From assembly GCA_021811085.1 (NCBI GenBank), contig JAJZPQ010000022.1:1-56279 (forward strand): a stretch of 56,279 bases of DNA, given 5' to 3'. Positions 1 to 56,279 of this stretch are shown piece after piece. The notes beneath the pieces are model-generated. The model worked only from the letters and a program-made list of their open reading frames with translations, had not been told where the DNA came from and searched no databases. This stretch comes from Pseudomonadota bacterium. GTDB lineage: Bacteria; Pseudomonadota; Gammaproteobacteria; Burkholderiales; SG8-39. Position 1 is the first letter of the stretch; each line of letters begins with the position of its first letter. Both the position numbers and the translations under genes were made by a program.

Positions 1-483
1 GTAGGCTCTCTCAACTTGTTTCGACCACATCCCATGAAAATCTACCGGACCAAGATCCGGCTCGTAGATGATCCCGTTTTTGCACGGCAGCGCCAGCAGC
101 TTAGGAATGTCGCGTTCAGCTTCCACTTGATTGCGAACCGGGATCAGAATGCGGACGCTCCATCGGGGCGATGCCGCCCAATCATGCGTGCGCAGCATAC
201 GTGCAGCATTTCCAATTCGCTTAGTAAGCAACAGCCAGTCAAGATGTGGCGTCAACTCGATTAAATCCCACAAGTCTCTGCGCCATTCATCCGGAATTTC
301 GTTGTCGAAAAAGTCACAGAGCGGATTGCAAAACACGCGCCACCGCTTACCGCTGATTGCCACTTTCCTGTTCCATGCAATCGGCTGCGCCCAATTCGAC
401 GCACTGGTGCGATACCGCATCGTGCAGCCAATCCAAGGATTCCAGGTGCTATCGCACCACGCGATGTTTGTTGATTCGCTCAT
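1..483 (-). CDS. DUF5131 (phage Gp37/Gp68) protein lacking its Cys motif, partial
   Basis: The ATG at 483 opens a frame that stays open to the window edge (161 codons seen). The N-terminus (WCDSTWNPWIGCT) and the later stretches RTSASNWAQPIAWNRK, RVFCNPLCDFFDNEIP and DWLLLTKRIGN match the DUF5131 family as I know it. In that family the NPWIGCT block is followed by a CxxCYAE-type cysteine cluster and about 30 residues before the RTS..NW block; here the protein goes straight from GCT to MRYRTS in frame. Family members are common in phages and are thought to be radical-SAM-like, but their function is not established. The ATG overlaps the ninB stop by 4 nt. The C-terminus is outside the window. 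Confidence 0.8.
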   Translation of the reverse strand, partial: MSESTNIAWCDSTWNPWIGCTMRYRTSASNWAQPIAWNRKVAISGKRWRVFCNPLCDFFDNEIPDEWRRDLWDLIELTPHLDWLLLTKRIGNAARMLRTHDWAASPRWSVRILIPVRNQVEAERDIPKLLALPCKNGIIYEPDLGPVDFHGMWSKQVERAY

Positions 484-959
484 TCACGCCCCTCATACTT
501 TCCCGGCGCAACGTGAAACTGCACGCCTAGATTTGCGCCATGCGCCTCTACCTGTTGCATGTAGATCGCCATGCCGCGCACGGTTAGCTGCGTCGTGCTG
601 CCGATAAGCACGCGCTCGCCTCCGGGGTCTGTGTCCCATTTCCGGTATCCGTCGCGCACCAGCAGATCGATTTCAGGATCATCAACGTCAGGCAGGTATT
701 CGCGCTTGTAAAACTCGTGCCAGGTCTCGGCGGAATAGCGGCGACCCTTCACCCAGGCTTGTTCTGCAATATCCCGCAGCGGGCCGGCCCACATGGCGGC
801 GTTGGCGTCCGGCCTGCGCGTTTTCTTTTCCTCGCGCAAGATCATTTCCAGCGGCCGCTCCGGGTCTATCGGCGCGTGTCTGAGTGCCGCATATGCGACT
901 TCCGCCTGCTGCTCGCCAACAAGGCGGATCGTTCTGGTCTTGAAGGCGGGCCTACTCAC
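480..959 (-). CDS. ninB: NinB family recombination protein
   Basis: A 159-residue protein with the NinB layout: TIRLVGEQQAEVAYAALRHA, then a basic segment with RPDANAAMWAGPLRDIA, then WHEFYKREYLP, a conserved GSTTQLTV segment and a C-terminal helix ending in GVQFH. In lambda-like phages NinB (Orf) binds single-stranded DNA and helps load recombination proteins. The frame is open up to 1112, but I start it at GTG 959: this GTG overlaps the upstream stop (GTGA), as at nearly every junction of this operon, and the extra N-terminal residues do not resemble the family. It lies in the leftward lytic operon between a 27-residue membrane peptide and the DUF5131 gene. Confidence 0.82.
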   Translation of the reverse strand: MSRPAFKTRTIRLVGEQQAEVAYAALRHAPIDPERPLEMILREEKKTRRPDANAAMWAGPLRDIAEQAWVKGRRYSAETWHEFYKREYLPDVDDPEIDLLVRDGYRKWDTDPGGERVLIGSTTQLTVRGMAIYMQQVEAHGANLGVQFHVAPGKYEGRE

Positions 960-1039
960 TTCGTCACAAACCACAGCAAAGCGAGCAGGCCGAGGAATAG
1001 CGCGAGCATAAAAAACTGTGCGCTGAGTTCGAGGGTCAT
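956..1039 (-). CDS. 27-residue single-span membrane peptide
   Basis: A tiny frame, MTLELSAQFF followed by MLALFLGLLALLWFVTK. It consists of a short polar head, one hydrophobic helix of about 17 residues and a C-terminal Lys. The ATG (1039) overlaps the stop of the upstream HTH gene by 4 nt, and its TGA overlaps the GTG of ninB by 4 nt, so it fits exactly into the coupled gene chain. This double overlap is the main evidence that it is translated. It is too short for family assignment; small membrane peptides of early phage operons can be regulators or host-modifying factors, but nothing here shows which. Confidence 0.5.
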   Translation of the reverse strand: MTLELSAQFFMLALFLGLLALLWFVTK

Positions 1040-1245
1040 AGAGATAGCTCGGCTTGGCGGTATGCGTACTCGCCCCAACGCTTGCGCCCGCTAGTCCTGA
1101 TCGTGCAAACAATGTCCTCTCCCATGTCGCGCAGTTCAGCGGCGCGAGAATGCAGGGCTAGGCATCCGTATTCAGCGAAGGCGACAATCGGCGTAATGAA
1201 GCCGTGCCGCTTGATGTGGTCTCGGATTTGAATCGCTTGGCTCAT
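1036..1245 (-). CDS. Small helix-turn-helix protein
   Basis: A 69-residue protein, SQAIQIRDHIKRHGFITPIV and then AALHSRAAELRDMGEDI-like residues, close in pattern to the phage HTH_39 domain: an N-terminal helix, GFITP turn, recognition helix and RaaELRdmG wing. The start at 1245 is preceded by a good ribosome binding site (GGAGGGAG) and overlaps the upstream stop by 4 nt; an in-frame ATG at 1266 would lie inside the upstream gene. Such proteins are usually small DNA-binding regulators in replication modules. The role here is inferred only. Confidence 0.65.
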   Translation of the reverse strand: MSQAIQIRDHIKRHGFITPIVAFAEYGCLALHSRAAELRDMGEDIVCTIRTSGRKRWGEYAYRQAELSL

Positions 1246-1406
1246 TTCTCCCTCCTCATCGTGCAAACGGTGATTTTTCCCGGCGAGAATTGCCTACCCT
1301 TTTCCAGATCCTCGGGGCGGTAAAGCGGGCCGACAGCGGGAACTAAAACGGGATTGATAAGCTCGTACTTGATGCCGCGCTCGTCGGTGTAGTATTCGCG
1401 GTTCAT
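1242..1406 (-). CDS. Phage hypothetical protein, 54 aa
   Basis: The frame starts at ATG 1406 (MNREYYTDERGIKYELINPV) and ends at 1242. It overlaps both neighbours by 4 nt. The composition is mixed polar with a YYTDERGIKYELI beta-like start and a basic end; no family is recognised. The upstream extension of this frame to 1538 is Arg/Gly-rich and runs inside the neighbouring gene, so it was not used. Confidence 0.6.
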   Translation of the reverse strand: MNREYYTDERGIKYELINPVLVPAVGPLYRPEDLEKGRQFSPGKITVCTMRREK

Positions 1407-1645
1407 GCGGCCAGTTCCTCGTCGTCGCTTCCGGGTTCCCGAACCTCGACCGGCCCTAGTGCCTTTTTCGCCACGTCGTAGGCCAGCAGGCTTACGGGTT
1501 TTCCGGCGGCGACCTTGCTCATGATTTCCTTGGCCCACCAGTTACCGGGAGCGCGAGGGTGCGCCATCATTTCGCGGATTTTCTCCATGCACTCGGCGGC
1601 ATAGGGCGTCTGGCCGCGCTGCAGAAATGGGGATGTGGTTCTCAT
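1403..1645 (-). CDS. Phage hypothetical protein, 80 aa
   Basis: An 80-residue, mostly helical protein with the central segment CMEKIREMMAHPRAPGNWW and an acidic end (EPGSDDEELAA). It is coupled by 4-nt overlaps to the replication protein gene upstream and to the 54-residue gene downstream. Its position directly after the replication gene suggests an accessory to replication, comparable in place to the lambda P gene. It is much too short to be a full helicase loader, and no Walker motif is present. Confidence 0.6.
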   Translation of the reverse strand: MRTTSPFLQRGQTPYAAECMEKIREMMAHPRAPGNWWAKEIMSKVAAGKPVSLLAYDVAKKALGPVEVREPGSDDEELAA

Positions 1646-2475
1646 CGGGCGGTCCTCAAGCGGTCGCGGTAGGCGTCCATGCTCTCGCCTACACGCGGGT
1701 CTATTCCGAGCGAGCGACCCCGTTCCTGCGTCGCCTTATCGGAAAATAGCCAGGAACCGTCTGCCGTTGCTGGCGCCGAGGCTGTCGCGGCCTTACCCTT
1801 CAGCGGCCAAACGTCAGCCCAGGAATTGCGCGTCGATTGATCCAGCACCGCGTTCGGGTCATTGCCAAGGTCGCGCAGGGTTTCAAGTTCCTTGACGATC
1901 AAGGCTCGCGCCCGGTCGGTCAGTCGGGTTTTCGCGTGCTTGTTGCGCATTTCCTCAAAGCCTTTCCAGCTTTCAGGGGAAACCCAATCAGGGGGAGCGA
2001 ATGCGACCGCCTTTTCTTTGTTTTTGTTTACGTCTGCGTCTGCGTCTGAGTGAGCGACTTCCGCGACATGCTGCGACGGTTTGCGACACTCAGCTACACT
2101 ACTGTTTTTATTAGCCTTTCTCTTTTCCTCCATGCGTAGCCGGTCGGCCTCGCGCTTTTCCTCGGCGCTCTTGAGTTTTTGATATTTGGCGTGGTTGATG
2201 ATGTACCAGCCCCAGGGCCGATGCTCGTCAATTGTGGCGATTCGCTTACCATCCTCGCCCGGCGTTCGGCTGTATGGGTCCGGCGACGAAAGAACCTCGA
2301 TGCCCTTGGTCAAAATGTCCAGCGGGATCGACGTTTTGCCGGAAATAGCTTGTGGTGTCATGTCGATAACGCCCGCCGAATCGCACAGCACAAGCATTTG
2401 CTGAAGGGTGACTATCGCTTCCCAATGGCCATAAAGCGTGCCCTCGTACATTGAGTCGAATATTTTTGCGTACAC
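1642..2475 (-). CDS. Phage replication protein (O-like / replisome organiser)
   Basis: A 277-residue protein. Residues 1-100 look like the winged-helix N-terminal part of phage replication initiators (YAKIFDSMYEGTLYGHWEAI, an HTH-like segment DMTPQAISGKTSIPLDIL, and GWYIINHAKYQKLKS). A charged linker (about 100-160) follows, then a helical C-terminal domain with WVSPESWKGFEEMRNKHAKT. This domain order is common in phage replication initiators and primosomal proteins. I see no ATPase or primase motif, so it probably binds the origin or loads host helicase. It is the largest gene of the leftward operon. The gap to the upstream gene is only 3 nt. Confidence 0.65.
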   Translation of the reverse strand: MYAKIFDSMYEGTLYGHWEAIVTLQQMLVLCDSAGVIDMTPQAISGKTSIPLDILTKGIEVLSSPDPYSRTPGEDGKRIATIDEHRPWGWYIINHAKYQKLKSAEEKREADRLRMEEKRKANKNSSVAECRKPSQHVAEVAHSDADADVNKNKEKAVAFAPPDWVSPESWKGFEEMRNKHAKTRLTDRARALIVKELETLRDLGNDPNAVLDQSTRNSWADVWPLKGKAATASAPATADGSWLFSDKATQERGRSLGIDPRVGESMDAYRDRLRTAR

Positions 2476-2478
2476 GCC

Positions 2479-2781
2479 CTACCCCTTAATCCGATACTCG
2501 TAGAATTTCCGGCGCCCACGGCGTTCAATACCCCCGGCGCGCGCGTATATGGTCAGGACGCTGCTGATTTCGTTCGTGGGCCTGTTTAGCGCGGCGGCGA
2601 TCCGGGTCAGCGAACTCCATTCATTCGCCTTTAGGAAGGCCCTGATCGGGGCTAGGCTACGATGGCGCGGGTCGCCTTCCTGCCTACGCACCACTTCGCG
2701 GAACGCGCCCGCATGCACCCGCCTGACCATTCCTGGGCCTAATTCCCCGCCGTAGAGGTGGGCTAGGATTTGGTCGTTCAT
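2479..2781 (-). CDS. Winged-helix phage protein, 100 aa
   Basis: The frame starts at ATG 2781 (MNDQILAHLYGGELGPGMVR), overlapping the upstream stop by 4 nt. The C-terminal 55 residues read as a winged helix: FLKANEWSSLTRIAAALNRP, then EISSVLTIYARAGGIERRGR and a final beta pair. This pattern suggests a DNA-binding protein. It sits just upstream of the replication gene. No specific family is recognised. Confidence 0.6.
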   Translation of the reverse strand: MNDQILAHLYGGELGPGMVRRVHAGAFREVVRRQEGDPRHRSLAPIRAFLKANEWSSLTRIAAALNRPTNEISSVLTIYARAGGIERRGRRKFYEYRIKG

Positions 2782-2972
2782 GTCGGCACCGCCTGATTCC
2801 ACCCGGCGTTGTAGGCGTGCCACTCGGTTTCGCTGCCGATCGGCGGGACCGGGTAGGGATTGGCCGGTGCGTCGGTTTCTGCAATCAGGCCAGCATCGAC
2901 CTTGGCGTAGTGCGCGCGGCAGGCGTCGCCAGCGGCGCGGAATACCTCGGGGAAGCGATAGGCGATGCTCAT
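2778..2972 (-). CDS. Phage hypothetical protein, 64 aa
   Basis: Starts at ATG 2972 (MSIAYRFPEVFRAAGDACRA) and contains a Pro-rich NPYPVPPIGS segment followed by EWHAYNAGWN. Short phage proteins ending in WxxYNxGW are frequent in early operons; no function is known to me. It is coupled by 4-nt overlaps on both sides. The frame upstream of 2972 runs into the ASCH-like gene and was not used. Confidence 0.55.
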   Translation of the reverse strand: MSIAYRFPEVFRAAGDACRAHYAKVDAGLIAETDAPANPYPVPPIGSETEWHAYNAGWNQAVPT

Positions 2973-3604
2973 GCGGCCCGCCCTTCGGTTTGTGTAATCC
3001 GCTTGAACTCGACCACCCAAACCCAAGGATTCGACGCCCAGGGCGCGCGCTTGCCGTTGATTGAGTCCCAAAGGGTGTAATAGCGCCCTATACGCTCATT
3101 GGCAGTCAGGAATACGCCAACGGTTCCTGTTCCCTCGGCGTCCACATCGTCCTCGCTGATCTCCTGTAGCCGCTCGACGCGCACGCCGGTTATTTCCAGC
3201 GCAATGCGCGAGGCCAAGCGGGGCATGAAGATTGCGGGCCATTTCCGCGTGGCGCTATCCGCCCCGAGGCTATCGGCGGCGTAACTCCAAATGCGCTCCC
3301 CCGCGTCTGTAACTTGCGATTCACCATAGGCGTGCGGCATACCGAAATGATTGTGCAGCTGCATTGTCTCGCGCACCCAAAGCCGGTCGCCGGGTCTGCC
3401 ATAAGGGCATGGAACGCGGGTAACAATGCCGCCGCTGCGATGATTTCCGATGTAGGCGACCCCACTCGTCTGCGCGGTTTCGCCAAGCATAATTTTTGCG
3501 TCATCATCCGGCTGCGGCTTCACAACCCGCCGCGTCTGCGTCTTGCGGCCCTCGAGGATCGCGCGGACCATCGGCGCAGAGAAAAGGATTGGGCGCTCCT
3601 TCAC
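2969..3604 (-). CDS. ASCH-domain-like phage protein
   Basis: A 211-residue protein whose start, VKERPILFSAPMVRAILEG followed by RKTQTRRVVK, is the typical opening of the phage ASCH-like family. Later GRPGDRLWVRETM and PAIFMPRLASRIALEITGVR and VERLQEISEDD are also typical, and WVWVVEF forms the last strand. ASCH folds resemble PUA domains and are thought to bind RNA or nucleotides. The start is GTG 3604, which overlaps the stop of the small membrane gene (GTGA); the open frame to 3790 upstream is Arg-rich and non-family. The gene lies early in the leftward operon. Confidence 0.78.
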   Translation of the reverse strand: MKERPILFSAPMVRAILEGRKTQTRRVVKPQPDDDAKIMLGETAQTSGVAYIGNHRSGGIVTRVPCPYGRPGDRLWVRETMQLHNHFGMPHAYGESQVTDAGERIWSYAADSLGADSATRKWPAIFMPRLASRIALEITGVRVERLQEISEDDVDAEGTGTVGVFLTANERIGRYYTLWDSINGKRAPWASNPWVWVVEFKRITQTEGRAA

Positions 3605-3765
3605 TTCGTCCCCCTGCTCGCGTTCAGGATAATCATCGGCATCCGAAACAACGCGACGCCTAGTATCAGCGCGAAGGCGAGGCAGAGAATGGCGAACATG
3701 GCGACGTAGCGTAAAACCCAAACGGCTGCGCCTAGCAGGGCGACGATGAGGCGGAGGAGCCTCAT
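3601..3765 (-). CDS. 54-residue membrane protein
   Basis: The frame starts at ATG 3765 (MRLLRLIVALLGAAVWVLRY) and ends at TGA 3601. It is almost wholly hydrophobic with two possible spans (about residues 5-18 and 23-41) separated by VLRY, with basic residues at the N-terminus and SRGTK at the end. Its ATG overlaps the stop of the RHH gene by 4 nt, and its stop overlaps the GTG of the ASCH-like gene by 4 nt. It is the second small membrane peptide of this operon. Function unknown. Confidence 0.6.
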   Translation of the reverse strand: MRLLRLIVALLGAAVWVLRYVAMFAILCLAFALILGVALFRMPMIILNASRGTK

Positions 3766-4007
3766 TTCCCTTTTCCCACACTATTCCCAAGCGCTCCCCC
3801 TAAATCCCGGCTGATCCCGCTGAATCCCAAGCAACGAACTTTTTCCGCCGCTAGCATGAGGGTATGGATTCGGCCCAACAGAGATTCTTCGAGGATGCGG
3901 CGCGCGACTTCCGCGTTGTCTTGTTCTTCCATTTGCGCGATGGCGGTGAGCACGCGATGCGCCTCGGTAGACAGGCGAACGTGCGTGCTTTTAAGTGGCT
4001 CGCTCAC
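3762..4007 (-). CDS. Ribbon-helix-helix-like small protein
   Basis: An 81-residue protein. The first half, STHVRLSTEAHRVLTAIAQM and then AEVARRILEESLL, has the RHH order: a short strand, helix with hydrophobic spacing, and a second helix. It would be a dimeric DNA-binding regulator. It directly follows the Cro-like gene with a 4-nt overlap, so it is the second gene of the leftward operon, where phages often place a second control protein. The C-terminal 30 residues are Gly-rich and unlike RHH. Confidence 0.6.
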   Translation of the reverse strand: MSEPLKSTHVRLSTEAHRVLTAIAQMEEQDNAEVARRILEESLLGRIHTLMLAAEKVRCLGFSGISRDLGGALGNSVGKGK

Positions 4008-4237
4008 GCTGCGCGCTCCGATAGCTCCGAACCGAAGATGTGCGGGCAGAGTTCTCTGCGCGCCACTTTTGCGCCGAGCCGCTTTTCAAAATCTACAGCG
4101 GTTTCGGCACTGATGATCCGGTTCCCATTTTCATAGCTGCGCAGAGTGGATTCAGCGATGCCTAACGTTTTCGCCAAATCAGCACAGGAGAGGCCATGCA
4201 GGGCGCGATAAGAGCGGAGAGGGTGGGTTTTCTTCAT
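4004..4237 (-). CDS. Cro-like helix-turn-helix repressor
   Basis: A 77-residue protein with an HTH of the Cro/CI type: LSCADLAKTLGIAESTLRSY then ENGNRIISAETAVDFEKRLG. It is the first gene of the leftward replication operon and is divergent from the CI-like gene at 4325. The start at 4237 lies only about 10 bp after the proposed -10 box (4253-4248), and no convincing ribosome binding site precedes it, so the message may be leaderless or nearly so. Operators overlapping its promoter (4241-4255, 4276-4290) should bind it and/or the CI-like protein. An alternative ATG at 4270 would place the promoter inside the gene and is less likely. Confidence 0.75.
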   Translation of the reverse strand: MKKTHPLRSYRALHGLSCADLAKTLGIAESTLRSYENGNRIISAETAVDFEKRLGAKVARRELCPHIFGSELSERAA

Positions 4238-4240
4238 AGT

Positions 4241-4290
4241 GATACCTATGGTATCGCAGGACGTTTGCAAATGTCAATACCTGTCGTATC
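4241..4290. promoter_or_regulatory. Early operator pair (OR-like) with leftward promoter
   Basis: Two 15-bp sites share RATACCTNNNGTATC: GATACCTATGGTATC at 4241-4255, a perfect inverted repeat with 3-bp centre, and AATACCTGTCGTATC at 4276-4290. On the minus strand TTGACA (4277-4272), an 18-bp spacer and TACCAT (4253-4248) form a promoter for the Cro-like gene; one operator covers the -10 and the other touches the -35. On the plus strand TTGCAA (4265-4270) with TATCAG 16 bp downstream could serve the CI-like gene. The same operator occurs again twice at 5179-5218. Confidence 0.75.
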
Positions 4291-4324
4291 AGACACACGG
4301 GAATCCGCCCCGTACCATTGGCAA

Positions 4325-4669
4325 ATGGAAAATGACTCGTGGAAGGGCTGGGGGCCGCGCTTTAAGAAGCTCGCCAAGGAAAACGGCGAGACGCTTGCGA
4401 CTATAGCCGAAAAGATGGGCTTGGCTGAATCGACGCTGCGCCATTGGACCAACGGCACGCGCGAAATTAACCTGACCGATTTAATGCGGATGTGCAAAGC
4501 TGCCCGCGTTCATCCATCCCTTGTTTTATTCGAGGGGCCGCCGATGAACGCAGAGACCAAACGCCAGATTGGAGAGTTGGCGAAAAATGCGCTAGACTCA
4601 AACCCTGGTATGGTTCCCGGATATCAAAAAATTTCTGTGCGCTCGCATTTCAAGCGCAAGGGGGCGTGA
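4325..4669 (+). CDS. CI-like HTH repressor lacking a peptidase domain
   Basis: A 114-residue protein with an N-terminal HTH: ENGETLATIAEKMGLAESTL then RHWTNGTREINLTDLMRMCK. It resembles the Cro-like neighbour around AESTLR. Position and orientation match the cI gene of lambda: divergent from cro and enclosed by the two operator pairs. It lacks the S24 LexA-type peptidase domain of lambda CI, so induction cannot be by RecA-stimulated self-cleavage of this protein. I start at ATG 4325; an in-frame ATG at 4196 would run through the operators. No strong ribosome binding site is visible. Confidence 0.72.
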   Translation: MENDSWKGWGPRFKKLAKENGETLATIAEKMGLAESTLRHWTNGTREINLTDLMRMCKAARVHPSLVLFEGPPMNAETKRQIGELAKNALDSNPGMVPGYQKISVRSHFKRKGA

Positions 4670-4854
4670 TGGAAGCTGGCGGCGCGCTGTATATCGTTGG
4701 CATACTTTTACTGTTCGTGCTTGTGGTGCTGTGGTTCTTTCTCCCATTCGCCATATTCGGTACGCAGCCGAAGTTGGACAAGATGCTTGCTGAGACGCAG
4801 AAAACAAACGCGCTGCTCACAGAGATAAGGGCGCTGCTAGCAAAAACGAAGTGA
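4669..4854 (+). CDS. Small inner-membrane protein in the rexAB position
   Basis: A 61-residue protein with a short head (MEAGGAL), one strongly hydrophobic span (about residues 8-30, YIVGILLLFVLVVLWFFLPF) and a helical, probably coiled-coil tail facing the cytoplasm or periplasm (KLDKMLAETQKTNALLTEIR). The ATG at 4669 follows AAGGGGG; a GTG at 4666 overlaps the CI-like stop, so it is cotranscribed with the repressor. Its own stop overlaps the GTG of the HNH nuclease. Together with that gene it sits where lambda has rexA and rexB, and should be expressed in the lysogen. Function unknown. Confidence 0.65.
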   Translation: MEAGGALYIVGILLLFVLVVLWFFLPFAIFGTQPKLDKMLAETQKTNALLTEIRALLAKTK

Positions 4855-5132
4855 AGATCGCAGCCGCGTTAATTGTCGTAGCGCTGTTCCTCCCTGGCGC
4901 CGCCAATGCGCGCAGTAAGGCTCAAGTTAACCACTTCAAGAACGCGCACCCCTGCCCCGCTACAGGCCGCACGCGCGGGCGCTGCCTTGGCTATGTAGTC
5001 GATCACATCAAGCCGCTATGCGCTGGCGGCGCGGATCACCCGAGCAATATGCAATGGCAATCCGCGCCCGATGCGAAGATCAAGGATCGCGCCGAGCGCG
5101 CGCAGTGCCGCAAGCGTAGCCCCTCCAAGTAG
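4851..5132 (+). CDS. Exported HNH endonuclease
   Basis: A 93-residue protein with an N-terminal signal peptide (hydrophobic AAALIVVALFLPGAANA, predicted cleavage after NARS or ANA) followed by a compact HNH domain: a CPATG-type Cys, GYVVDHIKPLCAGGADHPSN and MQWQ, then AKIKDRAER and a Cys near the end. The DH..PL..GG.D..SNMQW pattern is the HNH core; four Cys (two early, two later) may bind a structural ion or form disulfides in the periplasm. GTG start at 4851 overlaps the preceding stop. As the last gene of the repressor operon it should be made in the lysogen; a periplasmic nuclease there could attack incoming phage DNA, which is inference. Confidence 0.8.
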   Translation: MKIAAALIVVALFLPGAANARSKAQVNHFKNAHPCPATGRTRGRCLGYVVDHIKPLCAGGADHPSNMQWQSAPDAKIKDRAERAQCRKRSPSK

Positions 5133-5178
5133 GAAATAACCCCGCAGTCCTCGATTTCGCTAACCTGCGACCGCAGGC

Positions 5179-5220
5179 GATACGATAGGTATTGACAAGG
5201 CACAATACCTTGTGTATCGT
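5179..5220 (+). promoter_or_regulatory. Second operator pair (OL-like) with rightward promoter
   Basis: TTGACA at 5192-5197, a 17-bp spacer and TATCGT at 5215-5220 form a promoter for the rightward operon that begins at 5265. Two operators lie on it: GATACGATAGGTATT at 5179-5193 (reverse complement AATACCTATCGTATC) overlapping the -35, and AATACCTTGTGTATC at 5204-5218 in the spacer and -10. Both match the sites at 4241-4255 and 4276-4290, so one repressor should control both early promoters. The two pairs are about 0.9 kb apart, enclosing the CI-like gene and its two partners. Confidence 0.78.
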
Positions 5221-5264
5221 TCCATTCAACCGCTCATGGCGGCATAACGAATGGAGGGAAGACG

Positions 5265-5510
5265 ATGAGTTTCGTTCTAGGCAATAGCAAACGCAATTCG
5301 CAGATCAGGCAAATCGTCCGCAGCTTGGAAGGCGGGTGCAATTTCTCCGAGGCGCTTTTTGTCCCGGCGCCGCGTGGACTGAAAGACATATACCGCGTTC
5401 AGGATTTGCGCGGGCGTTTTCATGCGTTCTACTCAGCCGACGAGGCGAACTCTGTATTTCCGGGCGCGTTCGACCGTCACCCCGACTATGCCGAACAGGT
5501 GTCGGCATGA
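5265..5510 (+). CDS. Phage hypothetical protein, 81 aa (first gene of rightward operon)
   Basis: First gene after the repressed rightward promoter, with a clear ribosome binding site (GGAGGGAAG) before ATG 5265. Sequence features: SFVLGNSKRNSQIRQIVRSL, then VPAPRGLKDIYRVQDLRGRF, a small alpha/beta protein without a recognised family. First genes of such operons are often regulators or antiterminators; there is no Arg-rich N-like motif here, so that role is not supported. Confidence 0.62.
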   Translation: MSFVLGNSKRNSQIRQIVRSLEGGCNFSEALFVPAPRGLKDIYRVQDLRGRFHAFYSADEANSVFPGAFDRHPDYAEQVSA

Positions 5511-5698
5511 GTACCCAAGCCATCCCAATCGACGCCGACGAACTGGCCGCGCTGCGCCGGGACGCAGAGCGGTATCGGTGGATTCGCGTGAAAGATGGCG
5601 AGGCGCCGGAACTTATTGACGATTGGGATCTGGACGGCGCGGAGTCGGAAGAACTCGACGCGGCGATTGATGCCGAAATCGCCAAGGCGGCACCATGA
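5507..5698 (+). CDS. Phage hypothetical protein, 63 aa
   Basis: A short acidic protein containing ALRRDAERYRWIRV, a motif frequent in small phage proteins of unknown function, followed by a very acidic C-terminal half (ELIDDWDLDGAESEELDAAI). ATG 5507 overlaps the upstream stop and its own stop overlaps the next ATG. Confidence 0.6.
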   Translation: MSTQAIPIDADELAALRRDAERYRWIRVKDGEAPELIDDWDLDGAESEELDAAIDAEIAKAAP

Positions 5699-5976
5699 GT
5701 GGCCCCATCGTGCGCGCCGTGATGGCGGCAATCAACGATGCAGAATTCGACCTGTGGCCGCAGTTTTCCGATTGGCGCTGGCGGCGCATTTATCGCGGGC
5801 CGGACGGCAAGGAATTCTCCGCGTGCCAATCAATTGCTCTTGCCGGGTTGACTCGTGATCATAAGGACTACTGCGAAATGGGCTATTTTGTGCGCACGCG
5901 CAGCAAGGGCCAATTGACCGACACGGTACGTGAATACGGAATCCTTGCCGATGCGGCGCGCGAGGTGCGGCTATGA
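5695..5976 (+). CDS. Phage hypothetical protein, 93 aa
   Basis: A soluble protein rich in Trp/Tyr (WPQFSDWRWRRIYRG), with FSACQSIALAGLTRDHKDYC and a C-terminal helix. No known domain. It is linked to both neighbours by 4-nt overlaps. Confidence 0.58.
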   Translation: MSGPIVRAVMAAINDAEFDLWPQFSDWRWRRIYRGPDGKEFSACQSIALAGLTRDHKDYCEMGYFVRTRSKGQLTDTVREYGILADAAREVRL

Positions 5977-6323
5977 AAGCCGCCCTAATCCTACTTCTGG
6001 CACTCTCCGGCTGCGCTGGTCTGCCATCGGTCGAGCAGATCGGAACGCCCGATAACTTCGCCAAGTGCGCCGCCGCCGATGTTGTGACGACGACTATAGG
6101 CCTCTCCGTTGGCGGAATGGTCGAGGGGAATCCGCTCACCCGCGCCTTGACGATTAAGGCGTTCGGCCACGTTGCCGGAACGGTGGTCCCTGTTATCGGC
6201 TTGAGCGTTGCGGGCTACTACCTGCTGAAGTGGATCAACCGGCCAGCCGTCACCGCGACCGCGACGGCGCTTACCTGCTTTTCGGCGGCGCGCAATCTTT
6301 ATATATCGAGGGGGGCAATGTGA
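5973..6323 (+). CDS. Putative phage lipoprotein with transmembrane segments
   Basis: A 116-residue protein with a lipoprotein signal (MKAALILLLALSGCAGLPS; lipobox LSGC, Cys14). It then has AAADVVTTTIGLSVGGMVEG NPLT-type residues and a hydrophobic segment (GTVVPVIGLSVAGYYLLKW). The pattern VEGNPLTR resembles small DUF5658-like membrane proteins, which is uncertain. Envelope-directed phage lipoproteins can act in exclusion or lysis; nothing here decides. Coupled by 4-nt overlaps to both neighbours. Confidence 0.6.
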   Translation: MKAALILLLALSGCAGLPSVEQIGTPDNFAKCAAADVVTTTIGLSVGGMVEGNPLTRALTIKAFGHVAGTVVPVIGLSVAGYYLLKWINRPAVTATATALTCFSAARNLYISRGAM

Positions 6324-6604
6324 ACGAAGAACTCCATTTTCTCGACAACAGCCTGCTATGGCAGAACGCCCGAAACTGGTTCATGGGCTTCCTGGCGACG
6401 TTTTCCCTACTCTGCGTCTATGCCCTCGTGCAGGTGCAGGATCAGGCCGTGGAGGCGCGGGAACAGGTGGCGGCTTATAAGGCGCGAGGGTGTCCGGATA
6501 GCCTGGATGGGATGCCGTTCCAGTTCTCGGCGCACGAACAAGTCAGCCTTTCACGTCCCGGCTATTCGTCGCTGGCGTGCTTTTATGGGAAGGGGAAATC
6601 GTGA
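6320..6604 (+). CDS. Signal-anchored phage protein, 94 aa
   Basis: Starts at GTG 6320, overlapping the lipoprotein stop and preceded by GAGGGGGG. One membrane span lies at about residues 18-38 (WFMGFLATFSLLCVYALVQV), followed by a periplasmic tail with two Cys (GCPDS and LACFYG) that could form a disulfide. It directly follows the lipoprotein gene, so the two may work together at the envelope. No family recognised. Confidence 0.58.
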   Translation: MNEELHFLDNSLLWQNARNWFMGFLATFSLLCVYALVQVQDQAVEAREQVAAYKARGCPDSLDGMPFQFSAHEQVSLSRPGYSSLACFYGKGKS

Positions 6605-7095
6605 ACGCCGCCGATCTGCAAAAGTTCTGCGCTGCGCCTGACGATATACGCGAAGGAATGCGGCAGCCGTGGAGTCGTGGCAAATATACCTACGCCACCA
6701 ACGGGCATATTTTGCTGCGCGTCGCGCGATTGGGTGATGTACCCGAAAACGAGCGGGCGCCGGACGCCGCCGGGATGATCGCAAAAATAGAACCGCCGTC
6801 ATATTGGATGCCCGTTCCTCCCGCCACGATGCCGCCGGATGTTAAGTGCGATGAGTGCGACGGAACCGGAGTCATTGAGGGCGAAGGCCCGGACGATGAT
6901 TCTATAGATTGCGAATGGTGCGGCCATACCGGCATGATGAGAAAACGCATCGGCGTTGCTGTCGCTGACGCGTTTTTCGATCAGGGCTATCTGTCCATGA
7001 TTCAGGGGTGGAAAATTGCGCCGAACGGCTTTAAGCCAGCATGGATACGCAGCGGCAACATTATCGGCCTGCTGATGCCGATGACGCGGCAATGA
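6601..7095 (+). CDS. Zinc-ribbon phage protein, 164 aa
   Basis: Starts at GTG 6601 (overlaps the upstream stop). The centre holds two CxxC pairs: CDECDGTG and, about 20 residues on, CEWCGHTG, the DnaJ-type CxxCxGxG spacing, likely binding one zinc. The N-terminal part reads YTYATNGHILLRVARLGDVP and the C-terminal part GNIIGLLMPM. These end segments look like the sliding-clamp-like fold found in some phage proteins with an inserted zinc ribbon, but I cannot confirm that. Function unknown. Confidence 0.62.
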   Translation: MNAADLQKFCAAPDDIREGMRQPWSRGKYTYATNGHILLRVARLGDVPENERAPDAAGMIAKIEPPSYWMPVPPATMPPDVKCDECDGTGVIEGEGPDDDSIDCEWCGHTGMMRKRIGVAVADAFFDQGYLSMIQGWKIAPNGFKPAWIRSGNIIGLLMPMTRQ

Positions 7096-7271
7096 CCGCC
7101 CGCACCCCATCCCAACTACAAGCCGACATGGAAGCCGAACGCCTGCGGCATGAGGAAGGGTTACGCGGCCACTATGACGACAAGCCGAGCGAGACCGCCT
7201 GCAACATGGCGGTGACAACGCAGGAGGGCGATCTGGATATTTTCTCACGGCCATTGAGGGCGGGAACATGA
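7092..7271 (+). CDS. Phage hypothetical protein, 59 aa
   Basis: A short polar, acidic protein (TPSQLQADMEAERLRHEEGL) without known motifs. ATG 7092 overlaps the previous stop, and its stop overlaps the next ATG. An earlier in-frame ATG at 7041 is inside the zinc-ribbon gene. Confidence 0.5.
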   Translation: MTARTPSQLQADMEAERLRHEEGLRGHYDDKPSETACNMAVTTQEGDLDIFSRPLRAGT

Positions 7272-7513
7272 CTTGCCGAACCTGTAAATGGCTTGAAGTT
7301 CCGCCGCGCCGGGATGGCAAGATTGTTCCGAGGCGAAACAATTCTTATAGATGCGCCGTTCCGGTTCCTCCGCCGCCGGCAATGCCCGCCAGCATCAGGA
7401 TCACCGCTCGCCATTCTTATGGGCTTGGAAACCTTGAATGGCCTACCTCGTGTGGCGATATGGAACCTGACGATGGCGTCGGCTGCACATTTCATGCTCC
7501 GAGGAAACCATGA
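7268..7513 (+). CDS. Cys-containing phage protein, 81 aa
   Basis: Starts MTCRTCKWLEVPP, with further Cys at YRCAVP, TSCGDM and VGCTFH. The CRTCKW start and spaced later Cys are typical of small phage proteins that probably bind one metal ion. No function is known. It is coupled on both sides. Confidence 0.58.
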   Translation: MTCRTCKWLEVPPRRDGKIVPRRNNSYRCAVPVPPPPAMPASIRITARHSYGLGNLEWPTSCGDMEPDDGVGCTFHAPRKP

Positions 7514-7663
7514 CCGCCCTACTCAACCGCCTCGCCGCTGAGGCAGCAACTAAGGTTGCGGGCATTAAACCTGGCGACCGCTTCAAAATGCGATGCTGTT
7601 TTTTGGGTAGAGACTGGCGAACCCTTCACATGTACCGAATGGCTTGAGGACAAATTGACATGA
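7510..7663 (+). pseudogene. Small phage gene with a +1 frame break in an A4 run
   Basis: ATG 7510 overlaps the upstream stop. Frame 1 reads TALLNRLAAEAATKVAGIKP then GDRFK, but continues into an unlikely basic tail and stops at 7645-7647, 12 nt before the next gene. If one A of the run 7585-7588 is skipped, the protein continues RFKCDAVFWVETGEPF and TCTEWLEDKLT. It then stops at 7661-7663, which overlaps the ATG at 7660 by 4 nt like almost every other junction here. So the original gene very likely ended at 7663. The break may be a real mutation, programmed slippage or a sequencing error. Confidence 0.6.
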
Positions 7664-8358
7664 CACAGAACCAGGACAACCTCGTTGGCCTCGCCAAGAT
7701 GCGCGACCCGTTCCCGCCGAATCAGATCAGCAAACTCCCACAGCCAATGAAGCGGCGCGAGGAAATGGACAAGTTACCGAAGGCGAAATGCGGCATCTGC
7801 GGCGGCTATCACGCGACGAGCATGGTGATGCACCTTGATTACGTCGGCCATGCCGCCCTGACGAATCGCCTGCTAGACGCTGACCCGCTTTGGGTTTGGG
7901 AGCCGGTCGCCGTCAACGCGGACGGTTCGCCGCACATGGACGCGCAGGGCGGAATGTGGATCAAGTTAACCGTCTGCGGCGTGACCCGCCTCGGCTACGG
8001 TGACGCGCAGGGCAAGCTAGGCCCGAACGCCGTCAAGGAATGCATAGGCGACGCTCTGCGCAACGCCGCAATGCGATTCGGCGCCGCCCTTGATTTGTGG
8101 CACAAAGGCGACGACCTGAACCCGCAACAAGACGACGACCCGCCGCCAAAGGCCGCGGAACCCGCCAAGGCGAAGCCAGCGGGCGCGCACATTACCGACG
8201 CACAGGTGAGCATCCTGCGCGATCTGCTGGCCGCGCTGGAGGCGTCTGAAAAGGAATTTTGCGAGGCGGTGAAGATCCCCGCGCTTGAGGAAATGCCGGC
8301 GGAGCGCTACACGTTCTGCCATTCCTATCTGTCCAAAAAACTACCGGGGAAAGCATGA
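7660..8358 (+). CDS. Rad52-like single-strand annealing protein
   Basis: A 232-residue protein. Residues 30-155 show the Rad52/Sak-type pattern: YVGHAALTNRLLDADPLWVW, a central MWIKLTVCGVTRLGYG, then GPNAVKECIGDALRNAAMRF and GAALDLWHKG. The run ending in K..aaTDAlkkaA..fG.alDLy is the hallmark of this fold. A CGICGGYH motif near residue 45 could bind zinc. A flexible Pro/Ala-rich linker (about 155-178) is followed by a C-terminal helical domain. The protein should anneal single strands during phage recombination; no partner exonuclease is seen in the window. Gp157 follows directly with a 4-nt overlap. Confidence 0.75.
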   Translation: MTQNQDNLVGLAKMRDPFPPNQISKLPQPMKRREEMDKLPKAKCGICGGYHATSMVMHLDYVGHAALTNRLLDADPLWVWEPVAVNADGSPHMDAQGGMWIKLTVCGVTRLGYGDAQGKLGPNAVKECIGDALRNAAMRFGAALDLWHKGDDLNPQQDDDPPPKAAEPAKAKPAGAHITDAQVSILRDLLAALEASEKEFCEAVKIPALEEMPAERYTFCHSYLSKKLPGKA

Positions 8359-8864
8359 CGACAGCACTTTACGTTCTGGCCGACGAGTACCAGGCCGCAG
8401 CGCGCAAACTGGCAGACCTTGACCTTGACGAGCAGACCATCGCGGACACGCTCGAAGGGCTGGCCGGCGAGTTGGAAGTAAAGGCGACGAATGTCGCAAT
8501 GTTCGTGCGGAACCTCGAAGCCAGCGCCGCCGCAATCAAGGATGCAGAAGCGCAGATGGCGAAGCGCCGCAAGTCATTCGAGACTCGGGCCGCGAATGTG
8601 CGCGCCTATCTGCTGTCGAATATGGAATTCGCGCAGATCAGCAAAATCGAATGCCCGTTTTTCAAGTTGGCCGTCCGCGACAATCCGCCCGCCGTGGTGA
8701 TCGACAACCAGGACGCGCTGCCGATTGAATACATGCGCTGGCCCGATCCGCCCCCGCCGCCGATGCCGGAACCGGATAAAAAGGCCATCGCCGCCGCCAT
8801 CAAGGAAGGCAAAACGGTAGACGGCGCGCACATGGAACGCACGAAACGATTGGAGATTAAATAA
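8355..8864 (+). CDS. Siphovirus Gp157 family protein
   Basis: A 169-residue protein matching the Gp157 family: an N-terminal helix pair with DLDLDEQTIADTLEGLAGEL and VKATNVAMFVRNLEASAAAI, a long coiled coil of KRRKSFETRAANVRAYLLSN type, then a strand region KIECPFFKLAVRDNPPAVVI. The C-terminus IKEGKTVDGAHMERTKRLEI corresponds to the usual ..G..v.Ga.l....l.I. ending. The family is linked with phage recombination modules and host-range or resistance effects in streptococcal phages. It follows the annealing protein, as in many phages. Confidence 0.85.
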   Translation: MTTALYVLADEYQAAARKLADLDLDEQTIADTLEGLAGELEVKATNVAMFVRNLEASAAAIKDAEAQMAKRRKSFETRAANVRAYLLSNMEFAQISKIECPFFKLAVRDNPPAVVIDNQDALPIEYMRWPDPPPPPMPEPDKKAIAAAIKEGKTVDGAHMERTKRLEIK

Positions 8865-8889
8865 TTACCAACATCAGGAGAACCGCGTA

Positions 8890-9237
8890 ATGAAATCAAT
8901 ATCTGTCACACCAGAAAAAGCCGCAGCAATCGTTAAAGACGTAGAGACTACAATGGAAGCGTTGCGTTCCGCGCACTCTCAGTTTGCAAAATTAGTATCA
9001 GAAAGCGCAACAGACATTAACAATACCCTCACCTCGTTTGAGGGTTCGGTTAGGCATTACCTCGTACTAAGCAACGAGCTTAGCCAAGGGCTGACGGAAG
9101 TTGGCCGGCACATTGCGCGCCTTTCCTCAAGCGAGTACACGACAGCTATCAAGAACGGGGAGCGCATTTTATCAATCGTGCGAGAACTTGACGACCTGCA
9201 AAAAGCAGGCGCCATGTCTCTCATTAAACTCCCTTAA
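8890..9237 (+). CDS. Helical phage protein, 115 aa
   Basis: An all-helical protein (PEKAAAIVKDVETTMEALRS through ELDDLQKAGAMS) without recognised family. It has its own ribosome binding site (CAGGAGAA) after a 25-nt gap, one of the few uncoupled starts in the operon. Its A-rich codons differ from its GC-rich neighbours, which suggests a separately acquired gene. Confidence 0.55.
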   Translation: MKSISVTPEKAAAIVKDVETTMEALRSAHSQFAKLVSESATDINNTLTSFEGSVRHYLVLSNELSQGLTEVGRHIARLSSSEYTTAIKNGERILSIVRELDDLQKAGAMSLIKLP

Positions 9238-9277
9238 AAGCAATGGCCTTCGTCGAAAACAACGAGAGGAAAGCCGC

Positions 9278-9460
9278 ATGAAACTACTTGGTAAAGTCGT
9301 CTGCGCCTTGTTGCGCCGCCACGCTTGGCGCCGTCTGCGCAAAGGCGAAACCTCCTACATTCCTGCCGAGCGGGTTCCGTTCGATCCGAAGGCGCACCGG
9401 GTATGCGACCGCTGCCATGCCGTTAGGGCGGTCAGGGTGCGGAAGGGGAAGGGGGAATGA
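9278..9460 (+). CDS. Basic small phage protein with CxxC, 60 aa
   Basis: A strongly basic protein (KLLGKVVCALLRRHAWRRLR) with VCDRCHAVRAVRVRKGKG near the end; the single CxxC could be half of a metal site. The start at 9278 follows GAGAGGAAAG. Similar CDRC..VR tails occur in small phage proteins without known function. Confidence 0.52.
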   Translation: MKLLGKVVCALLRRHAWRRLRKGETSYIPAERVPFDPKAHRVCDRCHAVRAVRVRKGKGE

Positions 9461-10269
9461 TGGCACACGAAGACCTGCTGAAGAGGGTTGGCGACGCTCT
9501 TGAGTCTAACTACCCACGCGAGGAAATAGACTTGGGTGATGTGAGATTGCTTACCTTCACCCTCCGATCCTTGCAGGCCGAGATTGAGGCCGACAAGATG
9601 ATGCGCCTTAACAATGCCCTATTCGTTGAGCAATGGGAGCGCCTGTGTGCTGGACTCGGAATAGAGAAATGCGGCGTAATCGAAGCTGTTGATGCTGCCC
9701 TTGCCGAGCTTGAGGCAAAACTCAAAGCCTGCATTGATTCAGATCAGTTAATCGAGGAAATTAAAGAACAATTACATAAAGACGCGAAAGACAGTTGTCA
9801 CGAATTAGTGATGGCTGTTTCTTGGATGCGAAATGAAATTGACATGGTAAGGGGGATGTTAGAGGACGAGCGCAAGGCGCGGGAAGAGGCGGAACGGGGC
9901 CAACGCGAATTATGCATTGCGATAGGGACCACTACCGACGAATGGGCATTTTCAAATAAGCGGTTCCATGATTCCGAGCAACGCGCTGAAGCCGCCGAGC
10001 GCATGCTGGCCGACTTAGAAACACGTTACAGAACACTCGTTGCTACCTATGACGCAGTTGAGGCGGACTGGATTAAATGTGAATCCAAGCTGGCCGAGAT
10101 TGAGAAGGAGACTATTGAACGGTGCGCGCAGGTTCTTGACGATTTGCACAACAAGGTTGGCGCAGGATGGGATTACTACTCTGACGAACGCGTAGATGGC
10201 GCGCACAACACATTAACAAACGGCGCTAAATTGATCCGCTCCCTCGCGCAGAAAGGAGAGACACCGTGA
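9457..10269 (+). CDS. Coiled-coil phage protein, 270 aa
   Basis: A long, mainly helical protein. Heptad-like segments run through LRSLQAEIEADKMMRLNNAL, the Glu/Ala-rich EDERKAREEAERGQREL and DLETRYRTLVATYDAVEADW; the C-terminal part reads WDYYSDERVDGAHNTLTNGA. Such ead/Ea22-like or structural-maintenance-like coiled proteins are common in early phage operons. I cannot name the function. ATG 9457 overlaps the upstream stop; ATG 9460 is an equal alternative. The codon use is more AT-rich than neighbouring genes. Confidence 0.58.
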   Translation: MMAHEDLLKRVGDALESNYPREEIDLGDVRLLTFTLRSLQAEIEADKMMRLNNALFVEQWERLCAGLGIEKCGVIEAVDAALAELEAKLKACIDSDQLIEEIKEQLHKDAKDSCHELVMAVSWMRNEIDMVRGMLEDERKAREEAERGQRELCIAIGTTTDEWAFSNKRFHDSEQRAEAAERMLADLETRYRTLVATYDAVEADWIKCESKLAEIEKETIERCAQVLDDLHNKVGAGWDYYSDERVDGAHNTLTNGAKLIRSLAQKGETP

Positions 10270-10400
10270 AGTCGTTTATCAAGGACGTAGCGTTTGGATT
10301 GATAGCTATTCTGTTTGTGATCGTGTGGAGCATTTGCCATCCTAAACCGTGGCTCGCGCAGGCAAGAAAAGAGTGGGACGCAACGTGGAGAAAGCCATGA
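10266..10400 (+). CDS. 44-residue single-span membrane peptide
   Basis: A GTG start at 10266 overlapping the upstream stop gives KSFIKDVAFGLIAILFVIVW then SICHPKPWLAQARKEWDATW and RKP. It has a basic head, one hydrophobic helix of about 17 residues and a basic amphipathic tail. Its stop overlaps the ATG at 10397. As with the other micro-genes of the element, the exact double overlap is the main sign that it is real. Confidence 0.5.
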   Translation: MKSFIKDVAFGLIAILFVIVWSICHPKPWLAQARKEWDATWRKP

Positions 10401-10675
10401 CTGAATCCATAGAGCAGCGCGACTTCTATCTGGGCGTTCTTGCAGCGCTCGATGTGGTGCTTCTACACGACAATTCTGCTTGCGCAGGTGAAATAATCCG
10501 CAACGTAGGAGCAATAGTCAGCCGGGCTACAGCAGAAAATTTCTCGCCGGACCTCATCCCCGGACTGGAACGGGCGGCGGAGATTTGTGAGCGCCTTGCC
10601 GACGAAGGGACAAACCCAAAGGCAGATTATGGGTGTACCGAGGCAATCCGCGCCGAACTCGATCGGCTGAAATGA
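10397..10675 (+). CDS. Phage hypothetical protein, 92 aa
   Basis: A helical protein (EQRDFYLGVLAALDVVLLHD, then AAEICERLADEGTNPKADYG) ending IRAELDRLK. No family recognised. ATG 10397 overlaps the stop of the membrane peptide gene. Its own TGA overlaps an ATG at 10672 that opens only an 11-codon frame (10672-10707). Confidence 0.55.
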   Translation: MTESIEQRDFYLGVLAALDVVLLHDNSACAGEIIRNVGAIVSRATAENFSPDLIPGLERAAEICERLADEGTNPKADYGCTEAIRAELDRLK

Positions 10676-10697
10676 CCGAGCCACTGTTGACACTGGC

Positions 10698-10907
10698 ATG
10701 TTCCTGACCGACAAACAAGTGAGGCGCTTGACCGGCCTTCCGGCGACGGAACACGCCGCGCAAATCCAATGGCTTGAGGCGCACCGCGTCCGGCATTGGG
10801 TGAACGCGGCAGGTAAGCCAATCATCCCGGTGTCGGAAATCACCGCCCCAGGCGCTTCCCCGCCCCAGACCGGCTGGACTCCCGATTTTTCCAAAATTAA
10901 TGCATAA
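10698..10907 (+). CDS. DUF4224 protein, integrase partner
   Basis: A 69-residue protein: MFLTDKQVRRLTGLPATEHA, then AQIQWLEAHRVRHWVNAAGK and PIIPVSEI. This is the DUF4224 pattern (L-T-D-x-E/Q-V-x-x-L-T-G ... Q-x-x-WL ... N-x-x-G-x-P-x-x-P). Members commonly lie directly upstream of tyrosine integrase genes and may be excisionase-like DNA-binding factors. The stop TAA shares a base with the integrase ATG (TAATG). An 11-codon frame at 10672-10707 overlaps the start and could couple its translation to the preceding gene. Confidence 0.78.
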   Translation: MFLTDKQVRRLTGLPATEHAAQIQWLEAHRVRHWVNAAGKPIIPVSEITAPGASPPQTGWTPDFSKINA

Positions 10908-11947
10908 TGGACAGGATGGGGCGGAAACGGGAAACGAATCTGCACCTTCCGCCGCATATGCGGATCAGGAAGGGGCTCTATTATTACGACACGCAGGCCA
11001 AGCCGCGGCGTGAAATACCGCTCGGCAAGGACTACGGTGCTGCGCTGGTCAAATGGGCCGAGTTGGAGGGCGGGAACCTGCTGCCGGCCAATACCGCCCC
11101 GACTTTCAGCACGGCGGCGACCCGCTACAAAACCGAGGTATTCCCGACGAAGGCGCCACGGACGCAGCAAGACAACGAAACAGAACTCGCGCGGCTACTC
11201 AAGGTGTTCAAGGATGCGCCCCTGGGCGGCATCAAGCCGATGCACGTTCGCGGCTATCTGGACGAGCGCGGGAAATCAGCCAAGGCGCGGGCGAACCGGG
11301 AAAAAGCGCTGCTCTCCCATATCTTCAATAAGGCGCGAGAATGGGGATACACCGATGCCCCGAACCCCTGCTCCGGCATCAAGGGCTTTTCTGAGCCGGG
11401 ACGGGACAAGTACGTCGAGGAATCTGAATTTAGGGCCGTCTATGCCCAAGCCTGTGTCCCGGTGCGCAACGCAATGGACTTGGCTTATCTGACCGGCCAG
11501 CGCCCCGCCGATGTGCTGAAAATGACGACCGGCGATGTACGCGACGGCTGCCTATGGGTTCGCCAGAACAAGACACAGGCGCGCATCAGGATCGCGCTAG
11601 AGGGTAGGCTAGGGGAATTGATCGAGCGCCTTGTGCGCCTTCCTGTGGGCAAGGTGGCCTCGTCCTGGTTGATTCGCAACGAGGACGAGCAGCCGTTGAC
11701 CTATTCGGCCATGACGCAGCGGTTTTGGAAGGCGCGTGGCGCAGCTATCAACGCCGCGCGCGAGGCTGGGCAGACCGGGCTGGCGGCATCGCTCAAGGGC
11801 TTCCAATTCCGCGATCTGCGGGCGAAGGCGGCGAGCGATTCGGAGGACATGCAATCTGCACAAAGGCTGCTGGCTCATGGGTCAATCACCATGACCGAGC
11901 ACTACATCCGCGCGCGGATGGGCGATAAGGTGAGGCCGGTAAAATGA
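10907..11947 (+). CDS. int: Tyrosine-recombinase integrase
   Basis: A 346-residue phage integrase. The N-terminal arm-binding region (about 10-60) has LPPHMRIRKGLYYYDTQAKP, the core-binding SAM-like domain spans about 65-155, and the catalytic domain 170-340. Catalytic residues: Arg in TGQRPADVLKM, Lys in QNKTQARI, R-D-L-R in FQFRDLRAKAAS (the usual HxxR has Arg in place of His, as in many relatives of this subgroup), His in LLAHGSITM and the nucleophile Tyr in TEHYIRAR. It should integrate the element at the tRNA-Asn 3' end located 325 bp downstream. Confidence 0.93.
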   Translation: MDRMGRKRETNLHLPPHMRIRKGLYYYDTQAKPRREIPLGKDYGAALVKWAELEGGNLLPANTAPTFSTAATRYKTEVFPTKAPRTQQDNETELARLLKVFKDAPLGGIKPMHVRGYLDERGKSAKARANREKALLSHIFNKAREWGYTDAPNPCSGIKGFSEPGRDKYVEESEFRAVYAQACVPVRNAMDLAYLTGQRPADVLKMTTGDVRDGCLWVRQNKTQARIRIALEGRLGELIERLVRLPVGKVASSWLIRNEDEQPLTYSAMTQRFWKARGAAINAAREAGQTGLAASLKGFQFRDLRAKAASDSEDMQSAQRLLAHGSITMTEHYIRARMGDKVRPVK

Positions 11948-12177
11948 ACGAATGGCAACCGATCAAAACTGTGCCGAAGGACGGCTCTGTCGTGTTATTG
12001 CTCCACGCACACGATTCCCTTTCTGGGTGCAGTTCGGACATCCGCCAAAAAAAAATGGTGGCCATAGGATATTTTTTGGATTATTGGAAGGTTGGCGTTC
12101 CTGGCGGCCATAGCAGTGGAGGCGGTGATAATCAATTCACTCATTGGGCGCCACTACCCCAGCCGCCAATAAAGTAG
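11944..12177 (+). CDS. DUF551-like phage protein, 77 aa
   Basis: The start MNEWQPIKTVPKDGSVVLLL and the end THWAPLPQPP are the standard ends of the phage DUF551 family, with a GYF..W segment between. Function is unknown. ATG 11944 overlaps the integrase stop by 4 nt. This is the last gene before the attachment site. Confidence 0.75.
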   Translation: MNEWQPIKTVPKDGSVVLLLHAHDSLSGCSSDIRQKKMVAIGYFLDYWKVGVPGGHSSGGGDNQFTHWAPLPQPPIK

Positions 12178-12271
12178 TTCCGCAAAACGCGATGCCGTCA
12201 TAGACACGACCTGCTCATATTTTGTGGTGCTTTTTTCTTCGCAACGCGCTGAAATTTAGGTATAATTCTAC

Positions 12272-12320
12272 CGGACTGTTAATCCGCAGGTCCCAGGTTC
12301 GAGCCCTGGTCGGGGAGCCA
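12272..12320 (+). other. attR-like site: 3' half of tRNA-Asn (GTT)
   Basis: The sequence from CGGACTGTTAATCCG to GAGCCA equals the 3' half of a tRNA-Asn: anticodon stem and loop CTGTTAA (anticodon GTT at 12278-12280), variable loop, TTCGAGCC T-arm, acceptor strand CGGGGAG and encoded CCA. The 5' half (D-arm, acceptor 5' strand) is absent: the bases before 12272 do not fit it and the first anticodon-stem pair is already mismatched. This is the duplicated core left by integration at the tRNA 3' end. Not a functional tRNA. Confidence 0.88.
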
Positions 12321-12497
12321 CTCCACACTATCCGGCTTGCGCTCACCACCCTGGCTACGGCCACAGCGCTAAGAGGATTACCCCGTCAATAGCACGCACG
12401 ATGATCACCAGTGCGCATTTCTTCTATACTGGTCCCGAGGCATTACTTGTCGACGCGCAATGGCCAAGCTTGCGCCGCCGCTATGAGCTGAACACGA

Positions 12498-13046
12498 ATG
12501 TCACCCGCGTATAGACTTTTTTTCCCTCTCCTTGCTGCGGCCTTGACCGCAGCGACCCCTGTACAAGGAGGCAGCATGAGCCTGACCTTGACCTCTGCCG
12601 CTTTCACGCATCGCAACGCAATTCCGACAAAGTACACTTGCGAAGGCGCCGACCTGTCCCCGCCGCTAACCTGGAGCGACTTGCCGCAAGGCACAAAGAG
12701 CGTAGCACTGATCGTAGACGATCCGGATGCCCCGGACCCCGCGGCGCCGAAAATGACTTGGGTCCATTGGATGCTTTACAACCTGCCGCCGGCTATTAAC
12801 GGCTTGCCCGAAGGCGTATCCGTCCTGCCCTCGGGGACCCTACACGGGCTGAACGACTGGCATAACACCAAGTACGGCGGACCCTGCCCGCCGGTCGGAC
12901 GCCACCGGTATTTCTTCAAGCTATACGCCTTGGACACTGAGCTGCAGGATCTGAGGCGACCGACCAAGCCGATGCTGGAGAAAGCCATGAAGGGGCATGT
13001 TCTAGGCCAGGCGGAACTAGTCGGTACCTATCAAAAGCAGCGTTGA
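12498..13046 (+). CDS. YbhB/YbcL family PEBP-like protein, exported
   Basis: A 182-residue protein with signal peptide (FFPLLAAALTAATPVQG) and a phosphatidylethanolamine-binding-protein fold: IPTKYTCEGADLSPPLTWSD, then VDDPDAPDP, WVHWMLYNLPP and YGGPCPPVGRHRYFFKLYAL. The DPDxP, GxP and P-x-G-x-HRY motifs form the anion-binding pocket. YbhB-type proteins are periplasmic or cytoplasmic with unsettled function. It is the first chromosomal gene after the prophage. The internal ATG at 12576 (after AAGGAGGCAGC) has a very strong ribosome binding site, so a cytoplasmic form starting there is a real alternative. Confidence 0.85.
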   Translation: MSPAYRLFFPLLAAALTAATPVQGGSMSLTLTSAAFTHRNAIPTKYTCEGADLSPPLTWSDLPQGTKSVALIVDDPDAPDPAAPKMTWVHWMLYNLPPAINGLPEGVSVLPSGTLHGLNDWHNTKYGGPCPPVGRHRYFFKLYALDTELQDLRRPTKPMLEKAMKGHVLGQAELVGTYQKQR

Positions 13047-13189
13047 ATCCCGGATCCGCTAGGGCTAGGTTGCGCCGGACTGCCCGCGAAATCCTTACGC
13101 TCGGGCCGCGCCATGACGACCCGCGGGTTGGGGAGACGCAGGTTATCGCGCAAACCAAGCCTTAGACCGGAACCGACGAGTGCTTTTCA

Positions 13190-13549
13190 TCAGTACCTCG
13201 ATTGCATGCGTTCGTAACGGCGGATGCGTTCTTCCAGGTCGGCGAGGTTCTGCGATGCGGCCAGGTAATTCTCCAGCTCGGCCTGTCCGGCGCTCTCGAA
13301 CTTGCGCACCAGGGCCTCGTAGTAGGATTTCAGCTTGCTGCCGACCCAGGCGCCCTGTTTGGCCTGCATCCCCTGCCCTGGTCGGCTGGCGCTGACCGCG
13401 GCCGCAGAATTGTTTCCCGCTCGCATCGTGCGTCGCACCATAGCCGGCCAAAAAAACGGCATCTTCCAGCTATTGATGGCATCGCCACCAGGAACGATTC
13501 CGGGTTCCTGTACGCTGTCGCCGGGGTAAATCGGAATGTAGAATCGCAT
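13190..13549 (-). CDS. DUF3563-like small protein
   Basis: A 119-residue protein starting MRFYIPIYPGDSVQEPGIVP after an AAAGGAA site. The C-terminal part, ENYLAASQNLADLEERIRRY then ERMQSRY, resembles DUF3563, a short helical family typical of Burkholderiaceae. Some in-frame ATGs lie upstream (13597, 13582), but 13549 has the only good ribosome binding site. Function unknown. It may serve as a taxonomic hint. Confidence 0.6.
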   Translation of the reverse strand: MRFYIPIYPGDSVQEPGIVPGGDAINSWKMPFFWPAMVRRTMRAGNNSAAAVSASRPGQGMQAKQGAWVGSKLKSYYEALVRKFESAGQAELENYLAASQNLADLEERIRRYERMQSRY

Positions 13550-13844
13550 TGAAGTTCCTTTCACATATATTTGAGCACGCATAAATAAATAGCTCAATGA
13601 AAGGAAGATACGGCCTCTGCCCCGAACAATCCAATCGCTTGTTCGGATCGACTTGATTGGCTAGTCTTATACTTTGTCTAAGTATATGATGCAATGCACA
13701 ATATCAAGACGATCAAAAGTGAATTCGAACCAGTATTGTTCGAGCGCATTTCCAGTGGCTTGCGCAAAATAACTCGCGCTGGAGCGAAAAGCTGCCGCAG
13801 AAGCGTGCTACGGCGCGCGCGTTGAGCCCGATCTAGGTTCATTT

Positions 13845-13861
13845 ATCGCGCCGGGCGCGAT
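13845..13861 (-). terminator. Hairpin downstream of the tps operon
   Basis: Perfect inverted repeat ATCGCGC-CGG-GCGCGAT about 30 bp after the fecR-like stop. No U-run follows on the minus strand, so it is at best a weak or factor-dependent terminator. The rest of 13,600-13,890 shows no gene. Confidence 0.35.
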
Positions 13862-13893
13862 AGCGATTGCGAAGCCGTTATGCGCAATCTCGC

Positions 13894-14625
13894 CTATTGC
13901 ACGGCGCACTCATTATCTTTGGCCTTGCCCACGCCGCGGCCGGAGGAACTGTTCTGCGCGATGCTCGAAGGCATGGTCACCGGGACGCCTTGTTGCGGCG
14001 GCACGATGATCGGTGGCGTGGTGGCGCTGCGCACGAACCCGAACTGGCCGGCGCTGATCACCTGCTGGCCGGCGGCATTTCTTACGACAATGGCTCCATC
14101 GGCTACGTCGACGTGTAGCCCGTTCTCGGGCGGCTTGCCGGTGACGGTGGGAACGCCGCCGCAGTCGTTCTGGCAGATGAGAGCGCCGAAGTGGGTGCCG
14201 CGAATGCCGATGGTCGCAGTGGTAGCCCGAAAATTCACGGCATCGTGATTGCGCTTGCCGACCAGGCCGGTCACCGCCCGCAAACCGCCTTTGAGCATGT
14301 CCATGAGGACGCTGTCCGATTCCGGCTTGGCCTGGTTAAAAGAGTATGCGGCCACCTTGAGCTGGGATTCCGGCCGCATTACCACTTCACCGCCGTCCAG
14401 GAATTTAATCCGCGCATAGGTGTCTCGCTCGGTGCTGAGCGTATCGCCCTCCTGGACTTCCGATTTCACGGAAAAGACCTTGGTAGTGCCGTCCAGATGT
14501 TTGGCGATGAGCGTGCCTGAAAGATGTGTGACCTGCCCGACGACGTTCGCCGCATTCGCGGCAGCGCTAAGACCTACCGCCGCCAATAGCAGTATTCCCG
14601 CCAGAATAGTTGCAGATTTGCGCAT
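13894..14625 (-). CDS. Exported FecR-domain protein, last gene of tps operon
   Basis: A 243-residue protein with signal peptide (SATILAGILLLAAVGLSAAA, cleavage near NAA) and a FecR domain (about residues 30-190): VGQVTHLSGTLIAKHLDG, VKSEVQEGDTLSTERDTYAR, IKFLDGGEVVMRPESQLKV, FRATTATIGIRGTHFGALIC. There is a CQNDCG loop with two Cys and a Pro/Gln- and Ser-rich tail ending ECAVQ. Classical FecR is an inner-membrane anti-sigma partner; this one lacks a cytoplasmic part and membrane anchor, so it should act in the periplasm or outside. It starts 14 nt after the adhesin stop with ribosome site GGAGAAAC, so it is cotranscribed with tpsA. Confidence 0.85.
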   Translation of the reverse strand: MRKSATILAGILLLAAVGLSAAANAANVVGQVTHLSGTLIAKHLDGTTKVFSVKSEVQEGDTLSTERDTYARIKFLDGGEVVMRPESQLKVAAYSFNQAKPESDSVLMDMLKGGLRAVTGLVGKRNHDAVNFRATTATIGIRGTHFGALICQNDCGGVPTVTGKPPENGLHVDVADGAIVVRNAAGQQVISAGQFGFVRSATTPPIIVPPQQGVPVTMPSSIAQNSSSGRGVGKAKDNECAVQ

Positions 14626-14639
14626 CGTCGTTTCTCCGT

Positions 14640-17600
14640 TCAACCACACGTCGCGAGCTTCTTCGCGGCCGGCTTGTCCGCTTTCTTCGGCTGGGCTTCC
14701 TCTTCCTTCTTCTTGTCGTCTTCTTTTTTGTCGTCTTTCTTCGCGCTCGCAGCCTTGTCGTCGGCCGGCTTGTCGCCCTGAGCGCCAGACGTGGAGGCAG
14801 CCGGAGCGCCGGAGCTCGTATCCGCCGGCGTCGGGCTGCCGCCGAACGTGCCTGCCGTGCCGCCTACCGTCTGGTTAGTGTCGCCAAGCAGCAATGTCCC
14901 CGAAGTCGTGGCCGGGGCCGGTGGCGGCGGGGCGACGACCGCAGTAGTGTCGGTAGTCGCGGTCGCCGTAGTGGTTGCCGCCGTGGTCGAGCTGGTGATC
15001 GTGCTCGTGACAGTCGCGATGGTCTGCTCGACTGCCTGCGACACCGCCGGAGGCCTGGCTATGCCGGTCACCCCTAGCCCTGCGTCCAACGCAGCCGGAG
15101 TCATCGACTGGCCGTAAAACAGCCCGCTCGAGTTAGCGGAGGTCTTGAACGTATTCACATCCATTGCGGCGCCATCGACAACCAGGCCGCCGCTGGTGCG
15201 CGCCGTGTAATCAAGATAGATAGTGCTGGGTGCTTTTGCCCACAGATAGGAAGGCACCGATCCTGACTGCTCGTTGAGGTAGAGCGTCGAACTTGCGCCC
15301 TTCAGCGTCAGCCGAATGTCGTTACCCGCGACGAAGCTCGAGCCGTCATTCAGCTTTATGTCGCCTGTGACCTCGGCGTTAACGTCGCTGGTCGCGGAGA
15401 CCTGGGAACTCGCCGTCACTACGCTGTCGGCGCTGAGGGTAACGCTCCCGCCCTTGTTGTCGATGCCCGCGAGGCTGAGCGCCCCCTGGCTCGTCAGCAC
15501 GATAGCGCCGGCGCCACTGTTCGTGGCACTAAAGCTTCCTATTTGATTGCCGGTGTCGGTGAGGTTGGTTCCGGTGACCGACTTGGTAATCAACACTGGC
15601 GCGACGATTGGTCCGCTCTGGGACACGCCGCCCGCGAGCGCGGTGAGCGCGACCGTCGGCGCGGTCAAGTTTTGAATGACCAGATCGCCCATGGCCTGGG
15701 TGATCGCGGCACTCGCGCTGCCCGTTAGAGTAATAGTGCCGCCGGTCTGGCTGAAATTGTTGTTCACGGACAGGTTTCCGGTACCGCCCAGGGTCCCGCC
15801 GCTCTGCGTGAAGCCGGCGGTATCCAGTTTGCCGCTGATCGTCAAGCTGCCGCCCGTCAGCGCTAGCGTTTGCGCGCTAGTCAAGGTCTGAAGGCTGGTA
15901 CTGCCGGCGCTGGTGTCGTAGGTGACCTGGAAGCCCCCGCCCGTTGCGACAGACGGTATGGAGACGGCGAGAACGTTGGCTCCATCGGGAATTGCGTCCC
16001 AGTTGTTGGGATCGCTCCACAGGCCGCCGCTGGTGCCGTTCCACTTCGACAGCGGCCGCTGCGTGATGGACCCGATCGCACCGCTTGCCGTAGGACTGGC
16101 AAGCGTGTAGCCGTACACATTGGCCGTGCCGTTGGTAGCGCCGATCAAGGTGACGTTCGTGGAAACATTTTTGCCGGTTCCGACGTTCTTGTCGGCGTAA
16201 GCGCCAGTCGCCGGATTGTCGAGAACGATCGTGTCGCCGTCCAGCCCGCCTGTGAGCGTGTAATTGGCTGGGGTCAACGACGCCGCCGTGGTCCCGTCGT
16301 AGACTTTGTTCGTGCTGCCGGTCAGGCTGGCGGTAATCGCCGGCGCGACGCTGTAAATGAAGCCGTTGCCCGTTCCGGGTCCCGCATAAGGCACACCGGT
16401 GTAGCTCATGCCGTACTGCTTGAAATCGGCGGCCAGCCCACCCTTGGTATCGAGCGTCGGGTTGGTGGAATAGACCAGCCAATTGCCGTTCGGCGTAAAT
16501 AATGCCGACGTCCCGGCGTTATTGATAAAGTTGCCGCTGGCTGCCAGCACCAGCGCGCCGCCCGTCGCAGAGGCGGTGATTGCGGCGCCGCTGCCTAGCG
16601 TGAGGTCGCCGCCGGCAACCAGCGCGACGCTGCCGTCGGCATCAATTGTGTCCGAAATGCTAAGCGAACCGGCGCTTTTCAGCATAAGATTGCCGCCGGT
16701 AAAGATGTAGCTGGCGCTATCCAAGTTGACATTGCCGGTGGCGCTGAGCGCGAGATTGCCGCCCGTACCGGCGCTGCCTGCCTGGCCTGGCGTATCGCCG
16801 TATCCGCCCGCTCCACCTGGCCCGCCGGTCGCGCTCAGCGATGCACCCGACAAGACAATCGAAGCGCCGCTCAGGTTCATCGTTCCGGCGTTGCCGCCTG
16901 CTCCGCCCATACCGCCGGCACCGGTGTAGGCTGGAATTGCCAGGCTATAGTCGTAATAGCCATCGCCGCCAGAGCCGCCCCCTCCGCCGGACGCGTCGAC
17001 GTGCCCGCTCAAAATCAAACTCCCTGATGCGCTGGCATTTATGCTGCCGCCGGCACCGCCCGCGCCTCCCGCACCGCCGTTTGGATCGGTTGCAGTACCG
17101 CTTGTGCTGTACCTGCCATAGCCGCCAACAACGTTCACATCCCCTAGGGTGACATCGCCTTGCGTAGAAATTATCGTAACCACCCCGCCGTTGCCTGCTT
17201 CTTGCGTCCCCAAGTAATAGTAGCTATTGCCTCCGCCACCAATTGAATTGATGCTGATCGCACTAAGATCGATCGGCCCCGCCGCCTTCAGGGTAATGGT
17301 GCCGCCGTTCTGATTTTGCAAATTGCCCGTGTAATAATATTCGTTGTAATAATCGTAGCCATTGCTGATGCTGCCGATACCGCTGATGCCGCAAAAAGCC
17401 GCCCCGCATTGCGCAGCGCTCGCAACATCCGGCGTGCCGGCTGAGCCGTTCCAGTTGGCGACCAGCAAGGTGTCGGTACCGGTACTGTTGATATCTCCGT
17501 TGATGCCGCTCGCGCCGCTGCCCAGCGTAATGGCCTTGCCCGCAAGCAGCGCAACCTTGCTCGCTGCAAGATTGTTGTAGCCCAGCACCGTAATGTCGCC

Positions 17601-20600
17601 TGTCGCAGCAAGTTGCAGGGTGTTGTCCGCACCGAACGTCCCTGCTGCGCCAGCTGCCATACCATTGGTGTTGTTTGTATTGTCCATGCCCGGATAGCCG
17701 CCAAGGACACGAATATTGGCGTTATCCAGCGTGATGGATGCGCCACTGAGCGCGATCGCGCCGGCGTTGCCGCCTGCACCGCCTGCGCCACCCGCACTGC
17801 TGTAGGCAGGTGTCGCCAGACTGTAGTCGTAATAGCCGTTGCCGCCCGAACCGCCATGGCCTCCGGAGGCATCGATGTAGCCACTCAAAAGCAAACCGCC
17901 AGCTGCGTTCAAGCTCACCACACCGCCCGATCCACCAGCGGCGCCTTTCGCTCCGGTCACCGCACTGCTAATGCCGGATGCGCCGTAGCCCCCTGAACCC
18001 CCAGTAGCAACGATCTGACCAGTGGCGAGGTCGCCCGTGGTGGCCGTGAGTGTTATGTTGCCGCCCGCTCCCCCGACGCCTGACGATCCGAGCGTCGTCC
18101 CCTGCCCGCTCGATCCGCCTCCGCCGCCATACGCATTCAGGTTCGCCCCCGACGCGACTACCGACGCGCCTCTCACACTCAGTGTTCCAGCATTGCCGCC
18201 CGCACCGCCTGCACCACCCGCGCTAGTGTAGGCCGGGCTGCTCAGGCTGGAGTCGTAATAGCCGACACCACCCTGGCCCCCGTATCCACCAGCCACGTTG
18301 GTCCATCCTCCAAGGGTGAGCGTGCCCGCGGCATTCAGGCTCACCGTGCCGCCCGCACCGCCAGCGCCGCCCGGCCCGCCATCGACCGCACTGCTCGTGC
18401 CTGTGGTGCCCGGACCACCACCGCCACCGCCAGCATCGATGGAACTGGTTGTGACGTTGCCTTGGGTTGAGGTGATGCTCACCGCCCCACCCGCACCGCC
18501 AGCAAGTGAAGCGTTGGTGTAATAGTAGTAGCTGCCATTGGCAGAAATGCCAATGTTCGTCAGATCGATGTCGCCGGCCGCCTTCAACGTGATAGCGCTC
18601 GCGTTGCCGTTGTTGTTGTAGTAGTAATTGGTATCGATAGCCCCGCTGCCGCTGATGCCGCAGAAGGTGCTGCCGGCGCACTGGCCCGTAGTGGCAATGG
18701 TCGGATTCATGGTTGAAACACCATCCCAGTTCGCAAGCAAGCTTATGGGCGTGCTTGCGGCAGCGCCGTAATAACCGTAATAGCCGGAAGACAAGTACCC
18801 GCTCGTAGCACTCGCCGTACTCGTCGCCGCAGTGCCAAAGGTGATGCTCTTACCCGCAAAAAGATTCAATTGGCTTGCGTTGACCCAGTCAGAGCCAGTC
18901 ACAGTGATTTCACCCGCCGTCGAAAGGGTGATTGCACTAGCGCCGCCGTTCGCTCCCGCAGTCCCTGCGGTCGTGCCCGAGCCGCCCGGTCCGCCTGTGC
19001 CGCCAACCGCATTCAGGTTCGCCGCCGACAGCACCAGCGAAGCACCGTTCACACTCAGCGTCCCGGCGTTGCCGCCTGCGCCACCGTTGCCACCAGTTCC
19101 ACTATAAGCATAGGTTTGTGTGCTGCTGTTATACGGATAGTACCCATTAGCACCGGAGCCACCATATCCCCCGGACACATTGGTCATTCCACTTAGCGTA
19201 AGCGTACCCGCCGCGTTCAGGCCGATTGTGCCACCGGCTCCTCCTGCTCCGCCTGTTCCTCCATTCACTACGCTGCTCGTACCGCCGACGCCATAGCCGC
19301 CACTACCACCAATGGCATTAATGTTGTAACCGGTGGTGAGGTCGCCCGTGGTGGCGGTAAGCGTTATGTTACCGCCCGTTCCCCCAACTCCTGATGATCC
19401 TAGTGTCGTCCCCTGCCCACCCGTTCCACCTGAGCCGCCATTAGCGCTCAACGACGCCCCAGATAGCACCAACGACGTACCACTCGCATTGATTGTTCCG
19501 GCGTTACCGCCCACCCCACCATTACCACCCGTTCCACTGAAGTTGTAGGTGTAAGTGGTGCTATCGTACGTGGAACTCCCAGAACCACCAGAACCGCCGT
19601 ATCCACCGTTCGCGCTGGTCGACCCGACTAGATTGAGTGTGCCTGCCGCACTCAGATTGATCGTGCCACCTGCACCGCCAGCGCCGCCCGCTCCGCCGTT
19701 CGACGCGCTGCTGTTGCCAGACACGCCATAGCCGCCGCTCCCACCACTGACATCAATTGAGCCGATGGTCAGGTTACCGTTGGTAGAAGTGATGCCAACC
19801 GCTCCGCCAGCTCCGCCTACACTGCCCGAGTTATATCCGTAACCGCCATTGGCATAAATCCCGATGTTCGTTAGATCGATGTTGCCAGGGGCATTTAACG
19901 TGACCGCCCCCGCGATGGCGAGAGAATTGTAGTAGTAGCTCCAATTGGTATTGATCGATCCGCTTCCGCTGATGCCGCAGTAAGTACTGCCGCTGCACTG
20001 CCCGCTCGCGGCGATGTCTGGAGCCGTAGTCGAGCCGTTCCAGTTCGCAATCAGACTTATCGGAGTGCCGTAATCGGAATACAGGTATCCGTACGTAGTA
20101 CTGGTTCCCGTCGTGCCGAACGTAATACTCTTTCCGGCAAAAAGATTCAACTGGCTCGCGTTGACGTAGTTCGAATAGCCGGTCAAGAGAATGTCGCCGG
20201 CAGTTGCAAGCGTGATTGGACTAGCGGTGCCGATCGCTCCCAAGCTTCCTGCAGCCGTACCCTGTCCGCCCGATCCGCCTGAGCCGCCAACCGCATTCAG
20301 GTTCGCCCCCGACAGCACCAGCGAAGCCCCGTTCACACTCAGCGTCCCCGCGTTGCCGCCTGCGCCGCCATTGCCACCAGTTCCGTTATAGACATAGGAG
20401 GAAGTCGTGCTGTCGTACGTCTGGTACGCAGAGCCCCCATAGCCGCCCGAACCACCGCCTACGTTGATCCATCCGCCCAGAGTGAGCGTGCCCGCCGCGC
20501 TGAGGCTCACCGTACCGCCCACGCCGCCCGCTCCGCCTGTTCCGCCATTCACGGCGCTGCTCGTGCCATACATTCCGGAGCTGCCACTGCCGCCGCTGGC

Positions 20601-23423
20601 GTTGATGGAACTCGCCGTCAGATTGCCCTGAGTCGAGGTAATGCTCACTGCTCCGCCGGCACCGCCGTTGCTGCCATAGCTGTAGCCGCTGTTGCCGTTG
20701 GCATAAATGCCGATATTTGTCAGGTCGATGTCGCCGGGCGCTTTCACAGTGACCGCACCGACATTGCCCAGAGCGCTGTAGTAGTAATTACTATTGATCG
20801 AGCCGCTTCCGCTGATGCCGCAGAACGTGCTGCCGCTGCACTGCGCGCTCGTGGCGATGTCTGGAGCCGTGGCCGAACCGTTCCAGTTCGCGATCAGCGA
20901 CATGGGAGCGCCGTATTCGGAATACAGGTAGCCGTAGGTAGTACTGGTCCCCGTCGTGCCGAAGGTAATGCTCTTTCCGGCAAAAAGATTCAACTGGCTC
21001 GCGTTGACGTAGTTCGAGTAGCCGCTCAAGACGATGTCGCCGGCAGTCGCAAGCGTAATTGAACTAGCGCTGCCGACGGCCCCCACGCTTCCTGCAGTCG
21101 TACCTGATCCGCCCGACCCGCCCGCGCCACCGTTCGCGGACAAAGACGAGCCCGACAGCACCAGGGATGCGCCGCTCACGCTCAGCGTTCCCGCGTTGCC
21201 ACCCGCACCGCCATTGCCACCGGTTCCGTTATAGACATAGGAGGAGGTGGTGCTGTCGTACGTCTGATACGCGGAACCACCAGTGCCGCCGGCAGCACCG
21301 GCTAGGTTGATTGTTCCGCCCAGGGTGAGCGTTCCTACTGCGCTGAGGGTCACCGTACCGCCTGCCCCGCCAGCGCCGCCCGTTCCGCCGTTCACAGCGC
21401 CGCTGGTGCCATACATCCCCGAGATGCCGCTACCGCCGTTGGCATTGATGTAGCTCGTCGTCAGATTGCCTTGAGTCGAGCTAAGGCTTACTGTTCCTCC
21501 GCCACCGCCGCTGCTGCCATAGTTGGATCCGCTGTTGCCTAAGGCGTAGATGCTGATGTTTGATAAGTTGACGTCGCCAGGCGCTTTCAGGCTTATCGCG
21601 CCCGCATTGACGCTGGAAGTGTAGTAGGGATAACTTTCGATATAGCCGCTTCCGCTGATACCGCAGAAACTGCCCCCGCACTGGCCACTTGTGGCAATGG
21701 CGGGCGTCGTAGTCGACGCACCGTCCCAGTTCGCAAGAAGATTCACGGACGCGCCATAGGAGTACAGGTTGCCGCTGTAACCGCTGGTATCGCCGAAGCC
21801 AATCGCTCCCTTGGACAGCAAATTGGCGTTGCCATAGGTATATATCGAACCGGCGTGGGTGATGCCGCCGCCGGCATAGAGATTCAGGTTGAGTGGTGCG
21901 CTCGTCGAACCGGAGATATAGGCGCCGCCATGTATGGCGATATTGCCGTCCGCATTGAGCGTCAGCGTGCGCGCCCCGCTTCCGCTCGTATAAATATTAA
22001 CGCTGCCTCCACCACTAGTATCCGCGGATCCGTTAACCGTAATGTTTCCGCTACCACCGCTGCCCGAACTGGTGGTAACGGAGACGTTCGTCGTTACCAG
22101 AGATGCGTTGATGTCACCATCGGCGATATTGGAAGTCGAGCCGCTGGGGGCATAAACAGGGCTGCCCGTCGCGCTCGCGTGGATAATCGTTATATCTGCG
22201 GGATCGAGCAGCCAGGTACCCGCACTGCCGTCGGCAGCGCGCGTATCGACCTGCGCTCCCGCCACATCGAGCGAAGCCTTGCCCGAGGTTTCGACCAAGC
22301 CACCGCGCCCGCCGTCTCCGCCTTGCGCCGAAAAATCGCCATGCGCGCTGGTATGCCCATCGGACCAGGCGACGATCAGGCCGCCATCACCCGTCCCGGT
22401 CGCATTCGCCTTCAGGATGGCCGACGATGCGATCGTCGTGGCATCGGCGTTCGCAATGCTGGCATCCTTGCCCTGGTACCCGCCACCCACGAGAATCGTA
22501 CCCCCTTGTGTCTTTCCGGATGCGTCCAGGGCGGCACCATCAGGAACTGCGACTGCAGGGCCGGCAATCTCTATGCGGCCGCCCTGAGCAGCGTCACTCG
22601 TAGCTGAGATCGTCCCGCCGGCGCTTGCGTCTTGGCTCGCCTTGAGGAATACGCGCCCGCCTTCTCTAACCACGCTGCTGGCATTGAGGCTGCCGCTGTT
22701 CTTCACCAGCACCCCTGCCATGCCGATGCGACCGGCTTCGGACACGATCTGCCCGAGGTTGGTGGCCGTGCCCTCGGCACCGGTGATTTCCACCTTGACC
22801 CCGGGCGTACCAGTATCGATCAGATCGACTTTCTGCCCCGCAGCAAGCAGCACTTCTCCATTCGGCGCGTCGATAATGCCGTTGTTCGTCACCGCAGGCG
22901 CAACGAGATAGACGCTGCCTCCGCTCGGGGTAGTAATTTGGCCGTAGTTCTCGACCTTGCCGGCATTGGGCGTCGACTGGAAGTTCAGGCGCGCGGCAAG
23001 GAAGTCTTCGTTCCTGACGTTGAGCGTGCTCGCAACGAATCCGGCGACGTCGACGCGCGCACCCTGGCCCACCATGATTCCCGCAGGGTTCACCAGCCAG
23101 ACACGCCCGTTCGAGCTGAGCGTGCCGAGCAGCACAGAGGGATCGTTGGCGAGGACTCGATTGAGTACGCTGCTGCTCGCGGATAACTGATTAAAGCGTG
23201 TCGTCTCTCCGGCGCCTATGGAAAAGGTGTTCCAATTGATGATGGCGCCGTTGCTGTTGGTAACCGTCAACAGCGTACCTGCTTGATTGAAGCTCGCGCT
23301 GCCGCTCACCACCTGCGGCGCGGTGGGATTCGCCCAGGCCGGCGCAGAGGCGAAGCAGGCGGAAATCGCGGCAGCGATCAGGCGCTTGCGCGCGTGGAAT
23401 CGGGTCGACGCTTTATTGGGCAT
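14640..23423 (-). CDS. Giant TpsA adhesin (filamentous-haemagglutinin-like)
   Basis: A 2,927-residue two-partner-secretion exoprotein. Signal peptide residues 1-31 (cleavage after PAWA), then the TPS secretion domain to about 290 (VVSGSASFNQAGTLLTVTNS, VLNRVLANDPSVLLGTLSSN, LVNPAGIMVGQGARVDVAGF). A Gly/Ala/Ser-rich beta-helix follows to about 2300, rich in GGAGGAGG, with five copies of an AQC/GQC...FCGISG cysteine-pair motif (first at about 580). A YDG-type domain (TNKVYDGTTAASLTPANY) lies at about 2365-2455. The last 70 residues are a Lys/Glu/Asp/Ala tail ending KKLATCG. Start ATG 23423; the frame is open to 23540, but the signal peptide fixes the start. Secreted by the TpsB encoded immediately upstream. 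Confidence 0.92.
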   Translation of the reverse strand: MPNKASTRFHARKRLIAAAISACFASAPAWANPTAPQVVSGSASFNQAGTLLTVTNSNGAIINWNTFSIGAGETTRFNQLSASSSVLNRVLANDPSVLLGTLSSNGRVWLVNPAGIMVGQGARVDVAGFVASTLNVRNEDFLAARLNFQSTPNAGKVENYGQITTPSGGSVYLVAPAVTNNGIIDAPNGEVLLAAGQKVDLIDTGTPGVKVEITGAEGTATNLGQIVSEAGRIGMAGVLVKNSGSLNASSVVREGGRVFLKASQDASAGGTISATSDAAQGGRIEIAGPAVAVPDGAALDASGKTQGGTILVGGGYQGKDASIANADATTIASSAILKANATGTGDGGLIVAWSDGHTSAHGDFSAQGGDGGRGGLVETSGKASLDVAGAQVDTRAADGSAGTWLLDPADITIIHASATGSPVYAPSGSTSNIADGDINASLVTTNVSVTTSSGSGGSGNITVNGSADTSGGGSVNIYTSGSGARTLTLNADGNIAIHGGAYISGSTSAPLNLNLYAGGGITHAGSIYTYGNANLLSKGAIGFGDTSGYSGNLYSYGASVNLLANWDGASTTTPAIATSGQCGGSFCGISGSGYIESYPYYTSSVNAGAISLKAPGDVNLSNISIYALGNSGSNYGSSGGGGGTVSLSSTQGNLTTSYINANGGSGISGMYGTSGAVNGGTGGAGGAGGTVTLSAVGTLTLGGTINLAGAAGGTGGSAYQTYDSTTSSYVYNGTGGNGGAGGNAGTLSVSGASLVLSGSSLSANGGAGGSGGSGTTAGSVGAVGSASSITLATAGDIVLSGYSNYVNASQLNLFAGKSITFGTTGTSTTYGYLYSEYGAPMSLIANWNGSATAPDIATSAQCSGSTFCGISGSGSINSNYYYSALGNVGAVTVKAPGDIDLTNIGIYANGNSGYSYGSNGGAGGAVSITSTQGNLTASSINASGGSGSSGMYGTSSAVNGGTGGAGGVGGTVSLSAAGTLTLGGWINVGGGSGGYGGSAYQTYDSTTSSYVYNGTGGNGGAGGNAGTLSVNGASLVLSGANLNAVGGSGGSGGQGTAAGSLGAIGTASPITLATAGDILLTGYSNYVNASQLNLFAGKSITFGTTGTSTTYGYLYSDYGTPISLIANWNGSTTAPDIAASGQCSGSTYCGISGSGSINTNWSYYYNSLAIAGAVTLNAPGNIDLTNIGIYANGGYGYNSGSVGGAGGAVGITSTNGNLTIGSIDVSGGSGGYGVSGNSSASNGGAGGAGGAGGTINLSAAGTLNLVGSTSANGGYGGSGGSGSSTYDSTTYTYNFSGTGGNGGVGGNAGTINASGTSLVLSGASLSANGGSGGTGGQGTTLGSSGVGGTGGNITLTATTGDLTTGYNINAIGGSGGYGVGGTSSVVNGGTGGAGGAGGTIGLNAAGTLTLSGMTNVSGGYGGSGANGYYPYNSSTQTYAYSGTGGNGGAGGNAGTLSVNGASLVLSAANLNAVGGTGGPGGSGTTAGTAGANGGASAITLSTAGEITVTGSDWVNASQLNLFAGKSITFGTAATSTASATSGYLSSGYYGYYGAAASTPISLLANWDGVSTMNPTIATTGQCAGSTFCGISGSGAIDTNYYYNNNGNASAITLKAAGDIDLTNIGISANGSYYYYTNASLAGGAGGAVSITSTQGNVTTSSIDAGGGGGGPGTTGTSSAVDGGPGGAGGAGGTVSLNAAGTLTLGGWTNVAGGYGGQGGVGYYDSSLSSPAYTSAGGAGGAGGNAGTLSVRGASVVASGANLNAYGGGGGSSGQGTTLGSSGVGGAGGNITLTATTGDLATGQIVATGGSGGYGASGISSAVTGAKGAAGGSGGVVSLNAAGGLLLSGYIDASGGHGGSGGNGYYDYSLATPAYSSAGGAGGAGGNAGAIALSGASITLDNANIRVLGGYPGMDNTNNTNGMAAGAAGTFGADNTLQLAATGDITVLGYNNLAASKVALLAGKAITLGSGASGINGDINSTGTDTLLVANWNGSAGTPDVASAAQCGAAFCGISGIGSISNGYDYYNEYYYTGNLQNQNGGTITLKAAGPIDLSAISINSIGGGGNSYYYLGTQEAGNGGVVTIISTQGDVTLGDVNVVGGYGRYSTSGTATDPNGGAGGAGGAGGSINASASGSLILSGHVDASGGGGGSGGDGYYDYSLAIPAYTGAGGMGGAGGNAGTMNLSGASIVLSGASLSATGGPGGAGGYGDTPGQAGSAGTGGNLALSATGNVNLDSASYIFTGGNLMLKSAGSLSISDTIDADGSVALVAGGDLTLGSGAAITASATGGALVLAASGNFINNAGTSALFTPNGNWLVYSTNPTLDTKGGLAADFKQYGMSYTGVPYAGPGTGNGFIYSVAPAITASLTGSTNKVYDGTTAASLTPANYTLTGGLDGDTIVLDNPATGAYADKNVGTGKNVSTNVTLIGATNGTANVYGYTLASPTASGAIGSITQRPLSKWNGTSGGLWSDPNNWDAIPDGANVLAVSIPSVATGGGFQVTYDTSAGSTSLQTLTSAQTLALTGGSLTISGKLDTAGFTQSGGTLGGTGNLSVNNNFSQTGGTITLTGSASAAITQAMGDLVIQNLTAPTVALTALAGGVSQSGPIVAPVLITKSVTGTNLTDTGNQIGSFSATNSGAGAIVLTSQGALSLAGIDNKGGSVTLSADSVVTASSQVSATSDVNAEVTGDIKLNDGSSFVAGNDIRLTLKGASSTLYLNEQSGSVPSYLWAKAPSTIYLDYTARTSGGLVVDGAAMDVNTFKTSANSSGLFYGQSMTPAALDAGLGVTGIARPPAVSQAVEQTIATVTSTITSSTTAATTTATATTDTTAVVAPPPPAPATTSGTLLLGDTNQTVGGTAGTFGGSPTPADTSSGAPAASTSGAQGDKPADDKAASAKKDDKKEDDKKKEEEAQPKKADKPAAKKLATCG
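17300..21760 (-). repeat. Long internal repeats of the adhesin gene, 843-bp period
   Basis: The conserved block CCGCTGATGCCGCA (encoding CGISG on the minus strand) begins at 21652 (one base variant), 20809, 19966, 18649 and 17380. The first two spacings are exactly 843 bp (281 codons), the others 1317 and 1269 bp, all multiples of three. The 843-bp units are nearly identical over long stretches; the longer units hold extra copies of a Gly-rich subrepeat of roughly 140-160 residues. High identity means recombination can change the number of units, and it also makes this region prone to assembly errors. Confidence 0.85.
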
Positions 23424-23529
23424 GGTGTACCCCCTATGTTTTGCGGCTTGCGATTGCTGCCCTGCAGAATCGCAGACCCCTCCCGACGCTCGGCATGGCA
23501 AATGCCGGCGCGCCGGCAATGCACATGGT

Positions 23530-25188
23530 CTAGAACGCAATCATCAGATTGAAATGGCCGCGCCAGTCGCCCTGCTCCTTGGTTCCAGGCGGGCCGCCAT
23601 CGAGCACTTGCGCCAAGTCGAAGCGCAGACTGACGTCTTTACCCAAGGCATAGCGCAGGCCCGCACCTGCGCTGGCTATGCCGATATTAGTCGGCGTGAG
23701 CGATCCTGTAGGTGCGTTATGGTTGTAGCCGTGCGCGACGTCAAAAAACATCAGTGCGCGCAAGCTGCCGCGCAAGCCGGTCGCCTTCACCAGCTCGGGG
23801 GTGTAGATCTCGGCGTTTACCACATAACCGCTGTCGGCCGAGGCCGCGCGCTCGTTGAACCCGCGCACGGCAGTAGAGCCCGCGAGCCCCAGTTGCTCGG
23901 CCGCGACCACGGGATTACCCGCGTATTGGCCGTTCGCAGCCAGACGAAGCTGCCAATCGGATGGGAACGCCCTGAGGTAGCTCCCGCCCAGGCGTACGAT
24001 GCTGAAATCGTCGCGCGTCGGCCGGTTGCCCGAAGTTAGATAGGAGTAGTGGTCGGTGGCGCCATCGAGATTGGTGTATTGCGAGCCCAGCGCCAAGTTA
24101 TGCGCAATGCCGATGCTATATTCGAACAGATGGCTCGCGCCCTGCCGCTGGCCGGTATAGGTGAGGCTCACCGGGCGCGTGGTGTAAGGCACACAACTCG
24201 CGATAGGCGGCGTCGGTGGATCGATGCTTGCCGGCGTACCCGCCGTGGTGCAGGTCGAATCGATGAACTTGTAATCAAATCCCAAAATGAGCTTCGAGCT
24301 GTATTCGCCGCGGCGCGGAAAGTAATGGTTCCAGCGCACGCCGAATACATCGCCCTTGCCCACGATGCCTAGCGCCCCGCCCAGAGTAGGCGAGGTGCTG
24401 GGAGTGTTCACGCTCGACTTGCCGTAGATCAAGTCGAGACTGTCGCCGATTCCGTAAAAGGGAACACGATAGCCCAAGCTGAATATATCGACCCGCACGC
24501 CCGCCGGTGCGTCTGCCGATCCGGTGTAAGCCAGGGTCAGCGTCTGGTCGCGGTTAAAGAGATTGGCGTTCTGGTAGGCCACGCCTACGCGCGAGACGCC
24601 CGTGGCCTCGGTACCCGTGGAATCCGCAGTGACGAAGATCCGCTGCGAGTTTTCTTCTGTGACCGAGACTTTTGCGTCGACCTTGCCTTCTTCCTCGCTC
24701 ACGCCGAGGGTCACCCCCACTTGCTTCGCCGGGCTCTCGTTGGCTAGTTGAATCGCCTCCGACATCTGGCGCAGATTGGGCGCGCGACCTTCCTTCAGTT
24801 GCGGCAGACTCGCCCGGATGTTGGCATCGTCGAAATACTTGTTACCGCTGATGACGACCTTGCCGATGACGCCTTCGGTGACCTGCAGACGCACTACGCC
24901 ACTAGTGAGCTCCTGTTCCGGCACATACACCTGCACCGTGCTGAAACCGGCCCGGCGATAGACGTTCTCGAGCGCTTCGAGCGCCTTCTGGATATCGCCA
25001 TACACCCGCCGCGGACCTACAAGAGGGGCTACCGCGGCCTGCACGTCGGCTTCAGGTAATAGGGTATTGCCTTCAATCTGGAATCGGACGATATTGAAAT
25101 GTTCGTCTTGAGCCCAACAGATGCCGGCGAATGCGGCCATCAGGGAAAATGCCAGAGCGCAAACGCAGACCAGAGCTTTTCTCGTCAT
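23530..25188 (-). CDS. TpsB outer-membrane transporter (ShlB/FhaC family)
   Basis: A 552-residue protein: signal peptide (VCVCALAFSLMAAFAGICWA), POTRA_2 domain (FNIVRFQIEGNTLLPEADVQ to GVVRLQVTEGVIGKVVI), second POTRA (VVISGNKYFDDANIRASLP), then a 16-strand-type barrel. The conserved loop-6 motif AVRGFNERAAS is present, and the C-terminus HFNLMIAF ends with an aromatic residue as in outer-membrane proteins. It moves the TpsA adhesin across the outer membrane by recognising its TPS domain. Start ATG 25188 precedes the signal peptide; the frame upstream to 25263 does not fit. It is the first gene of the tpsB-tpsA-fecR operon (106 nt to tpsA). Confidence 0.93.
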   Translation of the reverse strand: MTRKALVCVCALAFSLMAAFAGICWAQDEHFNIVRFQIEGNTLLPEADVQAAVAPLVGPRRVYGDIQKALEALENVYRRAGFSTVQVYVPEQELTSGVVRLQVTEGVIGKVVISGNKYFDDANIRASLPQLKEGRAPNLRQMSEAIQLANESPAKQVGVTLGVSEEEGKVDAKVSVTEENSQRIFVTADSTGTEATGVSRVGVAYQNANLFNRDQTLTLAYTGSADAPAGVRVDIFSLGYRVPFYGIGDSLDLIYGKSSVNTPSTSPTLGGALGIVGKGDVFGVRWNHYFPRRGEYSSKLILGFDYKFIDSTCTTAGTPASIDPPTPPIASCVPYTTRPVSLTYTGQRQGASHLFEYSIGIAHNLALGSQYTNLDGATDHYSYLTSGNRPTRDDFSIVRLGGSYLRAFPSDWQLRLAANGQYAGNPVVAAEQLGLAGSTAVRGFNERAASADSGYVVNAEIYTPELVKATGLRGSLRALMFFDVAHGYNHNAPTGSLTPTNIGIASAGAGLRYALGKDVSLRFDLAQVLDGGPPGTKEQGDWRGHFNLMIAF

Positions 25189-25567
25189 TGTCCATCTCCC
25201 TTGGCAAATTGCAGCCCGCCCAAATTCGCGCACCGGGGCTTCAGCTGCTTTGCCTATTGCCATTAATTAGGCGCATTGACGGAGCAAAAAGTCAATAGAC
25301 CAACCGGCGGTCATCTAAAAACGCCGACTTACGGCCAGGATCTGGCAATTTCGCCGGCGGGGTAAACCGAACCTAAGCGCCACCGCGCCTTATCTGCGTG
25401 CCACTTCGCCAAAGTCCGGCTGTCCACAACAACGTACCCGTAGCACACGACGCCGGTTTGAGTTTTATCAATAATCTGCGACGTCCAGCACTTGTCCCAT
25501 TGCAGTTCGAGATGTTCCAACACCCATGGCTGTCGCACACTACAATAACGGAAACTGCCAAGAGCGC
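25189..25567. other. Intergenic region upstream of tps operon
   Basis: This 379-bp region should hold the promoter of the leftward tps operon and that of the rightward YkgJ-like gene. On the minus strand TTGAC..GTCAA form a 5-bp inverted repeat (25295-25276) near a TAATTA stretch, a possible promoter or operator but weak. A GTG-started minus frame of 69 codons (25538-25329, VRQPWVLEHLELQWDKCWTS) has no ribosome binding site and no recognisable family; I do not consider it well supported. Confidence 0.4.
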
Positions 25568-25957
25568 ATGAATATGAATAGCTGTGACGGATGCACCGCC
25601 TGCTGCAAAACCATGAAAATCCAGGAGCTGAACAAGCCGGCGGACACTTGGTGCCAGCACTGCACGATCGGGGAGGGTTGCGGCATTTACGACACCCGGC
25701 CCGAATCCTGCCGCGTGTACGAGTGCATCTGGCTGCAAACCCAGCGCGGAGCCAAGCCGCTCGCCCTGGAGCTGCGGCCCGACAAATCGCGCGTCGTCAT
25801 GGGCGTAACGAACCAGGGTGACGACCTGGTGCTCTACCTCAGCCCCGACCGGCCCGACGCCTGGAAACGCGGCGGAATCGCCAGGATCGTCGCCGAGACG
25901 CGGGCGAAGGGCTTTACCGTCATGATCAAGTGCGGGGATCGGCTGCAGACGCTGTAA
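25568..25957 (+). CDS. YkgJ-like cysteine-cluster protein
   Basis: A 129-residue protein of the putative zinc/iron-chelating CxxCxxCC family: CDGCTACCKTM at the start, then WCQHCTIGEGCGIYDTRPES with CRVYEC. These eight or more Cys fit the YkgJ/UPF0153 pattern. The C-terminal half contains RVVMGVTNQGDDLVLYLSPD. The biochemical role is not known. Start 25568 (MNMNSC) has a weak AAGAG site; ATG 25574 is also possible. Confidence 0.8.
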   Translation: MNMNSCDGCTACCKTMKIQELNKPADTWCQHCTIGEGCGIYDTRPESCRVYECIWLQTQRGAKPLALELRPDKSRVVMGVTNQGDDLVLYLSPDRPDAWKRGGIARIVAETRAKGFTVMIKCGDRLQTL

Positions 25958-26023
25958 GCGGCGCTGCGCGCAAATTCGATCCCCTGCTCCAGATCCTCGC
26001 GGCCGGTTAAGTTCCGAACGCGC

Positions 26024-26500
26024 CTAGGGGTGGTCGAGAGTGCGCATATCGGGCACGACGAACTCGCCTTGCAAGGACAGCAATTCGCCGCGGTGCAGGC
26101 GGGCCAGTTTGTTGAGCACCTTCTCGCCTTTTTCCCGCACGCGGATTTCGATGCGCCGACGGTCCTCGGACGACCTGCGGCGCTCGACCAGACCTTGTTT
26201 TTCGCAGCGCGAAACCAAGGCGACCACGCCGTGGTGCTGGGCCTGCAAGCGCTCCGCGAGTTCTCCGATTGTCGCCCAGTCGCGGCCGGGGTAGCCCTTG
26301 ATTTGCAGCAGCAACAGATATTGCAGCGGCTGAATCCCGTGCTGCCGGGCGAGTTGTTCACTGAAACGGACGAATTTCCGGACTTGATAGCGAAAATCGG
26401 CAAGCGTTTCGAAATCCTGCTTGTTCAAAGGGCGGGCGTCAGTTCGGGGCACGGCATATCCATCAGGCGATAAATGCGACGGCCCTGCATGGTGGCTCAA
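26024..26500 (-). CDS. MarR family transcriptional regulator
   Basis: A 158-residue protein with a typical MarR winged helix: FVRFSEQLARQHGIQPLQYL, WATIGELAERLQAQHHGVVA (recognition helix), LVSRCEKQGLVERRRSSEDR then RRIEIRVREKG in the wing. Length and the DRR-x-x-x-I/V wing fit the family. The first 25 residues are not part of the fold, so the true start may be downstream. The ligand and targets cannot be inferred; the neighbouring cyclase gene lies in the same direction about 100 bp upstream but is probably separate. Confidence 0.85.
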   Translation of the reverse strand: MSHHAGPSHLSPDGYAVPRTDARPLNKQDFETLADFRYQVRKFVRFSEQLARQHGIQPLQYLLLLQIKGYPGRDWATIGELAERLQAQHHGVVALVSRCEKQGLVERRRSSEDRRRIEIRVREKGEKVLNKLARLHRGELLSLQGEFVVPDMRTLDHP

Positions 26501-26606
26501 TACGCTCGCGTTGACAAGCGCTGCGCGCGAGCAGCGCAGAACGTCAAGGCATCGGCGCGATCTGCAGCAGCAGCCAGGCCAGCAGGCCCGCCAAACGCTC
26601 TGCTTT

Positions 26607-27845
26607 TTACGGATCCGGCGGCGCCGGTTGCTGCTTTTTCGCCGTCAGATAATAGGTCCGCATCAGCCCTTTCCCTTTGATCTCGATGCCGCCGCGTTCC
26701 ACAAATGCGAACTCATTGCCCAAGCGCGAGCGCACTTCCTCGGTCACATGGATGCGCCCGGTTTCCGCCGACGATTCCATGCGGCTGGCGATGTTGACCG
26801 CGTCGCCCCAAATGTCATAGGCAAACTTCTTCTGGCCGATCACGCCCGCAACGGCCGGGCCGGTGTGCACGCCGATGCGCATCCTGACCGGATTTCCGTC
26901 CGGGTAACGCATGCCCTCGACGATCCTGAGTGCCTCCAGCGCAAACTCGGCGAGTCCATGCAGGGTTCCGCTCGCCGCGCCAGTCATGGCCATGTATTCA
27001 TCGCCGATAGTCTTGATTTTTTCGACGCCGTACACGTCGCACAGCCGGTCGAGCGGCACAAAAATGTTCTGCAGCAGTTCAAGTACGCGTTCCGGCATGT
27101 AACGGCTGGCAAATCCGGTGAACTCGACTATGTCGGCAATAAGGATATTCACCTCGGGCAGGTTCTCCGCCGGCGCCTGTTTGCCGGCACGCAGATGCGG
27201 GGCGATCCTGGGCGGCATTACGTTCAGCAGCAGTCCGTCCGCCGTATGCTTTTCCTGCAGCACCTGCTGGTACAAGTTGCTCTTCTCCACCACGACCGAC
27301 AAATGCCCGGCAATGAGTTTGAAGATTTCGACGTGCACGTCCCGGTACGCATTGACCTCGCGGCTGGAAAAGAACATGAACCCGATCGGTTTCCCCGTCG
27401 AAAATAGCGGGCAAGTCAGGCTCGAACGTATTCCTTCGGCGAGCAGCATCTGCGTGGATTCCGAGCGCGGATGGGCGCGCAGATACGCAGCCAAATCGTT
27501 GATGATCCGCGGCTCGCCCGATGTAATGATGGACTGAAGACTGCTTTCCCGTAGCAGCCCGGAATATCCGACGCGCAGCACCGTCATTTCCGGCGCGTCG
27601 GAGCGCAGCCAGCGCGCACGCGCCAGGCGGCCATCGCTTTCTATGAAGACGACGCTGAGGCGGTTGTAGGGAAGCACGGTCTGCAGCGTGACATACGCCT
27701 TTTCCAGGACTTCGTCGAGCAGAAGGCCCATGTTGATTTCATGCGTGAGCTGCAGCAGCGCATACAATTCCTTAAAGCGCAGGTCGACGAAGGCAGACAT
27801 TTCCTGCAGCGAGCGCGCCAACCTGCCGATGCCCCCCACGTCCAA
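26607..27845 (-). CDS. GAF-domain class III adenylate cyclase
   Basis: A 412-residue protein: N-terminal GAF sensor domain (about 30-195, LLDEVLEKAYVTLQTVLPYN, SLTCPLFSTGKPIGFMFFSS), a linker helix, and a class III cyclase domain (about 225-400). Metal-binding Asp residues lie in ILIADIVEFTGF and IGDEYMA. The substrate-specificity pair is Lys (KIKTIGDEY) and Asp (AYDIWGDAVNIASRME), which favours ATP, and the transition-state Asn/Arg lie in VNIASR. So cAMP synthesis controlled by a soluble ligand of the GAF domain is likely. The first start in frame is TTG 27845, with an in-frame stop shortly upstream; ATG 27800 is an alternative. Confidence 0.86.
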   Translation of the reverse strand: MDVGGIGRLARSLQEMSAFVDLRFKELYALLQLTHEINMGLLLDEVLEKAYVTLQTVLPYNRLSVVFIESDGRLARARWLRSDAPEMTVLRVGYSGLLRESSLQSIITSGEPRIINDLAAYLRAHPRSESTQMLLAEGIRSSLTCPLFSTGKPIGFMFFSSREVNAYRDVHVEIFKLIAGHLSVVVEKSNLYQQVLQEKHTADGLLLNVMPPRIAPHLRAGKQAPAENLPEVNILIADIVEFTGFASRYMPERVLELLQNIFVPLDRLCDVYGVEKIKTIGDEYMAMTGAASGTLHGLAEFALEALRIVEGMRYPDGNPVRMRIGVHTGPAVAGVIGQKKFAYDIWGDAVNIASRMESSAETGRIHVTEEVRSRLGNEFAFVERGGIEIKGKGLMRTYYLTAKKQQPAPPDP

Positions 27846-28073
27846 AGCCAGATCTTCGAGTTCCTGCGCGGCATCGGAGCCGTTTTCGGCCGAGCCAGGT
27901 TAGGCGCGGGGGAATCGCTTTCATCGGGAATGGCTAAATCATGCTGCGCTTGGTTCGGAAATGCGGTGTTACGCAAGACAAATTATGCGCGCTGCGCCAG
28001 GACTTTTCCCGTGAATACCGCACACCGGCACGCGCCGGGCGCAAATACCGCCCCGCGCGCGCTTAGGTCTGGC

Positions 28074-28976
28074 TTATTTCTTCGCGTCTGCGGCGGGTTT
28101 CGCGCCTTCCGCCGGTTTGGCAGCGTCCGCCGGCGCTGCGGGGGAGGCTTGCACAATCTCGATCTTCGCCTTGGCCTTCATCTCGTCGAACATTTTTTGC
28201 AGGTTCTGCTCCTGCAGTTGCTGCGTCAGCGTGGCCTTGACTTGTTCCAGCGGTGGCGCCGGCTTCTGACGCGAGTCTTCCAGCAGGATGACGTGGTAAC
28301 CGAACTGCGATTTCACCGGCTGCTCGGTAAACTTACCTTTCCCCAGCTTGGCCACCGCTGCGCCGAACTCCGGAACCATGCCACGCGGATCGAACCAACC
28401 CAGATCGCCGCCGTTGGCCTTCGAACCCGGATCCTTGGATTTTTCCTTGGCCAAGGCTTCGAACGCCTTCGGATTCTTGTCCAGCTTGGCGATAATGTCC
28501 TTCGCGTCCGCCTCCTTATCGACCAGGATATGGCGCGCCTTGTATTCCATCCCGGCCGACTGCGCTTTTATTTTTTCGTACTCGGCCTTGACCGCGTCGT
28601 CGCTCACCGGATTGTTCTTGAGATAATCCTGCACGAATGCATCGACCAGAACCGATTGCTTGATCAGCTCAATCTGATCCGCGACTTCGGGCGTCTTGTC
28701 CAGGCCTTTCTTGACTGCCTCCTGCGAGATGAGGAGTTGCATGGCCAGGCGGTTGATGAATGCGTTGCGTGCCTCTGCGCCCGCTTCGCGCCCCAGTCCA
28801 GCGCGTTGCTTGAGCATCATGCTGACCAGACGCTCGTTGATGGGCGTCCCGTTGACCGTGGCGGCGACGGCTTCCTTGTCCGTGCCGGCGGCCGGTACTG
28901 TGTCCTTGGAACTGCAGGCGACCAGGGTCAGCAAAGAGACGGCGCCGGCCAGCAGAATCGCGGGCTTGATAAACAT
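28074..28976 (-). CDS. Parvulin-type peptidyl-prolyl isomerase lipoprotein
   Basis: A 300-residue protein with lipoprotein signal (lipobox LVAC, Cys21), an N-terminal SurA-like chaperone region (about 35-135), and a parvulin domain (about 142-235: YKARHILVDKEADAKDIIAK, DPGSKANGGDLGWFDPRGMV, QPVKSQFGYHVILLED). It also has an Ala/Pro/Lys-rich tail. It should be anchored to a membrane on the periplasmic side and help fold exported proteins, as PrsA/EpsD-type foldases do. The adhesin and its transporter a few kb away are possible clients, which is inference only. Confidence 0.88.
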   Translation of the reverse strand: MFIKPAILLAGAVSLLTLVACSSKDTVPAAGTDKEAVAATVNGTPINERLVSMMLKQRAGLGREAGAEARNAFINRLAMQLLISQEAVKKGLDKTPEVADQIELIKQSVLVDAFVQDYLKNNPVSDDAVKAEYEKIKAQSAGMEYKARHILVDKEADAKDIIAKLDKNPKAFEALAKEKSKDPGSKANGGDLGWFDPRGMVPEFGAAVAKLGKGKFTEQPVKSQFGYHVILLEDSRQKPAPPLEQVKATLTQQLQEQNLQKMFDEMKAKAKIEIVQASPAAPADAAKPAEGAKPAADAKK

Positions 28977-29112
28977 TTTTGGATTTCCCTATGAGGTAAG
29001 TGGACTCGATGACGCAGCAGCGACAACCGCAGTATTTTACCAGTTTGCGCGCGATTCGATTCCGGAATCGGCAGAACGAAGGCCGCCGCCAGCCGGCGCT
29101 GGCTGCGGCTCC

Positions 29113-30747
29113 CTAATCGCGGCTGCCCTGCACCAGCATCGCGCCGCGTTCGGCGATCATCAGCGTCGGCGAGTTGGTATTGCCTGAAGTGATCGTCGGC
29201 ATGATCGAGGCGTCGATCACGCGCAGCCGCTCGATCCCGCGCACGCGCAGTTGCGGGTCGACCACCGCGCTCGCATCGTCCGCGCGCCCCATTTTGCAGG
29301 TCCCCACTGGGTGGAAAATGGTCGTGCCGATATTGCCCGCGGCCGTCACCAGCTGCTCGTCCGTGGCAAAAGACGGTCCCGGCAGAAACTCTTGCGGCGC
29401 GTATTTCTGCATGGTTTGCGTGCCCAGCACGATGCGGCGGGCCAGCCGCAGCGACTGCACCGCTATTGCCTGATCCTCGGGCGCAGACAGGTAATTCAGC
29501 ATGATCGCCGGATGGGCACGCGGGTCCGGCGACTGGATCCGCACATGGCCGCGCGAAGCCGGGCGCAGGTTGCACACGCTCGCGGTAAACGCGGGGAACG
29601 GATGCAAGGGATCGCCGAATTTGTCCAGCGACAAAGGCTGGACGTGGAACTCCAGGTTGGGCGTGGGTTGCGCGGGGTCGCTTTTCAGGAACGCGCCCAA
29701 CTGGGACGGCGCCATGGTCAGGGGCCCGGTGCGGCGCAGCGCATACTCCAGCGCCATTTTCGCCTTGCCCCACCAGGAATTCGCCATGGTGTTGAGCGTG
29801 AGCACGTTCTGCACCCTGAATGCCATGCGCAGCTGCAGGTGATCCTGCAGATTCTCGCCCACAGCCAGGTCGTGCGCTACGGCTATGCCCTGCCGCTGCA
29901 GCAGGGCACCGGGTCCGATGCCGGAGAGCTGCAGGAGCTGCGGGCTGCCGATCGCGCCCGCCGCGAGCAGGGTCTCGCGCCTGGCGGCGGCGAATAGTTC
30001 TTCGCCGCCGCGCATAAACTCCACGCCCAGCGCGCGCCTGCCCTCCAGGCGCAGCTTTTTCACCTGGGCACCGGTAATCACGCTGAGGTTCGGCCGGTTC
30101 ATCGCCGGACGCAAGAACGCCTTCGAGCTGTTCACGCGCACGCCGCGGCGCTGGTTCACTTCGAACCTGGAACTGCCCGCGTTGTCGCCGCAGTTGAAAT
30201 CCTCGATTTTGGCGATGCCGGTCTCGAGCGCGGCGTCGCGAAACGCGTCGAGAATTTCCCAGGACAGGCGCTGGCGCTCCACGCGCCATTCATGTCCGGC
30301 GCCGTCCTGTCCTGTGCGCGCGCCGTGGAATTCATCGGCGCCGCGCCAGTGATCCTCGGATTTCTTGAAAATCGGCAATACGCCCTGCCAGGCCCAGCCC
30401 GGCTCGCCGGTCTGCCGCGCCCATTCGTCGTAGTCGCGCTCCTGGCCGCGCAAATAAAGCATTGCGTTGATGGACGAGCTGCCGCCGAGCACGCGCCCGC
30501 GCGCATAGAGTATCGAACGGCCGTTGAGTCCAGGATCGGGCTCGGTCTTGTAGCACCAGTCGGTGCGGGGGTTGCCGATGCAGTAGAGGTAGCCGACCGG
30601 GATGTGGATCCAGATCCAGTCGTCCTTGCCGCCGGCCTCCAGCAACAGCACTTTATTGTTCGGATCGGCGGACAGGCGGTTGGCAAGCAGACAACCCGCG
30701 GTACCGCCGCCGACGATGACGTAGTCGAATGGGCCTGTGGTTTGCAT
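29113..30747 (-). CDS. GMC family FAD oxidoreductase (choline-dehydrogenase-like)
   Basis: A 544-residue flavoprotein. FAD dinucleotide fold at the start (FDYVIVGGGTAGCLLANRLS), first GMC signature GRVLGGSSSINAMLYLRGQE, second signature AGAIGSPQLLQLSGIGP, and the catalytic C-terminal pair with His in FHPVGTCKMG and Asn/His-type motif NTNSPTLMIAERGA. It should oxidise an alcohol to an aldehyde or further; the substrate is not choline for certain. Start ATG 30747 is two residues before the FAD fold. The conserved hypothetical gene 30800-31447 lies 52 nt upstream in the same direction and may be cotranscribed. Confidence 0.9.
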   Translation of the reverse strand: MQTTGPFDYVIVGGGTAGCLLANRLSADPNNKVLLLEAGGKDDWIWIHIPVGYLYCIGNPRTDWCYKTEPDPGLNGRSILYARGRVLGGSSSINAMLYLRGQERDYDEWARQTGEPGWAWQGVLPIFKKSEDHWRGADEFHGARTGQDGAGHEWRVERQRLSWEILDAFRDAALETGIAKIEDFNCGDNAGSSRFEVNQRRGVRVNSSKAFLRPAMNRPNLSVITGAQVKKLRLEGRRALGVEFMRGGEELFAAARRETLLAAGAIGSPQLLQLSGIGPGALLQRQGIAVAHDLAVGENLQDHLQLRMAFRVQNVLTLNTMANSWWGKAKMALEYALRRTGPLTMAPSQLGAFLKSDPAQPTPNLEFHVQPLSLDKFGDPLHPFPAFTASVCNLRPASRGHVRIQSPDPRAHPAIMLNYLSAPEDQAIAVQSLRLARRIVLGTQTMQKYAPQEFLPGPSFATDEQLVTAAGNIGTTIFHPVGTCKMGRADDASAVVDPQLRVRGIERLRVIDASIMPTITSGNTNSPTLMIAERGAMLVQGSRD

Positions 30748-30799
30748 AATGCTGTTGAACTCCCCTTCACTGCGCCAGACGGCTTCCCCGTCAGCGCAC

Positions 30800-31447
30800 T
30801 CAATGATCGGCGGCCTTGGGGCTTGCGGCTCCCGCGGCCGGTACTTGCGGCGGCTTCCAGCCGCTTCTCCAGGTTTCCAGCGGCAGCACGAACGGCGGCT
30901 GGCCGTTGTCGAGAAACCAGGAATCGACCGCCCACGCCTGTCCGCTGGCGCGCTCCTCAATCACCGCGGTCGTATGCGGCCAACTGAACAGCGACCAGCG
31001 CGTGGCGCGGTCGGCGACATTGTGCCAGCGCAGTAGTCCAAATTTTTGCAGCATGAGCAAATAAATCGTGGTATTGGTCGACTCGTCGATGCAATCCATT
31101 TGTCCGGTTTCGCCCAGCCCCGAAAATGTGCCACCTTTGTCGCCGGAAGTGCCGGTCATGCTGCCGACAATGGTCTCGAACAACGCGATCGCAGTCCTGA
31201 TCTGCTCGCGTTCTTCCGCCGCGTTGGCCGCGGGCGGCGCGAACAGCGCACGTATGCGCTGCCATTGCTTCTCGCTCAATTTCAACTGCGCGAGACTCGC
31301 ACAACCGCCGTCGTAGCAAACAGTGAAGCGCGCCGGATCGGGATCGGTAATGATGTCCGGGCGCGTGAACACATCGGCGCGGCAGTCAGGCGCGGCGCAC
31401 GCGCCAAGCACGCAGACCAGCGTTCTCAGTATCCTGATCGCGCGCAT
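30800..31447 (-). CDS. Conserved exported hypothetical protein
   Basis: A 215-residue protein with an N-terminal hydrophobic signal (ILRTLVCVLGACAAPDCRA). Its mature part has FTVCYDGGCASLAQLKLSEK, then IRTAIALFETIVGSMTGTSG, GQMDCIDESTNTTIYLLMLQ and SWPHTTAVIEERASGQAWAV, then DSWFLDNG. I know this pattern as a conserved family of unknown function in Proteobacteria; the paired Cys, the DCIDES..NTT segment and HTTAVI suggest a transglutaminase-like/papain-like fold, but that is speculative. It precedes the GMC oxidoreductase gene. Confidence 0.72.
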   Translation of the reverse strand: MRAIRILRTLVCVLGACAAPDCRADVFTRPDIITDPDPARFTVCYDGGCASLAQLKLSEKQWQRIRALFAPPAANAAEEREQIRTAIALFETIVGSMTGTSGDKGGTFSGLGETGQMDCIDESTNTTIYLLMLQKFGLLRWHNVADRATRWSLFSWPHTTAVIEERASGQAWAVDSWFLDNGQPPFVLPLETWRSGWKPPQVPAAGAASPKAADH

Positions 31448-31662
31448 GGCAGGAGGTTGCGATTCCGATGCGAATTGACGAGCGTTCTCCCCAGATCTGA
31501 CTGGGTCGACCGGACCGAACTACGCGCAATTTACCATTAAACGCCGCCCGGCTCTGCTTGCGGCGCCGGCGCCCACTAACCGCGCCATAATTGCCAACCC
31601 GGCGGCGCCTGGACTAGACTGCTGCCTCCCCTACGCCGAACCGCAAATGATCCAGCCGTTGA

Positions 31663-32595
31663 ATGCGACCGAGCTCGCACCTGCACCGTTCATACGGAGC
31701 GGGAACTAGCTTGCGTCTCGGCATCGATTTGGGCGGCAGCAAGATCGAAATCGTCGCCCTGGGTGCGGGAGACGCGGAACTACTGCGACGCCGCGTGCCT
31801 ACGCCGCGCGGCGACTATCCGGGCACGCTGGCGGCAGTCGCCGCGCTGGTGCAGCACGCCGAGCACGAGTTGGGTCAACGCGGATCGGTCGGTGTCGGCA
31901 TCCCGGGGGCGGAGTCGCGCGTCTCCGGCCTGATCAAGAACGCGAACTCGACCTGGCTCATCGGCCGCCCGCTAAGGCAGGATCTGCGGGCGCTATTGCA
32001 ACGCGAGGTGCGACTCGCCAACGACGCCAACTGTTTTGCGTTGTCCGAAGCGACCGATGGCGCAGCGGCAGGCGCCGAAGTGGTATTCGGAGTGATACTC
32101 GGCACGGGCGTCGGCGGAGGGATAGTCGTGCGCGGCAAGGTGCTCGTCGGCGCGAACGCAATCGCAGGTGAATGGGGTCACAACCGCCTGCCCGGCGACG
32201 AAAGCGAATGGCCGCGCTGCTATTGCGCGCGCGACGGTTGCGTCGAAACCTTTCTCAGCGGCCCCGGACTGCGCAGCGATCACGCGCGTGCGGGCGGCGC
32301 AAACCTGGAACCAGTCGAAATCGCCGCACGCGCCGCCGCCGGCGACGCAGCCTGCGAAGCCACACTGCAACGCTACGAAGCCAGACTCGCCCGCGCGCTG
32401 GCGCAAGTGATCAACATCCTCGACCCGGACGCGATCGTGCTCGGCGGCGGACTGTCTAACCTGGATCGCCTGTATGCCAATGTGCCGCGACTCTGGTCGA
32501 AGCATGTGTTCTCCGATCAGGTTGTCACGCGTTTATTGAAAAGTCGCCATGGCGACGCTTCCGGAGTGCGCGGAGCGGCCTGGTTGTGGGAGTGA
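31663..32595 (+). CDS. ROK family sugar kinase
   Basis: A 310-residue protein (294 if started at TTG 31711, which has GGGAACTAGC before it). ATP-binding start LRLGIDLGGSKIEIVALG, sugar-binding segment VGVGIPGAES and NANSTWLIG, catalytic Asp in VRLANDANCFALSEA, ILGTGVGGGIVV, and the ROK zinc motif GEWGHNRLP...CYCARDGCVETFLSG (usual C-x-C-G-x-x-G-C-x-E). It matches fructokinase or N-acetylglucosamine kinase type enzymes; specificity is uncertain. No sugar transport gene is adjacent. Confidence 0.88.
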   Translation: MRPSSHLHRSYGAGTSLRLGIDLGGSKIEIVALGAGDAELLRRRVPTPRGDYPGTLAAVAALVQHAEHELGQRGSVGVGIPGAESRVSGLIKNANSTWLIGRPLRQDLRALLQREVRLANDANCFALSEATDGAAAGAEVVFGVILGTGVGGGIVVRGKVLVGANAIAGEWGHNRLPGDESEWPRCYCARDGCVETFLSGPGLRSDHARAGGANLEPVEIAARAAAGDAACEATLQRYEARLARALAQVINILDPDAIVLGGGLSNLDRLYANVPRLWSKHVFSDQVVTRLLKSRHGDASGVRGAAWLWE

Positions 32596-32707
32596 ACGAC
32601 GCGTTCTTGTGCGCAGCGCGAACAAGCAGGCACAACATTGACTTTGCTGCGCCGCAAGATTACATTTTTGGCGTACCCGCCGTCTCATTCAGGAAAGCAA
32701 CACGCTC

Positions 32708-33136
32708 ATGCCGGACCGGAGTTCAATCCGTATTCTGATCATAGACGACGACGTCGAATACGCCGGCGTGCTGCGCATGCATCTTGCGGCAGCCGGTTAT
32801 GCGACCGAAGTCGCAGAGGATGCGATCGAAGGCGGCAAGGCGCTGCTGGCGCGACCACCGGCGCTGGTGCTGTGCGACATCGGCATGCCCTACTTGAGCG
32901 GATTGGAATTCATGTCGCTGATGCAAACCGACGCGAACTCGGCAATGATCCCGGTGGTCTTCATTTCCGGCCGCAGCGATGCCAGCACCATGGCCAGGGC
33001 GGTGGAGCTGGGCGCCGCGGATTTTTTGGCCAAACCGATCACGCGCGAGCAGCTGCTGCAGACGATCGAGGCCTGCTTGCAGAGCGGTGGGCGCAGGGCC
33101 GTTCCGCCCAACGTCGGCTTTCCGCCTGTGGTCTAA
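32708..33136 (+). CDS. Single-domain response regulator
   Basis: A 142-residue protein consisting only of a receiver domain: IRILIIDDDVEYAGVLRMHL with the acidic pair, phospho-acceptor Asp in ALVLCDIGMPYLSGLEF, Thr/Ser in VVFISGRSD and Lys in DFLAKPITREQLL. No output domain; the tail is RRAVPPNVGFPPVV. No histidine kinase is next to it, so the partner is elsewhere. It probably acts by protein-protein contact. Confidence 0.88.
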   Translation: MPDRSSIRILIIDDDVEYAGVLRMHLAAAGYATEVAEDAIEGGKALLARPPALVLCDIGMPYLSGLEFMSLMQTDANSAMIPVVFISGRSDASTMARAVELGAADFLAKPITREQLLQTIEACLQSGGRRAVPPNVGFPPVV

Positions 33137-33224
33137 GCCGAACTTGCGGCGCCGCGCCGTAGACAAGGCCGCCGCGTCTGGGTACCCTGTGCTTTCCCAT
33201 TCCTGCGCCGGCAAATAAGCACAC

Positions 33225-33668
33225 ATGTTCAAGAAAGTCCTGGTATCGACCGACGGTTCTGCCTTTTCCAACAAGGCAGTGGCGACGGCGGCGCGTCTGG
33301 CGCAATCATTAGGCGCGAAATTGCTGCTGCTGCACGTCAGGTCTCCGCTCGAAACGCCGCACCATGTCGAAGGCGGTGCGCTCAGCAATCTGGGCAAGAA
33401 AGCGGTGATGCTGGAGATCGAGGACGAAGAGCGCAAATTGCTCGACGCCGCATTGGAGATCGCAGCGGCGGACGGCATGAAGGCGGAAACGGCCTTCATC
33501 GCCGGCTACTCGCCTTACGAAGCCATCATCCGCATCGCCCGCGAGCAGCACTGCGATCTGATCGTCATGGCCTCGCACGGCCGGGGCGGCATTTCCGGCT
33601 TTCTCCTGGGCAGCGAGACGCAGAAGGTGCTGACCCACACGACGATACCGGTACTGATCGTAAGATGA
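33225..33668 (+). CDS. Universal stress protein, ATP-binding type
   Basis: A 147-residue UspA-family protein: FKKVLVSTDGSAFSNKAVAT, KLLLLHVRSP, IIRIAREQHCDLIVMASHGR and the nucleotide motif G-x2-G-x9-G-S in HGRGGISGFLLGSETQKVL, with the end THTTIPVLIVR. The ATP-binding motif is complete. USPs of this type support survival under starvation or respiratory stress. It follows the response regulator by 88 nt. Confidence 0.92.
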   Translation: MFKKVLVSTDGSAFSNKAVATAARLAQSLGAKLLLLHVRSPLETPHHVEGGALSNLGKKAVMLEIEDEERKLLDAALEIAAADGMKAETAFIAGYSPYEAIIRIAREQHCDLIVMASHGRGGISGFLLGSETQKVLTHTTIPVLIVR

Positions 33669-33708
33669 TGCACCGCAGCGCAACCACCGGCGCGGTGCGC
33701 GCTTAGCC

Positions 33709-34359
33709 CTAGCGCTTGCGCGCCACCACGCCCATGAGCGCCGACATGCCGGAGTGTCCCTTGCCTTCGTCGACCGGTTCGTCGTAACAGCGCAGCTCGA
33801 GGATGTCCATGTCCTGCAGCAACTCGCGTATCAGCGCTTCGGTATAGAGATGATCGCGCTCCGGTGGACCGCCGGTACCGTATTGCAGCTGCTCGGTGCG
33901 GTAACCCTGAAGTATCAGCAGCCCGCCCGGCTTGAGCGTTTGTTTGATCAGGGGAAACAGCCGCTCGCGCACCGCCGGAGACGCAAATTGAATGAAAATG
34001 GCGGCGACCAGGTCATAGGCGGAAGGCGCCCAGTTCCAGGCAAAGGTCTCGCACACATTGAAGCCGACGCGCACCCCGCGGCTCAGCGCAAGCCGCTCCG
34101 CCTTGGCCACGGCAGTCGGCGAAAAATCAAAGGCATCGACGCGCAGTCCCTGCTCGGCCAGCCACACGCTGTTGCGGCCTTCGCCGTCGGCGAGCGACAG
34201 CGCCCGGCTGCCTTTGGCGAGCAAGCCGCCCTTGGATGCGAGATAAGCGTTCGGACGCTCGCCGAACAGGTATTCGCCCACGCTGAAGCGCGCCTCCCAG
34301 CGCACCAGCGCAGTTTCAAGCGAGTGCGGCTCGGTCCGGCCGCTGCGTTGCTGCGTCAT
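33709..34359 (-). CDS. Class I SAM-dependent methyltransferase
   Basis: A 216-residue protein starting after AGGAG at ATG 34359. The SAM-binding motif I is ALSLADGEGRNSVWLAEQGL, motif II VDAFDFSP, and then AYDLVAAIFIQFASP, LKPGGLLILQGY. The FSVGEYLFGERPNAYLASK start is typical of a TehB/UbiE-like small-molecule methyltransferase group. Substrate unknown. It is convergent with the universal stress gene; a 7-bp inverted repeat GCACCGC/GCGGTGC (33670-33698) between them may end transcription of both. Confidence 0.82.
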   Translation of the reverse strand: MTQQRSGRTEPHSLETALVRWEARFSVGEYLFGERPNAYLASKGGLLAKGSRALSLADGEGRNSVWLAEQGLRVDAFDFSPTAVAKAERLALSRGVRVGFNVCETFAWNWAPSAYDLVAAIFIQFASPAVRERLFPLIKQTLKPGGLLILQGYRTEQLQYGTGGPPERDHLYTEALIRELLQDMDILELRCYDEPVDEGKGHSGMSALMGVVARKR

Positions 34360-34549
34360 CGATATTGCTCCTGTATAAGAAGGCAAGCGCTCCCCGGCCG
34401 GCTTCCGGTTCAAGCGCAAGCAGGCATCTGGTCCGAATGATCTAGGTCGATCGGATGAAGCTGGCCGGGATAGGTAGCGCTGCCCAAATTATAATCGCCC
34501 CTATTGTATTTTGGATTTTTCCGAAGCACGCGAAATTTGTTCGCACAAG

Positions 34550-34583
34550 AATCCACAGGCTTATCCACAGAATCTGTGGGTAA
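34550..34583. promoter_or_regulatory. Cluster of DnaA-box-like sites before ipdC
   Basis: TTATCCACAG at 34561-34570 is a perfect DnaA box (TTATCCACA); CTGTGGGTAA at 34574-34583 is an inverted near-copy (reverse complement TTACCCACAG, one mismatch) and GAATCCACAG at 34550-34559 is a third weaker copy. They lie 47-80 bp upstream of the decarboxylase start, in or next to its likely promoter. Binding of DnaA and a link to growth phase are inference. Confidence 0.45.
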
Positions 34584-34629
34584 AATTTCCCGCCGCGAGT
34601 CGCATCGAAAAACCTGCAAGGAGAAGAGC

Positions 34630-36249
34630 ATGAATCTGTCTGCCGCATTGTTGGACGCGCTCAAGGCGCATGGCGCGCGCGAGATATTCGGCATTCCCGG
34701 CGATTATGCCCTGCCGTTCTTCAAGGTAATCGAAGAGTCCGGCATTCTGCCGCTGTACACGCTGAGCCACGAGCCTGCGGTTGGCTTCGCGGCAGACGCG
34801 GCCGCGCGCATCCATGCCGGACCCGGCGTAGCGGTGGTCACCTACGGCGCCGGCGCGCTCAATATGGTGAATCCGATCGCCGCCGCATTTGCCGAGAAGT
34901 CACCCGTGGTGGTGGTTTCCGGCGCCCCGGGCAAGGGCGAGGCGCAGCGCGGCCTGCTGCTGCATCATCAGGCCAAGTCGCTCGATTCGCAATACCGCAT
35001 CTACGAGGAGATCACCTGTGCGCAGGCCTGCCTCGACGATGCGCGCAGCGCGCCGGCCGAGATCGCGCGCGTGTTGCGCGCCTGTCTCAGCTGTTCGCAG
35101 CCGGTCTATCTCGAATTGCCGCGCGACATGGTGAACGCGCCCTGCGAGCCGGTCCAGGCCGTGGCCGAACCCGCTTACGATCCCGAGGCGCTGGCCGCCT
35201 GCGCCGATGAAATCCTCGCGCGCTTGCACCGTGCGCGCTCGCCGGTATTGATGATAGGGGTCGAAGTGCGCCGCTTCGGTCTGGAGGAAAAAGTCGCCGA
35301 ACTCGCGCGCCGGCTGGGGCTGCCTGTAGTCACCAGTTTGCTCGGCCGCGGCTTGCTCGCGCAAACCGATGCGCCGCTGCTCGGCACCTACATCGGCGTC
35401 GCCGGGCTCCCCGCTATAACCGAACTGGTGGAGAATTCCGACGCGCTGTTCCTGCTCGGCGTGATCGTTTCCGACACCAATCTGGGCGTGTCGGCGGTGC
35501 ATATCGATCTGCGCATGTCGATCCAGGCGCTGAACCGGCGAGTGACTATCGGCCATCACGTCTACCCCGAGATCCCGCTCGGCCCGCTGGTCGAGGCCCT
35601 GCTCGCGCGCCTTCCGGCGCAGCGGCCTGCTGCGCCGCGGCATGAACCTGCGGCTTACCCGCGCGGCCTGCCCGCAGATGACGCACCGATCCGGCCGCTG
35701 GACATCGCCACCGCGATCAACGATCTGATGGACGCGCGGGGCAAGATGCCGATTGCAACCGACATCGGCGACTGCATGTTCCTTGCGATGGACGTCGAAC
35801 ACACCGCACTGGTGGCGCCGGGCTACTACGCCAGCATGGGGTTCGGCGTGCCGGCCGGCCTCGGGCTGCAGGCGGCGACCGGCGAGCGGCCGCTGATCAT
35901 CGTCGGCGACGGCGCATTTCAGATGACCGGCTGGGAGCTGGGAAACTGCCGCCGCTATGGCTGGGATCCCATCGTGCTGCTCATCAACAATGCGAGTTGG
36001 GAAATGCTGCGCGCATTTCAGCCCGAATCGAAATTCAACGATCTCGACGACTGGCACTTCGCCGAGGCAGCCGCGGCCCTGGGCGGCGAAGGCGTGCGCG
36101 TGCATACCCGGGGCGAGCTGGTCCGGGCATTGGGCGCGGCACAGCGCCGGCGCGGACGCTTTCAGCTGATAGAAGCGATGGTGGCGCGCGGCGCAATGTC
36201 GCCGACGCTGGCGCGCTTCGTCGAGGGCGTCAAGAGCAAGCGCACCTAG
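34630..36249 (+). CDS. ipdC: Indolepyruvate/phenylpyruvate decarboxylase (ThDP enzyme)
   Basis: A 539-residue thiamine-diphosphate enzyme. N-terminal PYR domain with REIFGIPGDYALPFFKVIEE and the activating Glu in LYTLSHEPAVGFAADAAAR, a central domain, and the C-terminal PP domain with the cofactor motif GDGAFQMTGWELGN...INNASWEML. The wording of the first 100 residues closely follows the Azospirillum-type phenylpyruvate/indole-3-pyruvate decarboxylase, which makes phenylacetaldehyde or indole-3-acetaldehyde and can feed auxin synthesis. Substrate preference cannot be told from sequence. The start at 34630 follows GGAGAAGAGC. Upstream DnaA-box-like sites are unusual. Confidence 0.85.
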   Translation: MNLSAALLDALKAHGAREIFGIPGDYALPFFKVIEESGILPLYTLSHEPAVGFAADAAARIHAGPGVAVVTYGAGALNMVNPIAAAFAEKSPVVVVSGAPGKGEAQRGLLLHHQAKSLDSQYRIYEEITCAQACLDDARSAPAEIARVLRACLSCSQPVYLELPRDMVNAPCEPVQAVAEPAYDPEALAACADEILARLHRARSPVLMIGVEVRRFGLEEKVAELARRLGLPVVTSLLGRGLLAQTDAPLLGTYIGVAGLPAITELVENSDALFLLGVIVSDTNLGVSAVHIDLRMSIQALNRRVTIGHHVYPEIPLGPLVEALLARLPAQRPAAPRHEPAAYPRGLPADDAPIRPLDIATAINDLMDARGKMPIATDIGDCMFLAMDVEHTALVAPGYYASMGFGVPAGLGLQAATGERPLIIVGDGAFQMTGWELGNCRRYGWDPIVLLINNASWEMLRAFQPESKFNDLDDWHFAEAAAALGGEGVRVHTRGELVRALGAAQRRRGRFQLIEAMVARGAMSPTLARFVEGVKSKRT

Positions 36250-36267
36250 CGCGGCTCCGCCTGCGCG

Positions 36268-37089
36268 CTATTTCTTCTGCTGCGCCTGCAGCCACTCGCT
36301 TGCGCGGCGCTGGGCCTCGGTGATCTGCTCCGGCGTCATCTGGCGCGCCACCGCTCTGCGGCTCCCGTTGGCCCTTTCTTCGCCGTTTGACGCCGCTATG
36401 GTCCACCATTTGTATGCTTCGACATAATCCGCGTCGATGCCTTCCTCACCGGCTTCGTATATCCGGCCGAGGTCGAACTGCGCCATCGAATCGCCTTTTT
36501 CCGCCGCCCTCCGGTACCAGTACACGGCCTGCTTGTAATCGCGCGCGACGCCTTGCCCCGTTTCGTACATCAGCCCCAGCGTGGATTGCGCCCAGATGTG
36601 CCCCTGTTCGCCCGCCTTGGCGAACCAGGATGCGGCCAGCTTGTAGTCCTGCCCCACGCCCTGCCCGGTCTGGTACATGCGGCCGAGGTTGAACTGCGCG
36701 ATCGCGTTTCCCTGCTCCGCGGCTTTGCGATACCAGTACGCAGCCTGCTGATTGTCCGCCGCGGCGCCCTGCCCCTTCTCGTACAGGGATCCCAGATTGT
36801 TTTGCGCGGCCGCATTGCCCCGTTCCGCCGCCTGCCTGTACCAGGACATTGCCTGCCGGTAATCCACTGCAGTGCCCTGCCCTTTCTCATACATGATGCC
36901 CAAGGTGGTTTGCGCTGAGGTATTGCCTTGTGCTGCCGCCTTCTGCCACGCAACCATCGCCCTCGCGTAATCGTGGTCCAGATAAAATTTGACGCCGTCT
37001 TCGAAGTTGCCGGCCAGCGCCGGACCCGCTGCGAAGGCCAGGACGATGCCGATCGCTGCTAACCGCTGCATGCCGCGCCGCTTACCCAT
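36268..37089 (-). CDS. Exported Sel1-like repeat protein
   Basis: A 273-residue protein with signal peptide (LAAIGIVLAFAAGPALA) and about six Sel1-like repeats of 36 residues, each of the type A-x-x-W-Y-R-K-A-A-E-Q-G-N-A-x-A-Q-x-N-L-G-x-x-Y-x-x-G-Q-G. The repeats make a solenoid for protein binding in the periplasm. The C-terminus ends with a charged helix (QMTPEQITEAQRRASEW). Partner unknown. It converges on ipdC with an 18-nt gap. Confidence 0.9.
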   Translation of the reverse strand: MGKRRGMQRLAAIGIVLAFAAGPALAGNFEDGVKFYLDHDYARAMVAWQKAAAQGNTSAQTTLGIMYEKGQGTAVDYRQAMSWYRQAAERGNAAAQNNLGSLYEKGQGAAADNQQAAYWYRKAAEQGNAIAQFNLGRMYQTGQGVGQDYKLAASWFAKAGEQGHIWAQSTLGLMYETGQGVARDYKQAVYWYRRAAEKGDSMAQFDLGRIYEAGEEGIDADYVEAYKWWTIAASNGEERANGSRRAVARQMTPEQITEAQRRASEWLQAQQKK

Positions 37090-37125
37090 AGTGTCCTCGT
37101 TCCATGCCCTGATCCGATGCCGGCG

Positions 37126-37944
37126 CTAAACTCCGGCGCCCACCCAGCCCGCAGTCATTCCCGCAGCCACGCTCAACATGCCGAGTGAACCGGCCTCGTA
37201 TCCGTCCACGGCGAAAACCATGGCTTCATCCTCAGCTTGCAGCCCGGCAATGTAGAGCAAAGGCAGAAAATGCTCGGGCGACGGCACCGACAGGCGTGCG
37301 TCCTCGCCCAGGCGTTCGAAATCGACCAGAGTCTGATGCTGACGCGAGGCAAGCGCGGCGCGCACCTGCTCGTTGAAGCGCCTGGCCCAGTCGAAAGCGG
37401 CCACATCTTCGCCGCGCCGCATCTGCGTCAGGTTGTGCACGACGTTGCCGCTGCCGACGATAAGCACGCCTTCGTCGCGCAAGGGTGCGAGTTGTCTGCC
37501 GAGATCGTAATGGAAGCGGGCCGGCTTGGTGCCGTCCATGCTCAGCTGCACCACAGGGGTAGCGGCATCCGGGAAAGCATGCGCCAGTACCGACCAGGTG
37601 CCATGGTCCAGGCCCCAGCTCTGATCCAAGTGCACGACCAGCGGCATAAGCAGCCCGCGCACGCGCTCAGCGAGCGCAGGATCGCCCGGCGCCGGATACT
37701 GAATATCGAACAAAGCCTGCGGGAATCCGCCGAAATCGTGAATTGTCTGCGGCTTGGCCATGGCGGTCACCGCCGTGCCGCGCGTGTACCAATGCGCCGA
37801 AATCGCGAGGATCGCCTTCGGTTTGGGAACACTGGCGCCGAGTCTGCGCCAGGCTTCGGTGTACTGGTTGCGCGCGAGCGTATTCATCGGGCTGCCATGG
37901 CCGAAGAAGATGACCGGCATGCGCGCCGTCCTGCTCGTATTCAT
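37126..37944 (-). CDS. ygiD: LigB-type extradiol dioxygenase (4,5-DOPA dioxygenase-like)
   Basis: A 272-residue protein of the DODA/YgiD family. Metal-binding His16 in IFFGHGSPMNT, His51 in ISAHWYTRG, His114 in GLDHGTWSVL, and a further His in GNVVHNL are all in place. Length matches the family. Members open the ring of DOPA-like catechols in plants and some bacteria; the natural bacterial substrate is often unknown. Start ATG 37944. Confidence 0.9.
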   Translation of the reverse strand: MNTSRTARMPVIFFGHGSPMNTLARNQYTEAWRRLGASVPKPKAILAISAHWYTRGTAVTAMAKPQTIHDFGGFPQALFDIQYPAPGDPALAERVRGLLMPLVVHLDQSWGLDHGTWSVLAHAFPDAATPVVQLSMDGTKPARFHYDLGRQLAPLRDEGVLIVGSGNVVHNLTQMRRGEDVAAFDWARRFNEQVRAALASRQHQTLVDFERLGEDARLSVPSPEHFLPLLYIAGLQAEDEAMVFAVDGYEAGSLGMLSVAAGMTAGWVGAGV

Positions 37945-37966
37945 CGTCGACTCCTACGCGGGGCCT

Positions 37967-38407
37967 TCAGTTCTTGCGTACATGGATGTTACCAGTCGCC
38001 AGGGTGATTTCGCGCAGAAAACTCAGCAAACCGGCGATCAAGGAGAGCATCGCGGCGATGAACATCAACGCGATCAGCTGCGATACGCTCACGTGCAGCA
38101 TGGAACCGATGAACAGGGCCGCGACGACGATGCAAATGAACAAGGCGCCCACCGTGCACAAGCTGATGGCCCAATGGATCAACCGTGCCCGCCGCGCCAG
38201 GATCGCCATTTCAAGCCGCCTCAGGCTCTCCTCGCCTGCTGCGGCGCCGGAGTTGTTGTGCTCGAGCACACGATAGCGATCGACGATACGCCCCAAGCGG
38301 TTGATCAGCACGGCAAGTATCGCGCCGACGCCGGACAGCAAAAACACCGGGGCGACCGCGAGCTGGATGACGTGAGAAACGGTTGAAATGCTGGATATGG
38401 ATTCCAT
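37967..38407 (-). CDS. DUF2721 membrane protein
   Basis: A 146-residue protein with three membrane spans: VIQLAVAPVFLLSGVGAILA, LCTVGALFICIVVAALFIGS, and LIALMFIAAMLSLIAGLLSF. Between the first two is NRLGRIVDRYRVLE, the conserved loop of DUF2721. No function is established. It lies 22 nt upstream of ygiD in the same direction. Confidence 0.85.
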   Translation of the reverse strand: MESISSISTVSHVIQLAVAPVFLLSGVGAILAVLINRLGRIVDRYRVLEHNNSGAAAGEESLRRLEMAILARRARLIHWAISLCTVGALFICIVVAALFIGSMLHVSVSQLIALMFIAAMLSLIAGLLSFLREITLATGNIHVRKN

Positions 38408-38493
38408 GACAGATCCTCTGCTGGTGGTTCATAAGATATTCAGGCGCCAGACTGTTAGTCGCCAAAGCAACCCTGGACCGATCAGGGCAACTT

Positions 38494-39162
38494 TCATGTA
38501 TGTACTCGCGGCGCGGCGCTCGTGCGCGCGGCCGAGGGGAAGGACACTGGCGCCTGCTCCAGGCGCCGTACGCACAACACGGCGAGTTCCAGCAACAGCG
38601 CCGAGACCAGGAGCAGATTGACCGGACCCAGCGGCAGTGCCAAGCCCATGGTCAGCACCGGACCGAGCAAGGCACCCGCGGAGCCGCCGGCGGCAATGAA
38701 ACCGAACAGGCGCTTCCCCTGCTCGCTCGTAAACAGGTCTGCCATATAGGACCAGAATACGGAAACAGCAAACAGATTGAACACGCTGATCCAAACGAAG
38801 AACACCCGCGCAACCTGCACTTGGGCGACATCGAAAGTCAGCAACACCCAGAAAATTCCGATGTTCGCGACGAAGAAATGATAGACCAACGGAATGAATC
38901 GCCGGCGCGGCAAGCGCGCGACCATGGCGCCGTATACAGGCACTGCCGCAAGCATTGCGACAAAGCTCGCCGTAAACAACCATTGCAGATTGCGCACTCC
39001 GCCGGCGATGCCCATTTCATCGCGCAGCGGCCGCAGGACGTAGTAGCCAGCGAGCAGACAGAAAAAATACGCAAACGACCAGGCCAGCGCCCGCTCCTCC
39101 CCCGGTCGCAGCGCGACCACCCGCGCCAGCCGGCGTTGAACCCGCGCCGCGTTCGTATTCAT
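38494..39162 (-). CDS. N-terminal half of an MFS/nucleotide-exchange-like transporter
   Basis: A 222-residue protein with six membrane spans, from LAWSFAYFFCLLAGYYVLRP to PVNLLLVSALLLELAVL. The motifs RPLRDEMGIAGGVRNLQWLF and FWSYMADLFTSEQGKRLFGF and GGSAGALLGP match a proteobacterial MFS group related to ATP:ADP antiporters, whose members are about 430 residues with 12 spans. Here the frame ends after a short VRRLEQAPVSFPSAARTSA tail, and the remaining half is not found downstream in any frame (the next gene starts at 38407). The gene is probably truncated and may be inactive. Confidence 0.68.
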   Translation of the reverse strand: MNTNAARVQRRLARVVALRPGEERALAWSFAYFFCLLAGYYVLRPLRDEMGIAGGVRNLQWLFTASFVAMLAAVPVYGAMVARLPRRRFIPLVYHFFVANIGIFWVLLTFDVAQVQVARVFFVWISVFNLFAVSVFWSYMADLFTSEQGKRLFGFIAAGGSAGALLGPVLTMGLALPLGPVNLLLVSALLLELAVLCVRRLEQAPVSFPSAARTSAAPRVHT

Positions 39163-39488
39163 CGGAATTCCCCTGCATGCTCGTTTCAGGCAGTAAGCGC
39201 AGCTTACAGGACAAGTTAATGGCGCCACCAGGACTTCCCCAGGTTCAACGCGCTAGGCTCCCGACGCCGGCGCCAGCTCTGAGGAAAGCCTTCGGCTCAG
39301 GCATTTTTGTTGTTATAATTCAATGGAGTTATCCAAGCTTACCCGCCCCGCTCCGGGCGAGCATGGAGAGCTTGCTGAGGAAACTCCGATTGAGTCCAAG
39401 ACGGAATCAGAGCCTCCTCTGACTCGCGGAAAATGCACCCGACATCAAGCGCTTGCACCGATCCGCCCAATCGAAGAGGAACCGACAA
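39163..39488 (+). promoter_or_regulatory. Promoter with extended -10 and long leader for DUF302 operon
   Basis: TGTTATAAT at 39311-39319 is a perfect extended -10 (TGn plus TATAAT) with a poor -35. The transcript would start near 39326 and run about 160 nt before the ATG at 39489. The leader includes CGCCC/GGGCG arms near 39347-39362 and several GAGTC/GACTC-like arms (around 39390-39425), so folding is possible. No known riboswitch is recognised. The first 150 bp of the gap carry nothing I can name. Confidence 0.5.
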
Positions 39489-39677
39489 ATGAATGTTATC
39501 TGGCGCTTTTATATGGATAGCGGCAACCGATGGAACTGGCAACAGATAGGCGCAGGCCAATCCATCGTCGCAGAATCGTCCAAAGGGTACGCGAATTACG
39601 AGGCATGCCTGGCCAACGCGAAAGACCGGGGCTACGTGTTTCTGCCGGCCCAGGGCAAACAGGCTCCGGGACGCTAG
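39489..39677 (+). CDS. Small DUF1508-like protein, 62 aa
   Basis: Reads WRFYMDSGNRWNWQQIGAGQ, then SSKGYANYEACLANAKDRGY. This resembles a single YegP/DUF1508 unit (W-x-W-x-L ... S-x-x-Y...). It begins after GAAGAGGAACC. The stop lies 3 nt before the DUF302 gene, so the two are cotranscribed. Function unknown. Confidence 0.65.
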   Translation: MNVIWRFYMDSGNRWNWQQIGAGQSIVAESSKGYANYEACLANAKDRGYVFLPAQGKQAPGR

Positions 39678-39680
39678 GCC

Positions 39681-40073
39681 ATGGAGAACCGTTACGGATT
39701 TGGCAAGTCGGTGGCTTTGAGTTTCGATGAAGCACTGGCCAAGGTCACCGCCGAATTGCAGAAGGAAGGCTTCGGTGTGCTGACGGAGATCGATGTCGCC
39801 GCCACGATGAAGAAAAAGCTGGATCACAATATGCCGCCCTACCGCATTCTTGGCGCCTGCAATCCCGGTTTCGCCAAGCGCGCACTCACGGCCGAGCCCA
39901 GCATAGGGCTGCTCCTGCCTTGTAATGTGGTCGTGCGCCAGGATACCGCCGGCACGGTGCAGGTGGAATTTCTCGACCCCGGGATGATGGGTCAGATGAC
40001 CGACAATCCCAGCGTCGGTCCGATCGGCACCGAAGTGCGCGAAAAGCTGCAAAAGGTGATGCGCGCGCTCTGA
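39681..40073 (+). CDS. DUF302 family protein
   Basis: A 130-residue protein matching DUF302: a SFDEALAKVTAELQKEGFGV start, LTEIDVAATMKKKL, PYRILGACNPGFAKRAL with the conserved Cys-N-P, then GLLLPCNVVVRQDTAGTVQV and the C-terminal helix. The fold is a small alpha/beta domain often found near redox or heavy-metal genes; the function is unknown. Second gene of a two-gene operon. Confidence 0.9.
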   Translation: MENRYGFGKSVALSFDEALAKVTAELQKEGFGVLTEIDVAATMKKKLDHNMPPYRILGACNPGFAKRALTAEPSIGLLLPCNVVVRQDTAGTVQVEFLDPGMMGQMTDNPSVGPIGTEVREKLQKVMRAL

Positions 40074-40192
40074 GTAAGCGCCGGAACCGGCTGTTTCTGC
40101 ATCGTCGCTTCAGCCCCTCGGGGAGACGTGCAACTGAGGACTCCCGCATTTTGGAGTCCGTTTCAAATACGCGATATTTCAGGGAGAAGAAC

Positions 40193-41179
40193 ATGATTAA
40201 ACGATTACTCGGGCGCCTCGCCCTGGCGGGGCTTGCGTTTTGCGCCGCCGTCCTGCCGCTGTCAGCACCGGCACAAAGCACCGGCTGGCCCAGCAAACCG
40301 GTCAAATTAGTGGTGCCCTTCCCGCCCGGCGGCTCGGTCGATCCGCTGGCGCGCCTGCTCTCAGTCAGGCTGAGCGCGTCGATGGGACAACAGTTCATCG
40401 TCGAAAACAAACCCGGCGCATCCGGCTCCATCGGCACCGCGTACGTCGCTAAATCGGCACCCGATGGCTATACCTTCGTATTCGTGTTCGATACACACGC
40501 AGTCAATCCGACGCTGCTGCCGATGACGTTTGACACGGTGAAGGATCTGGCTCCGGTGATGTTGATCGGCACCGCGCCGATGGCAATCGCGACGAATCCG
40601 TCCAAACCGTACAAGACATTCGCTGATGTCATCGCGGCCGCGAAAGCCAAGCCGAACTCCGTGACTTTTGGCTCGATCGGCAATGGCAGCTTGGGCCATC
40701 TGACCATGACGCTGCTGCAGCACGCGGGCGGCTTTACTTTGATCCATGTGCCCTACAAAGGTGGCGGCCCGATGACCCAGGATGCCCTGGGCGGGCAAAT
40801 CGACCTGGCTGTCGGCTCGGTGGCCGTGCTCTCGCCGCAGGTCAGAAGCGGCAAGCTGCGCGCCGTTGCGGTGACCGGCGACAAACGCTCGCACTCCATG
40901 CCCGACGTGCCTGCGCTTGCGGAGCAAGGATTTCCCGGCTTTTCCGCGCTTGCCTGGTGGGGCATATTCGCGCCGGCGGGCACGCCCAAGCCTATCCTCG
41001 ACAAGTTCCACGCGGAATTGGTCAAGGCCTTGAATCAGCCCGATCTGCGCAAAACGCTGACGGAACAACTGGGCATGGACCTGGTGGTGAGCACGCCCGA
41101 AGAACTGCAGAAATTCCTGATCGGCGAGATCGATCGCTGGGGCAAAGTCGTGCGCGACAACAATATTCGCGCCGATTAG
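40193..41179 (+). CDS. Bug-family tripartite tricarboxylate-type binding protein
   Basis: A 328-residue periplasmic protein with signal peptide (LALAGLAFCAAVLPLSAPAQ). Hallmarks of TctC/Bug proteins: WPSKPVKLVVPFPPGGSVDP, IVENKPGASGSIGTAYVAKS, then ADGYT-like PDGYTFVFV, VTFGSIGNGSLGHLTM and GSVAVLSPQVRSGKLRAVAV. No membrane subunits (TctA, TctB) are nearby, as is usual for the many orphan Bug genes of Bordetella-like bacteria. Ligands are often carboxylates or amino acids; unknown here. Start 40193 follows AGGGAGAAGAAC. Confidence 0.92.
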   Translation: MIKRLLGRLALAGLAFCAAVLPLSAPAQSTGWPSKPVKLVVPFPPGGSVDPLARLLSVRLSASMGQQFIVENKPGASGSIGTAYVAKSAPDGYTFVFVFDTHAVNPTLLPMTFDTVKDLAPVMLIGTAPMAIATNPSKPYKTFADVIAAAKAKPNSVTFGSIGNGSLGHLTMTLLQHAGGFTLIHVPYKGGGPMTQDALGGQIDLAVGSVAVLSPQVRSGKLRAVAVTGDKRSHSMPDVPALAEQGFPGFSALAWWGIFAPAGTPKPILDKFHAELVKALNQPDLRKTLTEQLGMDLVVSTPEELQKFLIGEIDRWGKVVRDNNIRAD

Positions 41180-41198
41180 AACGCTGCTGTTTAACCCC

Positions 41199-41226
41199 CG
41201 CTGCAGGTCCGTGAGGGCCTGCAGCG
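41199..41226 (+). terminator. Hairpin after the Bug gene
   Basis: CGCTGCAGG and CCTGCAGCG form a perfect 9-bp stem with a 10-nt loop, starting 20 bp after the Bug stop. No T-run follows, so it may be a Rho-independent terminator of weak type or an mRNA-stabilising hairpin. Confidence 0.45.
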
Positions 41227-41330
41227 CTCAGTTGGCGCAGACCGGGTGCGCCGTCGTTGATAGGCGTCATATATACCCCGCCTGGAAGGCGTAGAAATTA
41301 AGGCTCCTTCAGCAACCGGGGGAGCACGCC

Positions 41331-41933
41331 ATGATCTTGTTCAAATCGGGTTCTGCTGTCTTAACCAGCACTCTGCTGCTTTTTGCGCTGAATCCGGGTA
41401 TGCCAGACGCGCAGGCCGCGCAAACGTCCGAAGGCGTGATCGGCGGCGCCAAGCCGGCAACTGCGGCAGCCGAGCGCGAACTCATTCCGGGTGCGGACCG
41501 GATGAGCAGCGCCGAGCGCGACGCCTACAGACGGCGCATGGCAGCCGCGGCAACGGCGGAAGAGAAAGCGAGCCTACGCGCCGAGTACGTCATAGCGGCC
41601 GCGGCGGCCGCGCCGGTCCGTCCCCTGATTGGCGATCCGGTCAGAGGCGCCGCGCTGCATCGTGCATGCTTTTCCTGCCACGGCGTCGAGCGCTATGTGG
41701 CGCCAGTGACTTACGCCGCCGCCAGCTTTATCGACTCGGCACTCCGGGCGAGCGGGCTATCGGATCCCCCCCCTGCTGAACCCGCACGCTTCAAGGGCAG
41801 CATCAAATCGCTGCCGGCCTTGCGCGATCACGTAATGCGGCGCAACGACTACCTCAACCCGAAAATGGCGCCGCAGGAAATCGAGGACTTGGTCGCTTAC
41901 CTGAATGTGACCTATTACAAGTTTCCCCAGTAA
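41331..41933 (+). CDS. Exported c-type cytochrome, monohaem
   Basis: A 200-residue protein with signal peptide and one haem site CFSCH (residues 113-117); the likely Met ligand is in NPKMAPQ and the C-terminal helix reads IEDLVAYLNVTYYKFPQ, as in class I cytochromes. Between the signal and haem domain is a long helical, Ala-rich linker with DRMSSAERDAYRRRMAAAAT, seen in several betaproteobacterial exported proteins. It should carry electrons in the periplasm. Partner enzyme unknown. Confidence 0.85.
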   Translation: MILFKSGSAVLTSTLLLFALNPGMPDAQAAQTSEGVIGGAKPATAAAERELIPGADRMSSAERDAYRRRMAAAATAEEKASLRAEYVIAAAAAAPVRPLIGDPVRGAALHRACFSCHGVERYVAPVTYAAASFIDSALRASGLSDPPPAEPARFKGSIKSLPALRDHVMRRNDYLNPKMAPQEIEDLVAYLNVTYYKFPQ

Positions 41934-42055
41934 CCGGAGCCGCCGCCGGCCACCCCAGGCGCGCCGGCCCACCCGCTTTTGGCCATCGGCGTCCGCATTG
42001 CACCGGCTGTTTGCAACACTTGTATTCTGCGCGTGGTCTCTGTAACATTTGTTAA

Positions 42056-42973
42056 ATGCCGACCGCCCTGCCACCGTCATCGATAGCCGCTGCAGATGTT
42101 TTCAAACGCATCCGCAAACAAATCGACACGCTGACGCCCGAACTGCAGCGCGCCGCGCACTGGATTGCCGACCATCCAAGCGAAACCGGCCTGCTGTCGA
42201 TGCGCCAGCAGGCCATAAGTGCCGGGGTATCGGCGCCGACCATGGTACGGCTGGCGCGCGCCCTGGGTTTTGCCGATTACGCTTCGCTGCGCCGCCCGTT
42301 TCAGAGCGCTATGGCCGGGCGCTCGCTTGAATACGGGACCCGGGCATCCGCCCTGCAAACCACGCCTGGGGGCGCTGGCATCGGGCGCCTGGCGCAGGAA
42401 CTTGCGAGTTCGCAACTTGAAGACGTGCAATCGGTGCAGGCGCTGAATAGCCCGGCGCAGATCGAAGCCGTGGTGCGTGCGATTGCCGCTGCCAGCCGCG
42501 TCGGTTTCCTCGGCGTGCGCGCGAGCTTCGGCATCGCCTTCCAGTTTTGTTACGCCTATAACCTGATCGCGCGCAACGGCGTGCTGTTCGACGGTCTCGG
42601 CGGCAACGTGCACGACCAGGTAGACGTGCTGGACAAGCACGATGTCCTCATCGCCATCAGCCAGTCGCCGTATTCGGCGCCCACCGTCGAAGCCGTACAA
42701 GCCGCGTCCGCGCGCGGCGTCAAGGTCATCGCGCTCACCGACAGCGCCCTGTCGCCTCTCTCCCGCGCAGCGGCGCATACGCTGCGCTTTCGCGCCGACT
42801 CGGTGTCTTTTTTTCCATCCATGATCGCGCCGCTCGCGCTGGCCGAACTGCTGCTGGCGAGACTTGCTGCTCGAGGTGGCAAGGCGGTGCTCGAGCGGCT
42901 GGCGCAGGTCGAACAGCGCCTGACCAGTCAACGCGCCTATTGGCGCAATATTTCGCGAAAGACTACGGCATGA
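42056..42973 (+). CDS. RpiR/MurR family transcriptional regulator
   Basis: A 305-residue protein: N-terminal HTH_6 (RKQIDTLTPELQRAAHWIAD, GVSAPTMVRLARALGFADYA) and C-terminal SIS domain (about 125-265; VGFLGVRASFGIAFQFCYAY, DVLIAISQSPYSAPTVEAVQ, KVIALTDSALSPLS). Usually these repressors sense a phosphosugar through the SIS domain; some control amino-acid uptake and catabolism. Its stop overlaps the ATG of the aminotransferase, so it probably regulates the operon in which it lies. Confidence 0.88.
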   Translation: MPTALPPSSIAAADVFKRIRKQIDTLTPELQRAAHWIADHPSETGLLSMRQQAISAGVSAPTMVRLARALGFADYASLRRPFQSAMAGRSLEYGTRASALQTTPGGAGIGRLAQELASSQLEDVQSVQALNSPAQIEAVVRAIAAASRVGFLGVRASFGIAFQFCYAYNLIARNGVLFDGLGGNVHDQVDVLDKHDVLIAISQSPYSAPTVEAVQAASARGVKVIALTDSALSPLSRAAAHTLRFRADSVSFFPSMIAPLALAELLLARLAARGGKAVLERLAQVEQRLTSQRAYWRNISRKTTA

Positions 42974-44322
42974 CCCACATCCTGCATCGTCAGTTGCGCG
43001 GCACGCTGCCGCTCGCAGTCAGCGGCCACGGCACCCGCATCACCGACGCCCAGGGCAAGGAATACATCGACGCCTCGGGCGGCGCCGCAGTGTCCTGTCT
43101 CGGGCACGGCCACCCCGACGTGCTGCGCGCGATGCACGAGCAAATCGACAGACTTGCCTATGCCCACACCAGCTTTTTCTCCACCGCGGTCGCCGAAGAG
43201 CTGGCCGACCACCTAATCGCTCGCGCGCCTGCCGGCATGTCGCATGTGTATCTGGTTTCCGGCGGATCGGAGGCGATTGAGGCGTCGCTGAAGCTGGCGC
43301 GTCAGTATTTCGTTGAAATCGGACAGCCGCAGCGCAAGCATTTCATCGCGCGGCGCCAGAGCTATCACGGCAACACGCTGGGTGCGCTGGCGGTGGGCGG
43401 CAACGCCTGGCGGCGCAAGCAATTCGCGCCGCTGCTCATCGACGTGACGCACGTATCGCCGTGCTACGAATACCGCGACCGGCTCGACACCGAGTCGGCG
43501 GAGCAATATGGCGAACGCCTGACGCTCGAACTCGAGCAGGCGATCCAAAAAATCGGCCCCGCGAACGTGATCGGCTTCTGCGCCGAGACCGTCGGCGGCG
43601 CGACCTCCGGTGCGTTGCCGCCGGTCCCGGGCTATCTCCGCCGCATACGCGAAATCTGCGACCGCTACGGCATCCTGCTGATAGCCGACGAAGTGATGTG
43701 CGGCATGGGCCGCACTGGCACGCTGCATGCGGTCGAGCAGGAAGGCGTCGCGCCGGACCTGATGGCGATCGCCAAGGGGCTCGGCGGCGGCTACCAGCCG
43801 ATTGGCGCCGTACTGGTGCAGCAGCGCATCATCGAAGCGCTGTCCGCCGGCAGCGGTTTTTTTCAGCACGGGCACACCTATCTCGGACATCCCGTCGCCT
43901 GCGCCGCCGCATTGGCTGTGCAAAAGGTGATCGAACGCGACGGTTTGCTCGCGGCGGTGCAGCGTCAGGGCGCCGGGCTAGGCGCGCGATTGGGCGCCGC
44001 ATTCGGGCGGCATGCGCACGTAGGCGACATCCGCGGCCGCGGCCTGTTTCAGGCGATCGAACTGGTTGAAGACAGGGCGACGAAACGTCCTTTCGATCCC
44101 GCACTGCGTCTGTACGCGCGCATCAAGGCGGAAGCGATGGCGCGCGGCTTGATGGTCTACCCCATGGGCGGCACCATCGACGGCCGCGCGGGAGACCACG
44201 TGCTGCTTGCGCCGGCGTTTATCGTGACCGATGGCGAACTGGACCTGATCGTCGAGCGCCTCGCCGCCGCGGTCGACGCATCGATTTCGGCGCTGCGCGC
44301 GCAGCGCGCACCAGTTGCGTAA
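42970..44322 (+). CDS. Class III (omega-type) aminotransferase
   Basis: A 450-residue PLP enzyme of the aspartate-aminotransferase family, subgroup III. Motifs: [20 protein letters not shown] at the N-terminus, [56 protein letters not shown] (PLP-binding Asp) and the Schiff-base Lys in [20 protein letters not shown]. It moves an amino group from an omega- or beta-amino acid or diamine to pyruvate or 2-oxoglutarate. It overlaps the RpiR gene by 4 nt and precedes a TAXI-TRAP transporter, so it probably works on the imported compound. Confidence 0.9.
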
Positions 44323-44414
44323 ACAGTCCGCCGGCGTTGCGGGCTGTTTGTGTAAGGGTGGCCATAAGCATTTGGCCGGAGGATTTGTTGAATCATCAAC
44401 GAAGGAGACTCACC

Positions 44415-45410
44415 ATGACAAAAAGCTTTAGTCGTAGCAAGACCGGCTCGGCGCTCGCGCTCGCCGCGAGCGCCGCATTCGCTGGCGCGCTGATGCTGCC
44501 CTCCGCCGCGATGGCGCAGCAGAAATTCATCACCATCGGCACCGGCGGCATTACCGGCGTGTATTACGCGGTGGGCGGTGCGATCTGCCGCCTGGTCAAC
44601 AAGGACCGCGCCAAGACCGGCTACCGCTGCTCGGTCGAATCCACCGGTGGCTCGGTGTACAACGTCAACACGATCAAGGCCGGCGAGCTCGATTTCGGCC
44701 TGGCCCAGTCCGACGTGCAGTACCAGGCCTATAAGGGCACCGGCCCGTTCAAGGAGCCGTACGGCGACCTGCGCGCGGTGATGTCGGTCCACCCCGAACC
44801 GTTCACCGTAGTGGCGCGCAAGGAGGCCAACATTAAGACCTTCGCCGACTTCAAGGGTAAGCGCATGAACGTCGGTAATCCCGGCTCGGGCACGCGCTCG
44901 GCCATGGAAGAACTGCTGACCGCAATGCACATGAAACTGTCTGACTTTTCGCTCGCGTCGGAACTCAAAGCCGACGAGCACGGACCGGCCTTGTGCGACA
45001 ACAAGATCGACGGCTTCTTTTACGGCGTCGGCCATCCTTCGGCCAATATTCAGGATCCGACCACGACCTGCGGCGCCAAGCTGGTCCCGCTGACCGGTCC
45101 GGCGATCGATGCATTGGTGCAGAAGAGCCCCTACTATGCGTATGCCACGATCCCGGGCGGCCTGTACGCGAACAACCCCGAGCCGACGAAGACCTACGGC
45201 GTGCTCGCGACCATCGTGACTTCGGCCAAGGTGCCGGCCGACACCGTGTACCTCATCACCAAGGCGGTGTTCGACAATTTCGACGAATTCAAGAAATTGC
45301 ACCCGGCCTTCGCGCACCTGGACCCGAAGAACATGGTACACGACGGTCTGTCGGCGCCGCTGCACGAAGGCGCGGCGCGCTACTACCGTGAGAAGGGCTG
45401 GATCAAGTGA
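44415..45410 (+). CDS. TAXI family TRAP transporter binding protein
   Basis: A 331-residue periplasmic protein with signal peptide ([20 protein letters not shown]) and TAXI-type body: [77 protein letters not shown]. Well-known relatives bind glutamate and other acids. Start 44415 follows GAAGGAGAC. Its stop overlaps the GTG of the permease by 4 nt. Confidence 0.92.
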
Positions 45411-47989
45411 CCCAAAGCGTCGACGTCCGCGAACTGGTCGCGGAAGCCGACCTCGGCGGGCGCAAGCCCGCCGGGGCGGCGCACCTGGTTCTGGCGTCGA
45501 CCTGCATCGTCTGGTCGCTGCTGCAGCTGTGGTATGCATCGCCGTTTCCGTTCACGTTCGGTGTGTTCGTCCTCAACGACACGGAAATGCGCGCGCTGCA
45601 TTTGGCGCTGGCACTGTTTGCCGCCTATCTCGCCTATCCTTTCGGCAAGCATTCCGCGCGCGACCGCATCCCGGCCTATGACTGGATATTCGCGCTGGCG
45701 GCGGCGTTCTGCGCCGCCTACCTGTTCCTGTTCAGCCGGGAACTCGCGACGCGCCCGGGCGAACCGACGCCGCTCGATTTCGTCACCGCGGTCATCGGCA
45801 TGCTGCTGCTGATCGAGGCGACGCGGCGCGTAGTCGGCCCGCCGCTCGCGATCATTGCTGTGCTGATGTTGGGTTATGCCTTTGCCGGCCCCTGGATGCC
45901 CGATGTCGTCGCGCACAAAGGCGTGTCGCTGTCGAAGGCGGTGTCGCATTACTGGCTGTCGACCGAAGGCGTCTACGGCGTCGCCATCGGCGTATCGGCG
46001 AGCTATATTTTTCTGTTCGTGCTGTTCGGCTCGCTGCTCGAAAAAGCCGGCGCCGGGAACTACTTCATCAAGGTCGCGTTCGCGTTCCTGGGCCATATGC
46101 GCGGCGGACCGGCGAAGGCCGCAGTCGTCTCCTCCGGAATGATGGGCATGATCTCCGGCTCGTCGGTGGCCAATGTGGTCACCTGCGGCACCTTTACCAT
46201 TCCGCTGATGAAGCGGGTCGGGTATACCGCGGAAAAAGCCGGTGCAATCGAAGTGGCAGCCGGCGTCGACGGCCAGATCATGCCTCCGGTCATGGGGGCG
46301 GCGGCGTTCCTGATGGCCGAATATGTCGGCGTTTCCTACGCCGAGATCTGCAAGAATGCCGCGCTGCCGGCGGTAATTTCCTACATTGCGCTGTTCTATA
46401 TCGTGCATCTCGAAGCATGCAAGGCCGGCATCCACGGCCTGCCGCGGCGGCCCGGCACCTCGACGCTGGGACGCCTGGCCGGAATACTGATGACGCTGTG
46501 CGCCATGGTGATCCTGGCCAATGTCGTCTACTACGGCCTGGGCTGGATCAAGGGCATCGCCGGCGCCGGCGCGATCTGGATCGTGCTCGGCTTGATAGCC
46601 GTCGTCTACGTGGCCCTGCTGCGCATCGTCGCGGCCGAGCCCGACCTGGTCATCGACGATCCGGACGCCGACGTGATCGAGCTGCCGGCGCTGAAGGAAA
46701 CGCTGCTCGCCGGTCTGCACTACCTGCTGCCGGTGGTGCTCTTGATCTGGGTGCTGATGGTCGAGCAACTCTCGCCCGGCCTGTCGGCGTTCTACGCCAC
46801 TGCGCTGCTGATCGCGATCGTGCTCACGCAGAAGCCGCTGATCGCCCTGTTCCGCAAGCATCCAGCGCCGCTTTCCCGCCTGCGCGAAGGCTGGATCGAT
46901 CTCGTCGACGGCCTCGGCGGTGGCGCGCGCAACATGATCGGGATCGCTATTGCCACCGCCGCCGCCGGCATCGTGGTCGGCACCGTGTCGCTTACCGGCT
47001 TCGGCTTGGTCATGACCGACCTGGTCGAATCGATTTCCTCGGGCAACCTGATCGTGATGCTGATGCTGGTGGCCGTGATCTGCCTGATTCTGGGCATGGG
47101 CATGCCCACCACGGCCAGCTACATCGTGGTCTCGACGCTGATGGCGCCGGTCGTGGTCGAACTCGGGGCGCAGTCCGGCCTGGTCGTGCCGCTGGTCGCG
47201 GTGCACATGTTCGTGTTCTATTTCGGCCTGATGGCGGACGTGACCCCGCCGGTCGGGCTCGCATCGTTCGCAGCGGCCGCCATTTCGCGCGGCGATTTTC
47301 TAAAGACCGGCATCACCGCATTCTGGTACAGCATCCGCACCGGCATCCTGCCGTTCATGTTCATTTTCAACACCGAACTGCTGCTGATCGGGGTGCACTC
47401 CATTGCTCATTTGCTGCTGATCATAGCCACCGCCATCGCCGCAATGCTGGTGTTCGCGGCGGCGACCCAAGGCTGGTTCCTCACCCGCAGCCGCTGGTAC
47501 GAATCGCTGGCGATGCTGCTGGTGACATTCACCTTGCTGCGTCCGGATTTCTTCCTCGATTACATCTATCCGAAATATCAGCTGACGCCGCCGCAAAAGC
47601 TGCTGGAACTGGCGAGCGCAGCGCCGCCGGGCAGCGGCCTGCGGCTGCGCATCGAGGGCATGACCATCGAAGGCAAGGAATTGAAAAAGACGGTGCTCTT
47701 GCCGCTTGGCGGCACGGGCACCGCTGCGCAGCGGATATCCAAGGCCGGCGTGACCATCATGAACGTGCCGACCGGGATGCAGATCGCCGCCGTATCCCTG
47801 CACAGCCCGGCCGATAAAGCCGGCTTCGAACAAGGATTCATGATCACGGGCATAGAAACTGCACTGCCCCGGCCCGCACAGGAATGGATGTACGTCCCCG
47901 CGCTGCTCGTGCTCGCACTGATCATGTGGCTGCAGCGGCGCCGGGCCACGGTCGAGCCTGCACCGCGAGTTGCAGCCAAGGCGGGCTGA
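45407..47989 (+). CDS. Fused TRAP transporter permease (DctQM) with DUF3394 tail
   Basis: An 860-residue membrane protein. It joins the small DctQ-like subunit (about residues 20-180) with the large DctM subunit (about 190-700); the motif [40 protein letters not shown] and [19 protein letters not shown] are typical of TAXI-linked permeases. The C-terminal part [20 protein letters not shown] to [12 protein letters not shown] is the DUF3394 domain, ending with a last span and basic tail. It takes up solute with the sodium or proton gradient. Starts at GTG 45407, translationally coupled to the TAXI gene. Confidence 0.92.
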
Positions 47990-48042
47990 AAACTACTGCG
48001 CATCCCGGCGCAATGCGGCCGTAGCGCGGATCGTGCCTGGTT

Positions 48043-49266
48043 TCACGGCGAGGCGGGCCCTTTTTCGCGGTACTTGTCGTAGACCACGCCGTCCGCGAAC
48101 AGTGCGGCTATGTCGGCGGCGGCGTAGCCGATGCTGCGCAGTACCTCGGCCGAGTGCTGGCCCAGCCACGGCGCAGGCTTGCGGATCGCGGTGAGCTCGC
48201 CGCTCGACTTGATCGGCATACCGATCGTTTTCATAGGGCCGATGATCGGATGGTCCATGTCCACCACCATGTTGCGCGCCTTGATGTGGGGGTCGCGCAT
48301 GACCTCCTCGTAGCCGAACACCGGTCCGCCAGGCACGGCGGCCGCATCGAGCTTCTCCACCCAATGGGCCGTAGGCCGCGTCGTCAGCACGGCCTCGATT
48401 TCCCGCTCGAGCGCGTCGATGTTCTTCAGCCGGGAAGCCGCCGTGGCGAAGCGCGGGTCGCTGAGCCATTCGGGCTTGGCGCACACCCTATTGCAGAAAT
48501 TGTTCCACAGTTTCTCGTTGCTCGCGCCGACCGTCACATAAGCGTCCTGCGTCTTGTAGGCCTGATAAGGCGCCGAGCGCCGGTGGCGGGTGCCGGTCGC
48601 CGTCGGCAATTCGCCCGCGCCGAAATAGGCGCCGAATTCCCACGGTGTCCAGGCAAGCCCCGCTTCGAGCAGCGAGGTCTCCAGATACTGCCCTTGGCCG
48701 CTACGCAGCTTGCCGATATACGCGGCGAGAATGCCGTAGAGCGCGGTCACCCCGCTCGCAATATCGTTCATCGCAATGCCGACCTTGGCCGGACGCCCGC
48801 CCGGATAGCCGGTCATCATCATGATGCCCGACATGCCCTGGGCGATGATGTCGAAACCGCCTTTCTTGCCGTAAGGCCCGGTCTGGCCGAAGCCCGACAT
48901 CGACGCATAGACGACGCCGGGATTGAATTGCCTGACCGCGTCGTAGTCGATGCCGAGTTTCTTGACCACGCCCGGGCGGAAATTTTCGGTAATGATGTCG
49001 GCGCGCGCGGCGAGCTTGGCGAAAATCTCCTTGCCGCGCGAATCTTTCAGGTCCAGGGCAAGGCTTTTCTTGTTGCGGTTGAGCACGGCGAAGCAATAGG
49101 ATTCGTCGTTGATCTTTGGATCGAAGCGGCGCGAGGTGTCACCTTCAGGAAAGTCCTCGATCTTGACCACCTCCGCGCCCATATCGCCGAGCACCATGCT
49201 GCAATAGGGCCCGGCCATGACGTTGGTGAGGTCGAGCACGTTCACGCCTTCTAACGGCAGCGCCAT
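48043..49266 (-). CDS. CaiB/BaiF (class III) CoA-transferase
   Basis: A 407-residue protein: LEGVNVLDLTNVMAGPYCSM, LGDMGAEVVKIEDFPEGDTS, SYCFAVLNRNKKSLALDLKD, IITENFRPGVVKKLGIDYDA, NPGVVYASMSGFGQTGPYGK, the active-site Asp region VGIAMNDIASGVTALYGIL and the C-terminal GGPVFGYEEVMRDPHIKARN are all family features. It transfers CoA between carboxylic acids. Start ATG 49266 follows AAAGGAG. It is the last gene of the echA-ABC-caiB operon, 53 nt after the ATPase gene. Confidence 0.93.
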   Translation of the reverse strand: MALPLEGVNVLDLTNVMAGPYCSMVLGDMGAEVVKIEDFPEGDTSRRFDPKINDESYCFAVLNRNKKSLALDLKDSRGKEIFAKLAARADIITENFRPGVVKKLGIDYDAVRQFNPGVVYASMSGFGQTGPYGKKGGFDIIAQGMSGIMMMTGYPGGRPAKVGIAMNDIASGVTALYGILAAYIGKLRSGQGQYLETSLLEAGLAWTPWEFGAYFGAGELPTATGTRHRRSAPYQAYKTQDAYVTVGASNEKLWNNFCNRVCAKPEWLSDPRFATAASRLKNIDALEREIEAVLTTRPTAHWVEKLDAAAVPGGPVFGYEEVMRDPHIKARNMVVDMDHPIIGPMKTIGMPIKSSGELTAIRKPAPWLGQHSAEVLRSIGYAAADIAALFADGVVYDKYREKGPASP

Positions 49267-49319
49267 GTCAATTGCTCCTTTGCTTATCTGAAGACGGGCG
49301 GCGACGATTTCGTGCGCGA

Positions 49320-50390
49320 TCAGCTGATCACGGTCAGCTGCGCCGTGTCGATTTCGATCCACACCGGCTGGCCTTCGTCGAACACTTCCTGCGGCCGCGC
49401 GGTGACGCGCAGCAGCTGCGCGCTCCCCGGCAGCGTCACGTGGTAGTCCCAATACTCGCCGAGGTAGGCGCGGCGCAGCACACTGCCCTGCACGCAGCAG
49501 CGGCCATTGCCGCCGCCTGGATTCTGTTTGTGCAGATGGATGCTTTGCGGGCGGATGGAGACCAGCACGTCCGGCGACAGTTTGCCCTCGGCCTGCAGGG
49601 TCTGCGCGGGCACCGAGAAGCCGCCGAAATGCACGGCCTCGCCGTTCGCTTTTCCCTCGACGAAATTGGTGCGTCCAATGAAGCCGGCCACGAACTTGGT
49701 CTTGGGCCGGCCGTACAGGGCATAGGGTGCATCGATCTGCTCGATGCGGCCCTTGTTCATCACGGCGATCCGGTCCGAGGTCACCATCGCCTCGGCTTGA
49801 TCGTGGGTCACGTATACCGTAGTGATCTTGAACTCATCGTGCAGACGGCGGATTTCGAAGCGCATTTCCTCGCGCAGGTTCGCATCCAGGTTGGACAGCG
49901 GTTCGTCCAATAGGAGCACGGCGGGCTTGACCACGATGGAGCGCGCCAGGGCAACGCGCTGCTGCTGCCCGCCGGAAAGCTCGGCCGGATAGCGCTCACT
50001 CAGCGCGCCGAGTTGCACCACATCGAGGATCTCTGCGACACGGCGGCGGATCTCCTCCGGCTTCACCTTGCGAATCTTCAGGCCGAATCCGACATTCTCC
50101 GCCACGGTCATATTGGGCCAGATGGCGTAGCTCTGGAAAATCATCGACATCTGCCGTTTTTCCGGCGGCAGGCTGGAGTTCGCCGAAGAAATCACCTGCC
50201 CGTCGAGCTCGATGGTGCCTGCGGTGGGCGTCATGAATCCCGCAATCATGCGCAGCGTGGTCGTCTTGCCGCAGCCAGACGGTCCCAGCAGCGACACCAG
50301 TTCGCCTTCCTCGAGGGCGAGATTGAAATTCTCGACGGCGGTGAATTCGCCGAACACGCGCGATACGTTGCGCAACACCAATTTGCTCAT
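49320..50390 (-). CDS. ABC transporter ATPase (Fe/putrescine-type, FbpC/PotA-like)
   Basis: A 356-residue protein. Walker A GPSGCGKTTTLRMIAGF, Q-loop in MIFQSYAIWPNMTVAENVGF, signature LSGGQQQRVALARSIV, Walker B AVLLLDEPLSNLDANLREEM, H-loop VTHDQAEAM; the C-terminal 110 residues form a TOBE domain (FVEGKANGEAVHFGGFSVPA, VLVSIRPQSIHLH). It energises the fused permease. Start 50390 overlaps the stop of the repeat-derived linker frame by 4 nt. Confidence 0.93.
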   Translation of the reverse strand: MSKLVLRNVSRVFGEFTAVENFNLALEEGELVSLLGPSGCGKTTTLRMIAGFMTPTAGTIELDGQVISSANSSLPPEKRQMSMIFQSYAIWPNMTVAENVGFGLKIRKVKPEEIRRRVAEILDVVQLGALSERYPAELSGGQQQRVALARSIVVKPAVLLLDEPLSNLDANLREEMRFEIRRLHDEFKITTVYVTHDQAEAMVTSDRIAVMNKGRIEQIDAPYALYGRPKTKFVAGFIGRTNFVEGKANGEAVHFGGFSVPAQTLQAEGKLSPDVLVSIRPQSIHLHKQNPGGGNGRCCVQGSVLRRAYLGEYWDYHVTLPGSAQLLRVTARPQEVFDEGQPVWIEIDTAQLTVIS

Positions 50391-50614
50391 GCCCGCCGCC
50401 TCCACGTCAGAAACGCAGTGCCTAGACCACACTGTCTGCGGCCTGCCGCCTTCGCCCTGGTCGCATCCCCGGCCAAGGCCGGGGCCCCTGCTCCTAGGCT
50501 CATTTGCGCCGCCTCCTCACGAACAACTCGGTGCATGGACCGCGCTGTCGGCGTCTGTCCGCATTCGCCCGGGGTCGCATCCCCGCTGCGCGGGGCCCCT
50601 GCTCCTAGGCTCAT
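50391..50614 (-). repeat. Tandem ~112-bp repeat with hairpins in ABC operon linker
   Basis: Two copies (50614-50504 and 50503-50391) begin ATGAGCCTAGGAGCAGGGGC and end GAGGCGGCGC/G just before the next ATGAGC; a similar GAGGAGGACGGCCGC precedes the first. Each copy has a perfect hairpin built differently: CCCCGC-GCA-GCGGGG and CCCCGGCC-TT-GGCCGGGG. The whole stretch is open in one frame (75 codons, 50614-50387) that overlaps the permease stop and the ATPase start by 4 nt each. It may be an mRNA element controlling permease:ATPase ratio, a REP-like repeat, or a short translated linker. Confidence 0.6.
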
Positions 50615-52380
50615 GCGGCCGTCCTCCTCAGCATGAAATCACGACCCATTAGGCGAAAACCGATCAGAATAAAGACCACTGTTATCAGCACCAAGATCAC
50701 TCCGATCGCTGCGAGCATTTCGAAGTTGCCCTCGTCGCTCTTATCGAACAGAAGCACGGAGAGCACCTGCGTGTTGATGGAAGACAGGAAAATCGCAGAG
50801 CTCAGCTCGCGCGTGCCCGGGATGAATACCAGGATGAACGCTCCGGCCAGGCTGCGTTTGAGCAAAGGCGCCACCACCCGCCGGATCGCGGTGAAACGCG
50901 TGCCACCGAGGATGCGCACCGCATCCTCCAACTCAGGGTTGATCGAGCGAATTGCGGCGTTGCTGTTAGCGTAAGCGATCGGCAGGAAACGCGTGGCGAA
51001 GGCGAGGATCAGGATCCAGGCGGATCCGTACAGCAGCAGCGGCGGTCGCGTGTAGGCCGCGTAGAAACCGATGGCCAGCACGATGCCCGGAATCACGAAC
51101 GGCGCCATGGTGAGAAACGACAGCACGTTGCCGAGCTTCTTGCCTACCAGCTGCCGGTTCACGATGTAGGCTATACATAGGGCCAGCGCGATCGCGATGA
51201 GCGCGGCGGAGCCCGCGTAGACGAACGTGTTGATCGTGGCGTTGCGCGTCAGCGTGTTCTCGAACAGTGTGAAATAGAGGTTGTCGAACGTCAGGTTATC
51301 CAGCCTGAAGCCGCGCCCCCAGGCCTTGGCCAAGGCGGCCTGGCAGATCACCACCATCGGCATGAAGAATGACAGCGTGCACACCGCGAGGCAGTAGCCG
51401 AGCAGCGGCCACTTCCAGCCGCCAAGCTTGATCGGCCGGCGTTCTCCACCCTTGCCGGTAAGCGCGACGTAGCCTTTGCGGTGCGTGATGCGACGCTGCA
51501 GCCAGAACAGGAACACCGTGATGGCGAGCAGCGGCATGGCGTAGGCCGCGGCCACGCCCACCTTGGGCGGAAACTCGAAGAACTGCCACAACTGGGTGGT
51601 GACCACGTGAAAGCGTCCCGGCAAAGCCAGCAGCGCGGGAGACCCGAACAGCGCAATGGCCTCCAGAAACACCAGGATCAGGGCGGCCAGAATCGCCGGC
51701 AGCACGAGCGGCAGCGTGATCGACAAGGTCGCCTTGAAATTGCCGCAGCCGAGGATGTTCGCCGCGTCCTCCATTTCAGACGAGACCAGATCGAGCGCCG
51801 ATTTGGTAAACACGAACACATAGGGAAAGCTATAGCAGGCGGTGACCAGCACCAGGCCGGGCATGGAATAGATGTTGAACGGCCCCTTTTGCATGCCGGT
51901 CAACTCGATCGCAAACCGGTTGAGCCATCCCGCATTGGGGCCGGCCAGCAGCATCCAGCCGACTGCACCGAGATAAGGCGGAATGACGAAGGTGCCGAGG
52001 ATGGAGATCCAGATCAGGCCCTTGCCGGGCATGTCTGTACGCGACACCGCCCAGGCGAGCGGCAGACCGAACGCGAGGCACAGTAGCGCCGAGGACGTGC
52101 CCAGCACGAGCGAATGCACCAGCGCGTCCACATAGCGCGAGCGGCTGTAAGCCGCTGCGTAGTTCGCCAGCGTAAACGCGCCGGTGTCCTGTTCCTGGAC
52201 GCTCGCCAGCAGCAGGCGAAACAGGGGGTTCACAACCAGGAACAACAGCACCGCAATCGCCAGCAGCCACACCCAGGACGATTTGTCCAGGTGCCGCCAG
52301 CGTTGACCGAAGGCCGACGGCGCGGCCGCGGGTGCAACAGGCGTACCCGCGGCCGCGCGTCCTGCAATGCCCTCGCCCAC
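50611..52380 (-). CDS. Fused ABC transporter permease (FbpB-like)
   Basis: A 589-residue membrane protein with about 12 spans and two BPD_transp_1 domains. The two EAA-type loops are EDAANILGCGNFKATLSITL and EDAVRILGGTRFTAIRRVVA. This two-in-one layout is typical of iron(III)/thiamine/2-aminoethylphosphonate-type importers. A 3-nt gap separates it from the binding-protein gene; start GTG 52380. The substrate is not evident: although the family is often called iron transporter, the CoA-linked neighbours point to an organic acid. Confidence 0.9.
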   Translation of the reverse strand: MGEGIAGRAAAGTPVAPAAAPSAFGQRWRHLDKSSWVWLLAIAVLLFLVVNPLFRLLLASVQEQDTGAFTLANYAAAYSRSRYVDALVHSLVLGTSSALLCLAFGLPLAWAVSRTDMPGKGLIWISILGTFVIPPYLGAVGWMLLAGPNAGWLNRFAIELTGMQKGPFNIYSMPGLVLVTACYSFPYVFVFTKSALDLVSSEMEDAANILGCGNFKATLSITLPLVLPAILAALILVFLEAIALFGSPALLALPGRFHVVTTQLWQFFEFPPKVGVAAAYAMPLLAITVFLFWLQRRITHRKGYVALTGKGGERRPIKLGGWKWPLLGYCLAVCTLSFFMPMVVICQAALAKAWGRGFRLDNLTFDNLYFTLFENTLTRNATINTFVYAGSAALIAIALALCIAYIVNRQLVGKKLGNVLSFLTMAPFVIPGIVLAIGFYAAYTRPPLLLYGSAWILILAFATRFLPIAYANSNAAIRSINPELEDAVRILGGTRFTAIRRVVAPLLKRSLAGAFILVFIPGTRELSSAIFLSSINTQVLSVLLFDKSDEGNFEMLAAIGVILVLITVVFILIGFRLMGRDFMLRRTAA

Positions 52381-52383
52381 GAT

Positions 52384-53433
52384 CTAAATGCCGAAGGTGT
52401 CGCGGAATTTCTCCTTGACCTCAGGTATACCTTTGGTGATTTCCTCCTCCGTCGGCCGCATGACCTTGATTTCCTCCAGCGGCTTGGCGCCCGGTGCGGG
52501 CTTGATGCCCTTGATCACCGAAAGCTGGTGATTCTTGACCTGGACTTCGGCCGCCTCCTTGTCGAGCATAAACTCGACAAACAGCTTCGCGGCGTTCGGA
52601 GCCGGCGCGTTCTTCGGAATGCCGGTGGGCGAAACCATCAGCAGGGTGCCATCGGAAGGATAGATGACGCTGAGCGGATTGCCCTTGTCGCGGGAGAGCA
52701 AGGTGGTCGCCTCGGGACCTGCGGCGACCCAGCGCTCCTTCGCGTTCAGCATGGTCACCGTGTCATTGATCGAGCGCCCGATCTGGGGCTTGTTCTTTTC
52801 CAGCTTCTCGAAATAGTCCCAGCCGTACAGTTTGCGCATCAGCACCACCCAGGTTCCGACATAGCCGCTGAAAGCGGGATGCCCGATCGAAACCTTGTCC
52901 TTCCATTTCGGGTCGAGCAGATCGGTCCATTTCTTCGGCGCATCCTTCTCGGAAACCAGGCTGTTGTTGTAGGCGATCACCACCAGTGCAGACGCGGTGA
53001 CCCAATAGTAATTATCCTTGTCGTTGTACTGCTTGAGCGAATCCACCATTTTCGCTAGGTTGTGCGGCTGGTATTGCATCAGGAGCCCGCGCTTCTTCAG
53101 GTCGGGATAGTGGCTCACGTCGGTACTGCTGAAGACCGAGGCGACGGCCAGCTTGGCCTGCAGGTCCTGCTGGAAGCGCTGGTAGGCAACCTGCGCCGTG
53201 GTGCGCACGAAATTGCACTTCACGCCGGGATAGCGTTTGTCGAACGCCATGCACAGATCGGCGATGGTTTCGGTGTCGTAGTGGGCGGTATAGACGGTGA
53301 ATTGCTTCTCCTTCTTCGCCGCGTCGTACAACTGCTGCTCCCACGCGGGCATCTCCGCGCGCGCGGGTGCGGCGGCGATGGTCAGGACGGCACCCAGCAG
53401 CGCCAGAAAACAGCGGATCGCATTGTGTCTCAT
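52384..53433 (-). CDS. ABC transporter substrate-binding protein (family 1/6-like)
   Basis: A 349-residue periplasmic protein with signal peptide (FLALLGAVLTIAAAPARA). Body: EKQFTVYTAHYDTETIADLC, FRTTAQVAYQRFQQDLQ-like region, ASVFSSTDVSHYPDLKKRGL, WTDLLDPKWKDKVSIGHPAF, GWDYFEKLEKNKPQIGRSIN, and SVIYPSDGTLLMVSPTGIPK. This is the FbpA-like fold. It starts after a strong AGAGGAGG site. The conserved paired Tyr of Fe-binding relatives is not evident in the region where I expect it, so iron is doubtful. It is the second gene of the operon, 96 nt after the enoyl-CoA hydratase-like gene. Confidence 0.9.
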   Translation of the reverse strand: MRHNAIRCFLALLGAVLTIAAAPARAEMPAWEQQLYDAAKKEKQFTVYTAHYDTETIADLCMAFDKRYPGVKCNFVRTTAQVAYQRFQQDLQAKLAVASVFSSTDVSHYPDLKKRGLLMQYQPHNLAKMVDSLKQYNDKDNYYWVTASALVVIAYNNSLVSEKDAPKKWTDLLDPKWKDKVSIGHPAFSGYVGTWVVLMRKLYGWDYFEKLEKNKPQIGRSINDTVTMLNAKERWVAAGPEATTLLSRDKGNPLSVIYPSDGTLLMVSPTGIPKNAPAPNAAKLFVEFMLDKEAAEVQVKNHQLSVIKGIKPAPGAKPLEEIKVMRPTEEEITKGIPEVKEKFRDTFGI

Positions 53434-53529
53434 TGAACCTCCTCTTGTGGATACTGCGTCTGTTATGTTTTTTTATTTACTATACCTGCAATTGCACTTG
53501 CCGGCTTGCCCATACGCGAAGGCCGGCGC

Positions 53530-54327
53530 TCAGCGGCCCTTGAACACCGGTTTGCGCTTGGCCATGAAAGCGGTGCGACCTTCGACGTAATCCTCGCTCG
53601 CGAAACAGCGGTCGACCACCTGCTGGCACAGCGCCATGTCGCGCACCAACTCGTCCTTGGCCAGCTCACCGACGATGGTCTTGATCGACGCCACGGTGAG
53701 CGGCGCGTTGGCGGCAATCGTGCCGGCATAGTCCCGCACGTACGCCTCCAATTGTTCATCCGGCACCGCGCGATTAATTAATCCCATGGCCAGCGCCTCC
53801 GCCGCCGTGAACTGGCGCGCGGTGAAAAAGATTTCCTTGGCGAACGAGGGCCCCACCACATCCATCAGCTTGCGCACCCCCTTGGCCTCGTAGCCCAAGC
53901 CCAGCTTGGCCGCCGGCACACCGAATTTAGCGCCCTCCGCAGCGATGCGCATGTCGCAGGACAAGGCCACCGAGACGCCGCCGCCGATGCAATAACCGCG
54001 GATCATGGCGATGGTGGGCTTGCCTAGGTGCATCAGTTCATCGTTCGCCCTGCCCGATGCGTGATTGTAGATTCTGGTCGTCTCGGGCGAAGAGCGCTTT
54101 TCCTCGAATTCTGAAATGTCCGCGCCGGAGACGAAGGCTTGGTCGCCGGCCCCTTTCAGGACGATCACGCGGATAGTGCCGTCGCTCGCGTAATCGCGCA
54201 CGATCTCACCCAGCGCCTCCCACATGGCCATGGAGACCGCGTTGCGCCGCGCCGGATTGTTGAACGTGATCCAGCCGATCGGACCGTCCTTCTGGGCGAG
54301 CATATTCTCCGTTGTGGAGATCGTCAT
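53530..54327 (-). CDS. Enoyl-CoA hydratase/isomerase family protein
   Basis: A 265-residue crotonase-fold protein: IGWITFNNPARRNAVSMAMW, oxyanion-hole segments SGADISEFEE and RGYCIGGGVSVALSCDMRIA, KEIFFTARQFTAAEALAMGL. In classical hydratases the segment after FG is PE (first catalytic Glu); here it is FGVPAAKLGLGYEAKG, with Ala instead. The second Glu (KEIFF) is kept. It may therefore be an isomerase, decarboxylase or thioesterase-like member rather than a hydratase. Start 54327 lies upstream of the typical N-terminus. First gene of the operon with the ABC importer and CaiB. It is also the last chromosomal gene before element 2. Confidence 0.85.
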   Translation of the reverse strand: MTISTTENMLAQKDGPIGWITFNNPARRNAVSMAMWEALGEIVRDYASDGTIRVIVLKGAGDQAFVSGADISEFEEKRSSPETTRIYNHASGRANDELMHLGKPTIAMIRGYCIGGGVSVALSCDMRIAAEGAKFGVPAAKLGLGYEAKGVRKLMDVVGPSFAKEIFFTARQFTAAEALAMGLINRAVPDEQLEAYVRDYAGTIAANAPLTVASIKTIVGELAKDELVRDMALCQQVVDRCFASEDYVEGRTAFMAKRKPVFKGR

Positions 54328-54533
54328 CTGGATTTCCCCTAGACGCCAAGCCTGGCCCAACGTGCTGCAGCGGGTGGCGTTCGTTCGCAAAAATCATACA
54401 CGCGATCAAGCGCCGTTCCAATAAACCATTTTTGGATTACGGTCTGAATCTGAACGGAAGTTCAAATTAACGCGCCGGCGACGGGCGACCGATTCGTGGA
54501 AGCCGCGAAGGATTCTCACTCGCCAACGGGAGA

Positions 54534-54578
54534 TGGGGTGGCTGATGGGACTCGAACCCACGACAACCGGAATCACAA
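54534..54578 (-). other. att site: 3' half of tRNA-His (GTG)
   Basis: On the minus strand the sequence runs TTGTGATTCCGG, then TTGTCGTGGGTTCGAGTCC, and ends GCCACCCCA, equal to anticodon loop (anticodon GTG at 54576-54574), T-arm, acceptor strand and CCA of tRNA-His. The 5' half is missing: the base before the loop (T) does not pair as a tRNA-His anticodon stem would. It is the duplicated core produced by integration into a tRNA 3' end, not a functional gene. Confidence 0.85.
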
Positions 54579-54613
54579 ACCAAGCGATTCATGTTGAAAA
54601 TAAACGGTAAAAC

Positions 54614-54973
54614 ATGAAGCTCTATAAAATTAATGGCGCCACCATCTATGTTTTAGGCTTCAAAGAATTGCCCGGCATTATCAAGGTCGGGATCACGCGC
54701 CGCTCTGGCGCCCGGCGCGTGAGTGAGATCGGTCGGCAGCTTCGCGCAACGCCAATGGTTGAATATTCAACCTACGTCGAAGAGGCGGATCAGTTCGAGG
54801 CGATAGTTCACCGTCAATTCAAGTTCCTCGGAAGGCACGTACAGGGAGAATACTTCGAGGCATCCCCGCAGCTCGCGATAGATTTCATCGAACTCTATCG
54901 CGACAAAGGCAGCGACCTTGAGTATTGGGCTGGGAAGACTGGCGATCTGCCGCGGCTGGAGCACCGCGCATGA
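54614..54973 (+). CDS. GIY-YIG nuclease-like T5orf172 domain protein
   Basis: A 119-residue protein: IYVLGFKELPGIIKVGITRR, then SEIGRQLRATPMVEYSTYVE, FEAIVHRQFKFLGRHVQGEY and FEASPQLAIDFIEL. The order IYV..(12)..IKVGIT..R, then E..(H)..F......EYF is the T5orf172/MUG113 form of the GIY-YIG fold. Role in element transfer, defence or regulation unknown. It is the first gene inside element 2, only 35 bp from the att core, an unusual place for a nuclease-like gene. Confidence 0.82.
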   Translation: MKLYKINGATIYVLGFKELPGIIKVGITRRSGARRVSEIGRQLRATPMVEYSTYVEEADQFEAIVHRQFKFLGRHVQGEYFEASPQLAIDFIELYRDKGSDLEYWAGKTGDLPRLEHRA

Positions 54974-55263
54974 CCGCACATGCCACCAGGCAGAGCGGCC
55001 AGGGCGTCGTCACGATCCGGCACGAGTTCTGGCGCGATGACAAGGGCCAGCCGAGCCGGCTCTACTACAGCGTGGACGATCACGTCTCGGACGAAGACCT
55101 ACCCACGTTCCTTGTGTGCAAGTTCAAGAGCGGGCGCTTCGATGACCGCGCGATCACGCCACTCATTGCCAAGGCGATGACCGAGCAACGCGAGCTGACC
55201 GACGAAGAGGTCGATGCGATCGTGGACCCGCTCGTCCTTGAAAAGGTGCTGCGCGCAGCATGA
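54970..55263 (+). CDS. Hypothetical protein of element 2, 97 aa
   Basis: Starts at ATG 54970 (overlaps upstream stop): TAHATRQSGQGVVTIRHEFW, RLYYSVDDHVSDEDLPTFLV and a helical end REVDA-type ELTDEEVDAIVDPLVLEKVL. An alpha/beta protein without known family. A longer in-frame start at 54925 lies inside the GIY-YIG gene and is not used. Confidence 0.58.
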   Translation: MTAHATRQSGQGVVTIRHEFWRDDKGQPSRLYYSVDDHVSDEDLPTFLVCKFKSGRFDDRAITPLIAKAMTEQRELTDEEVDAIVDPLVLEKVLRAA

Positions 55264-55565
55264 CCAAAGCGCCCCTCAATCTACCGATGGTCCTCGATTT
55301 CATGGAGCTGGACCTCTCGGCGAACGGAAGCCATGAGCCCGGTGGACAGGCCGTGTACGCCTACTGCGGCCAGAAGGGCGTGCGAACGGTTGCCGCGGTG
55401 ATCGCGTGGCTTCCTGCGCCTGCACCGAGGCGCCTGTCTGACGCGGCGATCTGCAAACTGTTTGCTGAGTGGAAAAAACGCGGCCTGGTGAGCGTGCCGC
55501 TTACACCCGATGAGGTGCGAGAGATTTGCGGCGCCGAATTGTTGGGGATGGTGCTCTCACCGTGA
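55260..55565 (+). CDS. Hypothetical winged-helix-like protein of element 2, 101 aa
   Basis: ATG 55260 overlaps the previous stop. Segments LNLPMVLDFMELDLSANGSH, YAYCGQKGVRTVAAVIAWLP, and SDAAICKLFAEWKKRGLVSV suggest an all-helical protein that might end in a winged helix. No family is recognised. Its stop overlaps the GTG of the next gene. Confidence 0.55.
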   Translation: MTKAPLNLPMVLDFMELDLSANGSHEPGGQAVYAYCGQKGVRTVAAVIAWLPAPAPRRLSDAAICKLFAEWKKRGLVSVPLTPDEVREICGAELLGMVLSP

Positions 55566-55852
55566 ATGCCTTAATGCCTGACCCTGAACTGTGGACATTG
55601 AGCGAGCCGATCCACAGGTATGACCCGGTGCCGGCGCACGTCCTCGTTGGCGTCCCCAAGGACGGTGGATACCAGCCCGTCGCGCACTTTGCCCCGATAG
55701 CCGATACGTTCAGGCGGGAAAACAAGACCATCCTGCAATTCGTTCTGTCCGATGTATGGCACGCATGGAAGGAGAACCAGTGCAACACCCTCACGCTGGA
55801 GCAGACGCAGGCGGTTATGCTCGCGCGCATTCTGACCGGCAAACGGGTGTGA
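55562..55852 (+). CDS. Hypothetical protein of element 2, 96 aa
   Basis: The likely start is GTG 55562, overlapping the preceding stop (GTGA); ATG 55574 is an alternative. LWTLSEPIHRYDPVPAHVLV, then HFAPIADTFRRENKTILQFV and a C-terminal helix. No family known. The frame is open further upstream to 55526, inside the previous gene. Confidence 0.55.
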   Translation: MNALMPDPELWTLSEPIHRYDPVPAHVLVGVPKDGGYQPVAHFAPIADTFRRENKTILQFVLSDVWHAWKENQCNTLTLEQTQAVMLARILTGKRV

Positions 55853-55909
55853 CCCTTGCCAAGCATTGCCCAGGTGGGCTTTAATAGCGCCTCACCTTGG
55901 AGGATGTCT

Positions 55910-56149
55910 ATGCGAGTGATTGCTGCTTTGATGGTGGGGGTGTTGGCCGGATGCGCGAGCCCGGCCGGAGAGAAGCTGGACGACGTTGACCTGTCGCATG
56001 CACAGCCTGCGTGCGCACGCGGATGCCTGGCCGTGTACTCCACCTGCGCGGGCCACGCGGCGAATGCCCTGGGGGTTCAGGTGTCGAACGTGCTCGACGC
56101 CTGCAAGGCATCGCTCAAGTCCTGCGGGGACACCTGCCCGAGGCAGTGA
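55910..56149 (+). CDS. Small lipoprotein with multiple Cys, 79 aa
   Basis: The ATG 55910 follows GGAGG by 6 nt; ATG 55904 overlaps the ribosome site and is less likely. Lipoprotein signal RVIAALMVGVLAGCASPAG (lipobox LAGC). The mature part has five to six Cys, in AQPACARGCLAVYSTCAGHA and DACKASLKSCGDTC, forming a CHCH-like helical pattern probably held by disulfides in the periplasm. Function unknown. Confidence 0.68.
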   Translation: MRVIAALMVGVLAGCASPAGEKLDDVDLSHAQPACARGCLAVYSTCAGHAANALGVQVSNVLDACKASLKSCGDTCPRQ

Positions 56150-56279
56150 GCGTCAAGCACACCATCGAACTCGTCGGCGATAGCCGGCGCATCCTGGTCC
56201 ACATCCCAGGCGGCCGTCCGATCACCGCTCGACAGAATAGCAACCTGAGATGGTCGATCCCGATCTGCACGCTCGATCG
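56146..56279 (+). CDS. Hypothetical protein, N-terminal part only
   Basis: A GTG at 56146 overlaps the stop of the lipoprotein gene (GTGA) and opens SVKHTIELVGDSRRILVHIP, then GGRPITARQNSNLRWSIPIC, with no stop up to the window end. Coupling pattern and good codon use support it. No family recognised from 44 residues. Confidence 0.45.
   Translation, partial: MSVKHTIELVGDSRRILVHIPGGRPITARQNSNLRWSIPICTLD

Follow-up and report, generated by a model that had tools for sequence, protein, structure and literature searches.

Two small genes directly behind the CI-like repressor gene of a prophage, encoding a 61-residue membrane protein and a 93-residue exported HNH-like protein, lie in what is, to judge from the sequence, a lambda immunity region in mirror image, where they take the places of rexA and rexB. 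Our tentative reading is that they form a cassette for superinfection exclusion, expressed in lysogens and placed where lambda has rexAB, and that the nuclease would attack incoming phage DNA in the periplasm.

Layout of the immunity region

The window, by which we mean the whole 56,279-base stretch of DNA analyzed, begins at the first base of its contig, and the remainder of the prophage on the PR side lies outside it. The repressor, membrane protein, and HNH-like genes are three overlapping genes on the + strand that extend from 4325 to 5132. The membrane protein and nuclease genes had been proposed in an earlier note, and both open reading frames were recovered, at 4669-4854 (61 residues) and 4851-5132 (93 residues). 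The features of the region, in order along the window, are the following.

1642..2475, - strand: O-like replication initiation protein, PR side (phrog_678, E = 1.8e-15)
4007..4237, - strand: Cro-like HTH protein, from the gene that opens the leftward (PR-like) operon (HTH_3, E = 1.7e-10)
4240..4256, no strand: putative operator copy 1, GATACCTATGGTATC, 0 mismatches to GATACnnnnnGTATCG, repeat D1, over the leftward promoter-like site
4248..4277, - strand: leftward sigma-70-like promoter (PR-like), TTGACA-18-TACCAT, consensus match only
4275..4291, no strand: putative operator copy 2, from the repeat and palindrome search
4325..4669, + strand: CI-like repressor, 114 residues, HTH only (PF01381 HTH_3, E = 2.9e-7; phrog_8, E = 1.2e-7)
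4669..4854, + strand: 61-residue single-span membrane protein, ATG start, one base shared with the repressor stop codon
4851..5132, + strand: 93-residue exported HNH-like protein (predicted nuclease), GTG start, 4-base overlap with the membrane protein gene
5178..5194, no strand: putative operator copy 3, from the repeat and palindrome search
5192..5220, + strand: rightward sigma-70-like promoter (PL-like), TTGACA-17-TATCGT, consensus match only
5203..5219, no strand: putative operator copy 4, from the repeat and palindrome search
7660..8358, + strand: single-strand annealing protein, PL side (phrog_3290, E = 1.2e-56)
10907..11947, + strand: integrase, PL side (phrog_1, E = 1.2e-41)

The palindrome GATACnnnnnGTATCG, with at most one mismatch, occurs at four sites in the whole window, all of them bracketing the repressor operon, with two copies at the leftward promoter-like site and two at the rightward one. 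Those two are the only promoter-like sites within 4000-5500, where shuffled sequences average 1.1. Because the palindromes and outward promoter-like sites flank the operon as OR and OL flank cI-rexAB in lambda, the operon should run in the lysogen. The assignment to the rexAB position made in the earlier note is thus borne out by operators and promoter-like sites on both sides, together with the O-like gene on one side and the annealing protein and integrase genes on the other.

The repressor start at 4325 was chosen by reading as the most likely one, with other in-frame starts present further upstream. A Pfam search returned no peptidase S24 domain among the matches of the repressor, the sequence of which therefore gives no reason to expect induction by RecA-type self-cleavage. 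In its shortness and its lack of an S24 match, the window repressor contrasts with many of the repressors found beside nuclease relatives. Beyond the PL-like promoter, two small genes without confident PHROG matches were observed at 5973-6604; the first encodes 116 residues with a lipoprotein-like start, and the second (from 6320) encodes a membrane segment.

The HNH-like protein and its family

The HNH-like protein begins with a signal-peptide-like segment ending ANA/RS, as read from the sequence, and carries four cysteines together with D51, H52, N66, and K78. Its match to PF01844 scores 13.4 bits, under the curated cut-off of 21.4, and it matches phrog_333 with an E value of 5.7e-5. The predicted fold is the beta-beta-alpha arrangement of HNH/beta-beta-alpha-metal nucleases, and the best PDB matches are HNH domains, weak by E value. 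PADLOC returned no match for the protein up to E = 1. Across 67 rows, D51 and H52 are invariant and N66 is conserved in at least 90%, giving the D/H-H pair and central N of such nucleases; with K78, these residues are conserved across the family as in active enzymes. The window has alanine (A75) at the helix position nine residues after N66, which we take to be that of the third metal ligand, His or Asn, in the usual HNH enzymes. Over 106 rows, this position holds A in 54, G in 24, H in 17, S in 10, and N in 1; since H or N is seldom present there, catalysis is not assured. The HNH label is a fair one for what is nonetheless a divergent protein.

Relatives of the nuclease were collected at 35 loci on viral contigs, as the best 80 of 118 in named genomes, and in other genomes, and duplicates were removed. 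Two of the 107 rows, both pieces of locus L133, were set aside, leaving a family of 105 distinct members, the window copy included. Among the viral loci, L030-L036 are weak, partial matches that resemble other HNH types. A crude signal-peptide heuristic of our own, applied from any in-frame start, was passed by 98/105 family members versus 312/1503 control open reading frames of at least 150 codons from the same loci, false ones among them. These counts support the prediction that the nuclease belongs to an exported family, as the earlier note had supposed for the window copy.

The cysteines vary largely in pairs. Both C3 and C4 are present in 88 of the 105 rows, neither in 16, C3 alone in 1, and C4 alone in 0, so that the two are kept or lost jointly in 104/105 members (Fisher's p = 5e-18, uncorrected for kinship). 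For C1 and C2, both are present in 100 rows, neither in 2, and C2 alone in 3. On a tree of the quick kind, built with the cysteine columns included, there are two supported independent pairs for C3/C4, in the same direction, for which a sign test is not significant; of three supported pairs for C1, one goes with C2. Given so few independent events, disulfides C35-C45 and C57-C86 are plausible, and such pairing would be as expected for a protein of an oxidizing compartment.

Several variants of the nuclease were seen. The 16 members in which C3 and C4 are both absent (L025, L059, L091, L098, L105, L107, L112, L114, L115, L117, L118, L120, L122, L124, L126, and L130) form a subgroup that ends just past a KD/KN-x-x-E motif. 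At nine loci (L045, L047, L054, L058, L063, L065, L090, L092, and L103), the relatives of which are mostly from Methylococcales-type genomes, an extra C-terminal segment has the pattern G-x-x-GG-x-Y/F followed by a tyrosine/lysine-rich end; it may resemble the PBCV basic adaptor domain. At L133 and L141 (G039), in a genome of the same family as the window host, a nuclease relative is split across two frames.

The nuclease profile was matched in 13/370 genomes of the class, several of them weakly, and in 19/98 genomes of the family, weak tails among them as well; both counts include the window's own genome. MW202512.1 is the one phage isolate with a match to the nuclease over 81% of its length (52% identity), and no repressor is annotated in the stretch around that match. 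For the two Mendokysei records, the match extends to 34% only. Plasmid matches amount to two records, with no repressor annotated in the stretches examined.

Repressor cassettes and membrane partners

A nuclease was counted as part of a repressor cassette if its gene followed a same-strand repressor gene within 3 kb, genes being called mechanically. In total, 24/105 members are so placed, among them some in Acidovorax, Zoogloeaceae, and other betaproteobacterial genomes and in environmental viral contigs. Conservation next to phage repressors, a check that the earlier note proposed for the pair, holds for the nuclease to that extent. Counted in the 24 are the window itself, L012, which was added by eye, and L002, the repressor reading frame of which is doubtful; L106, with an upstream HTH gene, was left out. 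At least 11 changes of the behind-repressor state are required on the quick tree, from which it follows that the nuclease entered or left the post-repressor slot many times. The other 81 members are not behind a detected repressor, and some of them carry extra segments. Phage context among repressor-less members was looked at in L003, L061, and L079; in L003, an integrase gene adjoins the nuclease gene. With so many members off the slot and few inspected for phage genes, the family need not be specific to phage defense.

In L022, L048, L053, L055, and L085, the nuclease gene lies directly behind the repressor gene (gap of at most 44 bases, three overlapping), so that in 5/24 cassettes an adjacent membrane partner is not present between the two. 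A gene was called between repressor and nuclease in 17 cassettes, and in 11 of these the one adjoining the nuclease is strongly hydrophobic (a 15-residue stretch with a mean KD of at least 2.0), versus 305/1557 control open reading frames; many cassette contigs are close kin, so these neighbor counts lack independence, and the gene picker missed the membrane gene of the window itself. Below the hydrophobicity line are L006, L020, L021, L024, L023, and L087; by eye, the neighbors in L006, L020, L021, and L024 are membrane, lipoprotein-like, or exported proteins, and that in L023 is not.

Of all loci in the family, L061 is the most telling as to function: there, the gene overlapping the exported HNH gene encodes a PF14373 Imm_superinfect protein (E = 2.6e-17; phrog_1039, "immunity to superinfection," E = 3.4e-22). 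The pair (L061:4675-5300) lies downstream of phage head-morphogenesis genes and upstream of an anti-repressor gene. The membrane/zinc-ribbon proteins upstream of the nuclease in L011 and L079 share phrog_8436 with the L061 PF14373 protein, and L079 also carries a CII-like gene. A similar gene lies downstream of the nuclease in L016, as found with a profile built from the four proteins that it then matched best, so this match is no independent evidence for L016. In the same post-repressor slot, an HSDR_N_2 protein was observed at L013:3985-4761 (PF13588, E = 3.4e-7, and phrog_17239), L016:3933-4703, and L024:1153-1923, the latter two copies being, by eye, like the one in L013; it is a candidate for another exclusion gene.

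The 61-residue protein of the window has a hydrophobic helix at residues 7-25 (mean KD, 3.06), with no K/R before the helix and six in the C-terminal tail, so that by the positive-inside rule the tail should face the cytoplasm (predicted N-out/C-in). Its AlphaFold2 model has helices at 3-30 and 33-60, with a mean pLDDT of 77 and low confidence at the junction, and suggests with moderate confidence that the tail is helical. The earlier suggestion that the membrane protein might tether the nuclease is made unlikely by this charge distribution, although the orientation is itself a prediction; the membrane protein may still guide the nuclease, as the note also proposed. The protein matches phrog_21770 (E = 9.8e-6); in a Pfam search up to E = 1 it has no PF14373 match, with only YebO (0.14) and Baculo_11_kDa (0.18) returned. 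A PADLOC match to ZorB over residues 9-59 (E = 0.0073) was taken as a chance match of hydrophobic segments, and a Zorya-like reading of the protein was set aside.

Relatives of the 61-residue protein have W-F-F/C-L-P-F-A-x-F-G-T in common, together with a charged helical tail. Its profile was found on 12 viral contigs, 7 of which also carry the nuclease, with 2 lacking it nearby and 3 ending too soon. The nuclease gene is directly behind the relative in L009 and L013 (21 bases) and in L016 (30 bases). One extra gene intervenes in L007, L024, and the near-twins L021 and L028; the L024 copy of the 61-residue protein is without a clear start and may be broken. In L038 and L040, the nuclease is absent from about 5 kb downstream of the relative; L037, L039, and L143 end within about 0.9 kb of it. 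No phage gene was noticed within 3.2 kb of the L148 relative, and no phage record matches the protein. Its profile was matched in 2/300 genomes of the order, the window's genome included. The claim of a dedicated pair does not survive these comparisons: L038 and L040 have the membrane protein with no nuclease nearby, a profile search placed it beside the nuclease in nothing but the window and a few viral contigs, and either gene is readily found apart from the other. As far as their sequences tell, the two are modular, with other combinations elsewhere, and a dedicated two-protein system was rejected.

Candidate functions and known systems

The exclusion reading is favored by the operator/promoter layout, the export counts, the cysteine pairs, the recurrent post-repressor placement, the hydrophobic neighbors, the phrog_8436 proteins of L011 and L079, and the Imm partner in L061. 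Counting against it are the seldom-kept third ligand, the absence of a PADLOC match for the nuclease, the 81 members off the slot, the few independent cysteine events, the occurrence of the membrane protein in L148, L038, and L040, and the five cassettes with nothing between repressor and nuclease. On this reading, the repressor's own promoter would keep the operon on in the lysogen, and the nuclease would fold in the periplasm with its two disulfides, C35-C45 and C57-C86. It would then cut double-stranded DNA crossing the periplasm, or stalled there, during injection by other phages, and the cytoplasmic chromosome would be spared by its location. The 61-residue protein would act on its own in the inner membrane, its helical tail in the cytoplasm, rather than as a tether, and would most likely disturb DNA passage at the inner membrane in a T4 Imm-like manner, buying the nuclease time. 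If this is true, the prophage carries a defense in which foreign DNA is destroyed while still outside the cytoplasm and self is spared without modification or sequence recognition. We regard a broader form of the idea as doubtful: that temperate phages repeatedly load the post-repressor slot with a two-step periplasmic shield, in which a small inner-membrane protein, variable in kind (from the 61-residue family, of PF14373 Imm type, or with a zinc ribbon), stalls the DNA and a disulfide-bonded periplasmic HNH nuclease shreds it, self and non-self being told apart by compartment alone. What remains is a recurrent HNH family, predicted to be exported, which temperate phages carry in what is presumably their lysogenic operon, next to envelope partners that change. 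Among the top matches in the open-licence literature, no prophage is described as encoding an exported HNH nuclease behind its repressor gene. The small size of the protein and the existence of relatives in cultured bacteria should make the idea easy to test.

Superinfection exclusion is, we infer, the likeliest function, and a block to natural transformation fits the data almost as well. There, the exported nuclease would destroy DNA taken up by the lysogen and so shield the prophage from recombinational replacement, much as extracellular/periplasmic DNases of Campylobacter jejuni prophages are described as blocking transformation (PMC3995785). A nuclease directly behind the repressor, as in L022, L048, L053, L055, and L085, would need no membrane partner for this. 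The host genome has a ComEC-type Competence domain above the Pfam cut-off, a weak test given that the domain is also present in 10/14 control genomes, E. coli included. It is the PF14373 partner in L061 that points to phage exclusion and leads us to prefer it, and we consider a transformation block rather unlikely. Somewhat less likely still is that the prophage carries a general DNase, periplasmic or extracellular, as a fitness gene (for nutrition or biofilm), and that the membrane protein is an unrelated neighbor. The 81/105 members for which no repressor was detected ahead of the gene, a number of them with extra segments, would suit such a role, as would the free separation of the two genes and the presence of the membrane protein without phage genes in view (L148), but the repeated change into or out of the post-repressor slot and the phage-like locus with an Imm-type partner (L061) argue otherwise.

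The remaining two explanations are improbable. In a Rex-like abortive system, the membrane protein would be a membrane-damaging effector and the exported protein a sensor without nuclease activity; the position is that of rexAB and RexABpp (PMC12894663), and most family members lack the third residue usual in HNH enzymes. The RexABpp report, however, describes a DNA-binding RexA that stimulates the RexB membrane effector (PMC12894663), whereas here the partner is exported, and the conservation of D51, H52, N66, and K78 is that of an active enzyme. Hardly credible is a phage DNA-metabolism or packaging endonuclease of the kind encoded beside terminases, even though HNH genes of tailed phages are described as often adjoining terminase genes (PMC9658991): 98/105 members have a signal-peptide-like start, and the gene is in a presumed lysogenic rather than late operon. 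This possibility was disfavored on both the export signal and the operon.

Superinfection exclusion by the cassette would have partial precedents. Prophage immunity regions are described as often holding defense genes (PMC12724215), and RexABpp of Pseudomonas putida is a tested example behind a CI-like repressor (PMC12894663). Like lambda cI-rexA-rexB and RexABpp, the window has small genes directly behind a CI-type repressor, inside the immunity region and in a position expected to be lysogen expressed, one of them for a membrane protein. In the window, the second product is instead exported and nuclease-like, the membrane protein has 61 residues and one span, and no Rex family, such as a RexA-like cytoplasmic DNA-binding protein, is among the matches listed for the window proteins. 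T4 Imm blocks passage of the genome through the plasma membrane (PMC9311878, PMC6832632). The 61-residue protein resembles T4 Imm and PF14373 proteins in being a small inner-membrane protein, and a PF14373 gene overlaps the nuclease gene in L061, but the window's own protein lacks any PF14373 match. In T4 exclusion, the DNA of the superinfecting phage is subsequently broken down by host endonuclease I.

SNIPE, as described, is a membrane-placed nuclease that cuts phage DNA during injection, with the host spared by location (PMC13190303), as would be the case here. It differs in that it is a membrane-anchored GIY-YIG nuclease with DUF4041 that acts on the cytoplasmic side (PMC13190303), and neither window protein matches its signature of a transmembrane segment, DUF4041, and GIY-YIG combined in one chain. 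The DNases of C. jejuni CJIE1, CJIE2, and CJIE4 are, by their description, alike in being prophage-encoded and exported, and they were shown to block natural transformation, which is a feature of theirs (PMC3995785); the window likewise has a prophage-encoded exported protein, whose nuclease nature is suggested by its fold. Cas8-HNH (type I-F HNH Cascade) and other HNH domains are parts of large CRISPR complexes, whereas the window encodes a free 93-residue protein that is predicted to be exported.
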